Shown piece by piece: positions 1 through 64,000 of a stretch of DNA of 64,000 bases. This DNA comes from Streptomyces sp. NBC_00190 (GTDB taxonomy: Bacteria > Actinomycetota > Actinomycetes > Streptomycetales > Streptomycetaceae): assembly GCF_036203305.1 (NCBI RefSeq), contig NZ_CP108131.1, forward strand, positions 5,642,001-5,706,000. The letters run 5' to 3'. Positions within the stretch are counted from its first letter, which is position 1; each line of letters opens with the position of its first letter. The translations under genes were made by a program, and so were the position numbers. The notes beneath the pieces are model-generated. The model made no database searches. It saw only the letters and a list, made by a program, of their open reading frames with translations, and was not told the DNA's origin.

Positions 1-330
1 GTCCAGTCGCCCGAGGCCAAGATCGAGGCCTATGTGCGGAGCCAGCTGGGGCTGGTCGGCGACCGGCGGCACCGCGCGGTCGTGGCGATCTCCGCGAGCG
101 AGCTGGACGCCGGGGCGCGGGAGAAGATCCGCGCGGCCCACGGGGGTCTGGTGGCGATGATCGTCGAGGCGCTGAGCTCTTCGGGGCAGGCGGAGCCGAG
201 GCTGGCCGCGATGCTGCTGCAAGGGGTCGTGGATGCCGCCGTCCGGAGGATCGAGCTCGGGGCCGCCGAGGATCCGGACGTCGTGACGGAGACGGCCGTC
301 GCCATGGCCCTGCGGGGCGTGCGGGGCTGA
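1..330 (+). CDS. TetR-family regulator, C-terminal part (5' end outside window)
   Basis: The frame is open from base 1 and ends in TGA at 328-330, so the gene begins before the window. The visible 109 residues are helical, with an ending (LLQGVVDAAVRRIELG, then a short helix ending in ALRGVRG) that resembles the ligand-binding and dimerisation half of small TetR repressors. The DNA-binding helix-turn-helix would lie in the missing part, so the family call rests on general character only. An internal GTG at 34 is not a likely start because coding character continues upstream of it. The gene is convergent with the peptidase gene that follows. Confidence 0.45.
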   Translation, partial: VQSPEAKIEAYVRSQLGLVGDRRHRAVVAISASELDAGAREKIRAAHGGLVAMIVEALSSSGQAEPRLAAMLLQGVVDAAVRRIELGAAEDPDVVTETAVAMALRGVRG

Positions 331-366
331 GCCCAGGTTCCTCCCTCCTGCCTCTCCGCCCGCGTC

Positions 367-828
367 TCACCTCCCGCCGGGGTCCGGTAGCAGGCGGGGC
401 GTCGGGCGGGGGAGCAGGGTGAGCGGGTTCAGGTACGCCTCGCCCGCCAGCAGGCCCCAGTGCAGGCACGGGACCGGACAGTGGGAGCCCTCCGTCAGGA
501 TCGCCACCACCTGGCCCGCCATAACCTGCTCGCCCTCCGAGACCAGCGGGCGGACCGGCTCGTACGTCGTGCGCAGTCCGTTCGGCAGGGCGATCGAGAG
601 GACCCCGCGGCCGGCGACCGGGCCCGCGTGGTGGACCCGGCCGGCGGCGACCGCGCGGAGCTCGGCGCCCACCGGCGCGGACAGGTCCACCCCGCGGTGG
701 CCGGCGGCGTACGGGGTCGGGGGCGGGTCCCACCAGCGGGCCACCGAGAGCGGCGCGGGCAGTGGCCGGACCCCGGGGACGGCCGCCTGGACCAGGGTCA
801 GCAGCAGGCTGAGCAGCAGTGTCGTCAT
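367..828 (-). CDS. M23-family peptidase-like secreted protein
   Basis: A 153-residue protein beginning MTTLLLSLLLTLVQ, a hydrophobic signal-like segment. The rest resembles the LytM/M23 fold: a HRGVDLSAPVG segment (the H-x3-D zinc-ligand region), a VAAGRVHHAG turn, and a late LHWGLL segment matching the H-x-H/W end of the family. The second zinc histidine motif is not canonical (LHW, not HxH), so catalytic activity is uncertain. The start at 828 was chosen because it gives a signal sequence; a longer frame to 969 has no such sequence and no membrane segment. It would act on peptidoglycan outside the membrane. It is divergent from rpsB. Confidence 0.7.
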   Translation of the reverse strand: MTTLLLSLLLTLVQAAVPGVRPLPAPLSVARWWDPPPTPYAAGHRGVDLSAPVGAELRAVAAGRVHHAGPVAGRGVLSIALPNGLRTTYEPVRPLVSEGEQVMAGQVVAILTEGSHCPVPCLHWGLLAGEAYLNPLTLLPRPTPRLLPDPGGR

Positions 829-1075
829 GATCTGAAGGGTCCCGGGCCAGGCCGACACGCGCGTCGCCCTGTGGACAGACCGGCGGATGTGGACAACGGC
901 GTCACCCGGCATACCGCCGGGTCCCGTACACTTCTTGTGGCGATCCGGGTCACCGGGTCGACTTCGCACGCCCCAGCACCGAGCCGAAACGGCAGGTGAC
1001 AGCGTCTCTCGGTCCCGATGGGGGCAGGGCGCGGCGGGGCGTCAGGAACCAAACCGAGAAACCAAGGAGATGGCC

Positions 1076-1990
1076 ATGGCCGTCGTCACGATGCGGGAGC
1101 TGCTGGAAAGCGGCGTCCACTTCGGTCACCAGACCCGCCGTTGGAACCCGAAGATGAAGCGCTTCATCTTCACGGAGCGCAACGGCATCTACATCATCGA
1201 CCTGCTGCAGTCGCTGTCGTACATCGACCGCGCCTACGAGTTCGTGAAGGAGACCGTCGCGCACGGTGGCTCCATCATGTTCGTCGGTACCAAGAAGCAG
1301 GCCCAGGAGGCCATCGCCGAGCAGGCGACGCGCGTTGGTATGCCGTACGTCAACCAGCGGTGGCTGGGTGGCATGCTCACCAACTTCTCCACCGTCTACA
1401 AGCGCCTCCAGCGTCTGAAGGAGCTTGAGGCGATCGACTTCGAGGACGTCGCCGCCTCGGGTCTCACCAAGAAGGAGCTCCTGGTCCTCTCCCGCGAGAA
1501 GACCAAGCTGGAGAAGACCCTCGGTGGTATCCGCGAGATGTCGAAGGTCCCCAGCGCCGTCTGGATCGTCGACACCAAGAAGGAGCACATCGCCGTCGGT
1601 GAGGCGCGCAAGCTCCACATCCCGGTCGTCGCGATCCTCGACACCAACTGTGACCCCGACGAGGTCGACTACAAGATCCCGGGCAACGACGACGCGATCC
1701 GCTCCGTCACCCTGCTCACCCGCGTGATCGCCGACGCCGTCGCCGAGGGCCTCATCGCCCGCTCCGGCGCTGCGACCGGCGACTCGAAGCCGGGCGAGAA
1801 GGCCGCCGCCGAGCCGCTCGCCGAGTGGGAGCGCGACCTGCTCGAGGGCGACAAGAAGGCCGACGCCGCTGAGGCCGCTCCGGCCGAGGCCGCCGCCGAG
1901 GCCCCGGCCGCCGACGCTCCGGCCGCCGAGGCCCCGGCCGCCGACGCCCCGGCTGCCGAGGCCCCGGCCGCCGACGCCGAGCAGGCCTGA
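1076..1990 (+). CDS. rpsB: 30S ribosomal protein S2
   Basis: S2 is a structural protein of the small subunit. The 304-residue product starts [18 protein letters not shown] and keeps the family core ([50 protein letters not shown]). The ATG at 1076 follows a strong AAGGAGA at 1064-1070; the longer open frame back to 887 has no S2-like residues. After about residue 245 there is an extension rich in Ala, Pro, Glu and Asp, built partly from ten-residue repeats, beyond the usual S2 end. The 250 bases upstream hold the promoter and leader but no element I can name. tsf follows after 135 bases. Confidence 0.97.
1898..1987 (+). repeat. 30-bp coding repeat in the rpsB tail
   Basis: Three tandem 30-base units (1898-1927, 1928-1957, 1958-1987) encode the decapeptide [10 protein letters not shown], the last one diverging at its end. 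Third positions differ between copies, so they are not freshly duplicated. Confidence 0.85.
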
Positions 1991-2002
1991 CCCACTGAGA
2001 GC

Positions 2003-2084
2003 GCCCGGCGTTCACTCGCCGGGCACTCGCAGCACGGACGATGACGGCGGGGGAGCCGCGCACACGGCGCGGCGCCTCCGCCGT
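2003..2084 (+). terminator. Two hairpins in the rpsB-tsf gap
   Basis: The first stem pairs GCCCGGCG (2003-2010) with CGCCGGGC (2017-2024) around a six-base loop. The second is larger: ACGGCGG at 2044-2050 with CCGCCGT at 2078-2084, enclosing GCCGCGC (2055-2061) with GCGCGGC (2067-2073). No T run follows either. They could be partial terminators or processing sites that set the S2 to EF-Ts ratio. Confidence 0.55.
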
Positions 2085-2125
2085 TCACCCGTAGATCTAC
2101 GACTTCGAGAGAGAATCACAGACTC

Positions 2126-2962
2126 ATGGCGAACTACACCGCCGCTGACGTCAAGAAGCTCCGCGAGCTCACCGGCGCCGGCATGCTGGACTGCAAGAAC
2201 GCGCTGGTCGAGGCTGACGGCGACGTCGAGAAGGCCCAGGAGGCCCTCCGCATCAAGGGTCAGAAGGGCGTCGCCAAGCGCGAGGGCCGTTCTGCCGAGA
2301 ACGGTGCCGTCGTCTCCCTGATCGCCGACGACAACACCTCCGGTGTCCTCGTCGAGCTGAAGTGCGAGACGGACTTCGTCGCCAAGGGCGACAAGTTCCT
2401 GGCCGTCGCCAACCAGCTGGCCGCGCACGTCGCCGCCACCTCCCCGGCCGACATCGAGGCGCTGCTCGCGTCCGAGATCGAGCCCGGCAAGACCGTCACG
2501 GCCTTCGTGGACGAGGCGAACGCCAACCTCGGCGAGAAGATCGTCCTGGACCGCTTCGCGCAGTTCTCCGGCGCCTACGTCGCGTCGTACATGCACCGCA
2601 CGATGCCCGACCTGCCGTTCCAGATCGGTGTCCTGGTCGAGCTCGACAAGGAGAACGCCGAGGTCGCCCGCGGCATCGCGCAGCACATCGCGGCGTTCGC
2701 CCCGCAGTGGCTCTCCAAGGAAGACGTTCCGGCCGAGAAGGTCGAGTCCGAGCGTCGCATCGCCGAAGAGGTCACCCGCGCGGAGGGCAAGCCCGAGGCC
2801 GCCCTGCCGAAGATCGTCGAGGGTCGCATCAACGGCTTCTTCAAGGACGCCACCCTGCTGGGCCAGGCGTACGCGCTGGACAACAAGAAGTCCGTCCAGA
2901 AGGTCCTGGACGAGGCCGGTGTCGCCCTGAAGCGCTTCAGCCGCATCAAGGTCGGCATCTGA
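2126..2962 (+). CDS. tsf: Elongation factor Ts
   Basis: EF-Ts is the nucleotide-exchange factor that reloads EF-Tu with GTP. The 278-residue protein starts MANYTAADVKKLRELTGAGM with the UBA-like N-terminal domain. It contains the TDFVA motif (residues 82-86) that contacts EF-Tu, and it runs through a two-subdomain core to a short helical end. The ATG at 2126 is preceded by a GAGAGAG-type ribosome site. Order rpsB-tsf-pyrH-frr is the standard bacterial arrangement. The gene is about the length of other actinobacterial tsf. Confidence 0.97.
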   Translation: MANYTAADVKKLRELTGAGMLDCKNALVEADGDVEKAQEALRIKGQKGVAKREGRSAENGAVVSLIADDNTSGVLVELKCETDFVAKGDKFLAVANQLAAHVAATSPADIEALLASEIEPGKTVTAFVDEANANLGEKIVLDRFAQFSGAYVASYMHRTMPDLPFQIGVLVELDKENAEVARGIAQHIAAFAPQWLSKEDVPAEKVESERRIAEEVTRAEGKPEAALPKIVEGRINGFFKDATLLGQAYALDNKKSVQKVLDEAGVALKRFSRIKVGI

Positions 2963-3051
2963 GTCCGTCCGTACGCGAACGGACACCGGACCCCGGTAGG
3001 GTCTGAGGCAGTCGTCCGCGCTTGCGCGAGGCGACCGCAGATCTGACGAGG

Positions 3052-3098
3052 AGGCCATTGCCGCAGAGGGAACCGCGAGGACCCACCGGCAATGGCCT
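3052..3098 (+). promoter_or_regulatory. 12-bp perfect hairpin in the pyrH leader
   Basis: AGGCCATTGCCG at 3052-3063 pairs perfectly with CGGCAATGGCCT at 3087-3098 around a 23-base loop. A pyrimidine-rich tail (TCTTCGT) follows directly. The stem ends 15 bases before the pyrH ribosome site, so it could be an attenuator, the tsf terminator, or a translation-control element. Confidence 0.6.
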
Positions 3099-3125
3099 TC
3101 TTCGTATGTGCACGAGGAGATCTCC

Positions 3126-3908
3126 ATGAATCAGGGCGTGGACCCCCACACCGCTTCCGACGACAAGAGCGACCAGGACAAGAAGGGCCGCCGCCGCTTC
3201 ATGCTGAAGCTGTCGGGCGAAGCCTTCTCCGGTGGCAGAGGACTGGGCGTCGACCCCGACGTCGTCCACGCCATCGCGCGCGAGATCGCCGCGGTGGTCC
3301 GTGACGGCGCGGAGATCGCCGTCGTGATCGGCGGCGGAAACTTCTTCCGCGGCGCCGAACTCCAGCAGCGCGGCATGGACCGGGCCCGGTCCGACTACAT
3401 GGGCATGCTCGGCACGGTCATGAACTGCCTCGCTCTCCAGGACTTCCTGGAGAAGGAGGGCATCGACTCCCGCGTGCAGACCGCCATCACCATGGGCCAG
3501 GTCGCGGAGCCGTACATCCCGCTGCGCGCCGTGCGGCACCTGGAGAAGGGCCGCGTCGTCATCTTCGGCGCCGGCATGGGCATGCCGTACTTCTCCACCG
3601 ACACCACGGCCGCCCAGCGCGCCCTGGAGATCGACGCCGAGGCCCTGCTCATGGGCAAGAACGGTGTCGACGGGGTCTACGACTCCGACCCGAAGAAGAA
3701 CCCCGACGCGGTGAAGTTCGACGCGCTGGAGTACGGAGAGGTCCTCTCCCGCGACCTCAAGGTCGCGGACGCGACCGCCATCACGCTGTGCCGTGACAAC
3801 AAGCTGCCGATCCTCGTCTTCGAGCTGCTCGCCGAGGGCAATATCGCGCGCGCCGTCAAGGGTGAGAAGATCGGCACGCTCGTCAGCGACCAGGGAACCC
3901 GGGCCTGA
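3126..3908 (+). CDS. pyrH: UMP kinase
   Basis: Phosphorylates UMP to UDP in pyrimidine nucleotide synthesis, in the cytosol. The 260-residue product belongs to the amino acid kinase fold: LKLSGEA near residue 28, GGGNFFRG (69-76), the [12 protein letters not shown] loop, and [13 protein letters not shown]. The ATG at 3126 was preferred over one at 3108 because GAGGAGA at 3114-3120 lies five bases before it and would fall inside the longer reading. The first 22 residues are charged and lie before the fold. The leader contains a 12-bp hairpin (3052-3098). Confidence 0.96.
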
Positions 3909-3993
3909 GCAGTCCGCTGCCGGACCGAGCCCGGACCGGATCCGCCCGCCCCGCCCGCCTGAACCATCCATTCAAGACATGCAGGAGCACGTG

Positions 3994-4551
3994 GTGACCG
4001 AAGAGATCCTCCTCGAGGCCGAGGAGAAGATGGAAAAGGCCGTCGTCGTCGCCAAGGAAGACTTCGCCGCGATTCGCACCGGCCGTGCGCACCCGGCGAT
4101 GTTCAACAAGATCGTGGCGGAGTACTACGGCGCCATCACGCCCATCAACCAGCTCGCGTCCTTCTCGGTGCCCGAGCCGCGCATGGCGATCGTGACCCCG
4201 TTCGACAAGAGCGCCCTGCGCAACATCGAGCAGGCCATCCGCGACTCCGACCTCGGTGTCAACCCGAGCAACGACGGCAGCATCATCCGGGTGACCTTCC
4301 CCGAGCTGACGCAGGACCGCCGCAAGGAGTACATCAAGGTCGCGCGCACCAAGGCCGAAGACTCCAAGATCTCCCTGCGCGCCGTCCGCCGCAAGGCGAA
4401 GGACGCCCTTGACAAGCTGGTCAAGGACAAGGAGGCCGGCGAGGACGAGGTGCGCCGCGCCGAGAAGGAGCTCGACGACACCACCGCGAAGTACGTCGCG
4501 CAGGTGGACGAGCTGCTCAAGCACAAGGAAGCCGAGCTGCTCGAAGTCTGA
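3994..4551 (+). CDS. frr: Ribosome recycling factor
   Basis: RRF splits the post-termination ribosome together with EF-G. The 185-residue protein is full length for the family and all helical in domain I ([19 protein letters not shown], then [12 protein letters not shown]), with the domain II core [17 protein letters not shown]. It starts at GTG 3994, six bases after AGGAG at 3983-3987. An ATG at 3979 upstream is less likely because it would include the ribosome site. The stop codon overlaps the cdsA start by one base (TGATG), which implies coupled translation. Confidence 0.96.
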
Positions 4552-5618
4552 TGAACGACTCTTCCTGGCAGCCGGAGCCAGTTCCGGCGGGTCCCGCATA
4601 CGATGCGCAGGTGGGCCCGCACACTCGGCCCATGCCCATCGTGCCCGATGCCGCCGGCCGTGACTTCGACGACCGGGAAGCACGCGATCGGGGGGCCGTC
4701 CCGGACGGCGGCCTCCTCTTCCGCGCCGAGACGCCGCCGCAGGAGCCCATGCCCAGCCCCCCGCCCCCGCAGCCGCAGGACGCCTCGCCACCGCCGCCGA
4801 AGAAGCGCGCGGGACGGGACCTGCGTGCCGCCATAGGGGTCGGCGTCGGCCTCGGCGCCGTCATCTTCGCCTCGCTGCTGATCGTCAAGGCGGTCTTCGT
4901 CGGCGTCATCGTCGTGGCGGTCGTCGTGGGCCTGTGGGAGCTCACCTCCCGCCTGCAGGAGAAGAAGGGCATCAAGGCCCCGCTGGTCCCGCTCGCCGTC
5001 GGCGGCGCGGCCATGGTCATCGCCGGATACGTCCGCGGTGCCGAGGGCGCCTGGGTGGCCATGGCCCTGACCGTGCTGGCGGTCCTGGTCTGGCGGATGA
5101 CCGAGCCGCCCGAGGACTACCTCAAGGACGTCACGGCGGGTGCCTTCGCGGCGTTCTACGTGCCCTTCCTGGCCACCTTCGTCGCGATGCTGCTCACCGC
5201 TGACGACGGGCCGCAGCGGGTGATCACCTTCCTGCTCCTGACGGTGGTCAGCGACACCGGGGCCTACGCGGTCGGCTGGCGCTTCGGCAAGACCAAGCTC
5301 GCGCCGCGCATCAGCCCCGGAAAGACCCGCGAGGGCCTGTTCGGCGCGGTGGCCTTCGCGATGGCCGCCGGCGCGCTGTGCATGGAGTTCCTGATCGACG
5401 GCGGCTCCTGGTGGCAGGGCCTGCTCCTGGGCCTGGCGGTCGCCGTCAGCGCCACGCTGGGCGACCTCGGCGAGTCGATGATCAAGCGGGACCTGGGCAT
5501 CAAGGACATGGGCACCCTGCTGCCGGGACACGGCGGCATCATGGACCGGCTCGACTCGCTGCTGCCGACCGCCCCGGTGGTGTGGCTGCTCCTGGCCGCG
5601 TTCGTCGGTACGGGCTGA
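4551..5618 (+). CDS. cdsA: Phosphatidate cytidylyltransferase
   Basis: Makes CDP-diacylglycerol from CTP and phosphatidate in the cytoplasmic membrane, the branch point of phospholipid synthesis. Residues 1-90 are a proline-rich, charged cytosolic extension (PPPPQPQ, PPPKKRAGRD). About eight membrane segments follow. The family signature lies near the end: SMIKRDLGIKDMG at 309-321 followed by GHGGIMDRLD. At 355 residues it is longer than the roughly 270 of E. coli CdsA because of the extension, as is common in actinobacteria. Its start overlaps the frr stop. Confidence 0.93.
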   Translation: MNDSSWQPEPVPAGPAYDAQVGPHTRPMPIVPDAAGRDFDDREARDRGAVPDGGLLFRAETPPQEPMPSPPPPQPQDASPPPPKKRAGRDLRAAIGVGVGLGAVIFASLLIVKAVFVGVIVVAVVVGLWELTSRLQEKKGIKAPLVPLAVGGAAMVIAGYVRGAEGAWVAMALTVLAVLVWRMTEPPEDYLKDVTAGAFAAFYVPFLATFVAMLLTADDGPQRVITFLLLTVVSDTGAYAVGWRFGKTKLAPRISPGKTREGLFGAVAFAMAAGALCMEFLIDGGSWWQGLLLGLAVAVSATLGDLGESMIKRDLGIKDMGTLLPGHGGIMDRLDSLLPTAPVVWLLLAAFVGTG

Positions 5619-5660
5619 CCTGCGGAAAGGCGTCGTAACACGCCGGGCGGTTACTCTTGG

Positions 5661-5690
5661 AAGGCGCGCTGCTTCTGCGGCGCGCCTTTC
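5661..5690 (+). terminator. Terminator after cdsA
   Basis: AAGGCGCGC (5661-5669) pairs with GCGCGCCTT (5680-5688) around a ten-base loop and is followed by TCGTCTT. It ends just before the rlmN ribosome site, so it may also attenuate rlmN. Confidence 0.7.
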
Positions 5691-5711
5691 GTCTTACAAG
5701 GAGTACCTGCC

Positions 5712-6824
5712 ATGGCCCGCCCTGTTCCGGGAGAGCTCACCTTCGTCGCCCCGCGCGGAGCCAAGAAGCCGCCCCGGCACCTCGCCGACCTCACTCCCGA
5801 GGAGCGCCGTGAGGCGGTGGCCGCGATCGGCGAGAAGCCGTTCCGGGCCAAGCAGCTCTCCCAGCACTACTTCGCGCGCTACGCGCACGACCCGGCCGAG
5901 TGGACCGACATCCCCGCGGGCTCCCGCGAGAAGCTCCGGCAGGAGCTCCTCCCGGACCTGATGAACGTCATCCGGCACATCAGCTGCGACAACGACACCA
6001 CCCGCAAGACCCTGTGGAAGCTGCACGACGGCACGCTCGTCGAGTCCGTGCTCATGCGCTACCCCGACCGGGTCACGATGTGTATCTCCTCGCAGGCCGG
6101 CTGCGGCATGAACTGCCCGTTCTGCGCCACCGGCCAGGCGGGCCTGGACCGCAACCTGTCCACCGCCGAGATCGTGCACCAGATCGTCGACGGCATGCGC
6201 GCGCTGCGCGACGGGGAGGTCCCCGGCGGCCCGGCGCGGCTGTCGAACATCGTCTTCATGGGCATGGGCGAGCCGCTGGCCAACTACAACCGCGTGGTCG
6301 GCGCCATCCGCCGCCTCACCGACCCGGAGCCCGACGGCCTGGGCCTCTCCCAGCGCGGTATCACCGTCTCCACCGTCGGCCTGGTCCCCGCCATGCTGCG
6401 CTTCGCCGACGAGGGCTTCAAGTGCCGCCTCGCGGTCTCGCTGCACGCGCCCGACGACGAGCTGCGCGACACCCTGGTCCCCGTGAACACCCGCTGGAAC
6501 GTCCGCGAGGTCCTCGGCGCGGCCTGGGAGTACGCGGAGAAGTCCGGCCGCCGGATCTCCATCGAGTACGCCCTGATCCGTGACATCAACGACCAGGCCT
6601 GGCGCGGCGACCTGCTGGGCAAGCTGCTCAAGGGCAAGCGTGTCCACGTCAACCTGATCCCGCTGAACCCGACGCCCGGCTCCAAGTGGACCGCCTCGCG
6701 GCCCGAGGACGAGAAGGCCTTCGTGGAGGCCATCGCCCGGCACGGCGTCCCCGTGACCGTACGGGACACCCGCGGCCAGGAGATCGACGGCGCGTGCGGT
6801 CAGCTGGCCGCTTCGGAGCGCTAG
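5712..6824 (+). CDS. rlmN: Dual-specificity RNA methyltransferase RlmN
   Basis: Radical-SAM enzyme that methylates C2 of A2503 in 23S rRNA and of A37 in some tRNAs. The 370-residue protein has the iron-sulfur motif C131-x3-C135-x2-C138 (in [11 protein letters not shown]). It also has the [10 protein letters not shown] segment and a late GACGQL whose cysteine (C362) matches the resolving cysteine of the family. The start ATG at 5712 follows an AAGGAG at 5699-5704. It stands alone between two hairpins, so it is probably transcribed by itself or by readthrough from cdsA. Confidence 0.95.
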
Positions 6825-6849
6825 GTTCCGGTTCTGGCCGGTCGCGATC

Positions 6850-6871
6850 GGCCACGGGGTACCCTGTGGCC
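6850..6871 (+). terminator. Near-perfect hairpin after rlmN
   Basis: A 22-base palindrome running GGCCACGGGGTACCCTGTGG and then CC, with one G-T wobble per half. It lies 25 bases after the rlmN stop and is followed by CGAACCAATTTC. A terminator is the simplest reading; it also sits just upstream of the AT-rich CATATT (6882-6887) that could be the -10 of the thiamine operon. Confidence 0.5.
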
Positions 6872-6889
6872 GAACCAATTTCATATTCC

Positions 6890-6982
6890 GACAGGGGAGC
6901 GCCACAGCGCTGAGAGTGCGGTATCCGTCATCCGCAGACCCTCTGAACCTCGCCCCGGTCATTCGGGGTAGGAAGTTCGGTC
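6890..6982 (+). promoter_or_regulatory. TPP (thiamine pyrophosphate) riboswitch
   Basis: The THI-box landmarks are all present in order: AGGGGAGC at the 5' side (6893-6900), GCTGAGAG (6909-6916), ACCCTCTGAACCT (6938-6950), then CGGGGTAGGAAGTTC (6964-6978). These form the pyrimidine-sensing and pyrophosphate-sensing arms that bind TPP. The element precedes a thiamine importer, which fits repression when thiamine pyrophosphate is plentiful. Confidence 0.93.
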
Positions 6983-6999
6983 ACCACTCAAGCTGTTGC

Positions 7000-7068
7000 G
7001 CCCTGCCCGGCGTCCGCTCGCGAAGAGCGCCGGGCAGGGCCGCGTCTTCTCCTGGACATCCCAGGAGG
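7000..7068 (+). promoter_or_regulatory. Expression platform of the TPP riboswitch
   Basis: Two stems follow the aptamer. GCCCTGCCCGGCG (7000-7012) pairs perfectly with CGCCGGGCAGGGC (7028-7040), and TCTTCT follows it. Then TCCTGG (7050-7055) pairs with CCAGGA (7061-7066), which covers part of the AGGAGG ribosome site at 7063-7068. Control could act by termination, by hiding the ribosome site, or both. Confidence 0.65.
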
Positions 7069-7077
7069 AATTCACCA

Positions 7078-8175
7078 GTGAGCACCACCAAGAAGCTGGC
7101 GGGCGCAGCGCTCGCGGCCGCGCTGGGCGTCGCCACGCTCAGCGCCTGCGGCGGCGATGCCAAGGACAAGTCCGCGGGTTCGAGCGACGCCCCGAAGTCC
7201 AAGACGGTCACGCTCGTCTCCCACGACTCCTTCAACGTGACCGACACGGTCCTCAAGGAGTTCGAGCAGCAGAGCGGCTACACCGTCAAGGTGCTGAAGT
7301 CGGGGGACGCGGGCGCGGCGCTCAACCAGGAGATCCTCACCAAGGGCTCCCCGCGCGGCGACGTCTTCTTCGGCGTCGACAACACCCTGCTCTCGCGCGC
7401 CCTCGACAACGGGATCTTCACGCCGTACGAGGCCAAGGGCCTGGCCGGGGTGAAGCCCGAGTACGTGCTCGACAAGGAGCACCGGGTCACGCCGATCGAC
7501 TCCGGCGACATCTGCGTCAACTACGACAAGGCGTACTTCGCCGACAAGAAGCTCGCCCCGCCGCAGACGCTGGACGACCTGGTCAAGCCGGAGTACAAGA
7601 ACCTGCTGGTCACCGAGAACGCGGCGACCTCCTCGCCCGGCCTCGGCTTCCTGCTCGCCTCCGTCGGCAAGTACGGCGAAGAGGGCTGGAAGGACTACTG
7701 GAGCAAGCTCAAGGCCAACGGCGTCGAGGTCGTCGACGGCTGGGAGCAGGCCTACAACGAGCGCTTCTCGGGCTCCGCGGGCGGCAAGAAGGCCAAGGGC
7801 GACCGTCCGCTGGTGGTCTCCTACGCCTCCAGCCCGCCGGTCGAGGTGCTGTACGGCGAGCCGCAGCCGGCCGAGGCCCCGACCGGCGTCTCCACCGGCA
7901 CCTGCTTCCGCCAGACCGAGTTCGCGGGTCTGCTGAAGGGAGCGAAGAACGAGGAGGGCGGCAAGGCCCTCCTGGACTTCCTGATCAGCAAGAAGTTCCA
8001 GGAGGACATGCCCCTCCAGATGTTCGTGAACCCGGTGACGAAGGACGCTTCCCTGCCGGAGCTGTTCACGAAGCACGGTGTGGTGATCGAGAAGCCCGAG
8101 AACGTCGCTCCCGAGAGCATCGCCAAGAACCGTGATCAGTGGGTCAAGGCATGGACCTCGCTCGTCGTGAAGTAA
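7078..8175 (+). CDS. thiB: Thiamine ABC transporter substrate-binding lipoprotein
   Basis: The 365-residue lipoprotein starts at GTG 7078, nine bases after AGGAGG. It has a lipobox LSACG with the modified cysteine at residue 24, so it is anchored outside the membrane. The mature part is a periplasmic-binding-protein fold of the iron/thiamine class: LVSHDSFNVTDTVLKEFEQQ, then NQEILTKGSPRGDVFFGVDN, GDICVNYDK, ENAATSSPGLGFLLA, and VVSYASSPPVEVLYG. This matches ThiB-type proteins. It heads a three-gene importer operon under a TPP riboswitch, which supports thiamine or its phosphates as ligand. Confidence 0.9.
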   Translation: MSTTKKLAGAALAAALGVATLSACGGDAKDKSAGSSDAPKSKTVTLVSHDSFNVTDTVLKEFEQQSGYTVKVLKSGDAGAALNQEILTKGSPRGDVFFGVDNTLLSRALDNGIFTPYEAKGLAGVKPEYVLDKEHRVTPIDSGDICVNYDKAYFADKKLAPPQTLDDLVKPEYKNLLVTENAATSSPGLGFLLASVGKYGEEGWKDYWSKLKANGVEVVDGWEQAYNERFSGSAGGKKAKGDRPLVVSYASSPPVEVLYGEPQPAEAPTGVSTGTCFRQTEFAGLLKGAKNEEGGKALLDFLISKKFQEDMPLQMFVNPVTKDASLPELFTKHGVVIEKPENVAPESIAKNRDQWVKAWTSLVVK

Positions 8176-9887
8176 GCGGCACCAAGGAGCCGGGTGCGGC
8201 GCCGGGAGGCGCCGCACCGGGCCCCGGCCCTCGCGAGGGCCGGCGGGCGATCGCGGTGCGACTCGCCCTGATGGCCGTACCCCTGGTCTTCTTCGGGCTC
8301 TTCTTCGCCTATCCCGTCGCCGCGATCGTCGGGCGCGGGCTCAAGACCGACGACGGCTGGCAGTTCGGCCGGATCGGCGAGGTGCTCGCCCGGCCCGACA
8401 TCGCCGACGTGCTGTGGTTCACCACCTGGCAGGCGCTCGCCTCCACCGCGCTCACGCTGGTGATCGCACTCCCCGCCGCGTACGTCTTCGCGCGCCTCGA
8501 CTTCCCCGGCAAGCAGCTGCTGCGGGCGGTGGTGACGGTCCCCTTCGTGCTGCCGACCGTGGTGGTCGGTACCGCCTTCCTCGCGCTGGTCGGCCGGGGC
8601 GGGCTGATGGACGAGCTGTGGGGCGTCCGGCTGGACACCACCGTGTGGGCGATCCTGCTCGCGCACGTCTTCTTCAACTACGCCGTCGTCGTACGGACGG
8701 TCGGCGGGCTCTGGGCGCAGCTGGACCCGCGCCAGGAGGAGGCCGCCCGCGTGCTGGGCGCCGGACGGTTCGCCGCCTGGCGGCATGTGACGCTGCCGGC
8801 GCTGGCCCCGGCGGTGGCGGCCGCCTCGCTGATGGTGTTCCTGTTCACCTTCAGCTCCTTCGGCGTCGTGCAGATCCTGGGCGGCCCCTCGTACTCCACC
8901 CTGGAGGTGGAGGTCTACCGGCAGACCGCGCAGTTCCTGGACCTGTCCACGGCCGCCGTGCTGACGATGGTGCAGTTCGCGGCGATCGGCGGGGTCCTCG
9001 CCGTGCACGCCCGGACGGTGCGTCGGCGGGAGACCGCGCTGCGGCTCGTGGACCCGGCGCGTACGGCCCACCGGCCGCGCGGCTGGGCGCAGAGCGCCCT
9101 GCTGGGCGGGGTGCTGCTGACGATCGCGCTGCTGATCGTGCTGCCGCTGGGCGTGCTGGTGGAACGGTCCTTCGACGTTCCCGGCGGATACGGGTTCGGT
9201 TTCTACCGGGCGCTGCAGGACACGGGCGCCGGCGGCGGAACGTTCCTGGTGCCGCCGCTGGAGGCGATCTGGAACTCGCTCCAGTACGCGCTCGCCGCCA
9301 CCGCCATCGCCCTGCTCGTCGGAGGCCTCGCGGCCGCCGCGCTGACCCGGCGGGCGGGCCGTTTCGTACGGGGCTTCGACGCGCTTCTGATGCTGCCGCT
9401 CGGGGTGTCCGCCGTGACGGTGGGCTTCGGCTTCCTGATCACACTGGACGAGCCGCCGCTGGATCTGCGGACCTCGTGGATCCTGGTGCCGCTCGCGCAG
9501 GCGCTGGTGGGCGTGCCTTTCGTCGTACGGACCATGCTGCCGGTCCTGCGCGCCGTCGACGCACGGCTGCGGGAGGCGGCCGCCGTCCTCGGCGCGTCCC
9601 CGCTGCGGGCGTGGCGGGAGGTGGACCTGCCGCTGGTGCGGCGGGCCCTGCTGATCGCGGCCGGGTTCGCCTTCGCCGTCTCGCTGGGCGAGTTCGGTGC
9701 GACCGTCTTCATCGCCCGGCCCGACCGGCCGACGCTGCCGGTGGCCGTGGCGCGGCTGCTGGGACGGGCCGGTGAGCTGAACTACGGGCAGGCGATGGCC
9801 CTGAGCACGATTCTGATGCTGGTGTGCGCGGTGTCCCTGCTGGTGCTGGAGCGACTGCGACCCGACAAGACCTCCGGAGAATTCTGA
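8151..9887 (+). CDS. thiP: Thiamine ABC transporter permease
   Basis: The 578-residue membrane protein holds two fused permease domains of about six membrane segments each, the usual ThiP layout. Each half has an EAA-type loop that contacts the ATPase: EEAARVLGAGRFAAWRHV in the first and REAAAVLGASPLRAWREV in the second. The ATG at 8151 gives a 25-base overlap with thiB; a GTG at 8139 in the same frame is possible. Translation is probably coupled to thiB. It ends in TGATG with thiQ. Confidence 0.9.
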   Translation: MDLARREVSGTKEPGAAPGGAAPGPGPREGRRAIAVRLALMAVPLVFFGLFFAYPVAAIVGRGLKTDDGWQFGRIGEVLARPDIADVLWFTTWQALASTALTLVIALPAAYVFARLDFPGKQLLRAVVTVPFVLPTVVVGTAFLALVGRGGLMDELWGVRLDTTVWAILLAHVFFNYAVVVRTVGGLWAQLDPRQEEAARVLGAGRFAAWRHVTLPALAPAVAAASLMVFLFTFSSFGVVQILGGPSYSTLEVEVYRQTAQFLDLSTAAVLTMVQFAAIGGVLAVHARTVRRRETALRLVDPARTAHRPRGWAQSALLGGVLLTIALLIVLPLGVLVERSFDVPGGYGFGFYRALQDTGAGGGTFLVPPLEAIWNSLQYALAATAIALLVGGLAAAALTRRAGRFVRGFDALLMLPLGVSAVTVGFGFLITLDEPPLDLRTSWILVPLAQALVGVPFVVRTMLPVLRAVDARLREAAAVLGASPLRAWREVDLPLVRRALLIAAGFAFAVSLGEFGATVFIARPDRPTLPVAVARLLGRAGELNYGQAMALSTILMLVCAVSLLVLERLRPDKTSGEF

Positions 9888-10951
9888 TGACGCTGCTTCA
9901 GCTGGAAGGGGTGTCGGTCCGCTTCGGTGAGCGGGCGGGCGGGTACGCCCTGGACCGCGTGGACCTGCGGGTCGCCGAGCACGAGATCGTGTGCGTGCTG
10001 GGGCCGAGCGGGAGCGGCAAATCCACCCTGCTCCGGGTCGTCGCCGGGCTCCAGCAGGTGTCCGCGGGGCGGGTGCTGCTCGGCGGCGCGGACCAGGCGG
10101 CCGTGCCCACGCACCGTCGGGGCGTCGGCCTGATGTTCCAGGACCACCAGCTGTTCCCGCACCGGGACGTCGGCGGGAACGTCGCTTTCGGGCTGCGGAT
10201 GCGGGGCTCCTCGAAGAGCGCCTGCGAGGGCCGGGTCGCGGAGCTGCTGGAGCTGGTCGGGCTCCCCGGAGCCGGGAAGCGGGCGGTGGCCTCCCTGTCC
10301 GGCGGCGAGCAGCAGCGGGTCGCGCTGGCCCGGGCACTGGCCCCGTCCCCGCGGCTGCTGATGCTGGACGAACCGCTGGGTCAGCTGGACCGCGGGCTGC
10401 GGGAGCGCCTCGTGGTGGAGCTGCAGGGCCTGTTCTCCCGGCTGGGCACGACCGTGCTGGCCGTCACGCACGACCAGGGGGAGGCCTTCGCGCTGGCCGA
10501 CCGGGTGGTGGTGATGTGCGACGGGCGGATCGCGCAGGCCGGTACCCCGCTGGAGGTGTGGCAGCGGCCCGCGTCGGAGTTCGTGGCGCGGTTCCTCGGC
10601 TTCGAGAACGTGGTGCCGGCCGTGGTGTCGGGCGGCGTGGCGGGGACCCCGTGGGGGAAGGTGCCGGTTCCCGATGGGGAGGCGGACGGGGAGCGGCGGC
10701 TGCTGATCCGCCCGGCGGGGGTCGTGCTGGGGCCGGACGGCCTGCGGTGCGAGGTGCTCTCCCGCACCTTCCGGGGAACGCACGTCGCACTGCTGCTGCG
10801 GCCGGAGGCGGGTCCGGTGCTGGAGGCGGAGTGCGCACTGGCGGGGGCGCCCGCCGTGGGGGACCGGGTCGCGGTGACCTTCGCCCCCGCGGAGGTGGTC
10901 GTACTCCCGGCGGACGCCCCGGGCTGCGGTGACGTGGACGACGCCGCCTAG
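9887..10951 (+). CDS. thiQ: Thiamine ABC transporter ATP-binding protein
   Basis: The 354-residue ATPase of the importer has Walker A GPSGSGKST (39-47), Q-loop MFQDHQ, signature LSGGE (137-141), Walker B LLMLDEP (157-163), and the H-loop VTHDQGEA. A C-terminal extension after about residue 240 resembles a TOBE-like regulatory domain. The start overlaps the thiP stop by one base. The TAG stop at 10949-10951 is formed by the TA target duplication of the neighbouring insertion element plus its first base. The uninterrupted site would give the same stop, so the protein is unchanged. Confidence 0.92.
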   Translation: MTLLQLEGVSVRFGERAGGYALDRVDLRVAEHEIVCVLGPSGSGKSTLLRVVAGLQQVSAGRVLLGGADQAAVPTHRRGVGLMFQDHQLFPHRDVGGNVAFGLRMRGSSKSACEGRVAELLELVGLPGAGKRAVASLSGGEQQRVALARALAPSPRLLMLDEPLGQLDRGLRERLVVELQGLFSRLGTTVLAVTHDQGEAFALADRVVVMCDGRIAQAGTPLEVWQRPASEFVARFLGFENVVPAVVSGGVAGTPWGKVPVPDGEADGERRLLIRPAGVVLGPDGLRCEVLSRTFRGTHVALLLRPEAGPVLEAECALAGAPAVGDRVAVTFAPAEVVVLPADAPGCGDVDDAA

Positions 10952-12033
10952 TGATCTGGTTCGGAGATGCGTGAGCAGTAGCGGCAGATCCGGTCGAGAA
11001 TCTGGTCGGCGGTCTTGGTCCACTTGAACGGCCGGGCATCGTCGTTCCAGACCTTGATCCAGTTCTCGAGTGCGGCCTTGAGGTCGTCGAGAGAGCAGAA
11101 CACCCCACGCTCAAGGCAGCGTCGTTCCAGCTCCGCGAACCACCGCTCGACCTGGTTGATCCACGACGAGTAGGTGGGGGTGAAGTGAAGCTGGAAGCGA
11201 GGATGCGCGAGAAGCCACTTGTGCACCACGAGTGCCTTGTGGGCGGAGAGGTTGTCGCAGATCACGTGGACCGCCAGGCCCTTGCTGGTCTGGCGGTCGA
11301 TCTCGTCGAGGAAGTCCCGGAAGTCCACGGCCCGGTGCTGAGCGGACAGCTTCGTGATCACCTTGCCGGTTGCGGTGTTCAGGGCGGCGAACAGATCAAC
11401 GGTGCCGTGCCTGACGTAGTCGAAGCTTCGCCGCTCGGGCACTCCAGGGATCATGGGCAGCACCGGCGCGGTCCGCTCCAGGGCCTGGATCTGCGGTTTC
11501 TCGTCCACCGCGAACACCACCGCGTTCGCCGGCGGGGCCAGGTAGAGGCCGACGACGTCACGGATCTTGTCGATGAGGAACGGGTCCGGGGAGACCTTGA
11601 ACGTCTCGGTCCGCCATGGCTGCAGGCCGAAGGCGTGCCAGATCCGCAGCACGCTCGCAGGGGAGATCCCCACGACCTTGGCCAGCTCCCGCTTGGACCA
11701 GTGCGTCCCACCGGCGGGTGTCTCTTCGAGGGTCCGGACCACCACCTCTTCCACCTGGGCGTCAGTGATGGTCCGCGGCACCCCGGGCCTGGCCTCGTCA
11801 GCGAGTCCGTCTAGCCGGTCCCGCAGGAACCGGGTCCGCCACTTGGCGACGGTGCCACGGTTCACTCCCAGCCGGGCGGCCACCGCCAGGTTCGGCCCGC
11901 CGTCCGCACACGCCAGCACGATCCGCGCCCGCAGGGCCAGACCCTGCGCGGTCGTGCGGCGCTTGACCCAGTTGTTCAACACCTGCCGCTCGGTCGCACT
12001 CAGGACCAGCGGCTCCAGCCTGCTGTCACCCAC
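10948..12033 (-). CDS. IS630-family transposase
   Basis: The 361-residue protein has an N-terminal helix-turn-helix pair (LAVAARLGVNRGTVAKWRTR and WSKRELAKVVGISPASVLRI) and a DDE catalytic core: FAVDEKPQIQ (first Asp), HVICDNLSAHK (second Asp), and TYSSWINQVERWFAELE (Glu). All three catalytic residues are present and the frame is unbroken, so it may be active. The start is GTG at 12033. The reading frame runs to the very tip of the element and its TAG stop is completed by the target CTA at 10948-10950. Confidence 0.93.
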   Translation of the reverse strand: MGDSRLEPLVLSATERQVLNNWVKRRTTAQGLALRARIVLACADGGPNLAVAARLGVNRGTVAKWRTRFLRDRLDGLADEARPGVPRTITDAQVEEVVVRTLEETPAGGTHWSKRELAKVVGISPASVLRIWHAFGLQPWRTETFKVSPDPFLIDKIRDVVGLYLAPPANAVVFAVDEKPQIQALERTAPVLPMIPGVPERRSFDYVRHGTVDLFAALNTATGKVITKLSAQHRAVDFRDFLDEIDRQTSKGLAVHVICDNLSAHKALVVHKWLLAHPRFQLHFTPTYSSWINQVERWFAELERRCLERGVFCSLDDLKAALENWIKVWNDDARPFKWTKTADQILDRICRYCSRISEPDH

Positions 12034-12135
12034 AACCCACAGCAGACCGAAACCGACCAGCGCCCGTCAGCCAAACCCGTGAACTGGTACGGAAGACGAC
12101 TCACGTGGTGCCGAACGAACTCACGACCAGATCAC
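10951..12135. mobile_element. IS630-family insertion sequence, 1185 bp
   Basis: The element is bounded by TA on both sides (10949-10950 and 12136-12137), the duplication typical of IS630/Tc1 elements. Its two ends share the perfect ten-base inverted repeat GTGATCTGGT (10951-10960, and 12126-12135 reversed); TTCGG recurs a little further in on both sides. It carries one transposase gene on the minus strand. Flanks C at 10948 and G at 12138 show that the empty site was CTAG. Confidence 0.9.
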
Positions 12136-13382
12136 TAGGGGCGGATGCCGTCGCAGGAGATGGGCAGGTGGCGCGGGCCGCGCAGGACCGCGTTCTGACG
12201 GTACGGGGGCGGGTCCTCCAGCAGTTGCGGGTTCTCCAGCCTGCGGGCCAGCTCGCTCAGCGCCAGCTGGGCCTCCAGCCGGGCCAGCGGAGCCCCGAAG
12301 CAGCTGTGGATCCCGCTGCCGAGGCCGAGGTGCTGGATGTCCCCGCGGTCCGGGTCGAAGCGGTCCGGGTGGTCGAACCGCTTGGGGTCGCGGTTCCCGG
12401 ACGCCAGGATCAGCCAGAGCGACGCGCCCTTGGGGATGGTGACGCCGCCGATCTCGATCTCGGTGAGCGGGCTGCGCTGGGGCAGCAGCTGCACCGGCGG
12501 TTCGTAGCGGAGCAGTTCCTCGACGATGGGGACGGCCATACCCGGGTCCTCGCGCAGTCGCTGGAGGACCTCCGGGTGGCGCAGCAGGGTCAGCATCCCG
12601 TTGGTGATGAGGTTGACGGTGGTCTCGTGGCCCGCGATCAGCAGGAGGGCCGAGGTGCTGAGGATCTCCATCGTCGTCATCGTGCCGTCCGGCGTGTCCG
12701 CGGTCGCCAGGTGGGACAGCATGTCGTCGCCCGGGTTCTTGCGGCGCTCCTCGATCAGCCCGGCCAGGTACATGCCGAGCTCCATCCGGGTGTCCTGCGA
12801 GCCCTTGTGGCGCTGGGAGGGGTCGGCGTCCGGGTCGGGGTCCAGGCTTGCGGCGAGGGTGTCGGCCCAGACGTGGAACCGCGGCTCGTCCTCGGGCGGC
12901 ACACCGAGCAGCCGGCAGATCACCGAGACCGGGAAGGGGTAGGAGAACTGGTCGACGAGGTCGATCCGGTCCAGCCCGTCGGCCGCGACGATGCCGTCGA
13001 TGAGCCCGGAGACGATGCCCTTGAGCTCGCCGCGCATGTCGTGGACCCGGTGCGGGGAGTGCGGCGGCCCGAACGGCCGGTTCGTCATCCGGCGCAGCCG
13101 GTCGTGCTCCGGCGGGTCGAGACCGAGGAAGGACGGCGGCAGGGCCGTCTCCCCGTCCTCCTCGGTCTGGGCCAGCGGATCACCCGTCGTCGGCGTCAGG
13201 TTGCGGCGGTCGGAGCTGATCCGGGGGTCGTGGAGGAGGCTGTGGATCTCGTAGTACGTGCTGATGACGTACGGCCCGTCGCTGTCCTGGGACACCGGTG
13301 TCTTGCGGAGCTCCTCGTACAGCGGATACGGATCGGCGCGGTTCGCGTAGTCGATGATCTCCCGCAGGATGGCTTGTGTCAT
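12135..13382 (-). CDS. Cytochrome P450
   Basis: A 415-residue haem monooxygenase of the bacterial soluble class. It has the I-helix oxygen-activation motif AGHETT (250-255), the K-helix ExxR (E289-R292), and the haem-ligand loop GSGIHSCFG with the cysteine at 361. The usual phenylalanine seven residues before that cysteine is a leucine here. Electrons would come from the ferredoxin and reductase encoded just upstream in the same operon. The substrate cannot be read from the sequence. Its TAG stop is completed by the last base of the insertion element and would have been identical before the insertion. Confidence 0.92.
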   Translation of the reverse strand: MTQAILREIIDYANRADPYPLYEELRKTPVSQDSDGPYVISTYYEIHSLLHDPRISSDRRNLTPTTGDPLAQTEEDGETALPPSFLGLDPPEHDRLRRMTNRPFGPPHSPHRVHDMRGELKGIVSGLIDGIVAADGLDRIDLVDQFSYPFPVSVICRLLGVPPEDEPRFHVWADTLAASLDPDPDADPSQRHKGSQDTRMELGMYLAGLIEERRKNPGDDMLSHLATADTPDGTMTTMEILSTSALLLIAGHETTVNLITNGMLTLLRHPEVLQRLREDPGMAVPIVEELLRYEPPVQLLPQRSPLTEIEIGGVTIPKGASLWLILASGNRDPKRFDHPDRFDPDRGDIQHLGLGSGIHSCFGAPLARLEAQLALSELARRLENPQLLEDPPPYRQNAVLRGPRHLPISCDGIRP

Positions 13383-13421
13383 GACAGGTCCTCGTGGTCC
13401 TCGGGGGAGGGCGCGGCGGGG

Positions 13422-14816
13422 TCAGTGGCGCGCGGGGGTGAAGGTCATCTTCCGGTCGGCCGGCGAGTAGCCGCTGAGGGTGATGGTCGGGCCGTGCGTG
13501 GGCACCGACGGGTCCGGGAAGTCCGCGGCCAGGGCCTTGTGCCCCTCCGGCCTGCGGTCCACGGTGGCGAACTGCGGCGGGAACGGCGCGGTCGTCTCGA
13601 TCAGGTGCTGGTAGAACGGCAGCCAGCGGCACTGGTCGAAGGTGACGGCTGCGATGACGCGCCCCTGGTACCCGTACACGGCCGCGAACCTGCGCTCGTC
13701 GCGCGAGCCCTGCGTGATGAGGATCTCCGTTCCCATCGGAGGGACGCCGACGGACTTGATGTTCACCCCGAACTGGGAGGACCAGAAGGCCGGTACCCAC
13801 ACGTGGGGGCGGCGGTCCATGCCCTCGCTGAGCATGTTGTGCGCCGCCGTCTCGGCCTGGGCGACGGCGTTGCCCCAGTGCTCCAGGGACAGGAACTGGT
13901 ACCCGAACAGAGCGTGCGGGGAACGTGCCACGTCACCTGCCACATAGATGTCGTCGGTGACGATGCCCCAGATGTTGAAGGCCCGGCAGCCCGCGTCACA
14001 GGCGATGCCGCGGGGTCCCGCACCCAGTCCGGATCCGGCGAGCCATTCGGTGTTGCGCTGCGCGCCGAGAGAGACGACCACCACGTCGGCCTCGACGGTG
14101 GCGCCGTCGGACAGGTGCGCGGCGCGGACCCGCCCGGAGGGGTCGCCCTCCAGCGCGGTCACCATCACACCGGTACGCAGGTCCACTTCGTGCGTGCGGT
14201 GCATCTCGGCCGCTACCTCGCCGATGACTCCGCCGAGCGCGCCGACCAGCGGGGCGTTGCCCCGCTCGGCGACGGTGACGGGCAGGCCGCGCTCCCGGCA
14301 GGCGGACGCGATCTCCGAACCGGTGAAGCCGGCTCCGATGACGAGCACCCGGCGGGGACCGGCCGCGAGGCTGCGTTCCAGCGCGGCGCCGTCGTCGCGG
14401 GTGCGCAGGACGAAGACGCCGTCCAGCGCTCCCTCCTCCTCGTTCGGCCACGGCCGGGCCCGTACGCCGGTGGCGATGAGCAGGCGGTCGTACTCCACCT
14501 CGTCACCGTCGGCGAGCCGGACCCTCCGGCCCGCCATGTCCAGGCCGGTGGCGGGGACCCCGAGACGCCACTTCGCGTCGATGTCCCGGCGGCGGGGGAG
14601 CGCGGTGCGGTCCGCGGTCGCCTTGCCCAGCAGGACCTGCTTGGACAGCGGGGGCCGGTCGTACGGCTCGTACGGTTCGTCACCGATCATCGTGAGCGAA
14701 CCGGTGAAGCCCTTCTCGCGCATGGTCTCGGCCGCCCGCAAGCCGGCCAGGGAGGCGCCGACGACGACGATCCGGCCGTCGCGCTTGAGGCGCTCCAGAC
14801 TTCCGTCACCGTTCAC
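13422..14816 (-). CDS. Ferredoxin reductase (FAD/NAD(P)H)
   Basis: The 464-residue flavoprotein passes electrons from NAD(P)H to the neighbouring ferredoxin. The N-terminal FAD site reads VVVGASLAGLRAAE (17-30). An NAD-binding repeat appears as VLVIGAGFTGSEIA, and the later FAD contact as NIWGIVTDDIYVAGDVA. The GTG at 14816 lies inside the last codons of the ferredoxin gene, so the two overlap by 11 bases and are translationally coupled. It is longer than many P450-linked reductases (about 400-420 residues), with the extra length at the C terminus. Confidence 0.88.
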   Translation of the reverse strand: MNGDGSLERLKRDGRIVVVGASLAGLRAAETMREKGFTGSLTMIGDEPYEPYDRPPLSKQVLLGKATADRTALPRRRDIDAKWRLGVPATGLDMAGRRVRLADGDEVEYDRLLIATGVRARPWPNEEEGALDGVFVLRTRDDGAALERSLAAGPRRVLVIGAGFTGSEIASACRERGLPVTVAERGNAPLVGALGGVIGEVAAEMHRTHEVDLRTGVMVTALEGDPSGRVRAAHLSDGATVEADVVVVSLGAQRNTEWLAGSGLGAGPRGIACDAGCRAFNIWGIVTDDIYVAGDVARSPHALFGYQFLSLEHWGNAVAQAETAAHNMLSEGMDRRPHVWVPAFWSSQFGVNIKSVGVPPMGTEILITQGSRDERRFAAVYGYQGRVIAAVTFDQCRWLPFYQHLIETTAPFPPQFATVDRRPEGHKALAADFPDPSVPTHGPTITLSGYSPADRKMTFTPARH

Positions 14817-15042
14817 CGCGCACCTCCGCGGTGGGTACGGGCTCGTCCGACGCGTCGTATTCGACGAGGATGGCCTGGACCGGACAGGCGGCGACGGCGC
14901 GCGCGACGTGCTCGCGCTGCTCCTCGTCGGCCTCCGGGTTGTACAGCAACGACTCGTCCCCGTGCATGGCGAACACGTCGGGAGCGAGGAACGCGCATTG
15001 CGCGTATCCCTGGCAGCGATTGAGGTCGACGACAAGCCTCAT
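14806..15042 (-). CDS. Ferredoxin, 3Fe-4S type
   Basis: A 78-residue ferredoxin with C10-x5-C16 and C53-P. This spacing, lacking the middle cysteine of 4Fe-4S clusters, is typical of Streptomyces P450-partner ferredoxins with a 3Fe-4S cluster. Acidic residues after the cluster region (NPEADEEQRE) suit docking to the P450. The start at 15042 (MRLVVDLNRC) fits the family better than the in-frame ATG ten codons upstream. It is the first redox gene of the operon ferredoxin, reductase, P450. Confidence 0.9.
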   Translation of the reverse strand: MRLVVDLNRCQGYAQCAFLAPDVFAMHGDESLLYNPEADEEQREHVARAVAACPVQAILVEYDASDEPVPTAEVRGER

Positions 15043-15176
15043 GAAAGACCCGTCCTTCCGTGGCCCGGTCATCCGCGTGATCCCAGTCGTCCCCGAGCCC
15101 CCCGTCCCCGATCCCTCCCCTCATCCAGGATGCGCGCGGGAGCCAAGGACGGCCTGCCGGGCGGCAGATGCGCAGG

Positions 15177-15776
15177 TCAGCGCCGTGTTCGCAGGATGTG
15201 GACGCTGATGACGAGAGCCCAGGCCGGGAACACCAGCTCGGACCAGGGCACACCGGACCCGATGACGATCAGGACCAGCCCGACGACGGTGCCCAGCACG
15301 CCCAGCGACCTGGGGAAGGCCCCGAGCCGCCGCCCGATCGCCGTGGTCGCGAAGACGAAGACGGCCGCCATCCGCATGCAGTAGGTCGCGAGGATCGTGT
15401 AGGCGTAGTGGCGGCCGAAGCCGGAGGGCGTGTTCTCCGCCAGCACGGTGCCCGCCGCCCCGGCGGCGACGAACAGGGTGGCGACGAAGACGAATCCGCT
15501 GCCGAGGAACACGGTGGCGATGAATCTGTCCTCGGCCTCGCCCGTATGGGCGCGCAGGGCGCCCATGAACCACAGGAAGAAGATCCCGGCGAAGGGCACG
15601 ATCTCCAGGGCCACCCGTACCGCCCAGCGCCGGTCCGGATCGATGGCCGTGTCGGCGTTCCCCGACGGGACGGCGATCCGTATCAGCACGATCGCCGCCG
15701 CGAGCAGCAGTGCGAAGGCGACTCCGACCATTCCCGCGGCGCGCGGGGTCCGCAGCCGCTGAGTCGTGGGTTCCAT
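15177..15776 (-). CDS. Integral membrane protein, unknown function
   Basis: A 199-residue protein with about five or six hydrophobic segments, beginning at roughly residues 15-35 (AAGMVGVAFALLLAAAIVLI), 60-80, 95-120, 130-150 and 165-190. I recognise no catalytic motif. The start at 15776 follows a GAGGG-type site; an in-frame start 18 codons upstream is possible. It lies 134 bases upstream of the ferredoxin gene on the same strand and could be part of that operon. Confidence 0.65.
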   Translation of the reverse strand: MEPTTQRLRTPRAAGMVGVAFALLLAAAIVLIRIAVPSGNADTAIDPDRRWAVRVALEIVPFAGIFFLWFMGALRAHTGEAEDRFIATVFLGSGFVFVATLFVAAGAAGTVLAENTPSGFGRHYAYTILATYCMRMAAVFVFATTAIGRRLGAFPRSLGVLGTVVGLVLIVIGSGVPWSELVFPAWALVISVHILRTRR

Positions 15777-15879
15777 GAACCCTCGCTTTCTCCCCCGTCC
15801 AGCAAGCGGCAGGCGCGGCTCCGCCACCATCGGGGACCGGCCGACCGGGTGAACCGGCCGACCAGGTGAACCGGCCCGG

Positions 15880-16785
15880 CTACGCCACCGGTTCGGGGAC
15901 CGGGGCGTCCGCCTCCGCGTCGGAGCCCTCGTGCTTGCCGTACCAGGCGACCGCCACCGCCCCGGTCACGGCCAGGACGAAGCCCAGGACGGCCAGCCAG
16001 GCGAGGCCCGGGCGCGAGGCGTCGCCGAGCCACAGGACGCCGATCGCGCCCGGGAGGACCGTCTCGCCGACGACCAGGGCCGCGGTCGCACCGTTCACCG
16101 AGCCGATCTGGAGGGCGACGGTGTGCAGGTACATGCCGCCGACGCCCGCCACCACGATGGCGTAGAGCGCCGGGTCGAAGAGCAGCGTGCCGAGGTCGAA
16201 GGGGTCGATGCCGTCGAGGATCCGGACGCCGACGCCGAGCGCGCCGAAGCCCAGGCCGGACAGCAGGCCCGCCAGGATCGCCGCCCCGCCGCCCAGCAGC
16301 CGTACGGCCACCGTGCCGCCCGCCATCAGCAGCAGGGTGATCCCCAGCAGCCACCAGTGCGTGGACATCGGCGCGTGGTGGCCGCCCTCGTGGCCCGCCG
16401 CCGTCGCCAGCAGCACCAGCGCCGTGCAGACCACTCCGATGGAGGTCCACTCCTTGCGGCTCAGCCGGATGCCCAGCATCTTCACGCTCAGCACGGCCGT
16501 GATCACCAGATTGGCGCTGATCACGGTCTGCGAGAGGAAGAGCGGCAGCAACCGGGCCGCCAGAGCGCCCAGCCCGAAGCCCACGAAGTCCAGGATCGTG
16601 CCGACGATGAACTCCCACGTCATCGCCGCCTTGGCGGTGGACGACAGGTTGGGGCCGCCGTGCGCCGTCACCCCGGCGGCGGACGGGGACATCCGGGCGG
16701 CGCGGCGCGATCCGACGGCTTGCAGGACGGATCCCGTCCCGTAGCAGATGGACGCCGCGACAGCGGTCAGCAGGCCTATGAGCAC
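15880..16785 (-). CDS. DMT/EamA-type membrane transporter
   Basis: The 301-residue membrane protein has nine or ten predicted segments in two halves, the pattern of the drug/metabolite transporter superfamily. It begins LIGLLTAVAASICYGTGSVL, and the second half includes GATAALVVGETVLPGAIGVL, similar to the conserved EamA segment. The GTG at 16785 sits six bases after GGAG; a TTG one codon upstream is also open. An 11-bp hairpin (16800-16835) precedes the ribosome site. The substrate is unknown. Confidence 0.75.
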   Translation of the reverse strand: MLIGLLTAVAASICYGTGSVLQAVGSRRAARMSPSAAGVTAHGGPNLSSTAKAAMTWEFIVGTILDFVGFGLGALAARLLPLFLSQTVISANLVITAVLSVKMLGIRLSRKEWTSIGVVCTALVLLATAAGHEGGHHAPMSTHWWLLGITLLLMAGGTVAVRLLGGGAAILAGLLSGLGFGALGVGVRILDGIDPFDLGTLLFDPALYAIVVAGVGGMYLHTVALQIGSVNGATAALVVGETVLPGAIGVLWLGDASRPGLAWLAVLGFVLAVTGAVAVAWYGKHEGSDAEADAPVPEPVA

Positions 16786-16799
16786 CAAGGGCTCCGTTC

Positions 16800-16835
16800 A
16801 CGTCTGGCAGGTTTTGCGGTACCTCTGCCAGACGT
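16800..16835 (-). promoter_or_regulatory. 11-bp hairpin before the DMT gene
   Basis: ACGTCTGGCAG (16800-16810) pairs perfectly with CTGCCAGACGT (16825-16835) around 14 bases. It lies 30 bases after the LOG-like gene and 5 bases before the GGAG of the DMT gene, with no T run on the transcribed strand. Attenuation, a translation switch or a protein-binding palindrome are all possible. Confidence 0.55.
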
Positions 16836-16865
16836 AAGAACGGGCCGGGAAGTTGCTTCGAGAGC

Positions 16866-17957
16866 TCAGCTCATCGACGCGAGCGCGCCAGGAACCTCGT
16901 CCACCGAGTCCACGAGGGCGATCCGGGACTCCATCGCCCGGCCGCGCGCCAGCGCTTGGAGCAGGGGCCAGGCCGGGAGGTGCTCGGTCCAGTGGGCCCG
17001 GTCGACCAGGATCATCGGCGCGGGCTCGCCCCGCGACGCGTAGTAGTTCGGCGTCGCGCTGTCGAAGACCTCCTGGACCGTGCCCGCCGCACCCGGCAGG
17101 AACACCACGCCCGCCGTGGACCGCGCCAGCAGTCCGTCCTCGCGGGTGGCGTTCGCGAAGTACTTGCCTATGTGGCCCGCGAAGGCGTTCGGCGGCTCGT
17201 GACCGTAGAACCAGGTCGGAATGCCCACCGAGTCGCCGCCGTCGGGCCACCGGTCGCGTACGGCGAAGGCCGCCTGCGCCCAGTCGGACACGGACGGGGC
17301 GAAGGACGGGGCCTTGGCCAGCAGCTCCAGGGCTTCGGCGAGGGCCTCGTCGGGGGCCGGGGCCAGGTAGGCGCCGAGGTTGGCGGCCTCCATCGCGCCG
17401 GGCCCGCCGCCGGTGGCGACCGTGAACCCGGACCGGGCCAGCGCCCGGCCCAGCTCGGCCGCGCCCCGGAACTCCGCACCACCCCGGGACATGGCGTGGC
17501 CGCCCATCACGCCGACCACCCGGGCACCGGCGAGGTGCTCGTCGAGCGCGTCGGAGACGGCGTCGTCGTGGATGGAGCGCAGCATCGAGGAGAAGACGTC
17601 GCCGTCCGCCTTGGTCTCCTGGAACCAGGCGTAGGCCTGGGCGTCGGGAGTGGCCTCGTACCCGCCGAGCAGCCCGGCGAACAGCTCCTCGGGCGTGTAC
17701 AGCAGGCTCCGGTACGGGTTGAACGGCAGGTCCGGCACGGGCGGGAAGACCAGCGCGCCGTCGGCGCGGACCTTCGCCGAGGCGTCGGGCTCCATCGCGC
17801 AGCCCAGGAACACGGCCGCCGAGGTGTCGGCGGACAGCAGGGCGAACGTCCGCTCCAGCAGGTTGACCGACTGGATCCGGTAACCGCTGAGCGAGCCGCG
17901 GGCCACGACCCGGTCGAATTCGGCGAGCGTCTCGATCTCGATGTCTGCGTTGACCAT
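16866..17957 (-). CDS. LOG-like Rossmann-fold nucleotide-binding protein
   Basis: The 363-residue protein has GGGPGAMEAANLGA beginning at residue 183 and PGAAGTVQE near residue 290. These are the two motifs of the LOG / lysine-decarboxylase-like family, whose members can release free cytokinin bases from nucleoside monophosphates. The second motif has Ala where PGGxGTxxE has Gly. The protein is almost twice the length of typical LOG enzymes: residues 1-140 form an extra N-terminal region. Function in this long subfamily is not established. The start at 17957 follows a 15-base gap from the membrane-protein stop. Confidence 0.75.
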   Translation of the reverse strand: MVNADIEIETLAEFDRVVARGSLSGYRIQSVNLLERTFALLSADTSAAVFLGCAMEPDASAKVRADGALVFPPVPDLPFNPYRSLLYTPEELFAGLLGGYEATPDAQAYAWFQETKADGDVFSSMLRSIHDDAVSDALDEHLAGARVVGVMGGHAMSRGGAEFRGAAELGRALARSGFTVATGGGPGAMEAANLGAYLAPAPDEALAEALELLAKAPSFAPSVSDWAQAAFAVRDRWPDGGDSVGIPTWFYGHEPPNAFAGHIGKYFANATREDGLLARSTAGVVFLPGAAGTVQEVFDSATPNYYASRGEPAPMILVDRAHWTEHLPAWPLLQALARGRAMESRIALVDSVDEVPGALASMS

Positions 17958-17983
17958 TCGGCCCACCCTAAGGGCTGCCCGGG

Positions 17984-19060
17984 TCAGCGGGTCAGTGCCA
18001 GGGACGTCAGCTGTGCCACACCCCAGCTGACCGGTACGCAGACGGCGATCAGGGCGGTTGCCCGCAGACTCGCGGCCGTACGCAGGGCCTTGGCGGGCGC
18101 GCCGAGGTCGTGCAGGGCCTCGCGGGTGGCGGCGCGGCCCTGCCGGGCCTCTACCGCGAATGTGAGAAGGGTCGCGGCGGCGCACAGGGCCACCAGGGCC
18201 GCGGCCGGCTCGGTCAGCGGGCCCAGCGGGACGAGCAGCCCGCCCCGGTCGGGCAGGGCCAGGGCGGTGAGGGCGCCCGCCCCGACCGCGCACAGCACCC
18301 CGAGGGGCGGGCCGAGCCGGGGCGCTTCCTCCTGGAGGGCCCGCCCGGCCAGCAGCCGGAGCGCGCCCGGGCGTACGGCCTGGACCAGCGTGCCGCACAC
18401 GTAGGCCAGGCCGGGTCCGGCGAGGGCGAGGCCGATCGCGGTGAGTGACCAGCCGGCCAGCATGCCGGGCCCGCCCCGCCCCGCGTACGCCTCGACGGCG
18501 AGGCCGCAGGAGGTCAGCGCGATGCCCCAGGGCAGGCCGGTCTGCGGGGCCGTCGGGGTGCGCCGTCGGCCCAGGACGCAGGCGGCACAGGCCGACGCGG
18601 TCAGGGGGAGCAGGACCAGGAGGGTGAGGGCGGCCGCCACGGGCAGCGGCTGGCCGGCGTGGAGCAGCCCGGCCCCGGCTCCGTCGAACGGCAGCCCGGA
18701 CAGGTCGCCGCGCAGGTGGAGGAAGGCGGCCAGGGCCAGGGCGCTGCCCAGGGCGCAGGCGACGGCGGTGGAGAAGGCCGCGGCGAGAGCGAGCCGTACG
18801 GGTCCCAGCCCGGCGGCGTCCAGTCCTTCCCGGGGCCGGGTCGCCGGGTCGGTCCGGGCGACGGCGACGGCGAAGTGGACGGTGGCGGCCAGCGGCACCA
18901 GGGCCCACAGCAGGCGCGGGAACGATCCGGCGGGCCGGGCCACCGCCTCGGCGAGCACGTACAGCAGCAGGAACCCGGTACCGGCCGAGGCGGCGGCGAC
19001 GAGGAGCCGGCGCAGCTGGACGAGCGGGCGGGAGCCGCGGGCTAGGCGGAGAGCGAGCAC
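17984..19060 (-). CDS. ABC-associated membrane protein
   Basis: The 358-residue protein has about eight hydrophobic segments and no recognised motif. It starts at GTG 19060 inside the end of the ATPase gene (19-base overlap), so it is probably translated by coupling and forms a complex with that ATPase. No substrate can be inferred. Upstream in-frame codons lack membrane character and are a shadow of the ATPase gene. Confidence 0.65.
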   Translation of the reverse strand: MLALRLARGSRPLVQLRRLLVAAASAGTGFLLLYVLAEAVARPAGSFPRLLWALVPLAATVHFAVAVARTDPATRPREGLDAAGLGPVRLALAAAFSTAVACALGSALALAAFLHLRGDLSGLPFDGAGAGLLHAGQPLPVAAALTLLVLLPLTASACAACVLGRRRTPTAPQTGLPWGIALTSCGLAVEAYAGRGGPGMLAGWSLTAIGLALAGPGLAYVCGTLVQAVRPGALRLLAGRALQEEAPRLGPPLGVLCAVGAGALTALALPDRGGLLVPLGPLTEPAAALVALCAAATLLTFAVEARQGRAATREALHDLGAPAKALRTAASLRATALIAVCVPVSWGVAQLTSLALTR

Positions 19061-19809
19061 GCGGCCTGGTCCTCCGTGGTCTCGGAGGCGGGGGGCCCGG
19101 CGGCTGCGGCGTCGCGGCCGTCGAGCAGGGCCAAGCGGCGGTCGGCGACGGCCGCCGCCTCCTCGTCGTGGGTGGCCAGCAGCACGGTGATCCCGTGGGA
19201 GCGGGCCGCGGTGGTCAGCGAACGGAGCAGCAGGGCGCGCTCGGCCCGGTGCAGCGGAGCCGTGGGGTCGTCGGCGAAGATCACCGCGGGCGCGTTGACC
19301 AGGGCCCGGGCCAGTGCCACCCGCTGTGATTCGGCCCGGGTGAGGGCACGGGGGCGCTTGCGGGCGAAGCCGCCGATGTCGAGGCGGTCCAGCCATTCGC
19401 AGGCGGCGTGCTTGGCGCCGCGGTGGGAGGCGCCGGCGATCAGCAGCGGCAGGGCCGCGTTCTCCCACACCTTCAGCTCGGGCAGCAGCTGCGGCTCGGG
19501 GCCGATCCAGCCGAACCGGTCGCGGCGCAGCCGCTCGCGGGCCAGGGCGCCCATGGTGTGCACGGGGACGCTGTTGAACCAGACCTCGCCCTGCTCGGGC
19601 CGCAGCTGTCCGGACAGGCAGCGCAGCAGGGTGGTCTTGCCGCTGCCGCGCGGGCCGGTCAGGGCCAGGATCTCGCCCTGGCGGACTCCCACGCAGACCC
19701 CGGTGATGCCCGGAGAACCGCTGTGGGAGTAGTGAAGGGACCGTGCCCAGAGCAGATCATCTTGCGGCAGGGCGTTGTCGGCTGGGGCAGTGTCCCGTGG
19801 AGCCACCAT
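19042..19809 (-). CDS. ABC transporter ATP-binding protein, degenerate motifs
   Basis: The 255-residue ATPase has a normal Walker A, GPRGSGKTT (52-60), and a Q-loop region (GPEPQLLPELKVWENAALPL). The ABC signature reads LTRAE instead of LSGGQ, and Walker B reads VIFADDPTA with Asp where the catalytic Glu normally lies. An H-loop is present (LLATHDEEAA). The fold resembles the MacB/LolD type. The ATG at 19809 follows GGAGG with good spacing. It overlaps the membrane-protein gene, giving a two-gene transporter or signalling unit of unknown role. Confidence 0.8.
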   Translation of the reverse strand: MVAPRDTAPADNALPQDDLLWARSLHYSHSGSPGITGVCVGVRQGEILALTGPRGSGKTTLLRCLSGQLRPEQGEVWFNSVPVHTMGALARERLRRDRFGWIGPEPQLLPELKVWENAALPLLIAGASHRGAKHAACEWLDRLDIGGFARKRPRALTRAESQRVALARALVNAPAVIFADDPTAPLHRAERALLLRSLTTAARSHGITVLLATHDEEAAAVADRRLALLDGRDAAAAGPPASETTEDQAACSLSA

Positions 19810-19905
19810 GGCGTACACCTCCGTCCGGGGGAACGAAGCGGAGCCGGCCGAAGTCACTGGCGCCGCACTGAGATGTAAAGAGATGAACCTCTTGGATGGT
19901 GACAG

Positions 19906-19958
19906 CACACGGCCCGGACCCCCGCGTTCTCACTCGAACGGAGGATCCGGGCCGTGTG
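19906..19958 (-). terminator. 13-bp stem downstream of the aminotransferase gene
   Basis: CACACGGCCCGGA (19906-19918) pairs perfectly with TCCGGGCCGTGTG (19946-19958). It lies between the aminotransferase stop and the ABC ATPase gene, both read on the minus strand. Confidence 0.6.
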
Positions 19959-19975
19959 GTTGGAGCATTGCGGCG

Positions 19976-19995
19976 CCGGACGGTTCACCGTCCGG
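19976..19995 (-). terminator. 8-bp stem with four-base loop after the aminotransferase gene
   Basis: CCGGACGG (19976-19983) and CCGTCCGG (19988-19995) flank TTCA. It lies 12 bases after the aminotransferase stop codon and is the nearer of two terminator-like hairpins. Confidence 0.6.
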
Positions 19996-20007
19996 ACCGG
20001 CGGCTGT

Positions 20008-21369
20008 CTACAGCTTGGTCCACGCCTCGGTGAGCACCGAGCGCAGGATGCCTTCGATCTCGTCGAAGGTGCCCTGGTCGGCGATCAGCGGCGGGGCCAG
20101 CTGGATGACCGGGTCGCCGCGGTCGTCGGCCCGGCAGTACAGGCCGTTCTCGAAGAGGGCCTTGGAGAGGAAGCCGTAGAGCACGCGCTCCGTCTCCTCG
20201 TCCGTGAAGGACTCCTTGGTGACCTTGTCCTTGACGAGCTCGATGCCGTAGAAGAATCCGTTGCCGCGGACGTCGCCGACGATCGGCAGGTCGTGCAGCT
20301 TCTTCAGCGTCGAGAAGAAGGCGTCCTCGTTGTCCAGCACGTGCTGGTTGAGGCCTTCCTTGTCGAAGATGTCGAGGTTGGCCAGCGCGACCGCCGAGGA
20401 GACCGGGTGGCCGCCGAAGGTGTAGCCGTGCAGGAAGGTGTTGTCGCCCTTGTAGAACGGCTCCGCGATGCGGTCCGAGACGATGCAGGCACCGATCGGG
20501 GAGTAGCCCGAGGTCATGCCCTTGGCGCAAGTGATCATGTCCGGGACGTAGCCGAACTTGTCACAGGCGAACATCGTGCCGAGGCGGCCGAAGGCGCAGA
20601 TCGTCTCGTCGGAGACGAGCAGCACGTCGTACTCGTCGCAGATCTCGCGGACCCGCTGGAAGTACCCGGGCGGCGGCGGGAAGCAGCCGCCGGCGTTCTG
20701 CACCGGCTCCAGGAAGACCGCGGCGACGGTGTCGGCGCCCTCGAAGAGGATCTCCTGCTCGATCTGGTCGGCGCACCAGCGGCCGAAGGCCTCGGGGTCG
20801 TCGCCGTAGATCGGGGCGCGGTAGATGTTGGTGTTCGGCACCTTGTGCGCGCCGGGGACCAGCGGCTCGAACGGCGCCTTCAGGGCCGGCAGGCCCGTGA
20901 TGGACAGGGCTCCCTGCGGGGTGCCGTGGTAGGCGACCGCACGCGAGATGACCTTGTACTTGGTGTGCTTGCCCTGCAGCTTGAAGTACTGCTTCGCGAG
21001 CTTCCAGGCGGTCTCGACGGCCTCGCCGCCACCGGTGGTGAAGAAGACCTTGTTCAGGTCGCCCGGGGCGTAGTCGGCGAGTCGCTCGGCGAGCTCCACG
21101 GCCTTGGGGTGTGCGTACGACCAGATGGGGAAGAACGCGAGTTCCTGGGCCTGCTTGTAGGCGACCTCGGCCAGTTCCTTGCGGCCGTGACCGGCGTTGA
21201 CCACGAACAGTCCGGCGAGACCGTCGAGGTAGCGCTTGCCCTTGTCGTCGAAGATGTAGGTGCCCTCACCACGCACGATGGTGGGGACGGGCGCGTTCTC
21301 GTAGGACGACATGCGGGTGAAGTGCATCCACAGGTGGTCGTACGCGGTTTTGGAGAGGTCCTGGCTCAC
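20008..21369 (-). CDS. Class III aminotransferase (putrescine/omega-amino type)
   Basis: The 453-residue PLP enzyme has the fold-type I features of class III: FFTTGGGEAVETAWKLA, AYHGTPQGALS, VFLEPVQNAGG, SDETICAFGRLG, and the PLP-lysine segment TCAKGMTSGYSPIG. It resembles putrescine-pyruvate or beta-alanine-pyruvate aminotransferases more than GabT. The neighbouring Lrp regulator, aldehyde dehydrogenase and PotD protein support putrescine or a related diamine as amino donor. The GTG start lies three bases after the Lrp stop, so the two form an operon. Confidence 0.85.
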   Translation of the reverse strand: MSQDLSKTAYDHLWMHFTRMSSYENAPVPTIVRGEGTYIFDDKGKRYLDGLAGLFVVNAGHGRKELAEVAYKQAQELAFFPIWSYAHPKAVELAERLADYAPGDLNKVFFTTGGGEAVETAWKLAKQYFKLQGKHTKYKVISRAVAYHGTPQGALSITGLPALKAPFEPLVPGAHKVPNTNIYRAPIYGDDPEAFGRWCADQIEQEILFEGADTVAAVFLEPVQNAGGCFPPPPGYFQRVREICDEYDVLLVSDETICAFGRLGTMFACDKFGYVPDMITCAKGMTSGYSPIGACIVSDRIAEPFYKGDNTFLHGYTFGGHPVSSAVALANLDIFDKEGLNQHVLDNEDAFFSTLKKLHDLPIVGDVRGNGFFYGIELVKDKVTKESFTDEETERVLYGFLSKALFENGLYCRADDRGDPVIQLAPPLIADQGTFDEIEGILRSVLTEAWTKL

Positions 21370-21372
21370 GGG

Positions 21373-21867
21373 CTATCGAGTTCCCCACATATAGGTCTGC
21401 TTCTTCAGCTTCAGGTAAACGAAGCTTTCGGTTGAGCGCACGCCGGGGAGCGTGCGGATCTTCTTGTTGATCGTGTCCAGCAGGTGGTCGTCGTCCTCGC
21501 AGACGATCTCCACCATCAGGTCGAACGAGCCCGCGGTCATCACCACGTACTCGCACTCGGCCATTGCGGTCAGGGCGTCGGCCACCGGGTCGAGGTCTCC
21601 CTCGACGTTGATGCCGACCATGGCCTGGCGCCGCAGGCCCACGGTGAGCGGGTCGGTGACCGCGACGATCTGCATGACGCCCTGGTCGAGCAACTTCTGC
21701 ACGCGCTGGCGCACGGCCGCCTCGGACAGGCCGACCGCCTTGCCGATGGACGCGTAGGGACGGCGACCGTCCTCCTGGAGTTGCTCGATGATCGCCAGGG
21801 ACACAGCATCGACCGAAGGGGACGGTTGTCTGTTCCTGGAATCTGCGCTTCGACTGACCACGACCAC
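21373..21867 (-). CDS. Lrp/AsnC-family transcriptional regulator
   Basis: An N-terminal winged helix-turn-helix (DAVSLAIIEQLQEDGRRPY, then IGKAVGLSEAAVRQRVQKLL) is followed by a RAM effector domain (VGINVEGDLDPVADAL, CEYVVMTAGSFDLMVEIVCE). The product is about 165 residues. The exact start is unclear: GTG codons lie at 21876, 21867 and 21861, with no good ribosome site before any, so a leaderless message is possible. It is divergent from the aldehyde dehydrogenase gene across 180 bases and co-oriented with the aminotransferase. It therefore probably controls both in response to an amino acid or polyamine product. Confidence 0.85.
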   Translation of the reverse strand: MVVVSRSADSRNRQPSPSVDAVSLAIIEQLQEDGRRPYASIGKAVGLSEAAVRQRVQKLLDQGVMQIVAVTDPLTVGLRRQAMVGINVEGDLDPVADALTAMAECEYVVMTAGSFDLMVEIVCEDDDHLLDTINKKIRTLPGVRSTESFVYLKLKKQTYMWGTR

Positions 21868-22045
21868 ACTGTGCACGAGGAGTCGTCTGTTCCGCAAGAC
21901 GGAATCGATGAAATCCGTTGTCTGGCGACTCCGATCTCACTGATTTCGTAGGTCGTGGCGTCTGGGTCTGTCGAAAGCGTCCGCCGAGAAGCTAGGCTTG
22001 GGATTCGTCTCAACCATTGGACATGTGATCAGGAGTGTGGCTGTA

Positions 22046-23485
22046 GTGACCACCGAACTGCGTCGTCTGCGCAACTACATCGGCGGAGAGTTCAAGGACG
22101 CCGCCGACGGGCGGACCACCGAGGTGGTCAACCCCGCCACCGGCGAGGTGTACGCCACCGCCCCGCTCTCCGGCCAGGCCGATGTCGACGCCGCCATGGC
22201 CGCCGCCGCGGCGGCCTTCCCGGGCTGGCGTGACACCACGCCCTCGGAGCGCCAGAAGGCACTGCTGAAGATCGCGGACGCCTTCGAGGCGCGCGCGGAC
22301 GAGCTCGTCGCCGCCGAGTCGGAGAACACCGGCAAGCCGCTGGGCCTCACGGCCAGCGAGGAGCTGCCGCCGATGGTGGACCAGATCCGCTTCTTCGCGG
22401 GCGCCGCCCGGCTGCTGGAGGGCCGTTCGGCCGGCGAGTACATGGAAGGGATGACGTCGATCATCCGCCGTGAGCCGGTCGGCGTCTGCGCCCAGGTCGC
22501 GCCGTGGAACTACCCGATGATGATGGCCGTGTGGAAGTTCGCTCCGGCCATCGCCGCGGGCAACACCGTGGTGCTCAAGCCCTCGGACACCACCCCGGCC
22601 TCCACCGTACTGATGGCGGAGATCATCGACTCGGTCCTGCCCAAGGGCGTCTTCAACGTCATCTGCGGTGACCGCGAGACCGGCAAGGCCATGGTCGAGC
22701 ACTCCACCCCGGCGATGGCCTCCATCACCGGCTCGGTGCGCGCCGGCATGCAGGTCGCCGAGAGCGCCTCCAAGGACGTCAAGCGCGTCCACCTGGAGCT
22801 CGGCGGCAAGGCCCCGGTCGTGGTCTTCCCGGACGCCGACATCGCGAAGGCCGTCGAGGACATCGCGGTCGCGGGCTACTTCAACGCCGGCCAGGACTGC
22901 ACCGCCGCCACCCGCGTGCTCGTGCACGAGTCGATCCACGACGAGTTCGTGGCCGCGCTCGCCAAGGCCGCCTCGGACACGAAGACCGGCCAGCCGGACG
23001 ACGAGGACGTGCTGTACGGCCCGCTGAACAACCCGAACCAGCTCAAGCAGGTCGCGGGCTTCATCGAGCGCCTCCCCGCGCACGCCAAGGTCGAGGCGGG
23101 CGGCCACCAGGTCGGGGAGAAGGGCTACTTCTACGCCCCGACCGTGGTCTCCGGCCTCAAGCAGGACGACGAGATCATCCAGAACGAGGTCTTCGGCCCC
23201 GTCATCACCGTCCAGTCCTTCGTGAACGAGGCCCAGGCCCTGGAGTACGCGAACGGCGTCGAGTTCGCCCTCGCCTCCTCGGTGTGGACCAAGGACCACG
23301 GCCGCGCGATGCGGATGTCCAAGAACCTCGACTTCGGCTGCGTGTGGATCAACACCCACATCCCGCTCGTCGCCGAGATGCCGCACGGCGGCTTCAAGAA
23401 GTCCGGCTACGGCAAGGACCTCTCCGCCTACGGCTTCGAGGACTACACGCGCATCAAGCACGTCATGACCTCGCTCGACGGCTGA
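22046..23485 (+). CDS. Aldehyde dehydrogenase, aminobutyraldehyde type (paralogue 1)
   Basis: The 479-residue enzyme should oxidise 4-aminobutanal to GABA with NAD. The family motifs are present: VAPWNYPMMMAVWKFAPAIA, VLKPSD, ITGSVRAG, HLELGGKAP (general-base Glu), FNAGQDCTAATR (catalytic Cys), and NEVFGPV. The start is GTG 22046, ten bases after AGGAG at 22031-22035; the longer frame adds residues with no family match. It is a clear paralogue of the enzyme at 34087, sharing the ending SAYxFEDYTxxKHVM. The PotD-type gene follows after 92 bases. Confidence 0.9.
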   Translation: MTTELRRLRNYIGGEFKDAADGRTTEVVNPATGEVYATAPLSGQADVDAAMAAAAAAFPGWRDTTPSERQKALLKIADAFEARADELVAAESENTGKPLGLTASEELPPMVDQIRFFAGAARLLEGRSAGEYMEGMTSIIRREPVGVCAQVAPWNYPMMMAVWKFAPAIAAGNTVVLKPSDTTPASTVLMAEIIDSVLPKGVFNVICGDRETGKAMVEHSTPAMASITGSVRAGMQVAESASKDVKRVHLELGGKAPVVVFPDADIAKAVEDIAVAGYFNAGQDCTAATRVLVHESIHDEFVAALAKAASDTKTGQPDDEDVLYGPLNNPNQLKQVAGFIERLPAHAKVEAGGHQVGEKGYFYAPTVVSGLKQDDEIIQNEVFGPVITVQSFVNEAQALEYANGVEFALASSVWTKDHGRAMRMSKNLDFGCVWINTHIPLVAEMPHGGFKKSGYGKDLSAYGFEDYTRIKHVMTSLDG

Positions 23486-23577
23486 TCGGCCGCATCGATC
23501 ACAGCACAGCGTTGACGGGGCGGGCGGTAGACAACATGTCTATTGCCCGCCCCATCGCGTTCACCGAGGCTGAACCC

Positions 23578-24756
23578 ATGCCTGAACTCGCCTTCTCCCG
23601 CCGCGCCGCGCTGCGCGGCCTCGGTGCCGCCGGCCTGCTGGCCGCCCTCACCGGCTGCGGAGTCCCCGCCGCCTACGTCCCCGAGGACCGGCGCGAAGGC
23701 CCCGACGGCTCCGGCAGCGACCGGACCGTCGTCTTCTCCAACTGGCCGCTGTACATCGACACCGACGACGAGGACGAGGAGCGCCGTCCGACCCTGGAGG
23801 CGTTCTCGGAGCGGACGGGCATCGAGGTCCGGTACACCGAGGAGATCAACGACAACGACGAGTTCTTCGGCAAGGTCAGTCCGGCCCTGATGAACCACCA
23901 GGAGACGGGCCACGACCTGATCGTGGTCAGCGACTGGATGGCCGCCCGCTTCGTCCACCTGGGCTGGGCCCAGAAGATGGACCGCTCGGCACAGTCCAAC
24001 GTGGCCGAGCACCTGGACCCGCAGCTGCGGTCCCCCGCCTTCGACGACGGCCGGCTCCACACCGTCCCCTGGCAGTCGGGGATCACCGGCATCGCCTACA
24101 ACCGCAAGGCCCTGGGCCGGGAGATCAAGTCGGTCAAGGACCTCTGGCAGCCCGACCTCGCGGGCAAGGTCACCCTGTTCTCCGGCCTCGACGAGTCCTT
24201 CGCGCTGCTGATGCAGGGCGAAGGCGTGGACGTCACCCGCTGGACGGAGTCCGACTTCTACCGGATGTGCGACCAGGTCGAGAGCATGGTGCGCAAGAAG
24301 CACATCCGCCGCTTCACCGGCAACGACTACACCTCCGATCTGAGCAAGGGCGACGTCCTGGCCTGCCAGGCCTACTCCGGCGACGCCATCCAGCTCCAGG
24401 CCGACAACCCGGACATCGAGTTCGTGGTGCCGGAGGAGGGGGCCGAACTCTGGGCGGAGAGCCTCCTCGTGCCCAACCTGGCCCGGCACAAGGCCAACGC
24501 CGAGGCCCTGATCGACCACTACTACGCCCCGGAGGTGGCGGCCGAGCTCGCCGCCTCCGTCAACTACGTCTGCCCGGTCCCGGCCGCCCGTGAGGTGCTG
24601 GCCGGCTCCGGCGACAAGGAGACCGCCGAACTGGCCGAGAACCCGCTGATCTTCCCCGACGGCGACATGCGCAAGCGGCTCGCCGTGGCCCGGGACATCT
24701 CCTCGGCCGAACGCCGCTCCCTCGCCCGGCGGTGGAACGCGATCGTCGGGCTCTGA
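23578..24756 (+). CDS. Polyamine-binding lipoprotein, Tat-type signal (PotD paralogue 1)
   Basis: The 392-residue protein has a twin-arginine lipoprotein signal, SRRAALRGLGAAGLLAALTG followed by C. The mature part is a spermidine/putrescine-binding fold: VVFSNWPLYIDTDDEDEE, HDLIVVSDWMAARFVHLGWA, RRFTGNDYTSDLSKGD and SVNYVCPVPAA. It is paralogous to the PotD at 35650 but has no permease or ATPase gene beside it. It may share the PotABC complex 12 kb away. The ATG at 23578 is preceded by GAGG; an ATG at 23536 would add 14 residues. Confidence 0.88.
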   Translation: MPELAFSRRAALRGLGAAGLLAALTGCGVPAAYVPEDRREGPDGSGSDRTVVFSNWPLYIDTDDEDEERRPTLEAFSERTGIEVRYTEEINDNDEFFGKVSPALMNHQETGHDLIVVSDWMAARFVHLGWAQKMDRSAQSNVAEHLDPQLRSPAFDDGRLHTVPWQSGITGIAYNRKALGREIKSVKDLWQPDLAGKVTLFSGLDESFALLMQGEGVDVTRWTESDFYRMCDQVESMVRKKHIRRFTGNDYTSDLSKGDVLACQAYSGDAIQLQADNPDIEFVVPEEGAELWAESLLVPNLARHKANAEALIDHYYAPEVAAELAASVNYVCPVPAAREVLAGSGDKETAELAENPLIFPDGDMRKRLAVARDISSAERRSLARRWNAIVGL

Positions 24757-24776
24757 TCACGGACCGGCCACAGAAT

Positions 24777-24811
24777 TGAACGCGTTCATCAATGTGGCTG
24801 AACGTGTTCAG
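24777..24811 (+). promoter_or_regulatory. Tandem palindromic operators
   Basis: TGAACGCGTTCA (24777-24788) is a perfect palindrome and CTGAACGTGTTCAG (24798-24811) is nearly perfect. Their centres are 22 bases apart, two helical turns, so two repressor dimers would bind the same DNA face. The pair ends 23 bases before the ATG of the membrane-protein gene. The half-site TGAAC is common among TetR-type operators. Confidence 0.7.
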
Positions 24812-24834
24812 AAAGCTGGCGTAGGCTTCCTTTC

Positions 24835-25299
24835 ATGAGCGAGTCAAACGCCCTTCAGCGGCGGATCCGTGCCTGGTTGACCCTGTTCCTCGTCTGCCTC
24901 GTGCTCAGTGGACTCACGGCCTTCCCCCTGGTCAGCGAGCTCCACTGGGCCAACGCCCTGCTGGACAACGAGTGGTTGCGACGGGTGGGTGACGGACTGG
25001 ACCGCGCCGATGCCGACTACCCCTTCCTCCTCTACGGCACCGACTGGCTCGCCTTCGCCCATCTCGTCATCGCCGTCTTCTTCTACGGCGTCCACCGGGA
25101 CCCGGTTCGCAACATCTGGATCGTCGAAGCCGGCATGGTCGCCTGCGCCGGCATCATCCCGCTGGCCCTGATCTGCGGCCCGATCCGGGGCATACCCATC
25201 TGGTGGAGCGTCATCGACATGTCGTTCGGCGTCTTCGGGGTGATCCCCCTGATGGTCCTGCGCCGCATGATCAAGCGCCTTGAGGCGATGGCTACTTAG
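24835..25299 (+). CDS. Small integral membrane protein
   Basis: A 154-residue protein with four predicted membrane segments: about residues 14-34 (LTLFLVCLVLSGLTAFPLV), 68-86 (DWLAFAHLVIAVFFYGV), 95-116, and 120-142. There is no recognised domain. It starts at ATG 24835 directly behind a tandem palindromic operator, so a dedicated repressor, not encoded nearby, probably controls it. Its end overlaps the end of the convergent serine hydrolase gene by eight bases. Confidence 0.75.
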   Translation: MSESNALQRRIRAWLTLFLVCLVLSGLTAFPLVSELHWANALLDNEWLRRVGDGLDRADADYPFLLYGTDWLAFAHLVIAVFFYGVHRDPVRNIWIVEAGMVACAGIIPLALICGPIRGIPIWWSVIDMSFGVFGVIPLMVLRRMIKRLEAMAT

Positions 25300-26479
25300 C
25301 GAAGGCCGCCATCACGATGCCGAACGTCACCTTGTTCATGTCCTGCCCCTTGGCATCGGTGGAGTTGACCGAGTAGACCAGCGTGCGCGAGAGATCGCGC
25401 GTCCCCCCGATCACGGTGCTGTAGCCGTACCGGGAGCCCGTCTTGCCGTAGGTCACCGTGCCGTCCGGCAGCACCAGCCGCTTCAGCCCCGCCGTCTGCG
25501 CGGCGTCCTCGCCGCTCTCGAAGTCCTTCACCCCAGGCACCGTGAACATCTCCTCCAGCTGCGCCTTCGGCACCACCCGGCCGCCGAACAGGGCCACGGT
25601 GAACTTCTCCAGGTCCGCGGTGGTCGATATCAGGTCCCCTGCGGCCCAGTTGGAAGAGGAGTTCCAGTCCGTCACGTCGACCAGCTCCCGCGTGCCGTCG
25701 GCCCGCGGCACCGCCTGGTAGCCGTGGTGGTGCGGGCCGGGTATCCGGTTCTGCTCACGGGACGGCACCGACGTGTGGTGCAGGCCCAGGGGCCCCAGTA
25801 TCCGGGCGGTCAGAGCCCGCTCGTACGTCGTGCCCGTCAGCTTCTCGATCAGTACGGCCAGGACCGTGTAGTCGATGTTGAGGTAGTGCTGCTTCTCGCC
25901 CGGCCGGAACTCCGGCCCCTTCGCCACGGCGTTCGCGATCAGGGCGCGCGGGTCGACCACGTCGAACCGGTGGGCGTACTGCGCCTCGAAGGAGTCCCCC
26001 GGACCGTCGGCCGGCCGGATGCCGCTCGTGTAGTTCAGCAGCTGCCGCACGCTGACCGGCTCGAACTCTCCTGACAGCAGCCCCGGCAGGTACTCCTGCA
26101 CCGGCCGGTCCAGATCCACCCTGCCCTCGGCGGCCAACTGCAGCACCACCGCCGCGGTGAAGGTCTTCGTCACCGACCCGGCCCGGAACCGGGCGCCCTC
26201 GATCGGCTCGCGCCCCGTCCGGATGTTGGCCACGCCGGAACTTCCCTTCCAGCTACCGCTCGTACCACCCACGCGGACCAGCGCGGCCGTCGCGTACGGG
26301 TTCTGCGGGCCGAGCCCCGCGATCGCCTTCTCCAGCGCCGCCGCGTTCGGCGGGGTCGAGACGGCCGGCGCCGCGGCGCCCGCCGGTACCGGAGCCGGAG
26401 CGGCGTGTGCGACCGCCGGGCCGGACGCGATGCCCAGGACCAGAGCGGCGGCGATCAGCGTGCGCGCGGATGCGTTCAT
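25292..26479 (-). CDS. Secreted serine hydrolase, beta-lactamase/D-Ala-D-Ala carboxypeptidase family
   Basis: The 395-residue protein has a signal peptide (MNASARTLIAAALVLGIASG up to AHAAPA). Its S12-family catalytic set is AGSVTKTFTAA (SxxK with Ser and Lys), YLNIDY (the YxN motif), and YGKTGSRYGYS (the third motif). It acts outside the cell on D-amino-acid peptides or esters; the true substrate is not readable. The start at 26479 follows an AGGGGGAAG site and gives a good signal peptide, unlike the longer open frame. Confidence 0.88.
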   Translation of the reverse strand: MNASARTLIAAALVLGIASGPAVAHAAPAPVPAGAAAPAVSTPPNAAALEKAIAGLGPQNPYATAALVRVGGTSGSWKGSSGVANIRTGREPIEGARFRAGSVTKTFTAAVVLQLAAEGRVDLDRPVQEYLPGLLSGEFEPVSVRQLLNYTSGIRPADGPGDSFEAQYAHRFDVVDPRALIANAVAKGPEFRPGEKQHYLNIDYTVLAVLIEKLTGTTYERALTARILGPLGLHHTSVPSREQNRIPGPHHHGYQAVPRADGTRELVDVTDWNSSSNWAAGDLISTTADLEKFTVALFGGRVVPKAQLEEMFTVPGVKDFESGEDAAQTAGLKRLVLPDGTVTYGKTGSRYGYSTVIGGTRDLSRTLVYSVNSTDAKGQDMNKVTFGIVMAAFAK

Positions 26480-26626
26480 GATGTCTTCCCCCTGCGAGAC
26501 CGCGGGGCCCAGCTGCCCCGACGACCTCAATGTTCCTGGTCGGAGGGGTGGTTGAGGATCACCACTGAGAGGGGTCTTCTCCAGTACGACAACTGGGCCG
26601 CGAGAGGGAGGCGACACGCCGTGCAC

Positions 26627-27304
26627 TCACTCTCCGGAGGGAGTACCCGCCGCGATCAGACCCGTCTCGTACGCGCAGATCACCGCCTGGATCCGGCCGC
26701 GCAGCCCCAGCTTCGCCAGCACGTTCCCCACATGCGACTTCACCGTGTGCTCGCTCACCACCAGCGCCGCCGCGATCTCCGCGTTCGACAGTCCCCGCCC
26801 CAGATGCAGCAGCGTCTCCCGCTCCCGCGCCGTCAGCACCTCCAGCCGGTCCGCCGCGAAGGCCGGCTGGGACGGACGCGCCGTCGCCGCCGTGTACTCC
26901 TCGATCAGCCGCCGCGCCACTGAAGGCGCCAGCAGCGACTCGCCCGCGGCCACCACCCGTACCGCGTGCACCAGATCGTCCCGCCGCACGTCCTTCAGCA
27001 GGAACCCGCTCGCCCCCGCGTGCAGCGCCTCGTACACGTACTCGTCCGAGTCGAACGTCGTCAGCATCACCGTCCGGCACGCGCTCCGCGCCGTGATCGC
27101 CCGGCACGCCTCGATCCCGTCCAGCACCGGCATCCGGATGTCCAGCAGCGCCACGTCCGGCGATAGCCGGGCCACCGCCTCCACCGCGGCCTCGCCGTCC
27201 CCGGCCTCCGCCACGACCTCGATGTCCTCTTGGACGTCCAGGATCATCGCGAACCCGCTGCGCACCAGCTCCTGGTCGTCCGCCACCACCACACGGATCG
27301 TCAA
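26627..27304 (-). CDS. Two-component response regulator, NarL/LuxR family
   Basis: A 225-residue regulator. The receiver domain has acidic residues in VVADDQE, the phospho-acceptor Asp in VALLDIRMPVLDG, and Lys in GFLLKDV. A LuxR-type helix-turn-helix follows (LTARERETLLHLGRGLSNAE, then IAAALVVSEHTVKSHVGNVL). The TTG start at 27304 overlaps the TGA stop of the histidine kinase gene. Upstream codons belong to the kinase, so this start is nearly forced. It pairs with the kinase that precedes it. Confidence 0.93.
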   Translation of the reverse strand: MTIRVVVADDQELVRSGFAMILDVQEDIEVVAEAGDGEAAVEAVARLSPDVALLDIRMPVLDGIEACRAITARSACRTVMLTTFDSDEYVYEALHAGASGFLLKDVRRDDLVHAVRVVAAGESLLAPSVARRLIEEYTAATARPSQPAFAADRLEVLTARERETLLHLGRGLSNAEIAAALVVSEHTVKSHVGNVLAKLGLRGRIQAVICAYETGLIAAGTPSGE

Positions 27305-28467
27305 TTCCCCACCTCCAGCGGCGAGGTTACAAGGACCACCCGCACCGAGAAGCCCCGCCCGCCCGGCACCGGACCGGCCTCGGCCGTCCCGCCGTGTGCC
27401 GCCGCCCGCTCGCGGATCCCGATCAGGCCGTGCCCGCCCGAGGACGGGCCCGTCCCGCGGCCGTCGTCCGTGACCCTCACGGTCAGCGCCCGCGCCCCGT
27501 ACTCCAGCGCGACCTCCACGGCCGAGGCCGCGGCGTGCTTCACGACGTTCGTCAGCGCCTCCTGCACCACCCGGTGCACCGTCGCCTCCAGCGCGGCCGG
27601 CAGCTCCCGCACCTCGCCCGTCCGCTCGTACGACACCCGCACCCCGCTGGCCCGCACCCTGTCCAGCAGAGCCGGCAGCGCCCCGATCCCGGGCTGCGGC
27701 GCACGCGGAGCCGCCTCCTCCGTGCGCAGCACGCCCAGCATCGTGCGCAGCTGCGCCATCGCGTCCCGGCCCGTCTCGGCGATGACCTCGAAGGCAGCCT
27801 CGGCCCGGGCCGGCGCCCGGCGGACCGCCACCGGACCGGCCTCGGCCTGCACGATCATGAGGCTGACCGCGTGGGAGAGGATGTCGTGCATCTCCCGTGC
27901 GATCCGGGCCCGTTCACGGGCCGCGGCCTGCTCCGCCTCGATCCGGTTCGCCCGCTCCAGTTGCGCCGCCCGGTCCTCGACGGCCGCCGTGTACGCCTGC
28001 CGGGTGGCCTGCAGCCGGCCCAGCGTGACCGCCGCCCCGAACACGAACAGCGCGAACAGCAGTTCCTTGGCCGTCGTCGTGTTGAGCGCCACGGAGCCCA
28101 CGATGGCCACGGTCACGACCACCCCCATCACGAGCCGCACCCGCGCCGAACTCAGCAGCGCGATCGTGTAGACGGCGATCAGCGCCGCGTACGGCAGCGG
28201 CTGCCCGGGACCGTCCAGCGACAGCCGGTACACCGAGCCGGCCGCCATCACGCCGAACATCACCCACACCGGCGCCCGTCGGCGCCACACCAGCGGCACA
28301 TTGACCAGCGTGGTCAGCAGGTATGCCGGCCAGTCGGCCGGCGACTCGTCCGGAGCCCTGGGCACGACGAACGGAATCGTCGTGGCCACCTGCACCAGCA
28401 GCATCAGGCCCAGGTCCTGCCAGCGCGGGTCCGCGTGCCGGATCCGCTCGCCGAAGGCCCGTATCAC
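27301..28467 (-). CDS. Sensor histidine kinase, HisKA_3 type
   Basis: The 388-residue kinase has about five membrane segments in the first 180 residues with little extracytoplasmic sequence, so it probably senses within or at the membrane. The phospho-acceptor histidine lies in IAREMHDILSHAVSLM. The ATPase domain has an N-box HRVVQEALTNVVKHA and a glycine box DDGRGTGPSSGGHGLIGI. The GTG start at 28467 overlaps the phosphodiesterase stop (GTGA), and its stop overlaps the regulator start, giving one tight operon. Confidence 0.92.
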   Translation of the reverse strand: MIRAFGERIRHADPRWQDLGLMLLVQVATTIPFVVPRAPDESPADWPAYLLTTLVNVPLVWRRRAPVWVMFGVMAAGSVYRLSLDGPGQPLPYAALIAVYTIALLSSARVRLVMGVVVTVAIVGSVALNTTTAKELLFALFVFGAAVTLGRLQATRQAYTAAVEDRAAQLERANRIEAEQAAARERARIAREMHDILSHAVSLMIVQAEAGPVAVRRAPARAEAAFEVIAETGRDAMAQLRTMLGVLRTEEAAPRAPQPGIGALPALLDRVRASGVRVSYERTGEVRELPAALEATVHRVVQEALTNVVKHAAASAVEVALEYGARALTVRVTDDGRGTGPSSGGHGLIGIRERAAAHGGTAEAGPVPGGRGFSVRVVLVTSPLEVGN

Positions 28468-29153
28468 CGGCCGAACTCGGCCCGTACGGACTCCAGCGCG
28501 TCCACCCGGTTGGTGGTGATCGAGTCGACCCCGGCCCTGACGAGCCGCCGCATCGTCCGCTTGGTGTCCGCGGTCCAGGCCGACACCAGCAGGCCGTCCC
28601 GGTGGAGTGCGTCCGTCAGCTCCCGGCCGACCAGCCCGAAGCGGTAGTTGAGCCAGCGCGGGGCGACCGCGTCGATCAGCACCCGGCGCGGCGGCGACAG
28701 CGTGGTCCAGGTCAGCGCGATCTCCGCGCCCCGATCGGCGGCGCGGACCGCCAGCATCGTGTTGGGCCCCGCACAGTAGTAGGTGCGCTCGCGCGCCCCG
28801 CACTCGCGGACCTGGCCCACCACGGTCCGCACCGCCTCGAACGAGGCGCCCGGCAGGTCGAGCATCAGCCGGCCCGCCCCGCCCGCCGTCAGCGCGTCGC
28901 GCAGCGTCGGGACCGCGCCCTGCGTCAGCTCCGCCAACTGGGGGGCCGTGACGGCGTCAAGGCGCACGTCATGGCCCCACAGCCGCTGGAGCGTCTCGTC
29001 GTGGAGCAGGACCGGCACCCCATCGCGGGTCAGCCGTACGTCGATCTCGACCGCGTCCGCCCCGCGCGCGAAGGCGGAGCGGATCGAGGACAGGGTGTTC
29101 TCACGGACACGGTAGGGATCGCCGCGGTGGCCGACGGCAGTCAGGGTGCGCAT
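28464..29153 (-). CDS. Glycerophosphodiester phosphodiesterase
   Basis: The 229-residue enzyme has the family signature HRGD near the start, RENTLSSIRSAFARGADAVE with EIDVRLTRDGVPVLLHDE supplying metal and catalytic residues, and the closing NRVDAL segment. It has no signal peptide, so it should act in the cytosol on glycerophosphodiesters to release glycerol-3-phosphate. It is the first gene of a three-gene operon with a sensor kinase and response regulator, which suggests the system may monitor the membrane lipid state; that link is inference. Confidence 0.9.
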   Translation of the reverse strand: MRTLTAVGHRGDPYRVRENTLSSIRSAFARGADAVEIDVRLTRDGVPVLLHDETLQRLWGHDVRLDAVTAPQLAELTQGAVPTLRDALTAGGAGRLMLDLPGASFEAVRTVVGQVRECGARERTYYCAGPNTMLAVRAADRGAEIALTWTTLSPPRRVLIDAVAPRWLNYRFGLVGRELTDALHRDGLLVSAWTADTKRTMRRLVRAGVDSITTNRVDALESVRAEFGR

Positions 29154-29189
29154 GGCCCCATTCTCGCGGGCCGGAGGTTCAAGCGGCCG

Positions 29190-30215
29190 TCAGCGCGCGA
29201 GCCATTCGGCCGTGTACGCGTCGATCTCCGCGTTGAGCTTGGCCTTGCCGGCCGCGTCGAGGAAGGAGGCCTCGACGGCGTTCTTGGCGAGCTGGGCGAG
29301 ACCGCGCTCGTCGAGGTCGAGGAGGCGCGCGGCCACCGCGTACTCGTTGTTGAGGTCGGAGCCGAACATCGGCGGGTCGTCGCTGTTGATGGTGACGAGC
29401 ACGCCCGCGGCGACCATCTCCTTGACGGGGTGCCGGTCCAGGTCGGTGACGGCGCGGGTGGCGATGTTGGAGGTCGGGCAGACCTCCAGCGCGATGCGGT
29501 GCTCGGCCAGGTAGGCGAGCAGTTCCGGGTCCTGGGTGGAGCTGGTGCCGTGGCCGATGCGCACGGCGCCCAGTTCGCGGATGGCGTCCCAGATGGTCTC
29601 GGGGCCGGTGGTCTCGCCGGCGTGCGGCACGCTGTGCAGGCCGGCGGCGCGGGCCTGGTCGAAGTACGGCTTGAACTGGGGCCGCGGGACGCCGATCTCG
29701 GGGCCGCCCAGGCCGAAGGAGACCAGGCCCTCGGGGCGCAGGTCCACGGCGAGGCGGGCGGTCTCGGCGGCGGCTTCCAGGCCGGCCTCGCCGGGGATGT
29801 CGAAGCACCAGCGCAGGATGACGCCGAGTTCGGCCTCGGCGGCCTTGCGGGCGTCCTCGATGGCCTCCATGAAGGCCTTCTCGTCGATGCCGCGGCGCGT
29901 GGAGGAGTAGGGGGTGATGGTCAGTTCGGCGTAGCGGATGTTCTGCCGGGCCATGTCACGCGCGACCTCGAAGGTCAGCAGCCGGACGTCCTCGGGGGTG
30001 CGGACCAGGTCCACGACGGAGAGGTAGACGTCGATGAAGTGCGCGAAGTCGGTGAAGGTGAAGTACTCGGCGAGGGCCTCGGGGTCGGTCGGGACCTTCG
30101 AGTCGGGGTGCCGGGAGGCGAGCTCGGCCACGATGCGCGGTGACGCCGAGCCGACGTGGTGGACGTGGAGTTCCGCCTTGGGCAGTCCCGCGATGAAGGG
30201 ATGAAGGTCGGTCAT
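29190..30215 (-). CDS. Adenosine deaminase-like amidohydrolase
   Basis: The 341-residue enzyme has metal ligands HVHHVGS (17-23), HAGE with the catalytic Glu, HGTSS and NSDDPPMFG. Typical adenosine deaminases read HLHLxGS and NTDDP, so this belongs to the divergent group that also holds adenine and 6-aminodeoxyfutalosine deaminases. The latter acts in the futalosine route to menaquinone used by streptomycetes. The substrate cannot be decided from motifs alone. The gene stands 37 bases upstream of the phosphodiesterase gene on the same strand. Confidence 0.82.
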   Translation of the reverse strand: MTDLHPFIAGLPKAELHVHHVGSASPRIVAELASRHPDSKVPTDPEALAEYFTFTDFAHFIDVYLSVVDLVRTPEDVRLLTFEVARDMARQNIRYAELTITPYSSTRRGIDEKAFMEAIEDARKAAEAELGVILRWCFDIPGEAGLEAAAETARLAVDLRPEGLVSFGLGGPEIGVPRPQFKPYFDQARAAGLHSVPHAGETTGPETIWDAIRELGAVRIGHGTSSTQDPELLAYLAEHRIALEVCPTSNIATRAVTDLDRHPVKEMVAAGVLVTINSDDPPMFGSDLNNEYAVAARLLDLDERGLAQLAKNAVEASFLDAAGKAKLNAEIDAYTAEWLAR

Positions 30216-30326
30216 GAGGGTGCCTCCGGAAGGACGCGGGTGCGGGCAGGTCTGCCTTCATCGTAGGCAGGGACCGTGACTGTCGGTGGCAACGCTTAGC
30301 ATGGCTGTACGAGAGGGGGGCGCCGC

Positions 30327-31031
30327 ATGACCGACCAGAGCCCTGAGGCGAGGGACCCGTGGGCGCCGCCGGAGCGGCCGGTGGTGGACCTCGGTAAGCA
30401 GCGGGGCACGCCCGGACCGCCGTCCGTGCACGACCAGCACACGGTCGCCGGGATGCCGGGGGCGCATCCGTCGCAGCCCGCTCCGGCGCCCGCACCCGTG
30501 CAGCCGCCCGCGTACGGCTATCCGGCCCAGCCGGACGCGAGCGGATACGGGTATCCGACGCCCGTGCCCACGCCCATGGCTTCGCCGACCCCGACCCCGA
30601 CCCCGCCCCTGACGCCGACCGCCGTGCCGGGCTACGGGTACCCCGGCGACGCGGGATACCCCGGGTATCCGGGATACCCCGGCTACCCGGGCAACGCCGG
30701 ATACCCGTTGTACGCGGCGCCGAAGAACAACGGCTTCGGCGTCACCGCCCTCGTCCTCGGCATCATCTCGGTCGTCGGCTGCATCACCAGCTTCATCGCG
30801 ATCGCGCTCGGGATCGGAGCCGTCGTCTTCGGCGCCCTGGGCAAGGGCAAGGCGACCCGCGGCGAGGCTGACAACGGCGGGATGGCGCTGGCCGGCATCA
30901 TCCTCGGCGCGATAGGCATCGTGCTGGGCGCCCTGATGCTCCTCGCCATGTTCGCCCCGGTCATGGACAGGGACTGGGACTCCGACTACGACAGCCCGTA
31001 CTCCAACTCGCGGGTGCGCGAGAAGATATGA
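30327..31031 (+). CDS. DUF4190-type membrane protein with Pro/Tyr/Gly-rich N terminus
   Basis: The 234-residue protein has a disordered, proline-rich first half with tandem YPGYPG units (about residues 110-130). Two membrane segments follow (FGVTALVLGIISVVGCITSF and MALAGIILGAIGIVLGALML) joined by a short basic loop, the DUF4190 pattern, and it ends in a short acidic tail. Function is unknown. The ATG at 30327 follows GAGGGGGGC. Confidence 0.8.
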   Translation: MTDQSPEARDPWAPPERPVVDLGKQRGTPGPPSVHDQHTVAGMPGAHPSQPAPAPAPVQPPAYGYPAQPDASGYGYPTPVPTPMASPTPTPTPPLTPTAVPGYGYPGDAGYPGYPGYPGYPGNAGYPLYAAPKNNGFGVTALVLGIISVVGCITSFIAIALGIGAVVFGALGKGKATRGEADNGGMALAGIILGAIGIVLGALMLLAMFAPVMDRDWDSDYDSPYSNSRVREKI

Positions 31032-31051
31032 GCCTCGGCCTGAGCCGGGGC

Positions 31052-32671
31052 TCAGGCTGAGGCCGAAGCCGCCGCCCACGGCCAGTCGGCGTCCCGGCCG
31101 CCCTCGATCAGGGACACCATGCGGAAGGCCGCGTCGGTGAGCCCGCCGAAGGTGTGCCGGTTCGCGGAGCCGGACGGCGCGTGGCCCACGCGGTAGCCCG
31201 CCAGGTTCCAGGTGTACACCGGCACCGTCGGCGGCACCTGGGCCGTCGGGTCACCGCCGTAGCCGTAGGAGGCTGCCTGCTCGTCGGTGATGATCAGCAC
31301 CCGGTCGTGGCCGCGGTAGTGCTCCCGCACGGCCTGCGCCGTGTAGGTGCCGCCGAGGTTCCCGAACCGCTCCAGCACCTTCAGTACGGATTCGCCCCGG
31401 CTGTACGGGACCACCTGACTGGTCGAGCCGAACTGCACCAGGTCCGCGTCCTCGGCCCGCAGCGCCAGCGCCGCCCCGAACACGGCCGCCGCGTCCGCCC
31501 GGTTGAGCTTGGAGCGGTCCGACAGCGAGGACCACATCGACCCGGACCGGTCGACGAGGACCAGCGTCCGCCCGGGCAGCGCCGGTACGTTGCCCAGCGA
31601 GTGGCCGAGCGCCCGCTCCAGCGGGTACGCCCAGCGCAGCGAGGGCGCGTGCTGGTAGGCCGCCAGGTAGCGGAAGGGGAACTGCCGCGCCCGGGCCACG
31701 GCCTCCGGGTCGCAGATCCTCAGCCCCACCTGCTCGGCCACCTCGTCCGAGACTCCGGCCTGGTCGAAGTTGCGCAGGTTGCGCAGCAGGGCCATCGCAC
31801 CCATCGACGGGATGACCGCCTCCCAGGCGGCCGCGTCCATGGGCCCCTGCAGCCAGCCGGCCAGCGCCTCCCAGGTCATGCCCGCCTCCGCGAGCCGCTC
31901 GGCGCCGTCCGGGGCGAGCACCACACCGCGCCGCTCGGAGACCGGCAGCGCCATCAGGGCCCGGTGGGCCGCCAGGGTGCGGTTGCCCGCCGGGACCTCC
32001 GCGCTCTCCGGGTGGTGCCTGCGGTCGAGGGCGTAGCGGAACAGCTCGCCCTGCCAGGCCTTGGCCGGGTCGGGGGAGGCGTGCACGAGGTTGAGGACGT
32101 CACCGAACCGGTAGCCCTTCGAGTCGGTGTCGTACTTCAGCAGCGAGGTGCCGGAGTAGAGCCTGCGTACGGCGTCGGCGATGCCGCGCTTGACGGGCTT
32201 GGGCACGTTGCGCCCGTACGTCGCCGTCCAGTAGGCCAGCAGCTCACCGGGCTCGTCCGCGCGCCGCAGCACGGAGTCCACGACCTGCCGGTTCGAAGGC
32301 CCGTCGGTGGCGCCGGCGTCGAGCCGGGCCCGGACGTACTCGGCGGCGCCGACGAGTGAGGCGGTCCGCATGTTCGCGTCCCCGCGGAGCCAGCCCAGCA
32401 GGCCGGCGGTCCACGCGGGGTCGTCGACCGCGAGCCGCCGCACGAGGGCGCCGAAGCGGTCGTCGCGGTCTTCGCCGCTCTCGTAGGAGGTCTGCTGCGT
32501 CACGAAGTTGGCGACGGCGAGCAGGAACAGCTCGGAGCGCGCATCGCGTTCGTGACCCGGTCCGCCCTCGTGGGTGCGGGTGCGGCGGGTCGAGCGCACG
32601 GGCGAAGCCGGCCGAGAGGCGGACGCGGGCGCGGACGTGGACGCGGACGAGCGCAGGTTGAAACGAGCCAT
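31052..32671 (-). CDS. Ro60-like TROVE domain protein (Y-RNA-binding)
   Basis: The 539-residue protein is a bacterial orthologue of Ro60/Rsr, a ring-shaped RNA-binding protein that binds Y RNAs and assists RNA quality control and decay. Residues 1-40 are Ser/Ala/Arg-rich. Residues 45-350 form the helical TROVE repeat region (FLLAVANFVTQQTSYES, LLKYDTDSKGYRFGDVLNLV, MALLRNLRNFDQAG). Residues 368-515 form a von Willebrand A domain with an intact metal site D374-x-S376-x-S378. The ATG at 32671 follows GGGGGAA. Three Y-RNA-like units lie directly upstream on the same strand. Confidence 0.9.
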   Translation of the reverse strand: MARFNLRSSASTSAPASASRPASPVRSTRRTRTHEGGPGHERDARSELFLLAVANFVTQQTSYESGEDRDDRFGALVRRLAVDDPAWTAGLLGWLRGDANMRTASLVGAAEYVRARLDAGATDGPSNRQVVDSVLRRADEPGELLAYWTATYGRNVPKPVKRGIADAVRRLYSGTSLLKYDTDSKGYRFGDVLNLVHASPDPAKAWQGELFRYALDRRHHPESAEVPAGNRTLAAHRALMALPVSERRGVVLAPDGAERLAEAGMTWEALAGWLQGPMDAAAWEAVIPSMGAMALLRNLRNFDQAGVSDEVAEQVGLRICDPEAVARARQFPFRYLAAYQHAPSLRWAYPLERALGHSLGNVPALPGRTLVLVDRSGSMWSSLSDRSKLNRADAAAVFGAALALRAEDADLVQFGSTSQVVPYSRGESVLKVLERFGNLGGTYTAQAVREHYRGHDRVLIITDEQAASYGYGGDPTAQVPPTVPVYTWNLAGYRVGHAPSGSANRHTFGGLTDAAFRMVSLIEGGRDADWPWAAASASA

Positions 32672-32718
32672 GGTGAATTCCCCCGAATTCAAAGGACGCG
32701 GGGGAGGCGTGACGTGAG

Positions 32719-32853
32719 GGATGCCCGAGATCGAAGTCGGCGACGGACTGTGTCGACTGCTCTGCCAAGCTGAGCTACCGGCCGTGGCCGGGCGGGATTC
32801 GAACCCGCGACCCGTTGATCCGGAAGTAACCGCTGCCTGCGCACCGGGCATCC
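32719..32853 (-). ncRNA. Y-RNA-like gene 3, with tRNA-like module
   Basis: Read on the minus strand, GGATGCCCG (32853-32845) pairs with CGGGCATCC (32727-32719) to close the RNA. The shared motif GGTGCGCAGG follows the 5' strand, and ATCT precedes the 3' strand. Inside lies a tRNA-like module in permuted order. The T arm has stem GCGGG/CCCGC and loop TTCGAAT (32808-32792). An acceptor-like stem CCGGCC-AC-GGCCGG follows (32791-32778). Then come TA and a D arm with stem GCTC/GAGC and loop AGCTTGGCA (32775-32759). Confidence 0.85.
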
Positions 32854-32864
32854 CCCACGTACGG

Positions 32865-32936
32865 CCTCCCGAGATCAAGGTGGCGGCGGCCTGGTGTCTT
32901 TGCAAAAGAAGGAGCCGCTGCCTGCGCACCGGGAGG
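32865..32936 (-). ncRNA. Y-RNA-like gene 2, short form without tRNA-like module
   Basis: CCTCCCG (32936-32930) pairs with CGGGAGG (32871-32865). The same GGTGCGCAGG motif and a GATCT before the 3' strand mark it as a copy of the Y-RNA lower stem. The middle is only a short hairpin, TCTTT-TGC-AAAGA (32909-32897), with no T or D arm. It resembles a minimal Y RNA. Confidence 0.78.
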
Positions 32937-32949
32937 TGCGTGACGTAGG

Positions 32950-33085
32950 TGTCCAGAGAACAAGGTCGGCGAAACCACGTGGTGCTCTGCCGACTGAGCT
33001 ACACCGGCTTGACGCCGGTGACGGGACTCGAACCCGCGACCGCCCCATTAACAGTGGAAGTAGGTCTCACCTGCGCACCTGGACA
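32950..33085 (-). ncRNA. Y-RNA-like gene 1, with tRNA-like module
   Basis: TGTCCAG (33085-33079) pairs with CTGGACA (32956-32950). GGTGCGCAGG follows the 5' strand and TTCT precedes the 3' strand. The permuted tRNA module is complete. The T arm has stem GCGGG/CCCGT and loop TTCGAGT (33037-33021). A perfect 7-bp acceptor-like stem CACCGGC/GCCGGTG is closed by GTCAA (33020-33002). TA follows, then a D arm with stem GCTC/GAGC and loop AGTCGGCA (32999-32984). Confidence 0.88.
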
Positions 33086-33091
33086 AGGATC

Positions 33092-33097
33092 ACGTTA
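33092..33097 (-). promoter_or_regulatory. Candidate -10 box for the Y-RNA array
   Basis: On the minus strand TAACGT (33097-33092) fits TAnnnT and would place the start near 33085, exactly where the first Y-RNA stem begins. No convincing -35 box is visible at 16-19 bases upstream. Confidence 0.4.
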
Positions 33098-33125
33098 GGC
33101 GCCGGGTCCGGCCGCCGCCACGCAA

Positions 33126-33341
33126 TTACCTCCCGGTCGGACCGTGGCCGCCATCAGCGGCGTCGGCACCATGACCTCGCCGTCGGCGCCCCCGCGCGAC
33201 AGCGGGACCCGGATGAGCCCGACCATCCGCGGGCGTGCCGACCCGTGGGCCCCGCCCGCGCTCGCGCACCATGAGTACGCAGCCGTCCCGGATGATCACG
33301 GCTGCCACCCGCCGCCGCTCCGTCACGCGCCGCTCCGTCAC
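33126..33341 (-). pseudogene. Truncated Nudix hydrolase gene
   Basis: The frame starts at GTG 33341, overlapping the NADAR stop as GTGA. It reads RRRVAAVIIRDGCVLMVRE, the typical first strands of a Nudix domain. After about 30 residues it turns into arginine- and glycine-rich sequence and stops at 33126 without any Nudix box (G-x5-E-x7-REUxEE). The other two frames do not continue the domain either. It looks like a gene cut short next to the Y-RNA array. Confidence 0.55.
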
Positions 33342-33892
33342 GCGCCGTCCGCGCGCAGCCGGTCCCGGGCCTCCATCAGGGCGAAGCCCAGCAGGTTCAA
33401 GCCGCGCCAGCGGGCCGGGTCCAGGGCGCGCTCGTCGTCGGCCGGCAGCCCGATGCCCCAGATCCGGTCCATCGGGCTGGCCTCCACCAGCACCCGGTTC
33501 CCGGTGGACAGCAGGTACGAGCGCAGCGCCGGGTCGGAGGCGAACTTGTGCACGCTGCCCTCCACCACGAGCGCGAACCGCTCCCGCTCCCAGATCGCGT
33601 CGTCGAAGCCGCGCACGAGCCGCCCGGCCTTCTTCGCCTCGGCCGGAGTGGCCGCCTCGAGCGCGGCGCGCTCGGCCTCCGCGTCCTGGAACAGGCGGGC
33701 CTTCCCGGCCATCATCCAGTGCTCAGCCGTGGCATATCGGACATCACCCACAGTGAAGGCGGACGGCCACCACTGGCTGAGGCAGCTCGGCCCGAGCGTC
33801 CCGTCGGGCCGCGGGCGGTGCCCCCAGAACGGCAGGAACTTCACCCGCTCACCGTGGCTGACCTGCTTGATCAGCTTGTCGATCATTTCCAT
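33338..33892 (-). CDS. NADAR family protein
   Basis: The 184-residue protein has the NADAR (YbiA-like) signature: FWGH near the start, CLSQWWPSAFTV, YATAEHWMMAGKARLF, and late ILVEASPMDRIWGIGL-type sequence (here VLVEASPMDRIWGIGLPADD), then RGLNLLGFALMEAR. Members act as glycosidases on riboflavin intermediates or on ADP-ribose-linked bases. The start at 33892 (MEMIDKLIKQV) is the best of several; the frame is open to 33982. Its stop overlaps the start of a Nudix-like stub, and NADAR and Nudix domains are frequent partners. Confidence 0.85.
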   Translation of the reverse strand: MEMIDKLIKQVSHGERVKFLPFWGHRPRPDGTLGPSCLSQWWPSAFTVGDVRYATAEHWMMAGKARLFQDAEAERAALEAATPAEAKKAGRLVRGFDDAIWERERFALVVEGSVHKFASDPALRSYLLSTGNRVLVEASPMDRIWGIGLPADDERALDPARWRGLNLLGFALMEARDRLRADGA

Positions 33893-34040
33893 GCACGCGA
33901 GTCTGACAGTCGCCACTGACACTTCGTACGGGATTTCGGGTGTGCCTCGACACATGGTCGACCGATTCCGTCGCGTAATCAAAAGGCAACAACGGAATCA
34001 CTTGGCCGAGGGGATGTCCTCTGTCAGGATCGGCACTCAA

Positions 34041-34058
34041 TTCGAGCTGTAGCTCGAA
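34041..34058 (+). promoter_or_regulatory. Perfect 18-base inverted repeat before the polyamine operon
   Basis: TTCGAGCT and AGCTCGAA flank GT. A partial direct repeat (CTGTAGCT) recurs just after it at 34060-34067. It lies 29 bases before the aldehyde dehydrogenase start, in the gap divergent from the NADAR gene, and is a good operator or leader-hairpin candidate. Confidence 0.55.
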
Positions 34059-34086
34059 CTGTAGCTACGGAGAGCGTGAGAGCGTG

Positions 34087-35601
34087 ATGGGCAACCGCTT
34101 CCAGGTCAAGGACCGCTTCGCGGACGGCGCGCAGTACATCGACGGGCGACTCAGGTCCGGCACCTCCGGTCAGTCACACACGGTGGTCGATCCCGCCACC
34201 GGCGACGAGGTCCTCACCTACGAACTGGCGAGCACCGCCGACGTCGACGAGGCCGTCGCCGCCGCCAAGAGGGCTTTCCCGGCATGGTCCGGCGCCACTC
34301 CCGGGGAGCGTTCGGACGCCCTGCACCGGCTGGCCGCCGTACTGGCCGAGCAGGCGGAGGACTTCGCGTACGCGGAGTCCCTCCAGTGCGGGAAGCCGGT
34401 CAAGCTGTCCACGGAGTTCGACGTGCCGGGGACCATCGACAACACGGCCTTCTTCGCGGGTGCCGCCCGCCACCTCCAGGGGCAGGCGGCCGGCGAGTAC
34501 TCAGGGGACCACACCTCGTACGTACGCCGCGAGGCCATCGGCGTCGTCGGCTCCGTCGCGCCCTGGAACTATCCGCTCCAGATGGCCGCCTGGAAGATCC
34601 TCCCGGCGATCGCGGCGGGCAACACCATCGTCCTCAAGCCCGCCGAGCTCACCCCGCTGACCTCGCTGATGTTCGCGCAGGCGGCCAAGGACGCGGGGCT
34701 GCCCGACGGCGTGATCAACATCGTCACGGGCGCCGGCCGTGAGGCCGGGGAGCACCTGGTCGGCCACCCCGACGTGGTCATGACCTCCTTCACCGGCTCG
34801 ACGGCCGTCGGCAAGCGGGTCGCCGAGATCGCCACCGCCACCGTCAAGCGGCTCCACCTGGAGCTCGGCGGCAAGGCCCCCTTCCTCGTCTTCGACGACG
34901 CCGACCTGGAGGCCGCCGCGCACGGCGCCGTCGCCGCCTCCCTCATCAACACCGGCCAGGACTGCACCGCCGCCACCCGCGCGTACGTCCAGCGCCCCCT
35001 GCACGACGCCTTCGTCGCCCGCGTCGCGGAGCTGATGGAGACCGTCCGCCTCGGCGACCCCTTCGCGGCCACCACCGACCTCGGCCCGCTGGTCTCCCAC
35101 GCCCAGCGCGACCGGGTCGCCGGCTTCGTCGAGCGCGCCCGCTCGTACGCCACCGTCGTCACCGGCGGCGAGGTCCCGGGAGGTGAGCTCGCCGAAGGCG
35201 CGTACTACCGGCCCACCCTCATCACCGGCGCCGCCCAGGACAGCGAGGTCGTCCAGTCCGAGATCTTCGGCCCGGTCCTGGTCGTCCTGCCCTTCGACAC
35301 CGACGACGAGGGCATCGCGCTCGCCAACGACACCCCCTACGGCCTCGCCGCCTCCGCCTGGAGCCGGAACCTCTACCGGGCCAACCGGGCCACCCGCGAG
35401 ATCAAGGCGGGCTGCGTCTGGGTCAACGACCACATTCCGATCATCAGCGAGATGCCCCACGGCGGCTACAAGGCGAGTGGCTTCGGAAAGGACATGAGTG
35501 CCTACTCCTTCGAGGAGTACACGCAGGTCAAGCACGTGATGTACGACAACACCGCGGTTGCCGCGAAGGACTGGCACCGCACGATCTTCGGGGACCGATA
35601 G
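34087..35601 (+). CDS. Aldehyde dehydrogenase, aminobutyraldehyde type (paralogue 2)
   Basis: The 504-residue enzyme oxidises aminoaldehydes such as 4-aminobutanal to the amino acid. Motifs: VAPWNYPLQMAAWKILPAIA, VLKPAE, FTGSTAVGK, HLELGGKAP with the base Glu, NTGQDCTAATR with the catalytic Cys, and SEIFGPVLVV. It heads the operon ALDH-potD-potA-potB-potC-FAD oxidoreductase. ATG 34087 or GTG 34084 are both possible; GGAG lies at 34069-34072. It parallels the enzyme at 22046 and is likewise followed by a PotD gene. Confidence 0.9.
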   Translation: MGNRFQVKDRFADGAQYIDGRLRSGTSGQSHTVVDPATGDEVLTYELASTADVDEAVAAAKRAFPAWSGATPGERSDALHRLAAVLAEQAEDFAYAESLQCGKPVKLSTEFDVPGTIDNTAFFAGAARHLQGQAAGEYSGDHTSYVRREAIGVVGSVAPWNYPLQMAAWKILPAIAAGNTIVLKPAELTPLTSLMFAQAAKDAGLPDGVINIVTGAGREAGEHLVGHPDVVMTSFTGSTAVGKRVAEIATATVKRLHLELGGKAPFLVFDDADLEAAAHGAVAASLINTGQDCTAATRAYVQRPLHDAFVARVAELMETVRLGDPFAATTDLGPLVSHAQRDRVAGFVERARSYATVVTGGEVPGGELAEGAYYRPTLITGAAQDSEVVQSEIFGPVLVVLPFDTDDEGIALANDTPYGLAASAWSRNLYRANRATREIKAGCVWVNDHIPIISEMPHGGYKASGFGKDMSAYSFEEYTQVKHVMYDNTAVAAKDWHRTIFGDR

Positions 35602-35649
35602 GAAACCTCCGCCTGACCAGCGGCCCAACATCCCGAAAGGGCAACGCGC

Positions 35650-36900
35650 ATGGAGCAGTTCGAGCCCGACCGCCTCTCGGCGGCGCAACTCGCCGCGATG
35701 CGGCGCAGCCTCACCAGCGGGCGCGGCGCCCTCACCCGCCGCTCGCTGCTGCGCGCCTCCGGAGTCGGAGCGCTCACCCTCGGCGGCCTGTCCACCCTCG
35801 CCGCGTGCGGCATCCCGCCCGCCAAGCGCGCGGGTGACGCGGCGGCGGCCTCCGACGACCACTCGGCCCAGGAGAAGGAGATCAACTTCTCCAACTGGAC
35901 CGAGTACATGGACACCAGCGAGGACGAGAAGAGCCGTCCCACCCTGGAGGAGTTCACCAAGCGGACCGGGATCAAGGTCAAGTACACCGAGGACATCAAC
36001 GACAACGTCGAGTTCTTCGGCAAGATCCGCCCGCAGCTCGCCGCAGGCCAGGACACCGGCCGCGACCTGATCGTCGTCACCGACTGGCTCGCCTCCCGCA
36101 TCATCCGCCTCGGCTGGGCGCAGAAGCTGGACCCCTCGCACCTCCCGCACGCCTACGCGAACCTGATCCCGCAGTTCCGCACCCCCGACTGGGACCCGGG
36201 CCGTTCGTACAGCTACCCGTGGACCGGCATCGACACCGTCATCGCCTACAACACCAAGGCCACCGACGGGAAGAAGGTCGACTCCGTCACCCAGCTGCTC
36301 GACGACCCCACCCTCAAGGGCCGGGTCGGCTTCCTCACCGAGATGCGCGACAGCGTCGGCATGACCCTGCTCGACCAGGGCAAGGATCCGGCGAACTTCA
36401 CCACCGCGGACTTCGACGGGGCGATCGGCCGGCTCCAGAAGGGCGTGGACACCAAGCAGATACGCCGCTTCACCGGCAACGACTACACCGCCGACCTCGA
36501 CAAGGGCGACCTGGCCGCCTGCCTCGCCTGGGCGGGCGACGTCATCCAGCTCCAGGCCGGCAACCCGGACATCCAGTACGCGATCCCGGCACCCGGCTAC
36601 ATCACCTCCAGCGACAACCTGCTGGTCCCCGCCCACGCCCGGCACAAGGCCAACGCCGAGAAGCTCATCGACTTCTACTACGAACCTGAGGTCGCCGCCC
36701 AGCTGGCCGCCTTCATCAGCTACGTCTGCCCGGTCGAGGGCGTCAAGGACGAGCTGGCCAAGATCGATCCCGCCCTCGCGGACAACCCGCTGATCGTGCC
36801 GGACAAGGCGATGGCCGCGAAGGCACACTCCTTCCGCTCGCTCAGCAGCGAGGAAGAGACGGCGTACGAAGAGAAGTTCGCCAAGCTGATCGGCGCGTAG
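35650..36900 (+). CDS. potD: Polyamine ABC transporter substrate-binding lipoprotein
   Basis: The 416-residue protein has a long N-region and a twin-arginine lipoprotein signal, TRRSLLRASGVGALTLGGL, ending in a lipobox AACG. The mature part follows the PotD/PotF pattern: INFSNWTEYMDTSEDEK, RDLIVVTDWLASRIIRLGWA, SYPWTGIDTVIAYNTK, RRFTGNDYTADLDKGD and FISYVCPVEGV. It captures putrescine or spermidine outside the membrane for PotABC, whose genes follow. A GAAAGGG sequence precedes the ATG. Confidence 0.92.
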   Translation: MEQFEPDRLSAAQLAAMRRSLTSGRGALTRRSLLRASGVGALTLGGLSTLAACGIPPAKRAGDAAAASDDHSAQEKEINFSNWTEYMDTSEDEKSRPTLEEFTKRTGIKVKYTEDINDNVEFFGKIRPQLAAGQDTGRDLIVVTDWLASRIIRLGWAQKLDPSHLPHAYANLIPQFRTPDWDPGRSYSYPWTGIDTVIAYNTKATDGKKVDSVTQLLDDPTLKGRVGFLTEMRDSVGMTLLDQGKDPANFTTADFDGAIGRLQKGVDTKQIRRFTGNDYTADLDKGDLAACLAWAGDVIQLQAGNPDIQYAIPAPGYITSSDNLLVPAHARHKANAEKLIDFYYEPEVAAQLAAFISYVCPVEGVKDELAKIDPALADNPLIVPDKAMAAKAHSFRSLSSEEETAYEEKFAKLIGA

Positions 36901-36966
36901 CGGTACCCGCCTCGCCGCGAACCCCTCCCTTGACCTCTTCGCCCCACCCAACCCCGGGACCCATCC

Positions 36967-38118
36967 ATGACTGACAAGACCGCGGGCGGCGACGTCCGCC
37001 TCGCCGGGATCAGCAAGCACTACGGCACCTTCACCGCCGTGCACCCGCTGGATCTCACCATTCCCCAGGGCTCCTTCTTCGCCCTGCTCGGCGCGTCCGG
37101 CTGCGGGAAGACCACCACCCTGCGCATGATCGCCGGCCTGGAGGAGCCCTCCACCGGCACGGTCCACCTCGGCGACCGGGCGGTCACCCACCTGCCGCCG
37201 TACAAGCGGCCGGTCAACACGGTCTTCCAGAGCTACGCCCTCTTCCCGCACCTGAACATCTACGAGAACGTGGCCTTCGGCCTGCGCCGCCGCGGCATAA
37301 AGTCGGTCAAGAAGCAGGTCGACGAGATGCTGGAGCTGGTCCAGCTCGGCCAGTTCGCCCAGCGCAAGCCGCACCAGCTCTCCGGCGGGCAGCAGCAGCG
37401 GGTCGCGGTCGCCCGTGCCCTGATCAACCACCCCCAGGTGCTCCTCCTCGACGAGCCGCTCGGCGCCCTCGACCTCAAGCTGCGCCGCCAGATGCAGCTG
37501 GAGCTCAAGCGCATCCAGACCGAGGTGGGCATCACCTTCGTGCACGTCACGCACGACCAGGAAGAGGCCATGACCATGGCCGACACGGTCGCCGTGATGA
37601 ACGGCGGCCGCGTCGAGCAGCTGGGCGCGCCCGCCGAGCTGTACGAGAACCCGGGCACCACGTTCGTCGCCAACTTCCTCGGCACCTCGAACCTCATCGA
37701 AGCCGAGGTCCTGGAGGCGGGCGGCGCCGACGTCGTGGTCAGCTCGGCCGGGACGAAGCTGCGGCTGCCCGGGGCCCGCTGCTCGACCACCCCCAAGGCG
37801 GGCGGAAAGCTGCTGGTCGGGGTACGCCCGGAGAAGATATCCGTGGTCCACGCCGACGAGGAGGACACCATCGCGGCCGGCCGCAACAAGGTGCCCGGCC
37901 GGATCGCGGCCTCCCCCTTCATCGGCGTCTCCACCCAGTTCGTCATCGACAGCCAGGTCTGCCCCGAGCTGGAGGTGTACGTCCAGAACATCGAGCGGGA
38001 CGCCCGCCTGGTGCCGGGCGCCGAGGTGGTCCTGCACTGGAACCCGGAGCACACCTTCGGCCTGGATGCCGCCCAGGACATCGACGCGGGCATCGAGACG
38101 GTCGAGGAGATCGCGTGA
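36967..38118 (+). CDS. potA: Polyamine ABC transporter ATP-binding protein
   Basis: The 383-residue ATPase has Walker [12 protein letters not shown]-loop FQSYALFPH, signature LSGGQQQR, Walker [12 protein letters not shown], and H-loop VTHDQEEAM. After residue 240 a TOBE-type domain ([12 protein letters not shown]) is present, as in PotA. Its stop overlaps the potB start (GTGA), and the two are translated together. It should couple ATP hydrolysis to putrescine/spermidine uptake by PotBC. Confidence 0.93.
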
Positions 38119-39053
38119 CCGGCCCCGCTGTAGAAGCAGCGCCGCCCCAGGCGCCCGCCCCCGCCGGACCCCCGGTGCACAAGCCGTCGGTACGCAAGCG
38201 GCTGGTCCCGTACTGGCTGCTGCTCCCCGGCATCCTGTGGCTGCTGGTCTTCTTCGTGCTGCCGATGGTCTACCAGGCCTCCACCTCGGTGCAGACCGGC
38301 TCCCTCGAAGAGGGCTTCGAGGTCACCTGGCACTTCCAGACCTACTGGGACGCCTTCACCGAGTACCTGCCGCAGTTCCTGCGCTCCCTGCTGTACGCCG
38401 GCACCGCCACCGTGCTGTGCCTGCTGCTCGGGTACCCGCTGGCCTACCTGATCGCCTTCAGGGCGGGCCGCTGGCGCAACCTGCTGCTCGTGCTCGTCAT
38501 CGCGCCGTTCTTCACCAGCTTCCTGATCCGCACGCTCGCCTGGAAGACGATCCTGGCCGACAGCGGCCCGGTCGTCGCCGTCCTCAACAAGATCGGCTTC
38601 CTGGACGTCACGAGCTGGCTCGGCATCACCCAGGGGGACCGGGTGCTGGCCACGCCGCTCGCGGTCGTCTGCGGTCTCACGTACAACTTCCTCCCCTTCA
38701 TGATCCTGCCGCTGTACTCCTCGCTGGAGCGCATCGACACCCGCCTCCACGAGGCGGCCGGGGACCTGTACGCCCGCCCCGCCACGGTCTTCCGCAAGGT
38801 GACCTTCCCGCTGTCCATGCCGGGCGTGGTCTCCGGGACCCTGCTCACCTTCATCCCGGCGAGCGGCGACTACGTGAACGCCGAGCTGCTCGGCTCCACG
38901 GACACCCGGATGATCGGCAACGTCATCCAGTCGCAGTACCTGCGGATCCTCGACTACCCGACGGCTGCCGCGCTGTCGTTCATCCTCATGGCCATCGTGT
39001 TGATCATGGTCACCATCTACATCCGCCGAGCGGGGACGGAGGACCTGGTCTGA
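38115..39053 (+). CDS. potB: Polyamine ABC transporter permease
   Basis: The 312-residue permease has six membrane segments, beginning around residue 35 ([20 protein letters not shown]). Its EAA loop is [19 protein letters not shown]. The GTG start overlaps the potA stop by four bases, and its stop overlaps potC by one (TGATG). It forms the membrane channel together with PotC. Confidence 0.92.
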
Positions 39054-39859
39054 TGCGCACCTCCATCGCCTGGCTCCGGCGCAATCTGGTCGTCATCGCG
39101 GGCCTCGTCACGCTCGCGTACATGATCCTGCCGAACGTGGTCGTGACCGTCTTCTCCTTCAACAACCCCACCGGGCGGTTCAACTACGCCTGGCAGGAGT
39201 TCTCGCTCGACGCGTGGAAGGACCCCTGCGGGGTCGCCGACCTGTGCGGCTCCCTCTCGCTCTCCCTCCAGATCGCCCTGTGGGCCACCGTCGCCGCGAC
39301 CGCGCTGGGCACCGCCATCGCCTTCGCGATGGTGCGCTACCGCTTCCGGGCGCGCGGCGCGGTCAACTCGCTGATCTTCCTGCCCATGGCCATGCCCGAG
39401 ATCGTGATGGCGGCCTCACTGCTCGCCCTCTTCCTCAACATGGGCATCCAGCTGGGCTTCTGGACGATCCTGATCGCCCACATCATGTTCTGCCTCAGCT
39501 TCGTCGTCGCCGCCGTCAAGGCGCGTGTCCTGTCCATGGACCCGCGGCTGGAGGAGGCCGCCCGCGACCTCTACGCGGGCCCGGTGCAGACCTTCGTACG
39601 GGTCACCCTGCCGATCGCGGCACCCGGTATCGCGGCGGGCGCGCTGCTCTCCTTCGCGCTCTCGTTCGACGACTTCATCATCACCAACTTCAACTCGGGC
39701 AACACCGTCACCTTCCCCATGTTCGTGTGGGGATCGGCCCAGCGCGGTACGCCTGTGCAGATCAACGTCATCGGCACGGCGATGTTCGTCATCGCGGTGC
39801 TGGTGGTGCTCGCCGGCCAGATGGTCGGCAACCGCCGCAAGAAAGCACAACCGAAGTAG
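39053..39859 (+). CDS. potC: Polyamine ABC transporter permease
   Basis: The 268-residue permease has six membrane segments and the EAA loop [19 protein letters not shown]. The segment [20 protein letters not shown] after the first membrane span is typical of PotC. The ATG shares a base with the potB stop. The FAD oxidoreductase gene follows after 40 bases. Confidence 0.92.
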
Positions 39860-39899
39860 TTCGAAAGCACGTCATCAGTTCCGTAGGGAGTTGGAAGCC

Positions 39900-41318
39900 A
39901 TGGCCCCAGTCGCCATGCGAAGTGTTGCGAAATCCCTTTCCGAAGCGAAGCCGGTCTCGTACTGGCTGGACGACCCCGGCAAGCCCGCCGCGCAGCCGGC
40001 GCTGACCAGCGACGAGCGGTGCGACCTGCTGGTCATCGGCGGCGGCTACAGCGGTCTGTGGACCGCGCTGATCGCCAAGGAGCGCGACCCCGGACGGGAC
40101 GTCGTCCTGATCGAGAGCAAGGAGGCGGGCTGGGCCGCCTCCGGCCGCAACGGCGGCTTCTGCGCCGCCTCCCTCACCCACGGCCTCGGCAACGGAATGG
40201 CCCGCTGGCCGGGGGAGCTCGCCAAGCTGGAGGAGCTGGGCGCCCGCAACCTCGACGCCATCGAGGAGGCGGTCGCCCGCTACGGCATCGACTGCGACTT
40301 CGAGCGCACCGGCGAGATCGACGTGGCCACCGAGCCCCACCAGGTCGAAGAGCTGCGGGAACTCCACGAGGAGGCCGGCCGCCTCGGCCTCGCGGGCGGC
40401 TCCGAGTGGCTGGAGGGGGACGCGCTGCGCGCCGAGGTCGACTCCCCGACCTTCCTCGCGGGCCTCTGGGACCGTGACGGCGTCGCCATGCTCAACCCGG
40501 CGAAGCTGGCCTGGGGCCTCAAGCAGGCCTGCCTCGACCTCGGGGTGCGGATCTACGAGAACACCCGCGGCCTCAAGATGGCCTCGGCCGGTCCGGGGAT
40601 GACCGTGCAGACCCCGTACGGGACGATCCTCGCGCGCCGGGTCGCCCTGGGCACCAACATCTTCCCCTCGCTCGTCCGCCGCATCCGCCCGTTCACCGTG
40701 CCGGTCTACGACTACGCCCTGATGACCGAGCCGCTGGACGAGGCGCAGCTCGCCTCCATCGGCTGGAAGAACCGGCAGGGTCTGGGCGACAGCGCGAACC
40801 AGTTCCACTACTTCCGGATCACCAAGGACCACCGGATCCTGTGGGGCGGCTACGACGCGATCTACCCGTACCGGGGGAAGCTCGACTCCGAGTACGACCA
40901 CCGCCCCGAGACCTACCTCAAGCTCGCGGAGCACTTCTTCACCTGCTTCCCGCAGCTGGAGGGGATCCGCTTCAGCCACGCGTGGGGCGGGGCGATCGAC
41001 ACCTGCTCGCGCTTCTCGGCCTTCTTCGGCACCGCGCACTCGGGGAAGGTGGCCTACGCGGCCGGCTACACCGGGCTCGGGGTGGGCGCCACCCGCTTCG
41101 GCGCGGACGTGATGCTGGACCTCCTCGACGGGGTCTCCACTGAGCGCACCCGGCTGGAGATGGTGAAGTCCAAGCCGATGCCGTTCCCGCCCGAGCCCTT
41201 CGCGTGGACCGGGATCACCCTCACCAAGTGGTCGCTCGCCCGCGCCGACAGCCGGGGAGGGCACCGCAACCTCTGGCTCAGGACGCTGGACCGCTTCGGC
41301 CTCGGCTTCGACAGCTGA
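39900..41318 (+). CDS. FAD-dependent amine oxidoreductase (PuuB-like)
   Basis: The 472-residue flavoprotein of the DAO family has the FAD site LLVIGGGYSGLWTALIAKE, the SGRNGGFC segment seen in PuuB/OrdL-type enzymes, and a late AAGYTGLGVGATRFGAD FAD contact. It probably oxidises a gamma-glutamylated or free polyamine to an aldehyde that the operon's aldehyde dehydrogenase then takes. The ATG at 39900 follows AGGGAG. It is the last gene of the pot operon. Confidence 0.87.
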   Translation: MAPVAMRSVAKSLSEAKPVSYWLDDPGKPAAQPALTSDERCDLLVIGGGYSGLWTALIAKERDPGRDVVLIESKEAGWAASGRNGGFCAASLTHGLGNGMARWPGELAKLEELGARNLDAIEEAVARYGIDCDFERTGEIDVATEPHQVEELRELHEEAGRLGLAGGSEWLEGDALRAEVDSPTFLAGLWDRDGVAMLNPAKLAWGLKQACLDLGVRIYENTRGLKMASAGPGMTVQTPYGTILARRVALGTNIFPSLVRRIRPFTVPVYDYALMTEPLDEAQLASIGWKNRQGLGDSANQFHYFRITKDHRILWGGYDAIYPYRGKLDSEYDHRPETYLKLAEHFFTCFPQLEGIRFSHAWGGAIDTCSRFSAFFGTAHSGKVAYAAGYTGLGVGATRFGADVMLDLLDGVSTERTRLEMVKSKPMPFPPEPFAWTGITLTKWSLARADSRGGHRNLWLRTLDRFGLGFDS

Positions 41319-41473
41319 TCCGCCGAGGCGCACGCCCCCGCCGCACACCCGCCCGCCGGCGTGTGAGCCGCTTCACCACGTCGGAGTAACGGAATCCGCG
41401 TCATAGACCCGCCCGGCCCCGCTCTCTCCCGGTGAGAACCCTTCACCGGCACGAGACGAACGGAGGCCGGGCG

Positions 41474-41938
41474 ATGGCGATCCCGGAGGCCAAGACGGCA
41501 GTGGAATGGCTGGTATCGGTGGCGCCGGATCCCGAAGCCTGCCGGGCGCGGTGGGAGAGCAACCCCCTCGGGGTCGCCCTGCTGCCCGCCGGCCGGCGCT
41601 GGGACGTGCTGATCCTGCCCGGGGAGCTGGGGCAGGCCACCCTCGACGTGCTGGCCCTGCTCCTCGCCCGGCCCGGCCCGGTGCTCGCCGATTTCGGCGA
41701 CTCGCGGCTGGGCTTTTTCGTGCCTCCGGGCACGGCGTCCCGCTGGGTCGGTACGGGCGTACGGGGCGCCGGGCGCGGGACCTGGATCGTGGTGCCGTAT
41801 CCCGGCCGGGCCACGGGCGGGGTGCGCTGGCTGGTGCTCCCGGACGGGCAGGGGATGCTCACCGACCCGGTGGTGCTGGAGCTCGCGATGCACGAGGCGG
41901 CCGCGCGCGTGGCGGCGGAGGAGGGCCGGACGTCTTGA
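41474..41938 (+). CDS. Conserved hypothetical protein
   Basis: A 154-residue soluble protein with no signal peptide. It contains WESNPLGVALLPAGRRWDVL and PGTASRWVGTGVRGAG, followed by a WIVVPYPGRATGGVRW segment. This resembles the N-terminal part of actinobacterial primase/polymerase-like proteins, but no catalytic acidic motif is visible, so I assign no function. The start at 41474 follows GGAGG at 41460-41464. Its TGA overlaps the TTGACA that may be the -35 box of the chitinase gene. Confidence 0.7.
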   Translation: MAIPEAKTAVEWLVSVAPDPEACRARWESNPLGVALLPAGRRWDVLILPGELGQATLDVLALLLARPGPVLADFGDSRLGFFVPPGTASRWVGTGVRGAGRGTWIVVPYPGRATGGVRWLVLPDGQGMLTDPVVLELAMHEAAARVAAEEGRTS

Positions 41939-41945
41939 CAAGGGT

Positions 41946-41961
41946 ATTGGTCTGGACCATC
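41946..41961 (+). promoter_or_regulatory. DasR-like operator (dre) before the chitinase gene
   Basis: ATTGGTCTGGACCATC matches 13 of 16 positions of the dre consensus as I recall it (ACTGGTCTAGACCACT), including both GGTCT/GACC cores. A TTGACA at 41935-41940 would be the -35 box, so the site sits in the promoter. DasR represses chitin and N-acetylglucosamine genes in Streptomyces. Confidence 0.75.
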
Positions 41962-41981
41962 TTGGGCTCCTCCCTCGGTCG

Positions 41982-42029
41982 CCTCCCCCAGACTCCGTCC
42001 GGGGGACCCCCAGGGAGGTGCCCCCAGAA
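41982..42029 (+). repeat. Interspersed palindromic repeat, copy 1
   Basis: A C/G-run palindrome in the chitinase leader: CTCCCCCAGACTCCGTCCGG followed by GGGACCCCCAGGGAGGTGCC and CCCAG. Related copies lie at 50302-50334 and 62590-62620. Confidence 0.55.
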
Positions 42030-42061
42030 CCCCTCCATCCCCCCACGTACCGGAGGCAGTT

Positions 42062-43867
42062 GTGCGCAGAGCCTGGTCCCTCCTCACGGCCGCCGCCCTC
42101 GCGGCGGCCGGCTTCCTCGCCGCGGGCCCGCCGGCCGCGGCGGCCGACGCCGACCTCGTACGCAACGGCGGCTTCGAAGCCGGCCTCGACGGCTGGAGCT
42201 GCTCGGGCGGCAGCGGAGCCGCCGTCAGCTCGCCCGTGCACGGCGGCGGCTCGGCCCTCAAGGCCACCCCGGCCGGCCAGGACAACGCCCGCTGCTCCCA
42301 GACCGTCGCGGTCAAGCCCGACTCGGCCTACACGCTGGCCGCCTGGGTGCAGGGCGCCTACGTCTACCTCGGCGCGAGCGGCACCGGCACCACCGACGTG
42401 TCGGCCTGGACGCAGACCCCGGGTGCCTGGAAGCAGCTGACGACCGGTTTCCGCACCGGCCCGTCGACGACCTCCGTCACCGTCTACACCCACGGCTGGT
42501 ACGGCCAGCCCGCCCACCTCACCGACGACCTCACCCTGATCGGACCCGACCCGGGCGGCGCGGTCCTGCCGCCCGTCGCCCCCACCGGCCTGACGGCTTC
42601 CGCCACCTCGTCGAGCACGGCCTCCCTGTCCTGGCCGGCGGTACCCGGAGCCACCTCGTACACCGTCCACCGCGACGGCGCGACGCCCCTGTCCGTCAGC
42701 TCCGGCCCGGTGACGGTCACCGGACTCGCCGCGTCCACCACGTACACCTTCCGGGTCAGCGCGGTGAACTCGGCGGGCGAGTCCCCCAAGAGCGCCCCCG
42801 TCTCGGTGACCACGACGAGCGGCGGCGGTGGAGGCGGCGGCCTCCCGGCGCACGCGCTCGTCGGCTACCTGCACGCGAGCTTCGCCAACGGCTCGGGCTA
42901 CCTCCGGATGGCCGACGTGCCCGCCTCCTGGGACGTCATCAACCTCGCCTTCGGCGAACCGACTTCGGTGACCTCGGGCGACATCCGCTTCCGGCTCTGC
43001 CCGGCCGCCGAGTGCCCGAACGTCGAATCCCCGGCCGAGTTCAAGGCGGCCGTCAAGGCCAAGCAGGCGGCGGGCAAGAAGGTGCTGATCTCCATCGGCG
43101 GCCAGAACGGCCAGGTGCAGCTGTCGACCACGGCCGCCCGCGACACCTTCGTCTCCTCCGTCAGCGCGATCATCGACGAGTACGGCCTGGACGGCCTCGA
43201 CATCGACTTCGAGGGCCACTCCCTCTCCCTCGCCACCGGGGACACCGACTTCCGCGCCCCCACCACCCCGGGAATCGTCAACCTGATCTCGGCCGTGAAG
43301 ACCCTGAAGGCCACGTACGGCCCCGACTTCGTCCTGACGATGGCCCCGGAGACCTTCTTCGTCCAGCTGGGCTACCAGTACTACGGCTCGGGCCCCTGGG
43401 GAGGCCAGGACCCGCGGGCGGGCGCGTACCTCCCGGTCATCCACGCCCTGCGCGACGACCTCACCCTGCTCCACGTCCAGGACTACAACTCGGGCTCGAT
43501 CATGGGTCTCGACAACCAGTACCACTCCGTGGGCGGCGCGGACTTCCACATCGCCATGACCGACATGCTGCTCACCGGCTTCCCGGTGGCCGGCGACGCC
43601 GCCCGCGTCTTCCCGCCGCTGCGCCCGGACCAGGTCGCCATCGGCCTGCCGGCCACGACGAACGCGGGCAACGGCCACACTCCGCCCGCCGAGGTGAACA
43701 AAGCCCTGGACTGCCTGACGAAGAAGGCCGGCTGCGGCGCGTACCAGACCCACGGCACGTGGCCGGGCCTGCGCGGCCTGATGACCTGGTCGGTGAACTG
43801 GGACCGCTTCGGAGGCTGGGAGTTCAGCCGGAACTTCGACGCGTACTTCGGGGGCGCGGCCGGCTGA
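42062..43867 (+). CDS. Secreted chitinase, GH18 with binding and FnIII domains
   Basis: The 601-residue enzyme cuts chitin outside the cell. A signal peptide covers residues 1-27. Residues 28-165 are a carbohydrate-binding module (NGGFEAGLDGWSCSGGSG), 178-258 a fibronectin type III domain, then a Gly-rich linker and the GH18 barrel from about 270. The catalytic motif DGLDIDFE is at 377-384 with E384 as acid, and VLTMAPE and LMTWSVNWD are present. The GTG at 42062 follows GGAGG. A DasR-like site in the promoter predicts induction by chitin-derived sugars. The gene end overlaps the convergent PAP2 gene. Confidence 0.94.
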   Translation: MRRAWSLLTAAALAAAGFLAAGPPAAAADADLVRNGGFEAGLDGWSCSGGSGAAVSSPVHGGGSALKATPAGQDNARCSQTVAVKPDSAYTLAAWVQGAYVYLGASGTGTTDVSAWTQTPGAWKQLTTGFRTGPSTTSVTVYTHGWYGQPAHLTDDLTLIGPDPGGAVLPPVAPTGLTASATSSSTASLSWPAVPGATSYTVHRDGATPLSVSSGPVTVTGLAASTTYTFRVSAVNSAGESPKSAPVSVTTTSGGGGGGGLPAHALVGYLHASFANGSGYLRMADVPASWDVINLAFGEPTSVTSGDIRFRLCPAAECPNVESPAEFKAAVKAKQAAGKKVLISIGGQNGQVQLSTTAARDTFVSSVSAIIDEYGLDGLDIDFEGHSLSLATGDTDFRAPTTPGIVNLISAVKTLKATYGPDFVLTMAPETFFVQLGYQYYGSGPWGGQDPRAGAYLPVIHALRDDLTLLHVQDYNSGSIMGLDNQYHSVGGADFHIAMTDMLLTGFPVAGDAARVFPPLRPDQVAIGLPATTNAGNGHTPPAEVNKALDCLTKKAGCGAYQTHGTWPGLRGLMTWSVNWDRFGGWEFSRNFDAYFGGAAG

Positions 43868-44621
43868 CCCGCCCCACCGCCAGCAGCAGCGGGGCGCACA
43901 CGAGGAGACTGGCCAGCACGTCCAGCGGCCAGTGCCAGCCCCGCAGCACCAGGCCCACGGCCGTCGCACCCGTCAGGACGAGGGCGACGGCCGTCGGCCA
44001 TGCCCGGCGGGTGTACGGGGCGACGAGCAGCGCCGCCCCGAGGTAGGCGACGGCCGCGGTCGCGGTGTGGCCCGAGGGGTAGTAGCCGGCGGCCCAGGGC
44101 TCCAGCGGGCCGGGCCGGGCGGTCCATTCCTTCAGCGGGACGACCAGGGCCGGGACCAGGGCCATGGCCAGGGCCGCGGCCGCGGCGCCGCGCCGGTTGC
44201 CGCGCCGGGCGGCGTACGCCACGGCGAGGAGGAGCACGGGCAGGGCGACGGGGACGTTCCCGAGGTCCGAGAGCCGTTCGGTGACGGCGTCGGGGACGCT
44301 GCGGACGAGGGCGCGGCTGAGGCGCGCGTCCGGGGACAGCAGTGGCCCCGACACCAGGACCTGCCAGGTGATCAGGGCGAAGGCGGTCAGGCAGAGCGTT
44401 GCCTGGACGGCGGCCTTGGAAAGAGTGGCCGGCCGTCCCGGAACAGGGGGGATGGTTCCGGGACGGCCGCCCGGATCGGGTCGCCGCACGCCCCGGGGGG
44501 TTTGGGGCGGTCGGCCGTCCGATCGGTGAGGAGTGTGCGCGAACGCATGCCCAGTACGGCGCTGGGGAAGCCCGGCACTGGTGTCGCCCACGGTTTCCCG
44601 GGAGCGGGGTGTCTCACTCAT
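43824..44621 (-). CDS. PAP2-family membrane phosphatase
   Basis: The 265-residue protein has the three phosphatase motifs: KEWTARPGPL, YYPSGHTATA, and GWHWPLDVLAS with the catalytic His. There are about five membrane segments from residue 75 on. It should dephosphorylate a lipid phosphate or pyrophosphate at the outer membrane face. The first 65 residues are basic and proline-rich and may be partly non-coding, because no good ribosome site precedes the ATG at 44621. The gene overlaps the chitinase gene by 44 bases. Confidence 0.83.
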   Translation of the reverse strand: MSETPRSRETVGDTSAGLPQRRTGHAFAHTPHRSDGRPPQTPRGVRRPDPGGRPGTIPPVPGRPATLSKAAVQATLCLTAFALITWQVLVSGPLLSPDARLSRALVRSVPDAVTERLSDLGNVPVALPVLLLAVAYAARRGNRRGAAAAALAMALVPALVVPLKEWTARPGPLEPWAAGYYPSGHTATAAVAYLGAALLVAPYTRRAWPTAVALVLTGATAVGLVLRGWHWPLDVLASLLVCAPLLLAVGRVSRPRPRSTRRSSG

Positions 44622-44715
44622 CTGCAGAAACCGTACGGCAGCGAAAGGGGGACCGACAGCAGGAACGCGCTCCCGCCATCGGCCCCCCACACGTTCTTCA
44701 CAGCGCCCGACGATT

Positions 44716-44745
44716 ACCGCCGGTAGCGGTCGAGCGCTGCGCTCG
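44716..44745 (-). terminator. Double hairpin after gabT
   Basis: CGAGCG (44731-44736) pairs with CGCTCG (44740-44745), and ACCGC (44716-44720) with GCGGT (44726-44730). Both lie within 50 bases downstream of the gabT stop on its strand. Confidence 0.5.
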
Positions 44746-44763
44746 GACGTTCTAACCGTTCGA

Positions 44764-46098
44764 TCAGATGCCCGCGAAAGCGGCCTCGATGATGTCCAGG
44801 CCCTCGTTCAGCAGGTCCTCGCCGATGACGATCGGCGGCAGGAAGCGGAGCACGTTGCCGTAGGTGCCACAGGTGAGGACCATCACGCCCTCGGCGTGGC
44901 AGGCCTTGGCGAGCGACGCGGCCGCCTCCGGGAACGGGGTCTTGGACGCGGGGTCCTTGACGAGCTCGATCGCGATCATGGCGCCGCGGCCGCGGATGTC
45001 GCCGATGATGTCGTACTTCTCCTGCATGGCCGTCAGGCGGGCCTTCATGACGGACTCGATCTTCTTCGCCGCGGCGTTGAGGTCGAGCTCCTTCATGGTC
45101 TCGATGGAGCCGAGCGCACCGGCGCACGCCACCGGGTTGCCGCCGTAGGTGCCGCCCAGGCCGCCCGCGTGGGCGGAGTCCATGATCTCGGCGCGGCCGG
45201 TCACGGCGGCGAGCGGCAGACCGCCCGCGATGCCCTTGGCGGTGGTGATCAGGTCGGGGACGATGCCCTCGTCCTCACACGCGAACCACTGGCCGGTGCG
45301 GCAGAAGCCGGACTGGATCTCGTCGGCGACGAAGACGATGCCGTTGTCGTTGGCGAACTTCACGAGCGCGGGCAGGAAGCCCTTGGCCGGCTCGATGAAG
45401 CCGCCCTCGCCGAGGACCGGCTCGATGATGATCGCGGCGACGTTGTCGGCGCCGATCTGCTTGGTGATCTGGTCGATCGCCTGGGCGGCGGCCTCGGGAC
45501 CGCAGTTCTCGGCGCCGGTGGGCCAGCGGTAGCCGTAGGCGACCGGGACGCGGTAGACCTCGGGGGCGAACGGGCCGAAGCCCTGCTTGTACGGCATGTT
45601 CTTCGAGGTCAGCGCCATCGTGAGGTTCGTACGGCCGTGGTAGCCGTGGTCGAAGACGACGACGGCCTGGCGCTTGGTGTACGCACGGGCGATCTTGACG
45701 GCGTTCTCGACGGCCTCGGCGCCGGAGTTGAACAGGGCCGACTTCTTGGCGTGGTCACCCGGGGTCAGCTCGGCGAGGGCCTCGCAGACCTCGACGTAGC
45801 CCTCGTACGGCGTGACCATGAAGCAGGTGTGCGTGAAGTTCGCGAGCTGCGCGGAGGCGCGGCGCACGACGGCCTCGGCGGAGGCGCCGACCGAGGTCAC
45901 GGCGATGCCGGAGCCGAAGTCGATCAGGCGGTTGCCGTCGACGTCCTCGATGATGCCGCCGCCCGCACGGGCCGTGAAGACGGGGAGCACGGAGCCCACG
46001 CCGCCGGCCACCGTCTCGAGGCGGCGGGCCTGCAGCTCCTGCGACTTGGGGCCGGGGATCGCGGTGACGATGCGGCGCTCCTGCGGGACAGCGGTCAT
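44764..46098 (-). CDS. gabT: 4-aminobutyrate aminotransferase
   Basis: Transfers the amino group of GABA to 2-oxoglutarate, giving succinate semialdehyde. The 444-residue class III PLP enzyme has FNSGAEAVENAVKIARAYT, DHGYHGRTNLTMALT, IIEPVLGEGGFI, ADEIQSGFCRTG and the PLP lysine in TTAKGIAGGLPLAAVTG. The ATG at 46098 follows AGGAG. It is divergent from the ATPase gene and lies 4.3 kb from gabD. Confidence 0.93.
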   Translation of the reverse strand: MTAVPQERRIVTAIPGPKSQELQARRLETVAGGVGSVLPVFTARAGGGIIEDVDGNRLIDFGSGIAVTSVGASAEAVVRRASAQLANFTHTCFMVTPYEGYVEVCEALAELTPGDHAKKSALFNSGAEAVENAVKIARAYTKRQAVVVFDHGYHGRTNLTMALTSKNMPYKQGFGPFAPEVYRVPVAYGYRWPTGAENCGPEAAAQAIDQITKQIGADNVAAIIIEPVLGEGGFIEPAKGFLPALVKFANDNGIVFVADEIQSGFCRTGQWFACEDEGIVPDLITTAKGIAGGLPLAAVTGRAEIMDSAHAGGLGGTYGGNPVACAGALGSIETMKELDLNAAAKKIESVMKARLTAMQEKYDIIGDIRGRGAMIAIELVKDPASKTPFPEAAASLAKACHAEGVMVLTCGTYGNVLRFLPPIVIGEDLLNEGLDIIEAAFAGI

Positions 46099-46334
46099 AG
46101 AGGGCTCCTGGGGGTGTTTTCGGACGCACTTGTGTCTTTGTCCGCAGGCTAGGCCCGGGGGTGGGGGTACTGCATGCTCCGTTCGGGAGTGGTGCCCGCG
46201 TGTCCTTGTCCGTGACGGCCATAGGAAGGATGCGGGACGTGTCCCGCCGGTCATGGCGGTGTACGGCCCCAACGCCCGGGCCGGGCACTAGATTGAGCGC
46301 CGCAGCGCACGGCACGGTCAGGGGGCAGGGGTTC

Positions 46335-48461
46335 ATGGACACCGAGGGCACGTACGACGGTCAGGAGACCCGTTCGGGTCGTGTACCGCGACCCGCCGGG
46401 CCCCCCGCGCACCCGCCGGCCCTGCCGGGCCTCCCGCCGAAGCCCTCCCACGCGCCGGCGGCCGGGCCGGCGCTGGAGGACTGGCTGCGCCATCCGCGCG
46501 CCTCCGACGGGCCGGGCGTCTGGACCTACGGGCACGTGCCGCGGGCCGCCGAGGAACCCGAGGTGACCCCCACCCGCCAGCTGGTCAGCGGAGCGCTGAT
46601 CGCCCTGCTGGCCGGGCTGCTCCTGTGGTCCCTGCTGTGGAACGGCTACCTCGGCGGGTTCTGGCTCTGGCCCCTCTACATGTTCACGCCCGACTCCTGG
46701 GCGGGGACGCTCCCGTCCGTCGTGGCCTCGTACGTCTGGTACGCCCTGGTCGCCGCCACCCTGACCATCGGCTTCGGGCGCCTCGGCCGCTGGCCCGAGC
46801 TGGGCCGCAGGCTGCTCGCCAGCCGCGCCGTCCGCGCCGTGCACGCCTTGCAGACCGCCGCCCCGGTCCGCCCCGAGGCGGGGGGCGCCGACGACCCCGC
46901 GCGCTGGCCGCAGTTGCGGGGTGCCGGGCTGGGGGACGCGGCCGAACGGCTCGAAGGGGAGGCCGGGGCCGGGCGGATGAACGACGTGGACTACGCGCGG
47001 ATCCGACGGGCGTGGGAGTCCGTGTGCGCCGACCCGTCCCGGCTCCGGGCGTTCGCCGAGGCCGTGCGCGACAAGGGCGCCGGGGCCTGCGTACACCCGT
47101 CCGGGGAGCGGGACCTGCCCGTGCGCGCCGCCCGGCACGACCTGCTGGCCCGGCAGGTGCTGCTCGGCACCGTCGAGGACGGCCGGCGCAACCCGTACGC
47201 CCGCCGCGGTACCTCGCTCGCGCTCGACCCCGAGGTCCTCGGGACCTCGCTGCTCGCCGTCGGGCCCTCGGGATCCGGCAAGACCGGCCGGCTGGTGCGG
47301 CCCGTCGTCGAGTCCCTCGCGCTGCAGGCGCTCGCCGGCCAGGCCGCCGTCGTCGCCGTCGGCGCGGCCGGGGCCCGGCTCGGGCCGGACGCCGCGTACG
47401 ACGTCGTGGTCCGCGTCGGCGACCCCGACTCCGTCTACGACCTCGACCTCTACGGCGGCGCGACGGACCCCGACGAGGCCGCCACCCTGCTCGCCGAGGC
47501 CTTCGTCGGAGACGTGCAGGGGATCGAGGTGCGCCGGGCCGCGACCGCCCTCGCCCAGCTGCTGGGGCCCTTCCGGGCGGCGTACGGGCGCTTCCCCGCC
47601 GTGGCCGAACTGCGCGAGCTGCTCGACCAGATGCCGGACGCCTTCGGCGAGCTGCGCCGGGACCTGGCCGACGCCGGCCTGCACACGATGCTCCGCGAAC
47701 TCGACGCCCGGGAACGGCAGCACGGGGCTCCCGCGGACCCCGGACCGGCTCTCGCCGACCGCGTGGCCCTGCTCGACCGGCCCGCCTTCGCCGGGTTCTT
47801 CGACACCACCGGCCAGGGCCGGCCGTTCTCGCTGCGCACCCTCGAACACCCGATCCGGGTCCGCGTCGACCTGCCCGAGCGGGGACACGCCGACGCCTCG
47901 CGGATGCTGGCCCGGCTGCTGCTCGCGCAGTTCAACGCCGCCGCGGCCGCCCGCGCCGACCGCTCCCTCTTCGCCTTCCTCGCCTTCGACGACGCCTCGC
48001 ACACCCTGACCGCGCAGACCGTCCGGGGCGTGCAGCGGCTGCGCTCGGCGAACGCCGGAGTCCTGCTCACGCTGCGCTCGCTGGACGACGTACCGGAGGA
48101 GCTGCGGACCCCGCTGCTCGGTGCGGTCGGCTGCCGGATGGCCTTCTCCGGGGTCACCACCTGGGACGGCAAGCGGTTCGCCGAGACCTGGGGCACCGAA
48201 TGGGTGGAGACGCGCGACGTCACCCACCGCACCGTCTTCGCCGACCAGCCGCTGACCCGGGCGATCCACGCCTTCCGCAAGCTCGTCACCGGCAAGGCCG
48301 TCACCACCGACGCGGTCACCGTGCGGCAGGTGGAGCGGGAGCGGTGGTCCGCCTCGGACCTGGCGCACGACGTGCCGCCGGGGTACGCGGTGCTGTCGCT
48401 GACCTCGGTCCGGGGGGAGCGGGCGGCTCCGCTGCTGGTCCGGCTCGGCGGAACCGCCTGA
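46335..48461 (+). CDS. Membrane-anchored ATPase, VirD4/TraG-like
   Basis: The 708-residue protein has a proline-rich N terminus, two membrane segments (about residues 83-105 and 118-145), and a large cytosolic ATPase with Walker A GPSGSGKT at 310-317. The segment FLAFDDASHTLTAQTVRGVQ fits the Walker B and sensor region of the type IV coupling-protein/HerA-FtsK superfamily. No conjugation, relaxase or secretion gene is nearby, so its partner is unknown. It sits between gabT and the PucR regulator, separated by normal intergenic gaps. Confidence 0.75.
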   Translation: MDTEGTYDGQETRSGRVPRPAGPPAHPPALPGLPPKPSHAPAAGPALEDWLRHPRASDGPGVWTYGHVPRAAEEPEVTPTRQLVSGALIALLAGLLLWSLLWNGYLGGFWLWPLYMFTPDSWAGTLPSVVASYVWYALVAATLTIGFGRLGRWPELGRRLLASRAVRAVHALQTAAPVRPEAGGADDPARWPQLRGAGLGDAAERLEGEAGAGRMNDVDYARIRRAWESVCADPSRLRAFAEAVRDKGAGACVHPSGERDLPVRAARHDLLARQVLLGTVEDGRRNPYARRGTSLALDPEVLGTSLLAVGPSGSGKTGRLVRPVVESLALQALAGQAAVVAVGAAGARLGPDAAYDVVVRVGDPDSVYDLDLYGGATDPDEAATLLAEAFVGDVQGIEVRRAATALAQLLGPFRAAYGRFPAVAELRELLDQMPDAFGELRRDLADAGLHTMLRELDARERQHGAPADPGPALADRVALLDRPAFAGFFDTTGQGRPFSLRTLEHPIRVRVDLPERGHADASRMLARLLLAQFNAAAAARADRSLFAFLAFDDASHTLTAQTVRGVQRLRSANAGVLLTLRSLDDVPEELRTPLLGAVGCRMAFSGVTTWDGKRFAETWGTEWVETRDVTHRTVFADQPLTRAIHAFRKLVTGKAVTTDAVTVRQVERERWSASDLAHDVPPGYAVLSLTSVRGERAAPLLVRLGGTA

Positions 48462-48594
48462 ACGGACCCGTACGAGGTGGCAGAATCGAGGGGAGCCGTT
48501 CGTACGACACGGCGAAAAGTGGACGCGGCTCCTCCTGCTGCCCTTCTGTCCTTCCCCTTCCGCCGCCCCCTCCCGCTAAGGCCTCCGGTAACCG

Positions 48595-50175
48595 ATGCCG
48601 CTCACCCTCGCCTCGCTCGTCCAGCACTCGGCCCTCAAGCTCAGCGTCCGGGCGGGGGAGGGTCGCCTCGACACCCCCGTGCGCTGGGCCCACGTCAGCG
48701 AGCTCGCCGACCCCGTGCCCTACATGGAGGGCGGGGAACTGCTCCTGATCACCGCGATGAAGCTGGACGCGGAGGACCCGCAGGAGATGGTCCGCTACGT
48801 ACGCCGCCTCGCCGCGGCCGGGGTCGTCGGCATCGGCTTCGCCGTCGGCGTGAACTACGAGGCGATCCCGGAGGCGCTGGTCGAGGCGGCGCGCGGCGAG
48901 GACATGCCGCTGCTGGAGGTCCCGCGGCGGACCCCGTTCCTCGCCATCAGCAAGGCCGTCTCCGCCGCACTCGCGGCCGACCAGTACCGGGCCGTGACCG
49001 CCGGCTTCGAGGCGCAGCGGGAGCTGACGCGCGCCGCGCTCGCCGCCGACGGGCCCGCCGAGCTGCTGTCGAAGCTGGCCGCGCACGTGCACGGCTGGGC
49101 CGCGCTGTACGACACCTCGGGCGCGGTCGTCGCGGCCGCCCCCGACTGGGCCGCTCGGCGCGCCGCCCGGCTCACCCCGGACGTGGAGCGGCTGCGGGAG
49201 CGGCCCGCGCCGGCGAGCGCCGTGGTCGGCGGCTCGGAGGACCGGGTCGAGCTGCAGTCCCTGGGCACGGGCCGGCGGGCGCGAGGCGCGCTCGCCGTCG
49301 GCACCGGGGCCCCGCTGGGCACGGCCGAGCGGTACGCGGTCCACTCCGCGGTCGCGCTCCTGACCCTCACCACCGAGCGCTCGCGCTCGCTGCACGACGC
49401 CGAGTCCCGGCTGGGGGCGGCGGTGCTGCGGATGCTGCTGGCGGGGGAGGCGGAGCACGCGCGGGCGGTGGCCGGGGACCTGTACGGGGCCCTGCTGGAG
49501 GCCCCGTTCCGGCTGATCGCGGCCGAGCCGGCGCTGCCGGGCACCGCGCAGCCCGAGGGTCTGGCCCTGCTGGCCGACACCGTGGAGTCGGCGGCCGCCC
49601 GCACCGGCGAGCCGCTGCTCGTGGTCCCGGAGCCGGGCCGGCTCGTCGTCCTGGCCGCCGACGGGGGCTCGGCCGTACAGGCGTGCCTGGACCACGCGGA
49701 GGCGCTGGAGGCGCGGCGCGGCCGGGACGCCGCAGGTCCGGAGCCGGACGAACTCGTCGTCGGCCTGTCCGCGCCGGCCGGCCCGGGTGCCGTGGCGGCG
49801 GCCCTGAAACAGGCCGACCAGGCCATGGCCGTGGCCCGGCGTCGGGGACGGCCGCTGGTGGAGCACGAGGAGATGGCGGCGGGCTCGGTCCTGCCGCTGC
49901 TGGCCGACGACGCCGTACGCGCCTTCGCGGACGGCACGCTGCGCGCGCTTCGGGAGCACGACGAGACGGGTCGCGGCGACCTGGTGGCCTCGCTGCAGGC
50001 CTGGCTCTCCCGGCACGGCCAGTGGGACGCGGCCGCCGCCGACCTCGGCGTGCACCGGCACACCCTGCGCTACCGGATGAAGCGGGTCGAGGAGATCCTC
50101 GGCCGCTCCCTGGACGACCCGGACGTCCGCATGGAGCTGTGGCTCGCCCTGAAGGCGTCCCCGGCCCCGTCGTAG
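48595..50175 (+). CDS. PucR-family transcriptional regulator
   Basis: The 526-residue protein has an N-terminal PucR domain (LTLASLVQHSALKLSV, DTPVRWAHVSELADPVPYME). A central GAF/GGDEF-like region follows, then a C-terminal helix-turn-helix of the PucR type (LQAWLSRHGQWDAAAADLGV, then HRHTLRYRMKRVEEILGRSL). Such regulators respond to small nitrogen compounds. Its place directly upstream of gabD and near gabT makes it the likely activator of GABA use. The ATG start is at 48595. Confidence 0.88.
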   Translation: MPLTLASLVQHSALKLSVRAGEGRLDTPVRWAHVSELADPVPYMEGGELLLITAMKLDAEDPQEMVRYVRRLAAAGVVGIGFAVGVNYEAIPEALVEAARGEDMPLLEVPRRTPFLAISKAVSAALAADQYRAVTAGFEAQRELTRAALAADGPAELLSKLAAHVHGWAALYDTSGAVVAAAPDWAARRAARLTPDVERLRERPAPASAVVGGSEDRVELQSLGTGRRARGALAVGTGAPLGTAERYAVHSAVALLTLTTERSRSLHDAESRLGAAVLRMLLAGEAEHARAVAGDLYGALLEAPFRLIAAEPALPGTAQPEGLALLADTVESAAARTGEPLLVVPEPGRLVVLAADGGSAVQACLDHAEALEARRGRDAAGPEPDELVVGLSAPAGPGAVAAALKQADQAMAVARRRGRPLVEHEEMAAGSVLPLLADDAVRAFADGTLRALREHDETGRGDLVASLQAWLSRHGQWDAAAADLGVHRHTLRYRMKRVEEILGRSLDDPDVRMELWLALKASPAPS

Positions 50176-50301
50176 CCACCGCCCCAGCAGGCGGCCCACG
50201 GGTGCGACAGTGACAAACCGGCGCGGCCCGGACCGCAGGTACTACACCCCGGCTAAACGCCGAATCCACGGCCGGGTCCTACGGTGGAGGGGACAACGAC
50301 C

Positions 50302-50334
50302 CGCCCCCAGCCACCGCTGGGCGGTGCCCCAGCA
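50302..50334 (+). repeat. Interspersed palindromic repeat, copy 2
   Basis: CCGCCCCCAGCCACCGCTGG followed by GCGGTGCCCC in the gabD leader. It closely matches the copy at 62590-62620 apart from A/C changes. Confidence 0.55.
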
Positions 50335-50358
50335 CACATTCGAAGGGCCGGGATTCGC

Positions 50359-51804
50359 ATGACTTCCACCCACGCCTTCTGGCTCGCCGGCCGCCAGGCC
50401 ACCGGCGAGGACAGCTTCGACGTCCACTCCCCGTGGGACGGCCGGCTGGTCGGCACGGTCAGCGTGCCCACCGACGCCCAGGTCGAAGAGGCCGTGGCCG
50501 CGGCGCACGCCGTGACGGCGGAGTTCTCCGCGAGCCCCGCCCACGTGCGCGCCGCCGCCCTGGACCACGTGTCCAAGCGGCTCGCCGAGCGCACGGAGGA
50601 GATCGCCCAGCTGATCTCCGCCGAGAACGGCAAGCCGATCAAGTGGGCCCGCGGTGAGGTCGGCCGTGCGGTGTCCGTGTTCCGTTTCGCCGCCGAAGAG
50701 GCCCGCCGCTTCAACGGCGGAGAGGCCCAGCGCCTCGACACCGACGCCGGTGGCGTCGGCCGTCTCGCCCTGACGCGCCGCTTCGTCAAGGGCCCGGTCC
50801 TCGGCATCGCGCCGTTCAACTTCCCGCTGAACCTGTGCGCCCACAAGGTGGCCCCGGCCATCGCCGTCGGCGCGCCGATCATCCTCAAGCCCGCTCCGGC
50901 CACGCCGCTGTCCGGCCTGATCCTGGGTGAGCTGCTCGCCGAGACCGACCTCCCGGCCGGCTCCTGGTCGGTCCTGCCGGTCGCGAACGAGAAGATGCCC
51001 GCCCTGGTCAAGGACGAGCGCCTCCCCGTCATCTCCTTCACCGGCTCCGACACCGTCGGCTACGCCATCCAGCAGTCCGTGCCGCACAAGCACTGCACGC
51101 TGGAGCTCGGCGGCAACGCCGCGGCCGTCGTCCTCGCCGACTGGGCCTCCGAGGCCGACCTCGACTGGGCCGCGACCCGTATCGCGACCTTCTCGAACTA
51201 CCAGGCCGGCCAGTCCTGCATCTCGGTGCAGCGCGTGATCGCCGATGCCTCCGTCTACGACACCCTCGTCGACAAGGTCGTCGCGAAGGTCCAGGCGCAG
51301 GTCACCGGTGACCCGTCCGACTCCGCCACCGACGTCGGCCCCCTCGTCTCCGAGGACGCCGCCAAGCGCGTCGAGTCCTGGGTCGACGAGGCCGTGTCCG
51401 GCGGAGCCAAGCTGCTCACCGGTGGCAAGCGCGAAGGTGCCTCGTACGAGCCCACCGTCCTGGCGGACGTCCCGGCCGGCGTGAAGCTCGCCACCGAGGA
51501 GGTCTTCGGACCGGTACTGACGCTGCAGAAGGTCGAGGGCACCGACGAGGCCTTCGCCGCGGTGAACGACTCGAAGTTCGGTCTGCAGACCGGCGTCTTC
51601 ACCCGCGACATCCAGACCGCGTTCCGCGCCCACCGTGAGCTCGAGGTCGGCGGCGTGGTCGTCGGCGACGCGCCGTCCTACCGCGCCGACCAGATGCCGT
51701 ACGGCGGCGTCAAGCAGTCCGGTGTGGGCCGTGAGGGTGTCCGCTACGCGATGGATGACTACACGTACGAGCGAGTCCTGGTCCTGACCGGCCTCGACAT
51801 CTGA
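50359..51804 (+). CDS. gabD: Succinate-semialdehyde dehydrogenase (aldehyde dehydrogenase family)
   Basis: The 481-residue enzyme has IAPFNFPLNLCAHKVAPAIA, ILKPAPATPLS, FTGSDTVGYAI, LELGGNAA with the base Glu, and AGQSCISVQR with catalytic C287. It lacks the tight similarity to the two aminobutyraldehyde dehydrogenases in this window and belongs to a different ALDH branch. Its position after a PucR regulator and near gabT suggests it completes GABA breakdown by oxidising succinate semialdehyde. Substrate is inferred from context. A strong terminator follows. Confidence 0.78.
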   Translation: MTSTHAFWLAGRQATGEDSFDVHSPWDGRLVGTVSVPTDAQVEEAVAAAHAVTAEFSASPAHVRAAALDHVSKRLAERTEEIAQLISAENGKPIKWARGEVGRAVSVFRFAAEEARRFNGGEAQRLDTDAGGVGRLALTRRFVKGPVLGIAPFNFPLNLCAHKVAPAIAVGAPIILKPAPATPLSGLILGELLAETDLPAGSWSVLPVANEKMPALVKDERLPVISFTGSDTVGYAIQQSVPHKHCTLELGGNAAAVVLADWASEADLDWAATRIATFSNYQAGQSCISVQRVIADASVYDTLVDKVVAKVQAQVTGDPSDSATDVGPLVSEDAAKRVESWVDEAVSGGAKLLTGGKREGASYEPTVLADVPAGVKLATEEVFGPVLTLQKVEGTDEAFAAVNDSKFGLQTGVFTRDIQTAFRAHRELEVGGVVVGDAPSYRADQMPYGGVKQSGVGREGVRYAMDDYTYERVLVLTGLDI

Positions 51805-51825
51805 TCTCGTACGGCCAAAAAGCCG

Positions 51826-51868
51826 ACGGCCGGAGCCCACTGTGCGGGGGCTCCGGCCGTTCCTCTTT
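51826..51868 (+). terminator. Strong terminator after gabD
   Basis: ACGGCCGGAGCCC (51826-51838) pairs perfectly with GGGCTCCGGCCGT (51848-51860) around a nine-base loop, followed by TCCTCTTTT. Confidence 0.88.
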
Positions 51869-51959
51869 TCCCGAGGGCGCGAACGGGGTACGACTCACAG
51901 GTAGCACCGGCTGGTAGTCCGGTGCACCACCCGACTCCGGCGGCGAGGTGAGCCCCCTC

Positions 51960-53903
51960 ATGTCCGCAACACAACCCGTACAGCCCAAGGTGACCGAGCG
52001 CGAGGCACGGCAGGTCGCGGAAGCGGCCCGGGAGCAGGACTGGCGCAAGCCCAGCTTCGCCAAGGAGCTCTTCCTCGGCCGGCTGCGGCTGGACCTGATC
52101 CACCCCCATCCGCTGCCCGCCGACGAGGACGTCCGGCGCGGCGAGGCCTTCCTGGCCAGGCTGAGGGCCTTCTGCGAGACGCAGATCGACGGTGCGCGCA
52201 TCGAGCGCGAGGCGAAGATCCCCGACGAGACCGTGCGCGGGCTGAAAGAGCTCGGCGCCCTCGGCATGAAGATCGAACCCAAGTACGGCGGCCTCGGCCT
52301 CACCCAGGTCTACTACAACAAGGCGCTCGCCCTCGTCGGCTCCGTCAGCCCGGCCATCGGCGCCCTGCTCTCCGCCCACCAGTCCATCGGCGTCCCCCAG
52401 CCGCTGAAGATCTTCGGTACGCAGGAGCAGAAGGACACCTACCTGCCGCGCTGCGCCACCACCGCCATCAGCGCCTTCCTGCTCACCGAGCCGGACGTGG
52501 GCTCCGACCCGGCGCGCCTGGCCACCACGGCGGTCCCGGACGGCGAGGACGCCTACCTCCTCGACGGCGTGAAGCTGTGGACCACCAACGGGGTCGTGGC
52601 CGACCTCCTCGTCGTCATGGCCCGCGTCCCCAAGAGCGAGAACCACCGCGGCGGGATCACCGCCTTCGTCGTGGAGGCCGATTCCCCGGGGATCACCGTC
52701 GAGCACCGCAACGCCTTCATGGGCCTGCGCGGCCTGGAGAACGGCGTCACGCGCTTCCACCAGGTCAAGGTGCCGGCGGCCCAGCGCATCGGCGCCGAGG
52801 GGGCCGGCCTCAAGATCGCGCTCACCACCCTCAACACCGGCCGGCTGTCGCTGCCCGCCATGTGCGTGGGCGCCGGGAAGTGGTGCCTGAAGATCGCCCG
52901 CGAGTGGTCCGGCGTACGCGAGCAGTGGGGCCGGCCCGTCGCGCGGCACGAGGCCGTGGGCGCCAAGATCTCCTTCATCGCCGCCACCACCTTCGCCCTC
53001 GAAGCGGTGGTCGACCTGGCCTCCCAGATGGCCGACGAGGACCGCAACGACATCCGCATCGAGGCTGCCCTCGCCAAGCTCTTCGGCTCCGAGATGGCCT
53101 GCCTGATGGCCGACGAGCTGGTCCAGATCCGCGGCGGCCGCGGCTTCGAGACGGCCGAGTCCCTGGCCGCCCGCGGCGAGCGCGCCGTGCCCGCCGAGCA
53201 GATGCTGCGCGACCTGCGGATCAACCGGATCTTCGAGGGCTCCACCGAAATCATGCACCTGCTGATCGCCCGTGAGGCCGTCGACGCCCACCTGTCGGTC
53301 GCGGGCGACCTCATCGACCCGGACAAGGCACTCGGCGACAAGGCGAAGGCGGGCGCCCGCGCCGCCGGGTTCTACGCCCGCTGGCTGCCCCAGCTGGCCG
53401 CCGGCGCCGGCCAGGTCCCCGGCACCTACCGGGCCTTCCACCCGAGCGGTCACCCCGACCTCGCCACCCACCTGCGCTATGTGGAGCGCTGTGCCCGCAA
53501 ACTCGCCCGCTCGACCTTCTACGCGATGTCGCGATGGCAGGGCCGGATGGAGACCAAACAGGGCTTCCTCGGCCGGATCGTCGACATCGGCGCCGAGCTC
53601 TTCGCGATGAGCGCGGCCTGCGTCCGCGCCGAGCACCTGCGCGCCGACGGGGAACACGGCCGCGAGGCCTACCAGCTCGCCGACGTCTTCTGCCGGCAGT
53701 CCCGGATCCGCGTCGAGGAGCTCTTCGGCCGGCTCTGGTCCAACACCGACGAGATCGACCGCAAGGTCGTCGAGGGCGTCCTGTCCGGCACCTACACCTG
53801 GCTGGAGGAAGGCGTCATCGACCCCTCCGGTGACGGCCCCTGGATCGCGGACGCCGCACCCGGTCCCTCCACCCGGGAAAACGTGCACCGTCCCATCCGC
53901 TGA
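51960..53903 (+). CDS. Acyl-CoA dehydrogenase
   Basis: The 647-residue FAD enzyme has the ACAD layout: helical N domain (KIEPKYGGLGL), middle domain (FLLTEPDVGSDP, LDGVKLWTTNG), helical C domain (REQWGRPVARHEAVGAKISF) and the catalytic-loop segment RIFEGSTEIMHLLIAREA. It is longer than the usual 380-400 residues because of an extra C-terminal helical region of about 180 residues, as in mycobacterial FadE-type and VLCAD-like enzymes. The ATG at 51960 follows GAGGTGAG; a GTG at 51948 is in frame. The acyl substrate is unknown. Confidence 0.88.
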   Translation: MSATQPVQPKVTEREARQVAEAAREQDWRKPSFAKELFLGRLRLDLIHPHPLPADEDVRRGEAFLARLRAFCETQIDGARIEREAKIPDETVRGLKELGALGMKIEPKYGGLGLTQVYYNKALALVGSVSPAIGALLSAHQSIGVPQPLKIFGTQEQKDTYLPRCATTAISAFLLTEPDVGSDPARLATTAVPDGEDAYLLDGVKLWTTNGVVADLLVVMARVPKSENHRGGITAFVVEADSPGITVEHRNAFMGLRGLENGVTRFHQVKVPAAQRIGAEGAGLKIALTTLNTGRLSLPAMCVGAGKWCLKIAREWSGVREQWGRPVARHEAVGAKISFIAATTFALEAVVDLASQMADEDRNDIRIEAALAKLFGSEMACLMADELVQIRGGRGFETAESLAARGERAVPAEQMLRDLRINRIFEGSTEIMHLLIAREAVDAHLSVAGDLIDPDKALGDKAKAGARAAGFYARWLPQLAAGAGQVPGTYRAFHPSGHPDLATHLRYVERCARKLARSTFYAMSRWQGRMETKQGFLGRIVDIGAELFAMSAACVRAEHLRADGEHGREAYQLADVFCRQSRIRVEELFGRLWSNTDEIDRKVVEGVLSGTYTWLEEGVIDPSGDGPWIADAAPGPSTRENVHRPIR

Positions 53904-53998
53904 CCTGCGATCATCACCGAACGTCGGACAGACGTACGAGGATGAGTACGCGTACCGGTACCCGTACGCGTACGAGCACGGGCAAGGCGGAACCAGCG

Positions 53999-55300
53999 AT
54001 GCCGACGGCGGAAGACCGCAACAGCCGACGGCTGGCCTGGTGCGTGGCGCACCTCCTGCGCCACGCACCGGACCACGTCGTCGTCGACCTGATCGGCCGG
54101 CTCGACGCGCCGACCCGCAAATACCTGTGCCGCGACGAGTGGCTGTCGGCCTCGACCGTCACCCTGCTGCTGCGCCACGGCGACGAGGCGGACCGGCAGT
54201 TCGTCGCCCGCAACCCCCACGTCGTCGGACGGCCCCTGCCCGGGCTGCCCGGGCCGGCGCGGTACGCGGCCCGGCCGGGGCCCTCGCCGGAGCTGCTGGG
54301 GCAGGTCGGACCCGGGCCGTTCGCCCCCGGCGAGCTGATCGCGCTGCTGCGCCGCCACGGCCGCCGGCCCCGGATCCCCCTCACCTTGCTGCGGATGCCG
54401 CACGAGCCCCTCCACCCGCAGACGCTGCTCGCCGAGCACGCCCGTGCCCCGCTGCCGCCCGGCGCCGTCGAGGCCCTGCTGCTGGCCGGCGCACTGCCCC
54501 GGGAGACGTGCCAGGCACTGCTGGACGCAGGCCGGCAGGACACGTCACGGCGCCAGTGGCACCGGCCCGCCGTCCGCGCCGTCCGCATGGGGCTGCTCAC
54601 CTTCGACGAGCTCGTCGCCCACGTGGCGCCCGCGCACCGGACCCTGCTGCTCGCGGACCTCCCCGAGAACACCGGCCTGCGCTGGTCCCTGCCCGAACGG
54701 ACGGGGATGCGGACGGCCGTCGCCCGGGCGCTGCGCCCGCTGCGCGACGATCCCCGGCTGTGGGCGGAGCTGCTGCGCCACGCCCCCGGTTTCCGCGGCA
54801 CCCTGCCGGTACTCGTGGCCCGGATCGTCCGCGGCACCCTGGACGGGTCAGCCGGCCCGCAGGCCGTCGACGGACTCCCCGCGGCGGTGGCCTCCCTGGC
54901 CCCGAGGGCCGCCGAGCCCGTCGGGGGAGTGGACCGCGAACTGGCTCTGGCGAGCCTCGCGGTGCCCGTGGACTCCGTCGAGGAGGACATCCGGTGGGTG
55001 CGGGACTGCCTGGCCCGCGGGCTGCTGACCGGCGAGGACGTGATCCGGCACAAGGCGCCCGCCTGCTGGGCGCTGGACGAGGACCACTGGCTGGGGGACG
55101 TGCACCACCCCGACCGCCACGACTGGGCCGAGCCGGTGCTCGCCGCGCGGGCGGAGGCCGACCGGCTGTTCGCCGTGTCCATCGGCGCCGATCCGGACGC
55201 CTGGTGGCGGGTCGCCGTCACCCTCCCGGACTTCGCCGGAACGCTCCCGCACCTTCTCCTGCGGGTCACGGAAGGGGGCTCCGTGTCGGGCCGCTCCTGA
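53999..55300 (+). CDS. Hypothetical protein, 433 residues, HEAT-like helical
   Basis: I do not recognise this protein. It is soluble, leucine- and arginine-rich, and appears to be a chain of short helical pairs (LIGRLDAPTRKYLCRDEWLS, STVTLLLRHGDEADRQFVAR, ELIALLRRHGRR), which suggests a HEAT-like or leucine-rich-variant repeat fold. The start at 53999 is favoured because it follows AAGGCGG. An ATG at 53942 is in frame but has its GAGG touching the ATG and would translate a palindromic GTACG tract as an Arg/Thr run. dxr begins 22 bases after its stop. Confidence 0.6.
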   Translation: MPTAEDRNSRRLAWCVAHLLRHAPDHVVVDLIGRLDAPTRKYLCRDEWLSASTVTLLLRHGDEADRQFVARNPHVVGRPLPGLPGPARYAARPGPSPELLGQVGPGPFAPGELIALLRRHGRRPRIPLTLLRMPHEPLHPQTLLAEHARAPLPPGAVEALLLAGALPRETCQALLDAGRQDTSRRQWHRPAVRAVRMGLLTFDELVAHVAPAHRTLLLADLPENTGLRWSLPERTGMRTAVARALRPLRDDPRLWAELLRHAPGFRGTLPVLVARIVRGTLDGSAGPQAVDGLPAAVASLAPRAAEPVGGVDRELALASLAVPVDSVEEDIRWVRDCLARGLLTGEDVIRHKAPACWALDEDHWLGDVHHPDRHDWAEPVLAARAEADRLFAVSIGADPDAWWRVAVTLPDFAGTLPHLLLRVTEGGSVSGRS

Positions 55301-55321
55301 CTTCCGGCAACAATGGGGGGC

Positions 55322-56575
55322 ATGAGCGACCGCCCAGCCCCCCTCGCCGATCCGCACCTCCTCTTCGACCCCGCGGCCGGCCCCCGGGACATCGTCATCC
55401 TCGGCTCCACCGGGTCCATCGGCACCCAGGCCATCGACCTCGTCCTGCGCAACCCGGACCGGTTCCGGGTGACCGCGCTGTCCGCCGCCGGCGGGCGCGT
55501 CGGGCTGCTGGCCGAGCAGGCCAGGCTGCTGCGGGTCAAGACGGTGGCCGTCGCCCGCGAGGACGTCGTACCGGCCCTGAAAGAGGCGCTGAGCGCCCAG
55601 TACGGCGCCACCGAGCCGCTGCCCGAGATCCTGGCCGGGCCCGACGCGGCGGCCGAGCTCGCCGCCTCCGAGTGCCACACCGTCCTCAACGGCATCACGG
55701 GTTCCATCGGCCTCGCGCCCACCCTCGCCGCCCTGCGGGCGGGCCGGACCCTGGCCCTGGCCAACAAGGAGTCGCTGATCGTCGGCGGCCCGCTGGTCAA
55801 GGCCCTGGCGAAGCCGGGCCAGATCATCCCGGTGGACTCCGAGCACGCGGCGCTGTTCCAGGCGCTCGCCGCCGGCACCCGGGCCGACGTGCGCAAGCTC
55901 GTGGTCACCGCCTCCGGCGGGCCCTTCCGCGGCCGCACCCGCGAGGAGCTGGCGGGGGTCACGGTCAAGGACGCGCTCGCGCACCCCACCTGGGCCATGG
56001 GCCCGGTGATCACGGTGAACAGCGCCACCCTCGTCAACAAGGGGCTGGAGGTCATCGAGGCGCACCTGCTCTACGACATCCCCTTCGACCGCATCGAGGT
56101 CGTGGTCCACCCGCAGTCCTACGTGCACTCGATGGTCGAGTTCACGGACGGCTCCACGCTCGCCCAGGCCACCCCGCCGGACATGCGCGGCCCCATCGCG
56201 ATCGGCCTCGGCTGGCCCCAGCGGATCCCGGACGCGGCCCCCGCGTTCGACTGGACCAAGGCGTCCACCTGGGAGTTCTTCCCGCTGGACACCGAGGCCT
56301 TCCCCTCGGTGGGCCTCGCCCGGCACGTGGGCACGCTCGGCGGCACGGCCCCGGCCGTGTTCAACGCGGCCAACGAGGAGTGCGTCGAGGCGTTCCTGGC
56401 AGGTCGGCTGCCGTTCACAGCAATCATGGATACCGTCTCTGCCGTGGTCGATGAGCACGGGACGCCGGAGTCGGGAACTTCCCTGACGGTCCAGGACGTC
56501 CTCGAAGCAGAGGTCTGGGCCAGGGCCCGGGCGCGGGAGATGGCGGCTCGGGCCGCCGTGGAGGCGAGCGCATGA
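55322..56575 (+). CDS. dxr: 1-deoxy-D-xylulose 5-phosphate reductoisomerase
   Basis: Makes 2-C-methyl-D-erythritol 4-phosphate in the MEP isoprenoid pathway. The 417-residue product has the NADPH site [16 protein letters not shown], the metal/substrate segment [22 protein letters not shown] with Asp and Glu ligands, the ASGGPF loop and [16 protein letters not shown]. The ATG at 55322 is favoured over one three codons earlier because the GGGGGG serves as ribosome site. It overlaps the protease gene by ATGA. Confidence 0.95.
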
Positions 56576-57873
56576 CACTACTGATGACGGTGCTCGGGGT
56601 CGTGATCTTCGCGTTCGGCCTGCTGGTCTCCATCGCCTGGCACGAGCTGGGGCACCTCTCCACGGCCAAGATCTTCGGCATCCGGGTGCCGCAGTACATG
56701 GTGGGCTTCGGGCCGACCATCTGGTCGCGGAGGAAGGGCGAGACCGAGTACGGGATCAAGGCCATCCCGATGGGCGGCTACATCCGCATGATCGGGATGT
56801 TCCCGCCCGGCGAGGACGGCAAGGTCACCGCCCGTTCGACGTCGCCGTTCCGGTCGATGATCGAGGACGCGCGCTCGGCCGCGTACGAGGAGCTCCAGCC
56901 CGGTGACGAGAGCCGGCTCTTCTACACGCGCAAGCCGTGGAAGCGCGTGATCGTGATGTTCGCCGGCCCGTTCATGAACCTGGTCCTGGCCGTGGCGATC
57001 TTCCTCACCACGCTCATGACCTTCGGGCTGAACACGCAGACCACCGTGGTCGGCTCGGTCTCGGACTGCGTCATCCAGCAGAGCGAGAAGCGCGACAAGT
57101 GCGTCGCGGGCGACCCGGCCGCCCCCGCCAAGGCGGCCGGGCTGCAGCAGAAGGACAAGATCGTCGCCTTCAACGGGCGCCCGGTCCAGGACTGGTCCGC
57201 GCTCCAGAAGGACATCCGCGCCACCGTCGGCCCCGCCGTCATCACCGTCGAGCGGGCCGGCCAGCGGATCGACCTGAAGGCGAACCTGATCGAGAACAAG
57301 GTCGCCAAGACCGACGGCAGCGGCAACTACGTCAAGGACCAGTACGTCACCGCGGGCTTCCTCGGCTTCGCCCCCGCCTCCGGCTACGTCCCGCAGTCCT
57401 TCGGCCAGTCCGTCACGCGCATGGGCGACATGATGCAGAGCGGCGTGGAGTCGCTGATCGCCCTGCCCTCCAAGGTCCCGGACCTGTGGGACGCGGCGTT
57501 CAACGGGGCCGAGCGCAAGCAGGACAGCCCGATGGGCGTCGTCGGCGCGGCGCGGGTCAGCGGTGAGATCTTCACCCTCGACATCCCCGCCCAGCACCAG
57601 CTGGTGTTCTTCCTCAACCTGCTGGCCGGCTTCAACCTCTCGCTGTTCCTGTTCAACATGCTGCCGCTGCTCCCGCTCGACGGCGGGCACATCGCCGGCG
57701 CCCTGTGGGAGTCGGTCCGGCGCAATGTGGCACGGGTGTTCAGGCGCCCCGACCCCGGCCCGTTCGACGTGGCCAAGCTGATGCCCGTCGCGTACGTGGT
57801 GGCGGGGCTCTTCATCTGCTTCACGCTGCTGGTGATGGTGGCGGACGTGGTGAACCCGATCAAGATCACCTAG
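56572..57873 (+). CDS. Site-2 protease, RseP-type membrane metalloprotease
   Basis: The 433-residue intramembrane protease has the zinc motif H24-E-x2-H28 (HELGH) in the first membrane segment, a PDZ domain after about residue 180 ([20 protein letters not shown]), and the second metal motif LPLDGGH late in the protein. It should cut membrane-bound anti-sigma factors or signal peptides. Its start overlaps dxr (ATGA), the usual order dxr-rseP-ispG. Confidence 0.94.
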
Positions 57874-57902
57874 CCCGTCCGGGGCATTGCCCCAGACGTA
57901 CC

Positions 57903-57931
57903 GGAGCCGGGCACGCATCGTGCCCGGCTCC
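57903..57931 (+). terminator. 13-bp hairpin between the protease gene and ispG
   Basis: GGAGCCGGGCACG (57903-57915) pairs perfectly with CGTGCCCGGCTCC (57919-57931) around CAT. Only a weak T-rich tail follows, so it may terminate partially. Confidence 0.75.
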
Positions 57932-58049
57932 CTACGTTCGGGTGGCTCGCCCCCCGGGATGCATGGGCCGCGTGCTGGTTGGCGTAATCTCGAAACCTGG
58001 AGCCCGCCGATCTCGGCACCTTGATCCACACCTTGGGGTTGTACAGCAG

Positions 58050-59207
<1,158 letters not shown>

Positions 59208-59222
59208 CGCCCGCGAACTTCC

Positions 59223-59269
59223 GCCCCGGCCCCGTTCCCGCAGCTCGCGGGCCGGGGCCGGGGCTCTTT
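59223..59269 (+). terminator. Terminator after ispG
   Basis: GCCCCGGCCCC (59223-59233) pairs with GGGGCCGGGGC (59254-59264), with a second small stem inside the loop, followed by TCTTT. Confidence 0.8.
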
Positions 59270-59348
59270 CGTGACCTGGGGGACCGGGCATCCTCCGGCC
59301 CTGCCGGGTACAGTGCGGAGATCAGCAGACTTGCACGGTGAGGCCCCA

Positions 59349-60194
59349 GTGTTGACGCAGACCACCACCCGGGTCCTTGAGCCCAGTGATCTCGACGCCG
59401 CCCTCGAAGTCCTCGGACGCGAGCCGGTCGAGAACGCCTTCGTCACCTCCCGGGTCCAGGTCGCCGGACTCGACCCCTGGCGCCTGGGCGGCGAGATGTG
59501 GGGCTGGTACGCCGACGGCGAGCTGCGCTCCCTCTGCTACGCGGGTGCCAACCTGGTCCCCGTCTGCGCCGAACCCGACGCCGTACGCGCCTTCGCCGAC
59601 CGCGCCCGCCGCACGGGCCGCCGCTGCTCCTCCATCGTCGGCCCCGCCGAGGCCACCCGGCTGCTGTGGCAGCTCCTGGAGCCCACCTGGGGACCGGCCC
59701 GCGACGTGCGCTCCCACCAGCCCCTCATGGTCATGGAGGGCCCGTCCGCCACGGTCGAGGCCGACCCGCTGGTCCGCCGGATCCGCAAGGACGAGATGGA
59801 CCTGATCATGCCCGCCTGCGTGGCCATGTTCACCGAGGAAGTCGGCATCTCGCCGATGGCCGGCGACGGCGGGCTGCTCTACCAGGCCCGGGTCGCCGAA
59901 CTCGTCGGCAGCGGCCGCTCGTTCGCCCGCGTCGAGGACGGCCGGATCGTCTTCAAGGCGGAGATCGGCGCCGCCACCTCCCGCGCCTGCCAGATCCAGG
60001 GCGTGTGGGTGGACCCCGAGTTCCGCGGCCGCGGCCACTCCGAGACCGGGATGGCCGCCGTCGTCGCCTACGCGCTGCGGGACGTCGCGCCGGTCGTCAG
60101 CCTCTACGTGAACGACTTCAACACCGCCGCGCGGGCGTCGTACCGCCGGGTCGGCTTCCGCGAGGTCGGCGCCTTCATGAGCGTGCTCTTCTGA
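59349..60194 (+). CDS. GNAT-family acetyltransferase with N-terminal DUF4081-like domain
   Basis: The 281-residue protein has an N-terminal domain (LEPSDLDAALEVLGREPVEN) and a C-terminal GNAT domain with the acetyl-CoA loop GVWVDPEFRGRGHSETGMAA and VNDFNTAARASYRRVGF. The GTG at 59349 follows GTGAGG by five bases. Substrate is unknown. This type often follows ispG in streptomycetes. Confidence 0.85.
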   Translation: MLTQTTTRVLEPSDLDAALEVLGREPVENAFVTSRVQVAGLDPWRLGGEMWGWYADGELRSLCYAGANLVPVCAEPDAVRAFADRARRTGRRCSSIVGPAEATRLLWQLLEPTWGPARDVRSHQPLMVMEGPSATVEADPLVRRIRKDEMDLIMPACVAMFTEEVGISPMAGDGGLLYQARVAELVGSGRSFARVEDGRIVFKAEIGAATSRACQIQGVWVDPEFRGRGHSETGMAAVVAYALRDVAPVVSLYVNDFNTAARASYRRVGFREVGAFMSVLF

Positions 60195-60256
60195 ATCCGC
60201 AGGAGACCTTGCCGACGGCATACCGGCATGCCCCTACCGCGCAGTAAGGTCGCCGC

Positions 60257-60799
60257 ATGCTGCCTTCCGGAGTCCGCATCGGCCCGCTCGACCTCGCCGC
60301 CCGCGTGGACGAGGCCCTGCGCGTGCAGGCCGTCGCCTTCGGCCTCAGCGAGGACGAGGTCGGCATCCGGAGATACATCGTCCAGCGCCACATGACCTGC
60401 AAGGGCGCCCGCGCCCTCGGGGCCTTCGCCGAGGACGGCGCGCTCACCGGCTTCGTCTACGGGATGCCGAACGACCGGACGCACTGGTGGTCCACGATCG
60501 TCGAGCCCTACCTCCGGGCCGGCGGCCACGACGACTGGCTCGACGACTCCTTCGTGATCACCGAGCTGCACGTCCACCCCGGATTCCAGGGCCACGGCGT
60601 CGGCCGCGCGCTGATCACCGACATCACCGACAGCGCCGCCGAACCGCGCTCGATCCTCTCCGCCATCGACACCGACAGCCCCGCCCGCGGGCTCTACCGG
60701 GCCCTCGGCTACAAGGACCTCGCCCGCCAGGTCCACTTCCCGAGCGCGAGCCTCCCGTACGCCGTCATGGGAGCCCCGCTGCCCCTGCTGCGGCCCTGA
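60257..60799 (+). CDS. GNAT-family acetyltransferase
   Basis: A 180-residue single-domain GNAT with the acetyl-CoA loop VHPGFQGHGVGRALI and the LYRALGYKDL end motif. Substrate is not readable. It lies between another GNAT gene and proS with gaps of 62 and 44 bases. Confidence 0.83.
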   Translation: MLPSGVRIGPLDLAARVDEALRVQAVAFGLSEDEVGIRRYIVQRHMTCKGARALGAFAEDGALTGFVYGMPNDRTHWWSTIVEPYLRAGGHDDWLDDSFVITELHVHPGFQGHGVGRALITDITDSAAEPRSILSAIDTDSPARGLYRALGYKDLARQVHFPSASLPYAVMGAPLPLLRP

Positions 60800-60843
60800 G
60801 AAACGGTTTCCGCCGCCCGCACGGCCGCCGGTAACCTCCGGGC

Positions 60844-62538
60844 ATGTCTACGCAACACGTGCAGCGCATGTCCCGCCTCATGGCCAAGACCCTCCGCGAG
60901 GACCCGGCCGACGCCGAGACCCTCAGCCACCGGATGCTGGTCCGCGCCGGATACGTCCGGCGCAGCTCGGCCGGGGTGTGGACGTGGCTGCCGCTCGGCA
61001 AGCGGGTCCTGGACAACGTCTCGCGCGTCGTCCGCGAGGAGATGGACGCGATCGGCGCCCAGGAGGTGCTGCTCCCGGCGCTGCTGCCGAAGGAGCCGTA
61101 CGAGGTCAGCGGACGCTGGTCGGAGTACGGGGACCTGCTGTTCCGGCTCAAGGACCGCAAGGGCGCGGACTACCTGCTCGGCCCCACCCACGAGGAGATC
61201 TTCACCCTGGTGGTGAAGGACCAGTGCACCTCGTACAAGGACCTGCCGGTCATGCTGTACCAGATCCAGACCAAGTACCGCGACGAGGCGCGGCCCCGGT
61301 CGGGGGTGCTGCGCGGGCGCGAGTTCCAGATGAAGGACTCGTACTCCTTCGACGTGTCCGACGAGGGTCTCGAAGAGTCGTACCGCCTCCACCGCGAGGC
61401 CTACGTCCGCATCTTCGAGCGTCTCGGCCTGGACCACCGCATCGTGTCGGCGGTGTCGGGGGCGATGGGCGGCTCGGCGTCCGAGGAGTTCCTGGCCCCG
61501 GCGGAGGCCGGCGAGGACACCTTCGTGGACTGCCCGTCCTGCGACTACGCCGCCAACACCGAGGCCGTGACGTTCGCCCTCGCCCCGGTGTCCGCTCAGC
61601 ACCCGGCACCGGAGGAGGTGGACACCCCGGACACCCCGACCATCGAATCCCTGGCCGCGCAGCTGGGGGTGCCCGCCTCGGCGACCCTGAAGAACCTCCT
61701 CGTGAAGGTCGACGGCGAGATCGTGGCGGTCGGCGTGCCCGGAGACCGCGAGGTGGACCTCGGCAAGCTCGGCGAGCACCTGGCGCCGGCGGTCGTCGAG
61801 CTCGTCACGGCCGAGGACTTCGAGGGCCGGCCCGACCTCGTACGCGGCTACGTGGGCCCGCAGGGCCTGGAGAACGTCCGCTACCTGGCCGACCCCCGCG
61901 TGGCGCCGGGCACGGCGTGGATCACCGGCGCCAACCGGGTGGACACCCACGTCCGCAACGTGGTCTGCGGCCGGGACTTCGAAGTGGACCAGTACCTGGA
62001 CGTGGTCGTCGTGGAGCCGGGCGACCCCTGCCCGACCTGCGGGGCGGGCCTGCGGCTCGACCGGGCGATCGAGATCGGGCACATCTTCCAGCTGGGCCGC
62101 AAGTACGCCGACGCGTTCGGGCTGGACGTGCTGGGCCGCGAGGGCAAGCCGGTGCGGGTCACGATGGGCTCGTACGGCATCGGGGTCTCCCGCGCGGTGG
62201 CCGCGCTGGCCGAGCAGACGGCGGACGCGCGCGGACTGAACTGGCCGGCTGCGGTGGCCCCGGCGGACGTCCACGTGGTGGCGGCGGGCAAGGCCGTGCC
62301 GCTGGCGCTGGCGGAGCAGGCGGCGTCGGCGCTCGCGTCCTCGGGTCTGCGCGTCCTGCTGGACGACCGCCCCGGCCTGTCCCCGGGCGTGAAGCTCACG
62401 GACGCCGAGCTGATCGGCGTCCCGTGGATCCTGGTCGCGGGCCGCCGCTCGGCCGAGTCGGTGGTCGAACTCCAGCACCGCGCCTCGGGCACCCGTGAGG
62501 AGCTCCCCCTCACCGAGGCGCTGGCCCGCCTGACGTAA
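60844..62538 (+). CDS. proS: Prolyl-tRNA synthetase, bacterial type
   Basis: Charges tRNA-Pro with proline. The 564-residue class II synthetase has motif 1 around [20 protein letters not shown], motif 2 in [20 protein letters not shown], an insertion domain (about residues 225-390) of the editing type that deacylates Ala-tRNA-Pro, motif 3 in [16 protein letters not shown], and the C-terminal anticodon-binding domain. The length and presence of the insertion place it in the prokaryote type. The ATG start is at 60844. Confidence 0.95.
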
Positions 62539-62556
62539 CGGGGCGGCGCCGCCCTC

Positions 62557-62744
62557 AGCGGCCTCGGGGAAGTGGGGCACGTCCCCGCGCCGCTCCCCCA
62601 GCTACCGCTGGGAGGTGCCCCCAGGCACGGCGCCTCGCCGCGTTGTCGCAGTACCCGAGTGCGTCCAGTACAAGGGCACTGCTCCGCCTTGCGATGCACC
62701 GCACCGGACGACGCGGAAACGCACCCCACTTCCCCGAGGCCGCT
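62557..62744. repeat. Palindromic repeat element with 21-bp terminal inverted repeats
   Basis: A 21-base segment at 62557-62577 (core GGCCTCGGGGAAGTGGGG) recurs exactly inverted at 62724-62744. Inside lie an interspersed palindrome (CTCCCCCAGCTACCGCTGGG then AGGTGCCCCC, 62590-62620) and a second inverted pair GCAGT/ACTGC. The element fills the gap between convergent proS and the SPFH gene and ends on the SPFH stop codon. Confidence 0.75.
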
Positions 62745-63691
62745 TAGCCGCACGGCTCGTCGGTGCCCGACGGGGGCGGCGGCGAGCCGTCCAGGGACAG
62801 CCCTGTGGGCGGGCCGGTCACCGCACGGGGAGCCTCGGCGTCGCCCAAGGGGGGCGCGGAGGGGGCCTGAGCGTCCGGCGCGGAACCGGGGGCGGCCGGG
62901 GCCTGGCCCCCCTCCGCGCCCGTCGCCGCCGACGGCGTGGCGCGCTCCAGGAAGCGCAGGAGCTCCACGGGGAAGGGGAGGACCAGCGTCGAGTTCTTCT
63001 CCGCCGCCACCGCGACCACCGTCTGCAGCAGGCGCAGCTGCAGCGCCGCCGGCTGCTCCGACATGACCTCCGCCGCCTCGGCCAGCTTGTGCGAGGCCTG
63101 GAGCTCCGCGTCCGCGTTGATCACACGGGCCCGCCGCTCCCGGTCCGCCTCCGCCTGCCGGGCCATCGACCGCTTCATCGTCTCCGGCAGGGACACGTCC
63201 TTGATCTCGACCCGGTCGATCTGCACGCCCCAGCCCACGGCCGGGCTGTCGATCATCAGCTCCAGGCCCTGGTTGAGCATCTCCCGGTTCGACAGCAGGT
63301 CGTCCAGGTCCGATTTGCCGATGATCGACCTGAGCGAGGTCTGCGCCATCTGCGAGACGGCGAACCGGTAGTCCTCCACCGCCACGATCGCGTTCGCCGG
63401 GTCGACGACCTTGAAGTACACGACCGCGTCCACGCGCACCGTGACGTTGTCCCGCGTGATGCCCTCCTGCGCGGGCACCGGAAGCGTCACGATCTGCATG
63501 TTCACTTTTCTGAGCCGGTCGATCCCGGGCACGATCATCGCGAAGCCGGGCGGCCGGATCTCCTGGCGCAGCCTGCCGAAGCGGAAAACCAGGCCGCGCT
63601 CGTACTGCTTCACCACCCGGGCCGCGGCGCCCACGTAGACCGCGACGCCCACACCCACGGCGACCGCCGCTGTCAGCAGTTCTTCGACCAT
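62744..63691 (-). CDS. SPFH/band 7 (slipin-type) membrane protein
   Basis: The 315-residue protein has an N-terminal membrane segment (about 6-24). An SPFH domain follows, beginning VVKQYERGLVFRFGRLR, with IVTLPVPAQEGITRDNVTV and LDDLLSNREMLNQGL. A helical region (QAEADRERRARVINADAELQ) leads to a disordered Pro/Ala/Gly-rich tail from about residue 250. Such proteins organise membrane microdomains. The start at 63691 follows AGGGGG. An AT-rich TACC-n9-GGTA block at 63714-63730 probably holds its promoter. Confidence 0.9.
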   Translation of the reverse strand: MVEELLTAAVAVGVGVAVYVGAAARVVKQYERGLVFRFGRLRQEIRPPGFAMIVPGIDRLRKVNMQIVTLPVPAQEGITRDNVTVRVDAVVYFKVVDPANAIVAVEDYRFAVSQMAQTSLRSIIGKSDLDDLLSNREMLNQGLELMIDSPAVGWGVQIDRVEIKDVSLPETMKRSMARQAEADRERRARVINADAELQASHKLAEAAEVMSEQPAALQLRLLQTVVAVAAEKNSTLVLPFPVELLRFLERATPSAATGAEGGQAPAAPGSAPDAQAPSAPPLGDAEAPRAVTGPPTGLSLDGSPPPPSGTDEPCG

Positions 63692-63735
63692 GACGGCCCC
63701 CTGCCGGACTGACGTACCTATCTAAACGGTATGCC

Positions 63736-64000
63736 CTACAGCCAGGCCGCGAACTCCAGCAGCAGCTCGGCGTCCCGTCGCCGCCCGGCGGCCAGCGCCC
63801 GGTTCCCCGACTCCACCGCCCGGAACACCGTCCAGCCCCGGAGCCGGTCCCGGTCCACCTCCAGGGCGTCGGCCAGCTTGTTCACCCGGCGCCGGGCGCC
63901 CGCCGCCCCCGCCGAGGTGGCCATCTGGTCCTCCAGCCGGTCCCGGACCAGCCGCGCCAGGTCGTACGCGCGCTCGCCGACCAGCGGGTCCGGGCCCACC
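63736..64000 (-). CDS. Aminoglycoside phosphotransferase-like kinase, C-terminal part (5' end outside window)
   Basis: The frame is open to the right edge; 88 C-terminal residues are visible. PLVGERAYDLARLVRDRLED and the ending RLRGWTVFRAVESGNRAL resemble the C-terminal lobe of the streptomycin 6-kinase/hydroxyurea-kinase group (APH(6)-like). The catalytic HGD motif would lie outside the window, so activity and substrate are open. Confidence 0.65.
   Translation of the reverse strand, partial: VGPDPLVGERAYDLARLVRDRLEDQMATSAGAAGARRRVNKLADALEVDRDRLRGWTVFRAVESGNRALAAGRRRDAELLLEFAAWL

Follow-up and report, generated by a model that had tools for sequence, protein, structure and literature searches.

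Three Y-RNA-like units, two of them with permuted tRNA-like heads, precede a Ro60 gene in Streptomyces

Introduction

Among the described systems closest to the locus studied here is that of Salmonella, in which yrlB and yrlA lie beside rsr; there is the same Ro60 neighbour, more than one Y RNA and, in YrlA (Rfam RF02553), a permuted tRNA-like head. The circular permutation of Salmonella YrlA has already been reported (PDB 6CU1), as set out in the available part of PMC11472068. In Deinococcus radiodurans, one hairpin in the head of the Y RNA resembles a T-arm (PMC6181284, available part), and in vertebrates Ro60 binds the lower stem of the Y RNAs, with its bulges (PMC4726728, available part). 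A foot and tether model of Y RNAs is put forward in the excerpts available from PMC8394870, PMC7790460 and PMC6181284.

We have analysed a 64,000-nucleotide stretch of Streptomyces sp. NBC_00190 (C1:5642001-5706000; hereafter the window), in which three Y-RNA-like genes had been predicted upstream of a gene for a Ro60 protein. The Y RNA identity of these units is supported by our data, but the original prediction had missed the tRNA-like domain, which is their most informative part. Beyond that first reading we describe permuted heads, an anticodon-arm-like hairpin in one unit (U1), type switching in another (U3), stand-alone units and a lead to an origin at a tRNA-Asn junction. In the open-access literature, covered chiefly through titles and the openings of abstracts, we found no report of head switching, of a U1-like anticodon arm or of stand-alone Y RNAs.

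Results

Anatomy of the array

The array runs on the minus strand from 33085 to about 32712, upstream of the TROVE/Ro60 gene. The features are as follows.

33127-33117 and 33097-33092, minus strand: promoter-like pair, AATTGCGTGGC and TAACGT, ending 6 nt before U1
32950-33085, minus strand: U1, 136 nt, with a permuted tRNA-like head and an anticodon-arm-like hairpin
33043-33059, minus strand: anticodon-arm-like hairpin of U1, UUCCA-CUGUUAA-UGGGG
32863-32938, minus strand: U2, a short Y-RNA-like unit of about 70 nt without a tRNA-like head
32712-32860 (core 32719-32853), minus strand: U3, YrlA-like, core of 135 nt, stem extending to 16 pairs
32674-32691, minus strand: leader hairpin TGAATTC-GGGG-GAATTCA, whose loop holds a Shine-Dalgarno-like run, a few nt upstream of the start of Ro60
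31052-32671, minus strand: Ro60/TROVE protein gene, 539 aa, with a Pfam TROVE match

Every element of the predicted arrangement, three minus-strand units of one plan directly before the TROVE/Ro60 gene, could be located by coordinate. The plan common to the three comprises a closing stem, GGTGCGCAGG, an upper stem, a CTACTTC-like motif, (A/T)TCT and the 3' strand. In all three units GGTGCGCAGG follows the 5' strand, its first G being the last base of the stem, and GTTCT or GATCT stands before every 3' closing strand. In U1, TGTCCAG (33085-33079) pairs with CTGGACA (32956-32950); in U2, CCTCCCG (32936-32930) pairs with CGGGAGG (32871-32865); and in U3, GGATGCCCG (32853-32845) pairs with CGGGCATCC, whose 3' end lies at 32719. 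Each closing stem is perfect and encloses the internal-loop site common to U1, U2 and U3, which confirms the earlier claim that the stems are fully complementary though their sequences differ between units. The 9-pair stem of U3 lengthens to 16 pairs (about 32860-32712) if G-U pairs are counted by script. Spacers between units are 12 and 10 nt in the window, with a median of 11 nt among loci, and the Ro60 start at 32671 lies 47 nt past the 9-pair stem of U3.

The Ro60 protein scores above the cut-off for Pfam TROVE (PF05731, 52.6 bits against 23), and it is related to the TROVE proteins 9l5y/9kop of the PDB (E 1.2e-26). Against the NCBIfam Rsr equivalog NF041674 it reaches 19.3 bits, short of the cut-off of 900, and it is far from the Deinococcus-type Rsr. 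Neither RtcB nor RtcA was among the six neighbouring proteins scanned, and the single RtcB match in the genome, at C1:4569011, is about 1.1 Mb from the window. The core of the leader hairpin, G[AG]ATTC-G4/5-G[AG]ATTC, was present in the last 40 nt before the start at 74 of 79 loci, counted without a shuffle control. Its 7-pair form was read by script in 46 of 81 leaders, one of which (L076) has another hairpin. From its variants, G-U and paired, the element seems to belong to the RNA rather than to the DNA.

Other features of the genome were noted in passing. A NADAR-domain gene lies upstream of the array (33338-33982), its match to the NCBIfam anti-phage NADAR family being far below the cut-off, and a putative frame-broken Nudix-like remnant, seen by eye, lies between it and the array (region 33100-33982). 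Elsewhere in the window, 44518-44623 matches the Rfam Streptomyces sRNA Scr5676 at 70.6 bits. The genome also holds a second Ro60 gene, preceded by a short U2-type unit scoring 56.2 bits (L152 567-645; G000:C1:682066-682144); the U1 and U3 models gave no match of note in this paralogue stretch, and the start of the paralogue may be a CTG upstream of its first ATG. A similar paralogue arrangement, with a U2-type unit at 41.8 bits, is found in G023 (L167).

Relation to known RNA families

The original prediction had proposed a covariance-model search against bacterial Y-RNA families. U3 matches Rfam YrlA (RF02553) at 57.7 bits (E 2.3e-12) and U1 matches it at 35.8 bits (E 4.9e-6, over 32981-33044), but neither reaches the gathering score of 69 bits, and U2 matched no Y RNA family in the Rfam search. 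Given scores below the gathering score, we class U1 and U3 as YrlA-like by sequence rather than as members of RF02553. The features of bacterial Y RNAs that are present include the Ro60 neighbour, a long closing stem with a conserved internal loop and, in U1 and U3 but not in U2, a tRNA-like domain.

ARAGORN called a tRNA-Arg(ccg) at 32784-32850, which we rejected as a functional tRNA; the called stretch comprises the 5' foot and 3' half of U3 and agrees with YrlA. The Rfam tRNA model scores 27 and 20.3 bits there, under its 29, and gene finders may annotate such Y RNA units as tRNAs. Rfam matches to TB6Cs1H1, Plastid-psbl-rps4, mascRNA and Scr1601 (E 0.78-7.9) were treated as chance.

Conservation and layout

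A genome-contig scan found 209 loci encoding a relative of the window's Ro60, and the best 80 of the 209 were used with the window, making 81. The 80 come from Streptomyces, one being named [Kitasatospora] papulosa, and the set describes the closest relatives. Units were extracted by a rough script, thinned at 93% similarity and aligned, yielding alignments A1 (22 of 59 U1 units), A2 (36 of 70 U2 units; 37 after thinning, one odd unit being removed by hand) and A3 (42 of 67 U3 units; 45 after thinning, those of L059, L061 and L077 being removed by hand). Covariance models for U1 (R2), U2 (R1) and U3 (R3) were built from these alignments and used to search the window, the 80 loci and the paralogue stretch L152, with thresholds placed at chosen score gaps (at least 104.9, 72.1 and 107.2 bits, respectively). 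The window's own units, which are among the model-building rows, score 148.3 (U1), 91.7 (U2) and 137 bits (U3).

Across the 81 loci, U1 is present in 60, U2 in 72 and U3 in 71. The three-member array had been thought unusual, but U1-U2-U3 proved to be the commonest layout, found in 46 of the 81 loci (the window plus the best 80 of 209), followed by U2-U3 (20), U1-U2 (6), U1-U3 (5), U1 alone (3) and none (1). At least one unit precedes Ro60 in 80 of 81 loci, the exception (L053) being a contig that begins at the gene; with the YrlA matches of U3 and U1 and the co-occurrence with TROVE given below, this bears out the prediction of Y-RNA-like units before Ro60. At four loci (L032, L036, L072 and L081, within 3746-3792) all that is left of U2 is a 36-37-nt hairpin with the stem and the two sides of the loop; since these relics retain only the foot, it is the foot that is kept where the head is lost. 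By eye, L049 (about 3680-3740, upstream of U2) has what appears to be a U1 shrunk to a short hairpin behind a promoter-like motif, and the U3 of L077 (1647-1840) is 194 nt long, with a repeat-containing insertion in its acceptor/D-arm region.

Support for the folds

Folded as single sequences, U1, U2 and U3 give z-scores of -3.15, -1.99 and -1.80, those of U2 and U3 being weak alone. In the alignments, both sides have changed in 19 of 38 pairs in U3, 9 of 39 in U1 and 4 of 18 in U2, and the covariation scores (0.274, 0.145 and 0.049, respectively) were reached by 0 of 500 shuffles in each alignment. The measure termed 'further standard pair types' was reached by 0 of 500 shuffles for U3, 9 for U1 and 95 for U2. 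Paired cells amount to 96.5% (U3), 98.6% (U1) and 98.9% (U2) against 28-58% for slid controls, a comparison that favours the RNAalifold consensus structures because they derive from the same alignments. The compensatory evidence claimed for the closing stems holds between units and, across species, for the foot helix of U3 (5 of 11 pairs covary), but not for the closing stems of U1 and U2, in which no pair has both sides changed across the species alignments. Overall, pairing changes across species support all three predicted folds, that of U2 least.

Permuted tRNA heads and the anticodon-arm-like hairpin of U1

On their predicted folds, the heads of U1 and U3 are circularly permuted tRNA. In U3 the order is the 3' half (anticodon-stem strand, variable region and T-arm), an acceptor hairpin, the D-arm and the other anticodon-stem strand, and it is the anticodon stem that links head to foot. 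The acceptor hairpin loops are mostly 3-7 nt, being longer in a few U3 units (e.g. L004, L006, L016 and L025). The T-loop reads TTCRA in all units read correctly by script, and the D-loop GG is present in 58 of 58 readable U1 and 70 of 71 U3 units.

U1 shares the arms of U3 and adds a complete anticodon-arm-like hairpin, found in 55 of 60 U1 units by a relaxed pattern. Within these 55, C32, U33 and A38 are invariant, U36 is present in 53, position 37 is A in 44, C in 10 and G in 1, and the pair equivalent to 30-40 is always complementary (42 C-G, 13 G-C). The remaining five comprise L013, which has the arm by eye, L012, with a 6-nt loop, and L008, L025 and L078, without the arm. On the Ro60 tree, the 55 units require 15 changes at position 34, 13 at 35, 1 at 36 and 8 at 37, and the freest acceptor-loop positions show up to 7 changes in 24 units and 6 in 15. 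Since these rates are about equal, positions 34 and 35 appear to vary freely rather than fast. No one donor tRNA stood out for U1, the highest scores being spread among Met, His, Asp, Gly, Thr and other tRNAs.

In another genome of the genus, two tandem tRNA-Asn genes align with positions 27-104 of the U1 model, scoring 59.1 bits and leaving every base pair intact; the permuted head is made up there by the 3' portion of the first tRNA, a short spacer and the 5' portion of the second. The window's genome also has a tandem tRNA-Asn pair (L119). The fit to the U1 model suggests that the permuted head may stem from a tandem tRNA gene junction, and it speaks to the plausibility of such an origin, not to descent.

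Switching of the U3 head

Types assigned from the D-arm pattern (by eye in L055) divide the 71 U3 units into 46 generic, 18 Leu-like and 7 initiator-Met-like. Comparison with 63 distinct tRNA sequences from the window's genome, out of 80 places (a few not included), gave D-arm scores that agree with these types among the matches listed. The D-arms of L052 and L061 are identical to that of tRNA-Leu(CAG) at 21 of 21 and 25 of 27 positions, and that of L017 matches the initiator-like tRNA-Met in 25 of 27 columns. Among the matches listed, the 3' half of Leu-like U3 units scores best with Gly, Ser, Glu, Cys and other tRNAs, not with tRNA-Leu. The variable region is longer in 13 of the 18 Leu-like heads, and all 12 long regions read by script hold a hairpin of 5-7 pairs with differing sequences (no shuffle control). 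Capture of a whole tRNA from one donor is not supported by these scores, as the D-arm and 3' half match different tRNAs best, both in these units and in the Glu-like stand-alone units described below.

A quick Ro60 protein tree of 81 rows, with stars on 22 of its 78 inner branches, requires no fewer than 15 changes among the three types. When each type is considered by itself, the minimum imposed by the starred branches alone is 13 changes for the generic type, 6 for the Leu-like type with a long arm and 5 for the initiator-Met-like type; the last shows no clustering on the tree at all, its 7 rows needing 7 changes, a number as low in 500 of 500 shuffles. We compared six hand-picked sister pairs of unlike type with Ro60 DNA 91-96% identical, leaving out L008/L025. 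Outside the U3 head, identity is 92% in U2, 87% in the leader, and 91% and 85% in the 5' and 3' stems of U3, whereas within the head it falls to 44% in the variable segment and 58% in the D-arm segment, with 84% in the T-arm plus acceptor. Six hand-picked pairs of like type show 94-99% identity over five U3 segments. Judged from these sequences, the type changes appear to fit best with recombination among lineages, and independent capture would also be compatible. Between close relatives with otherwise similar loci it is the tRNA identity that changes, the foot and the tRNA elbow staying constant.

Stand-alone units and distribution

Across 199 genomes of the genus, TROVE (E 1e-8) was found in 95 and a U1-type match (E 1e-15, with stricter filters) in 77; 74 have both, 21 have TROVE alone and 3 (G513, G572 and G581) have the U1-type match alone. 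We chose 21 U1-type matches far from TROVE by eye, without a systematic rule, and all 21 were re-found. No Ro60 was detected near 19 of them by tblastn with the window's protein (E 1e-3, 3-7 kb around); L228 (G572) and L232 (G513) have Ro60 fragments nearby. The D-arm matches tRNA-Glu best in 16 of the 21, and in 12 of those 16 the 3' half matches tRNA-Cys best. The foot covaries (pair 4-140 is G-C in 6, C-G in 5, U-A in 3 and U-G in 2), 15 of 17 units (not L217 or L220) are followed by a strong G+C-rich hairpin, seen by eye and without a clear U run, and 12 of 17 are immediately preceded by a promoter-like pair found by pattern. The window's genome has only the operon U1 at E 1e-15 and no stand-alone U1-type unit. 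Such units suggest that Y RNAs can also be encoded away from ro60.

In 396 sampled genomes of the phylum, 11 have TROVE and 13 have U3-model matches (E 1e-4, stricter filters), three of them weak at 46-48 bits. For the 12 listed genomes of the genus in this sample, a U3 match of at least 108 bits occurs in 8 of 8 with TROVE and 0 of 4 without, three of the latter having only 46-48-bit matches. We rejected those weak matches as Y RNAs; in both of the two genomes checked out of three, they are a tandem tRNA-Asn pair. Outside the genus, three genomes have TROVE, and Y-RNA-like units precede it in two (G050 and G339), with two units by model at L161 and one by model, more by eye, at L162. In the third, G199, TROVE lies near a contig start and no Y-RNA model match was found.

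Promoter-like signals

A pattern drawn up after inspecting upstream sequences precedes the first unit at 52 of 78 loci (with a spacer of 20 nt in 46 and 19 nt in 6), leaving 26 first units without it, and it occurs before 0 of 115 later units and in 0 of 1560 shuffles. A simple sigma-70/terminator scan of the window returned no promoter site and no terminator. Because the promoter-like pair stands only before the first unit and the spacers between units are short, the array probably forms one transcript; the three genes of the original prediction are present as units but are better read as a single, putatively polycistronic unit.

Discussion

We consider it very probable that the locus is a Y RNA-Ro60 operon whose precursor is processed into Y RNAs with a shared foot and with differing heads that tether or gate. 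The single transcript, its processing, Ro60 binding and the tethering or gating are steps that we infer, with binding, processing and tethering argued by analogy. One promoter probably drives a precursor made up of the three Y RNAs and the Ro60 mRNA, from which processing would free the Y RNAs; no processing site was identified in the window. Each Y RNA has a presumed Ro60-binding foot, consisting of the closing stem and the GGUGCGCAGG / UUGAUCU internal loop, and with the same foot one Ro60 could carry three different heads. The heads of U1 and U3 would be permuted tRNA, mimicking the elbow, and that of U2 a plain stem-loop. By analogy with Deinococcus and Salmonella, PNPase or a similar effector, or else a tRNA-acting enzyme, would be held at Ro60 by the head, which would also gate the Ro60 cavity, and the short U2, lacking such a head, would act as a gate or a competitor. 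How far the PNPase mechanism carries over is uncertain because Ro60 here is distant from the Deinococcus-type Rsr. Against this reading stand the Rfam scores below the gathering score, the failure of U2 to match a Y RNA family, the 26 of 78 first units that lack the promoter pattern, and the 21 of 95 TROVE genomes of the genus that lack a U1-type match at E 1e-15 (a U1 search only; 20 of 81 loci lack U1 but have U2 and U3). The operon layout is also not universal, given that many stand-alone units come with promoter-like and terminator-like signals of their own.

The differing heads could also be understood in other ways. They might serve mainly as decoys or sensors for tRNA-targeting nucleases or modifying enzymes, with Ro60 holding or presenting them and switching reflecting changing attackers. 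Such a role would suit both the switching of U3 D-arms between generic, Leu-like and initiator-Met-like forms (at least 15 changes) and the anticodon arm of U1, in which C32, U33 and A38 are retained, U36 almost always so, and positions 34 and 35 are variable (15 and 13 changes, against 1 at 36), and a competitive-inhibitor role for YrlA is raised in the available part of PMC7790460. However, changes at 34 and 35 are about as frequent as at the freest positions of the acceptor loop, as would be expected of neutral drift; there is no anticodon loop in U3, and no U1 arm in L008, L025 and L078; and in the same excerpt of PMC7790460 no fragments of YrlA are reported, so that the nuclease in question leaves YrlA uncut. 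We regard this explanation as unlikely. A wider scheme would combine a Ro60-binding foot with exchangeable heads that arose at tandem tRNA junctions, have changed identity again and again (with generic, initiator-Met-like and Glu-like D-arms, and Leu-like ones accompanied by a class-II-like variable arm), also occur as stand-alone units and act as baits or decoys for tRNA-acting enzymes. We think this doubtful, though worth keeping in mind, and it is made less likely because anticodon-like positions change no faster than free loop positions.

Two further explanations were weighed. The array could be a long structured leader of the Ro60 mRNA acting only in cis, e.g. as an autoregulatory Ro60-binding site, as might be suggested by the 47 nt that separate the last unit from the start codon, by spacers with no room for promoters of their own and by the conserved Shine-Dalgarno hairpin, but full tRNA-like heads would be unnecessary in cis and similar units are found away from Ro60, which leaves such a leader very unlikely. 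Permuted tRNA genes that give functional tRNAs are known from algae, and they are defined by a linker permitting maturation of both ends and by a CCA end. The order of 3' half, short linker and 5' half, together with the anticodon loop of U1, recalls such genes; yet the acceptor strands are closed by loops mostly of 3-7 nt that would leave no room for a CCA end, U3 has no anticodon, and the conserved foot is unrelated to tRNA, so that processing of these units to functional tRNAs is scarcely credible. The processed Y RNA-Ro60 operon is the reading that we prefer. Should its heads be exchangeable adaptors, the parts that a Y RNA needs could be read from a natural comparison within Streptomyces, and the binding partner of the tRNA-like domain would become directly testable.

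Set beside known systems, the locus differs from that of Salmonella in having three units, not two, in the anticodon-arm-like hairpin that U1 adds and in a U3 head whose type switches between species. Unlike the rsr-yrlBA-rtcBA RNA repair operon, RtcB is not adjacent here. In the Deinococcus radiodurans Y RNA/Rsr/PNPase complex (RYPER) the Ro60 ring binds the Y RNA stem, as we presume it does here, but the Ro60 of the window is a distant relative. The Ro60 site here presumably resembles that of vertebrate Y RNAs in sequence, and to our knowledge those RNAs have no tRNA-like head. tmRNA is likewise a tRNA mimic, in which a long helix replaces the anticodon arm, whereas the units described here have no mRNA-like part and no acceptor end, and carry their arms in a different order.
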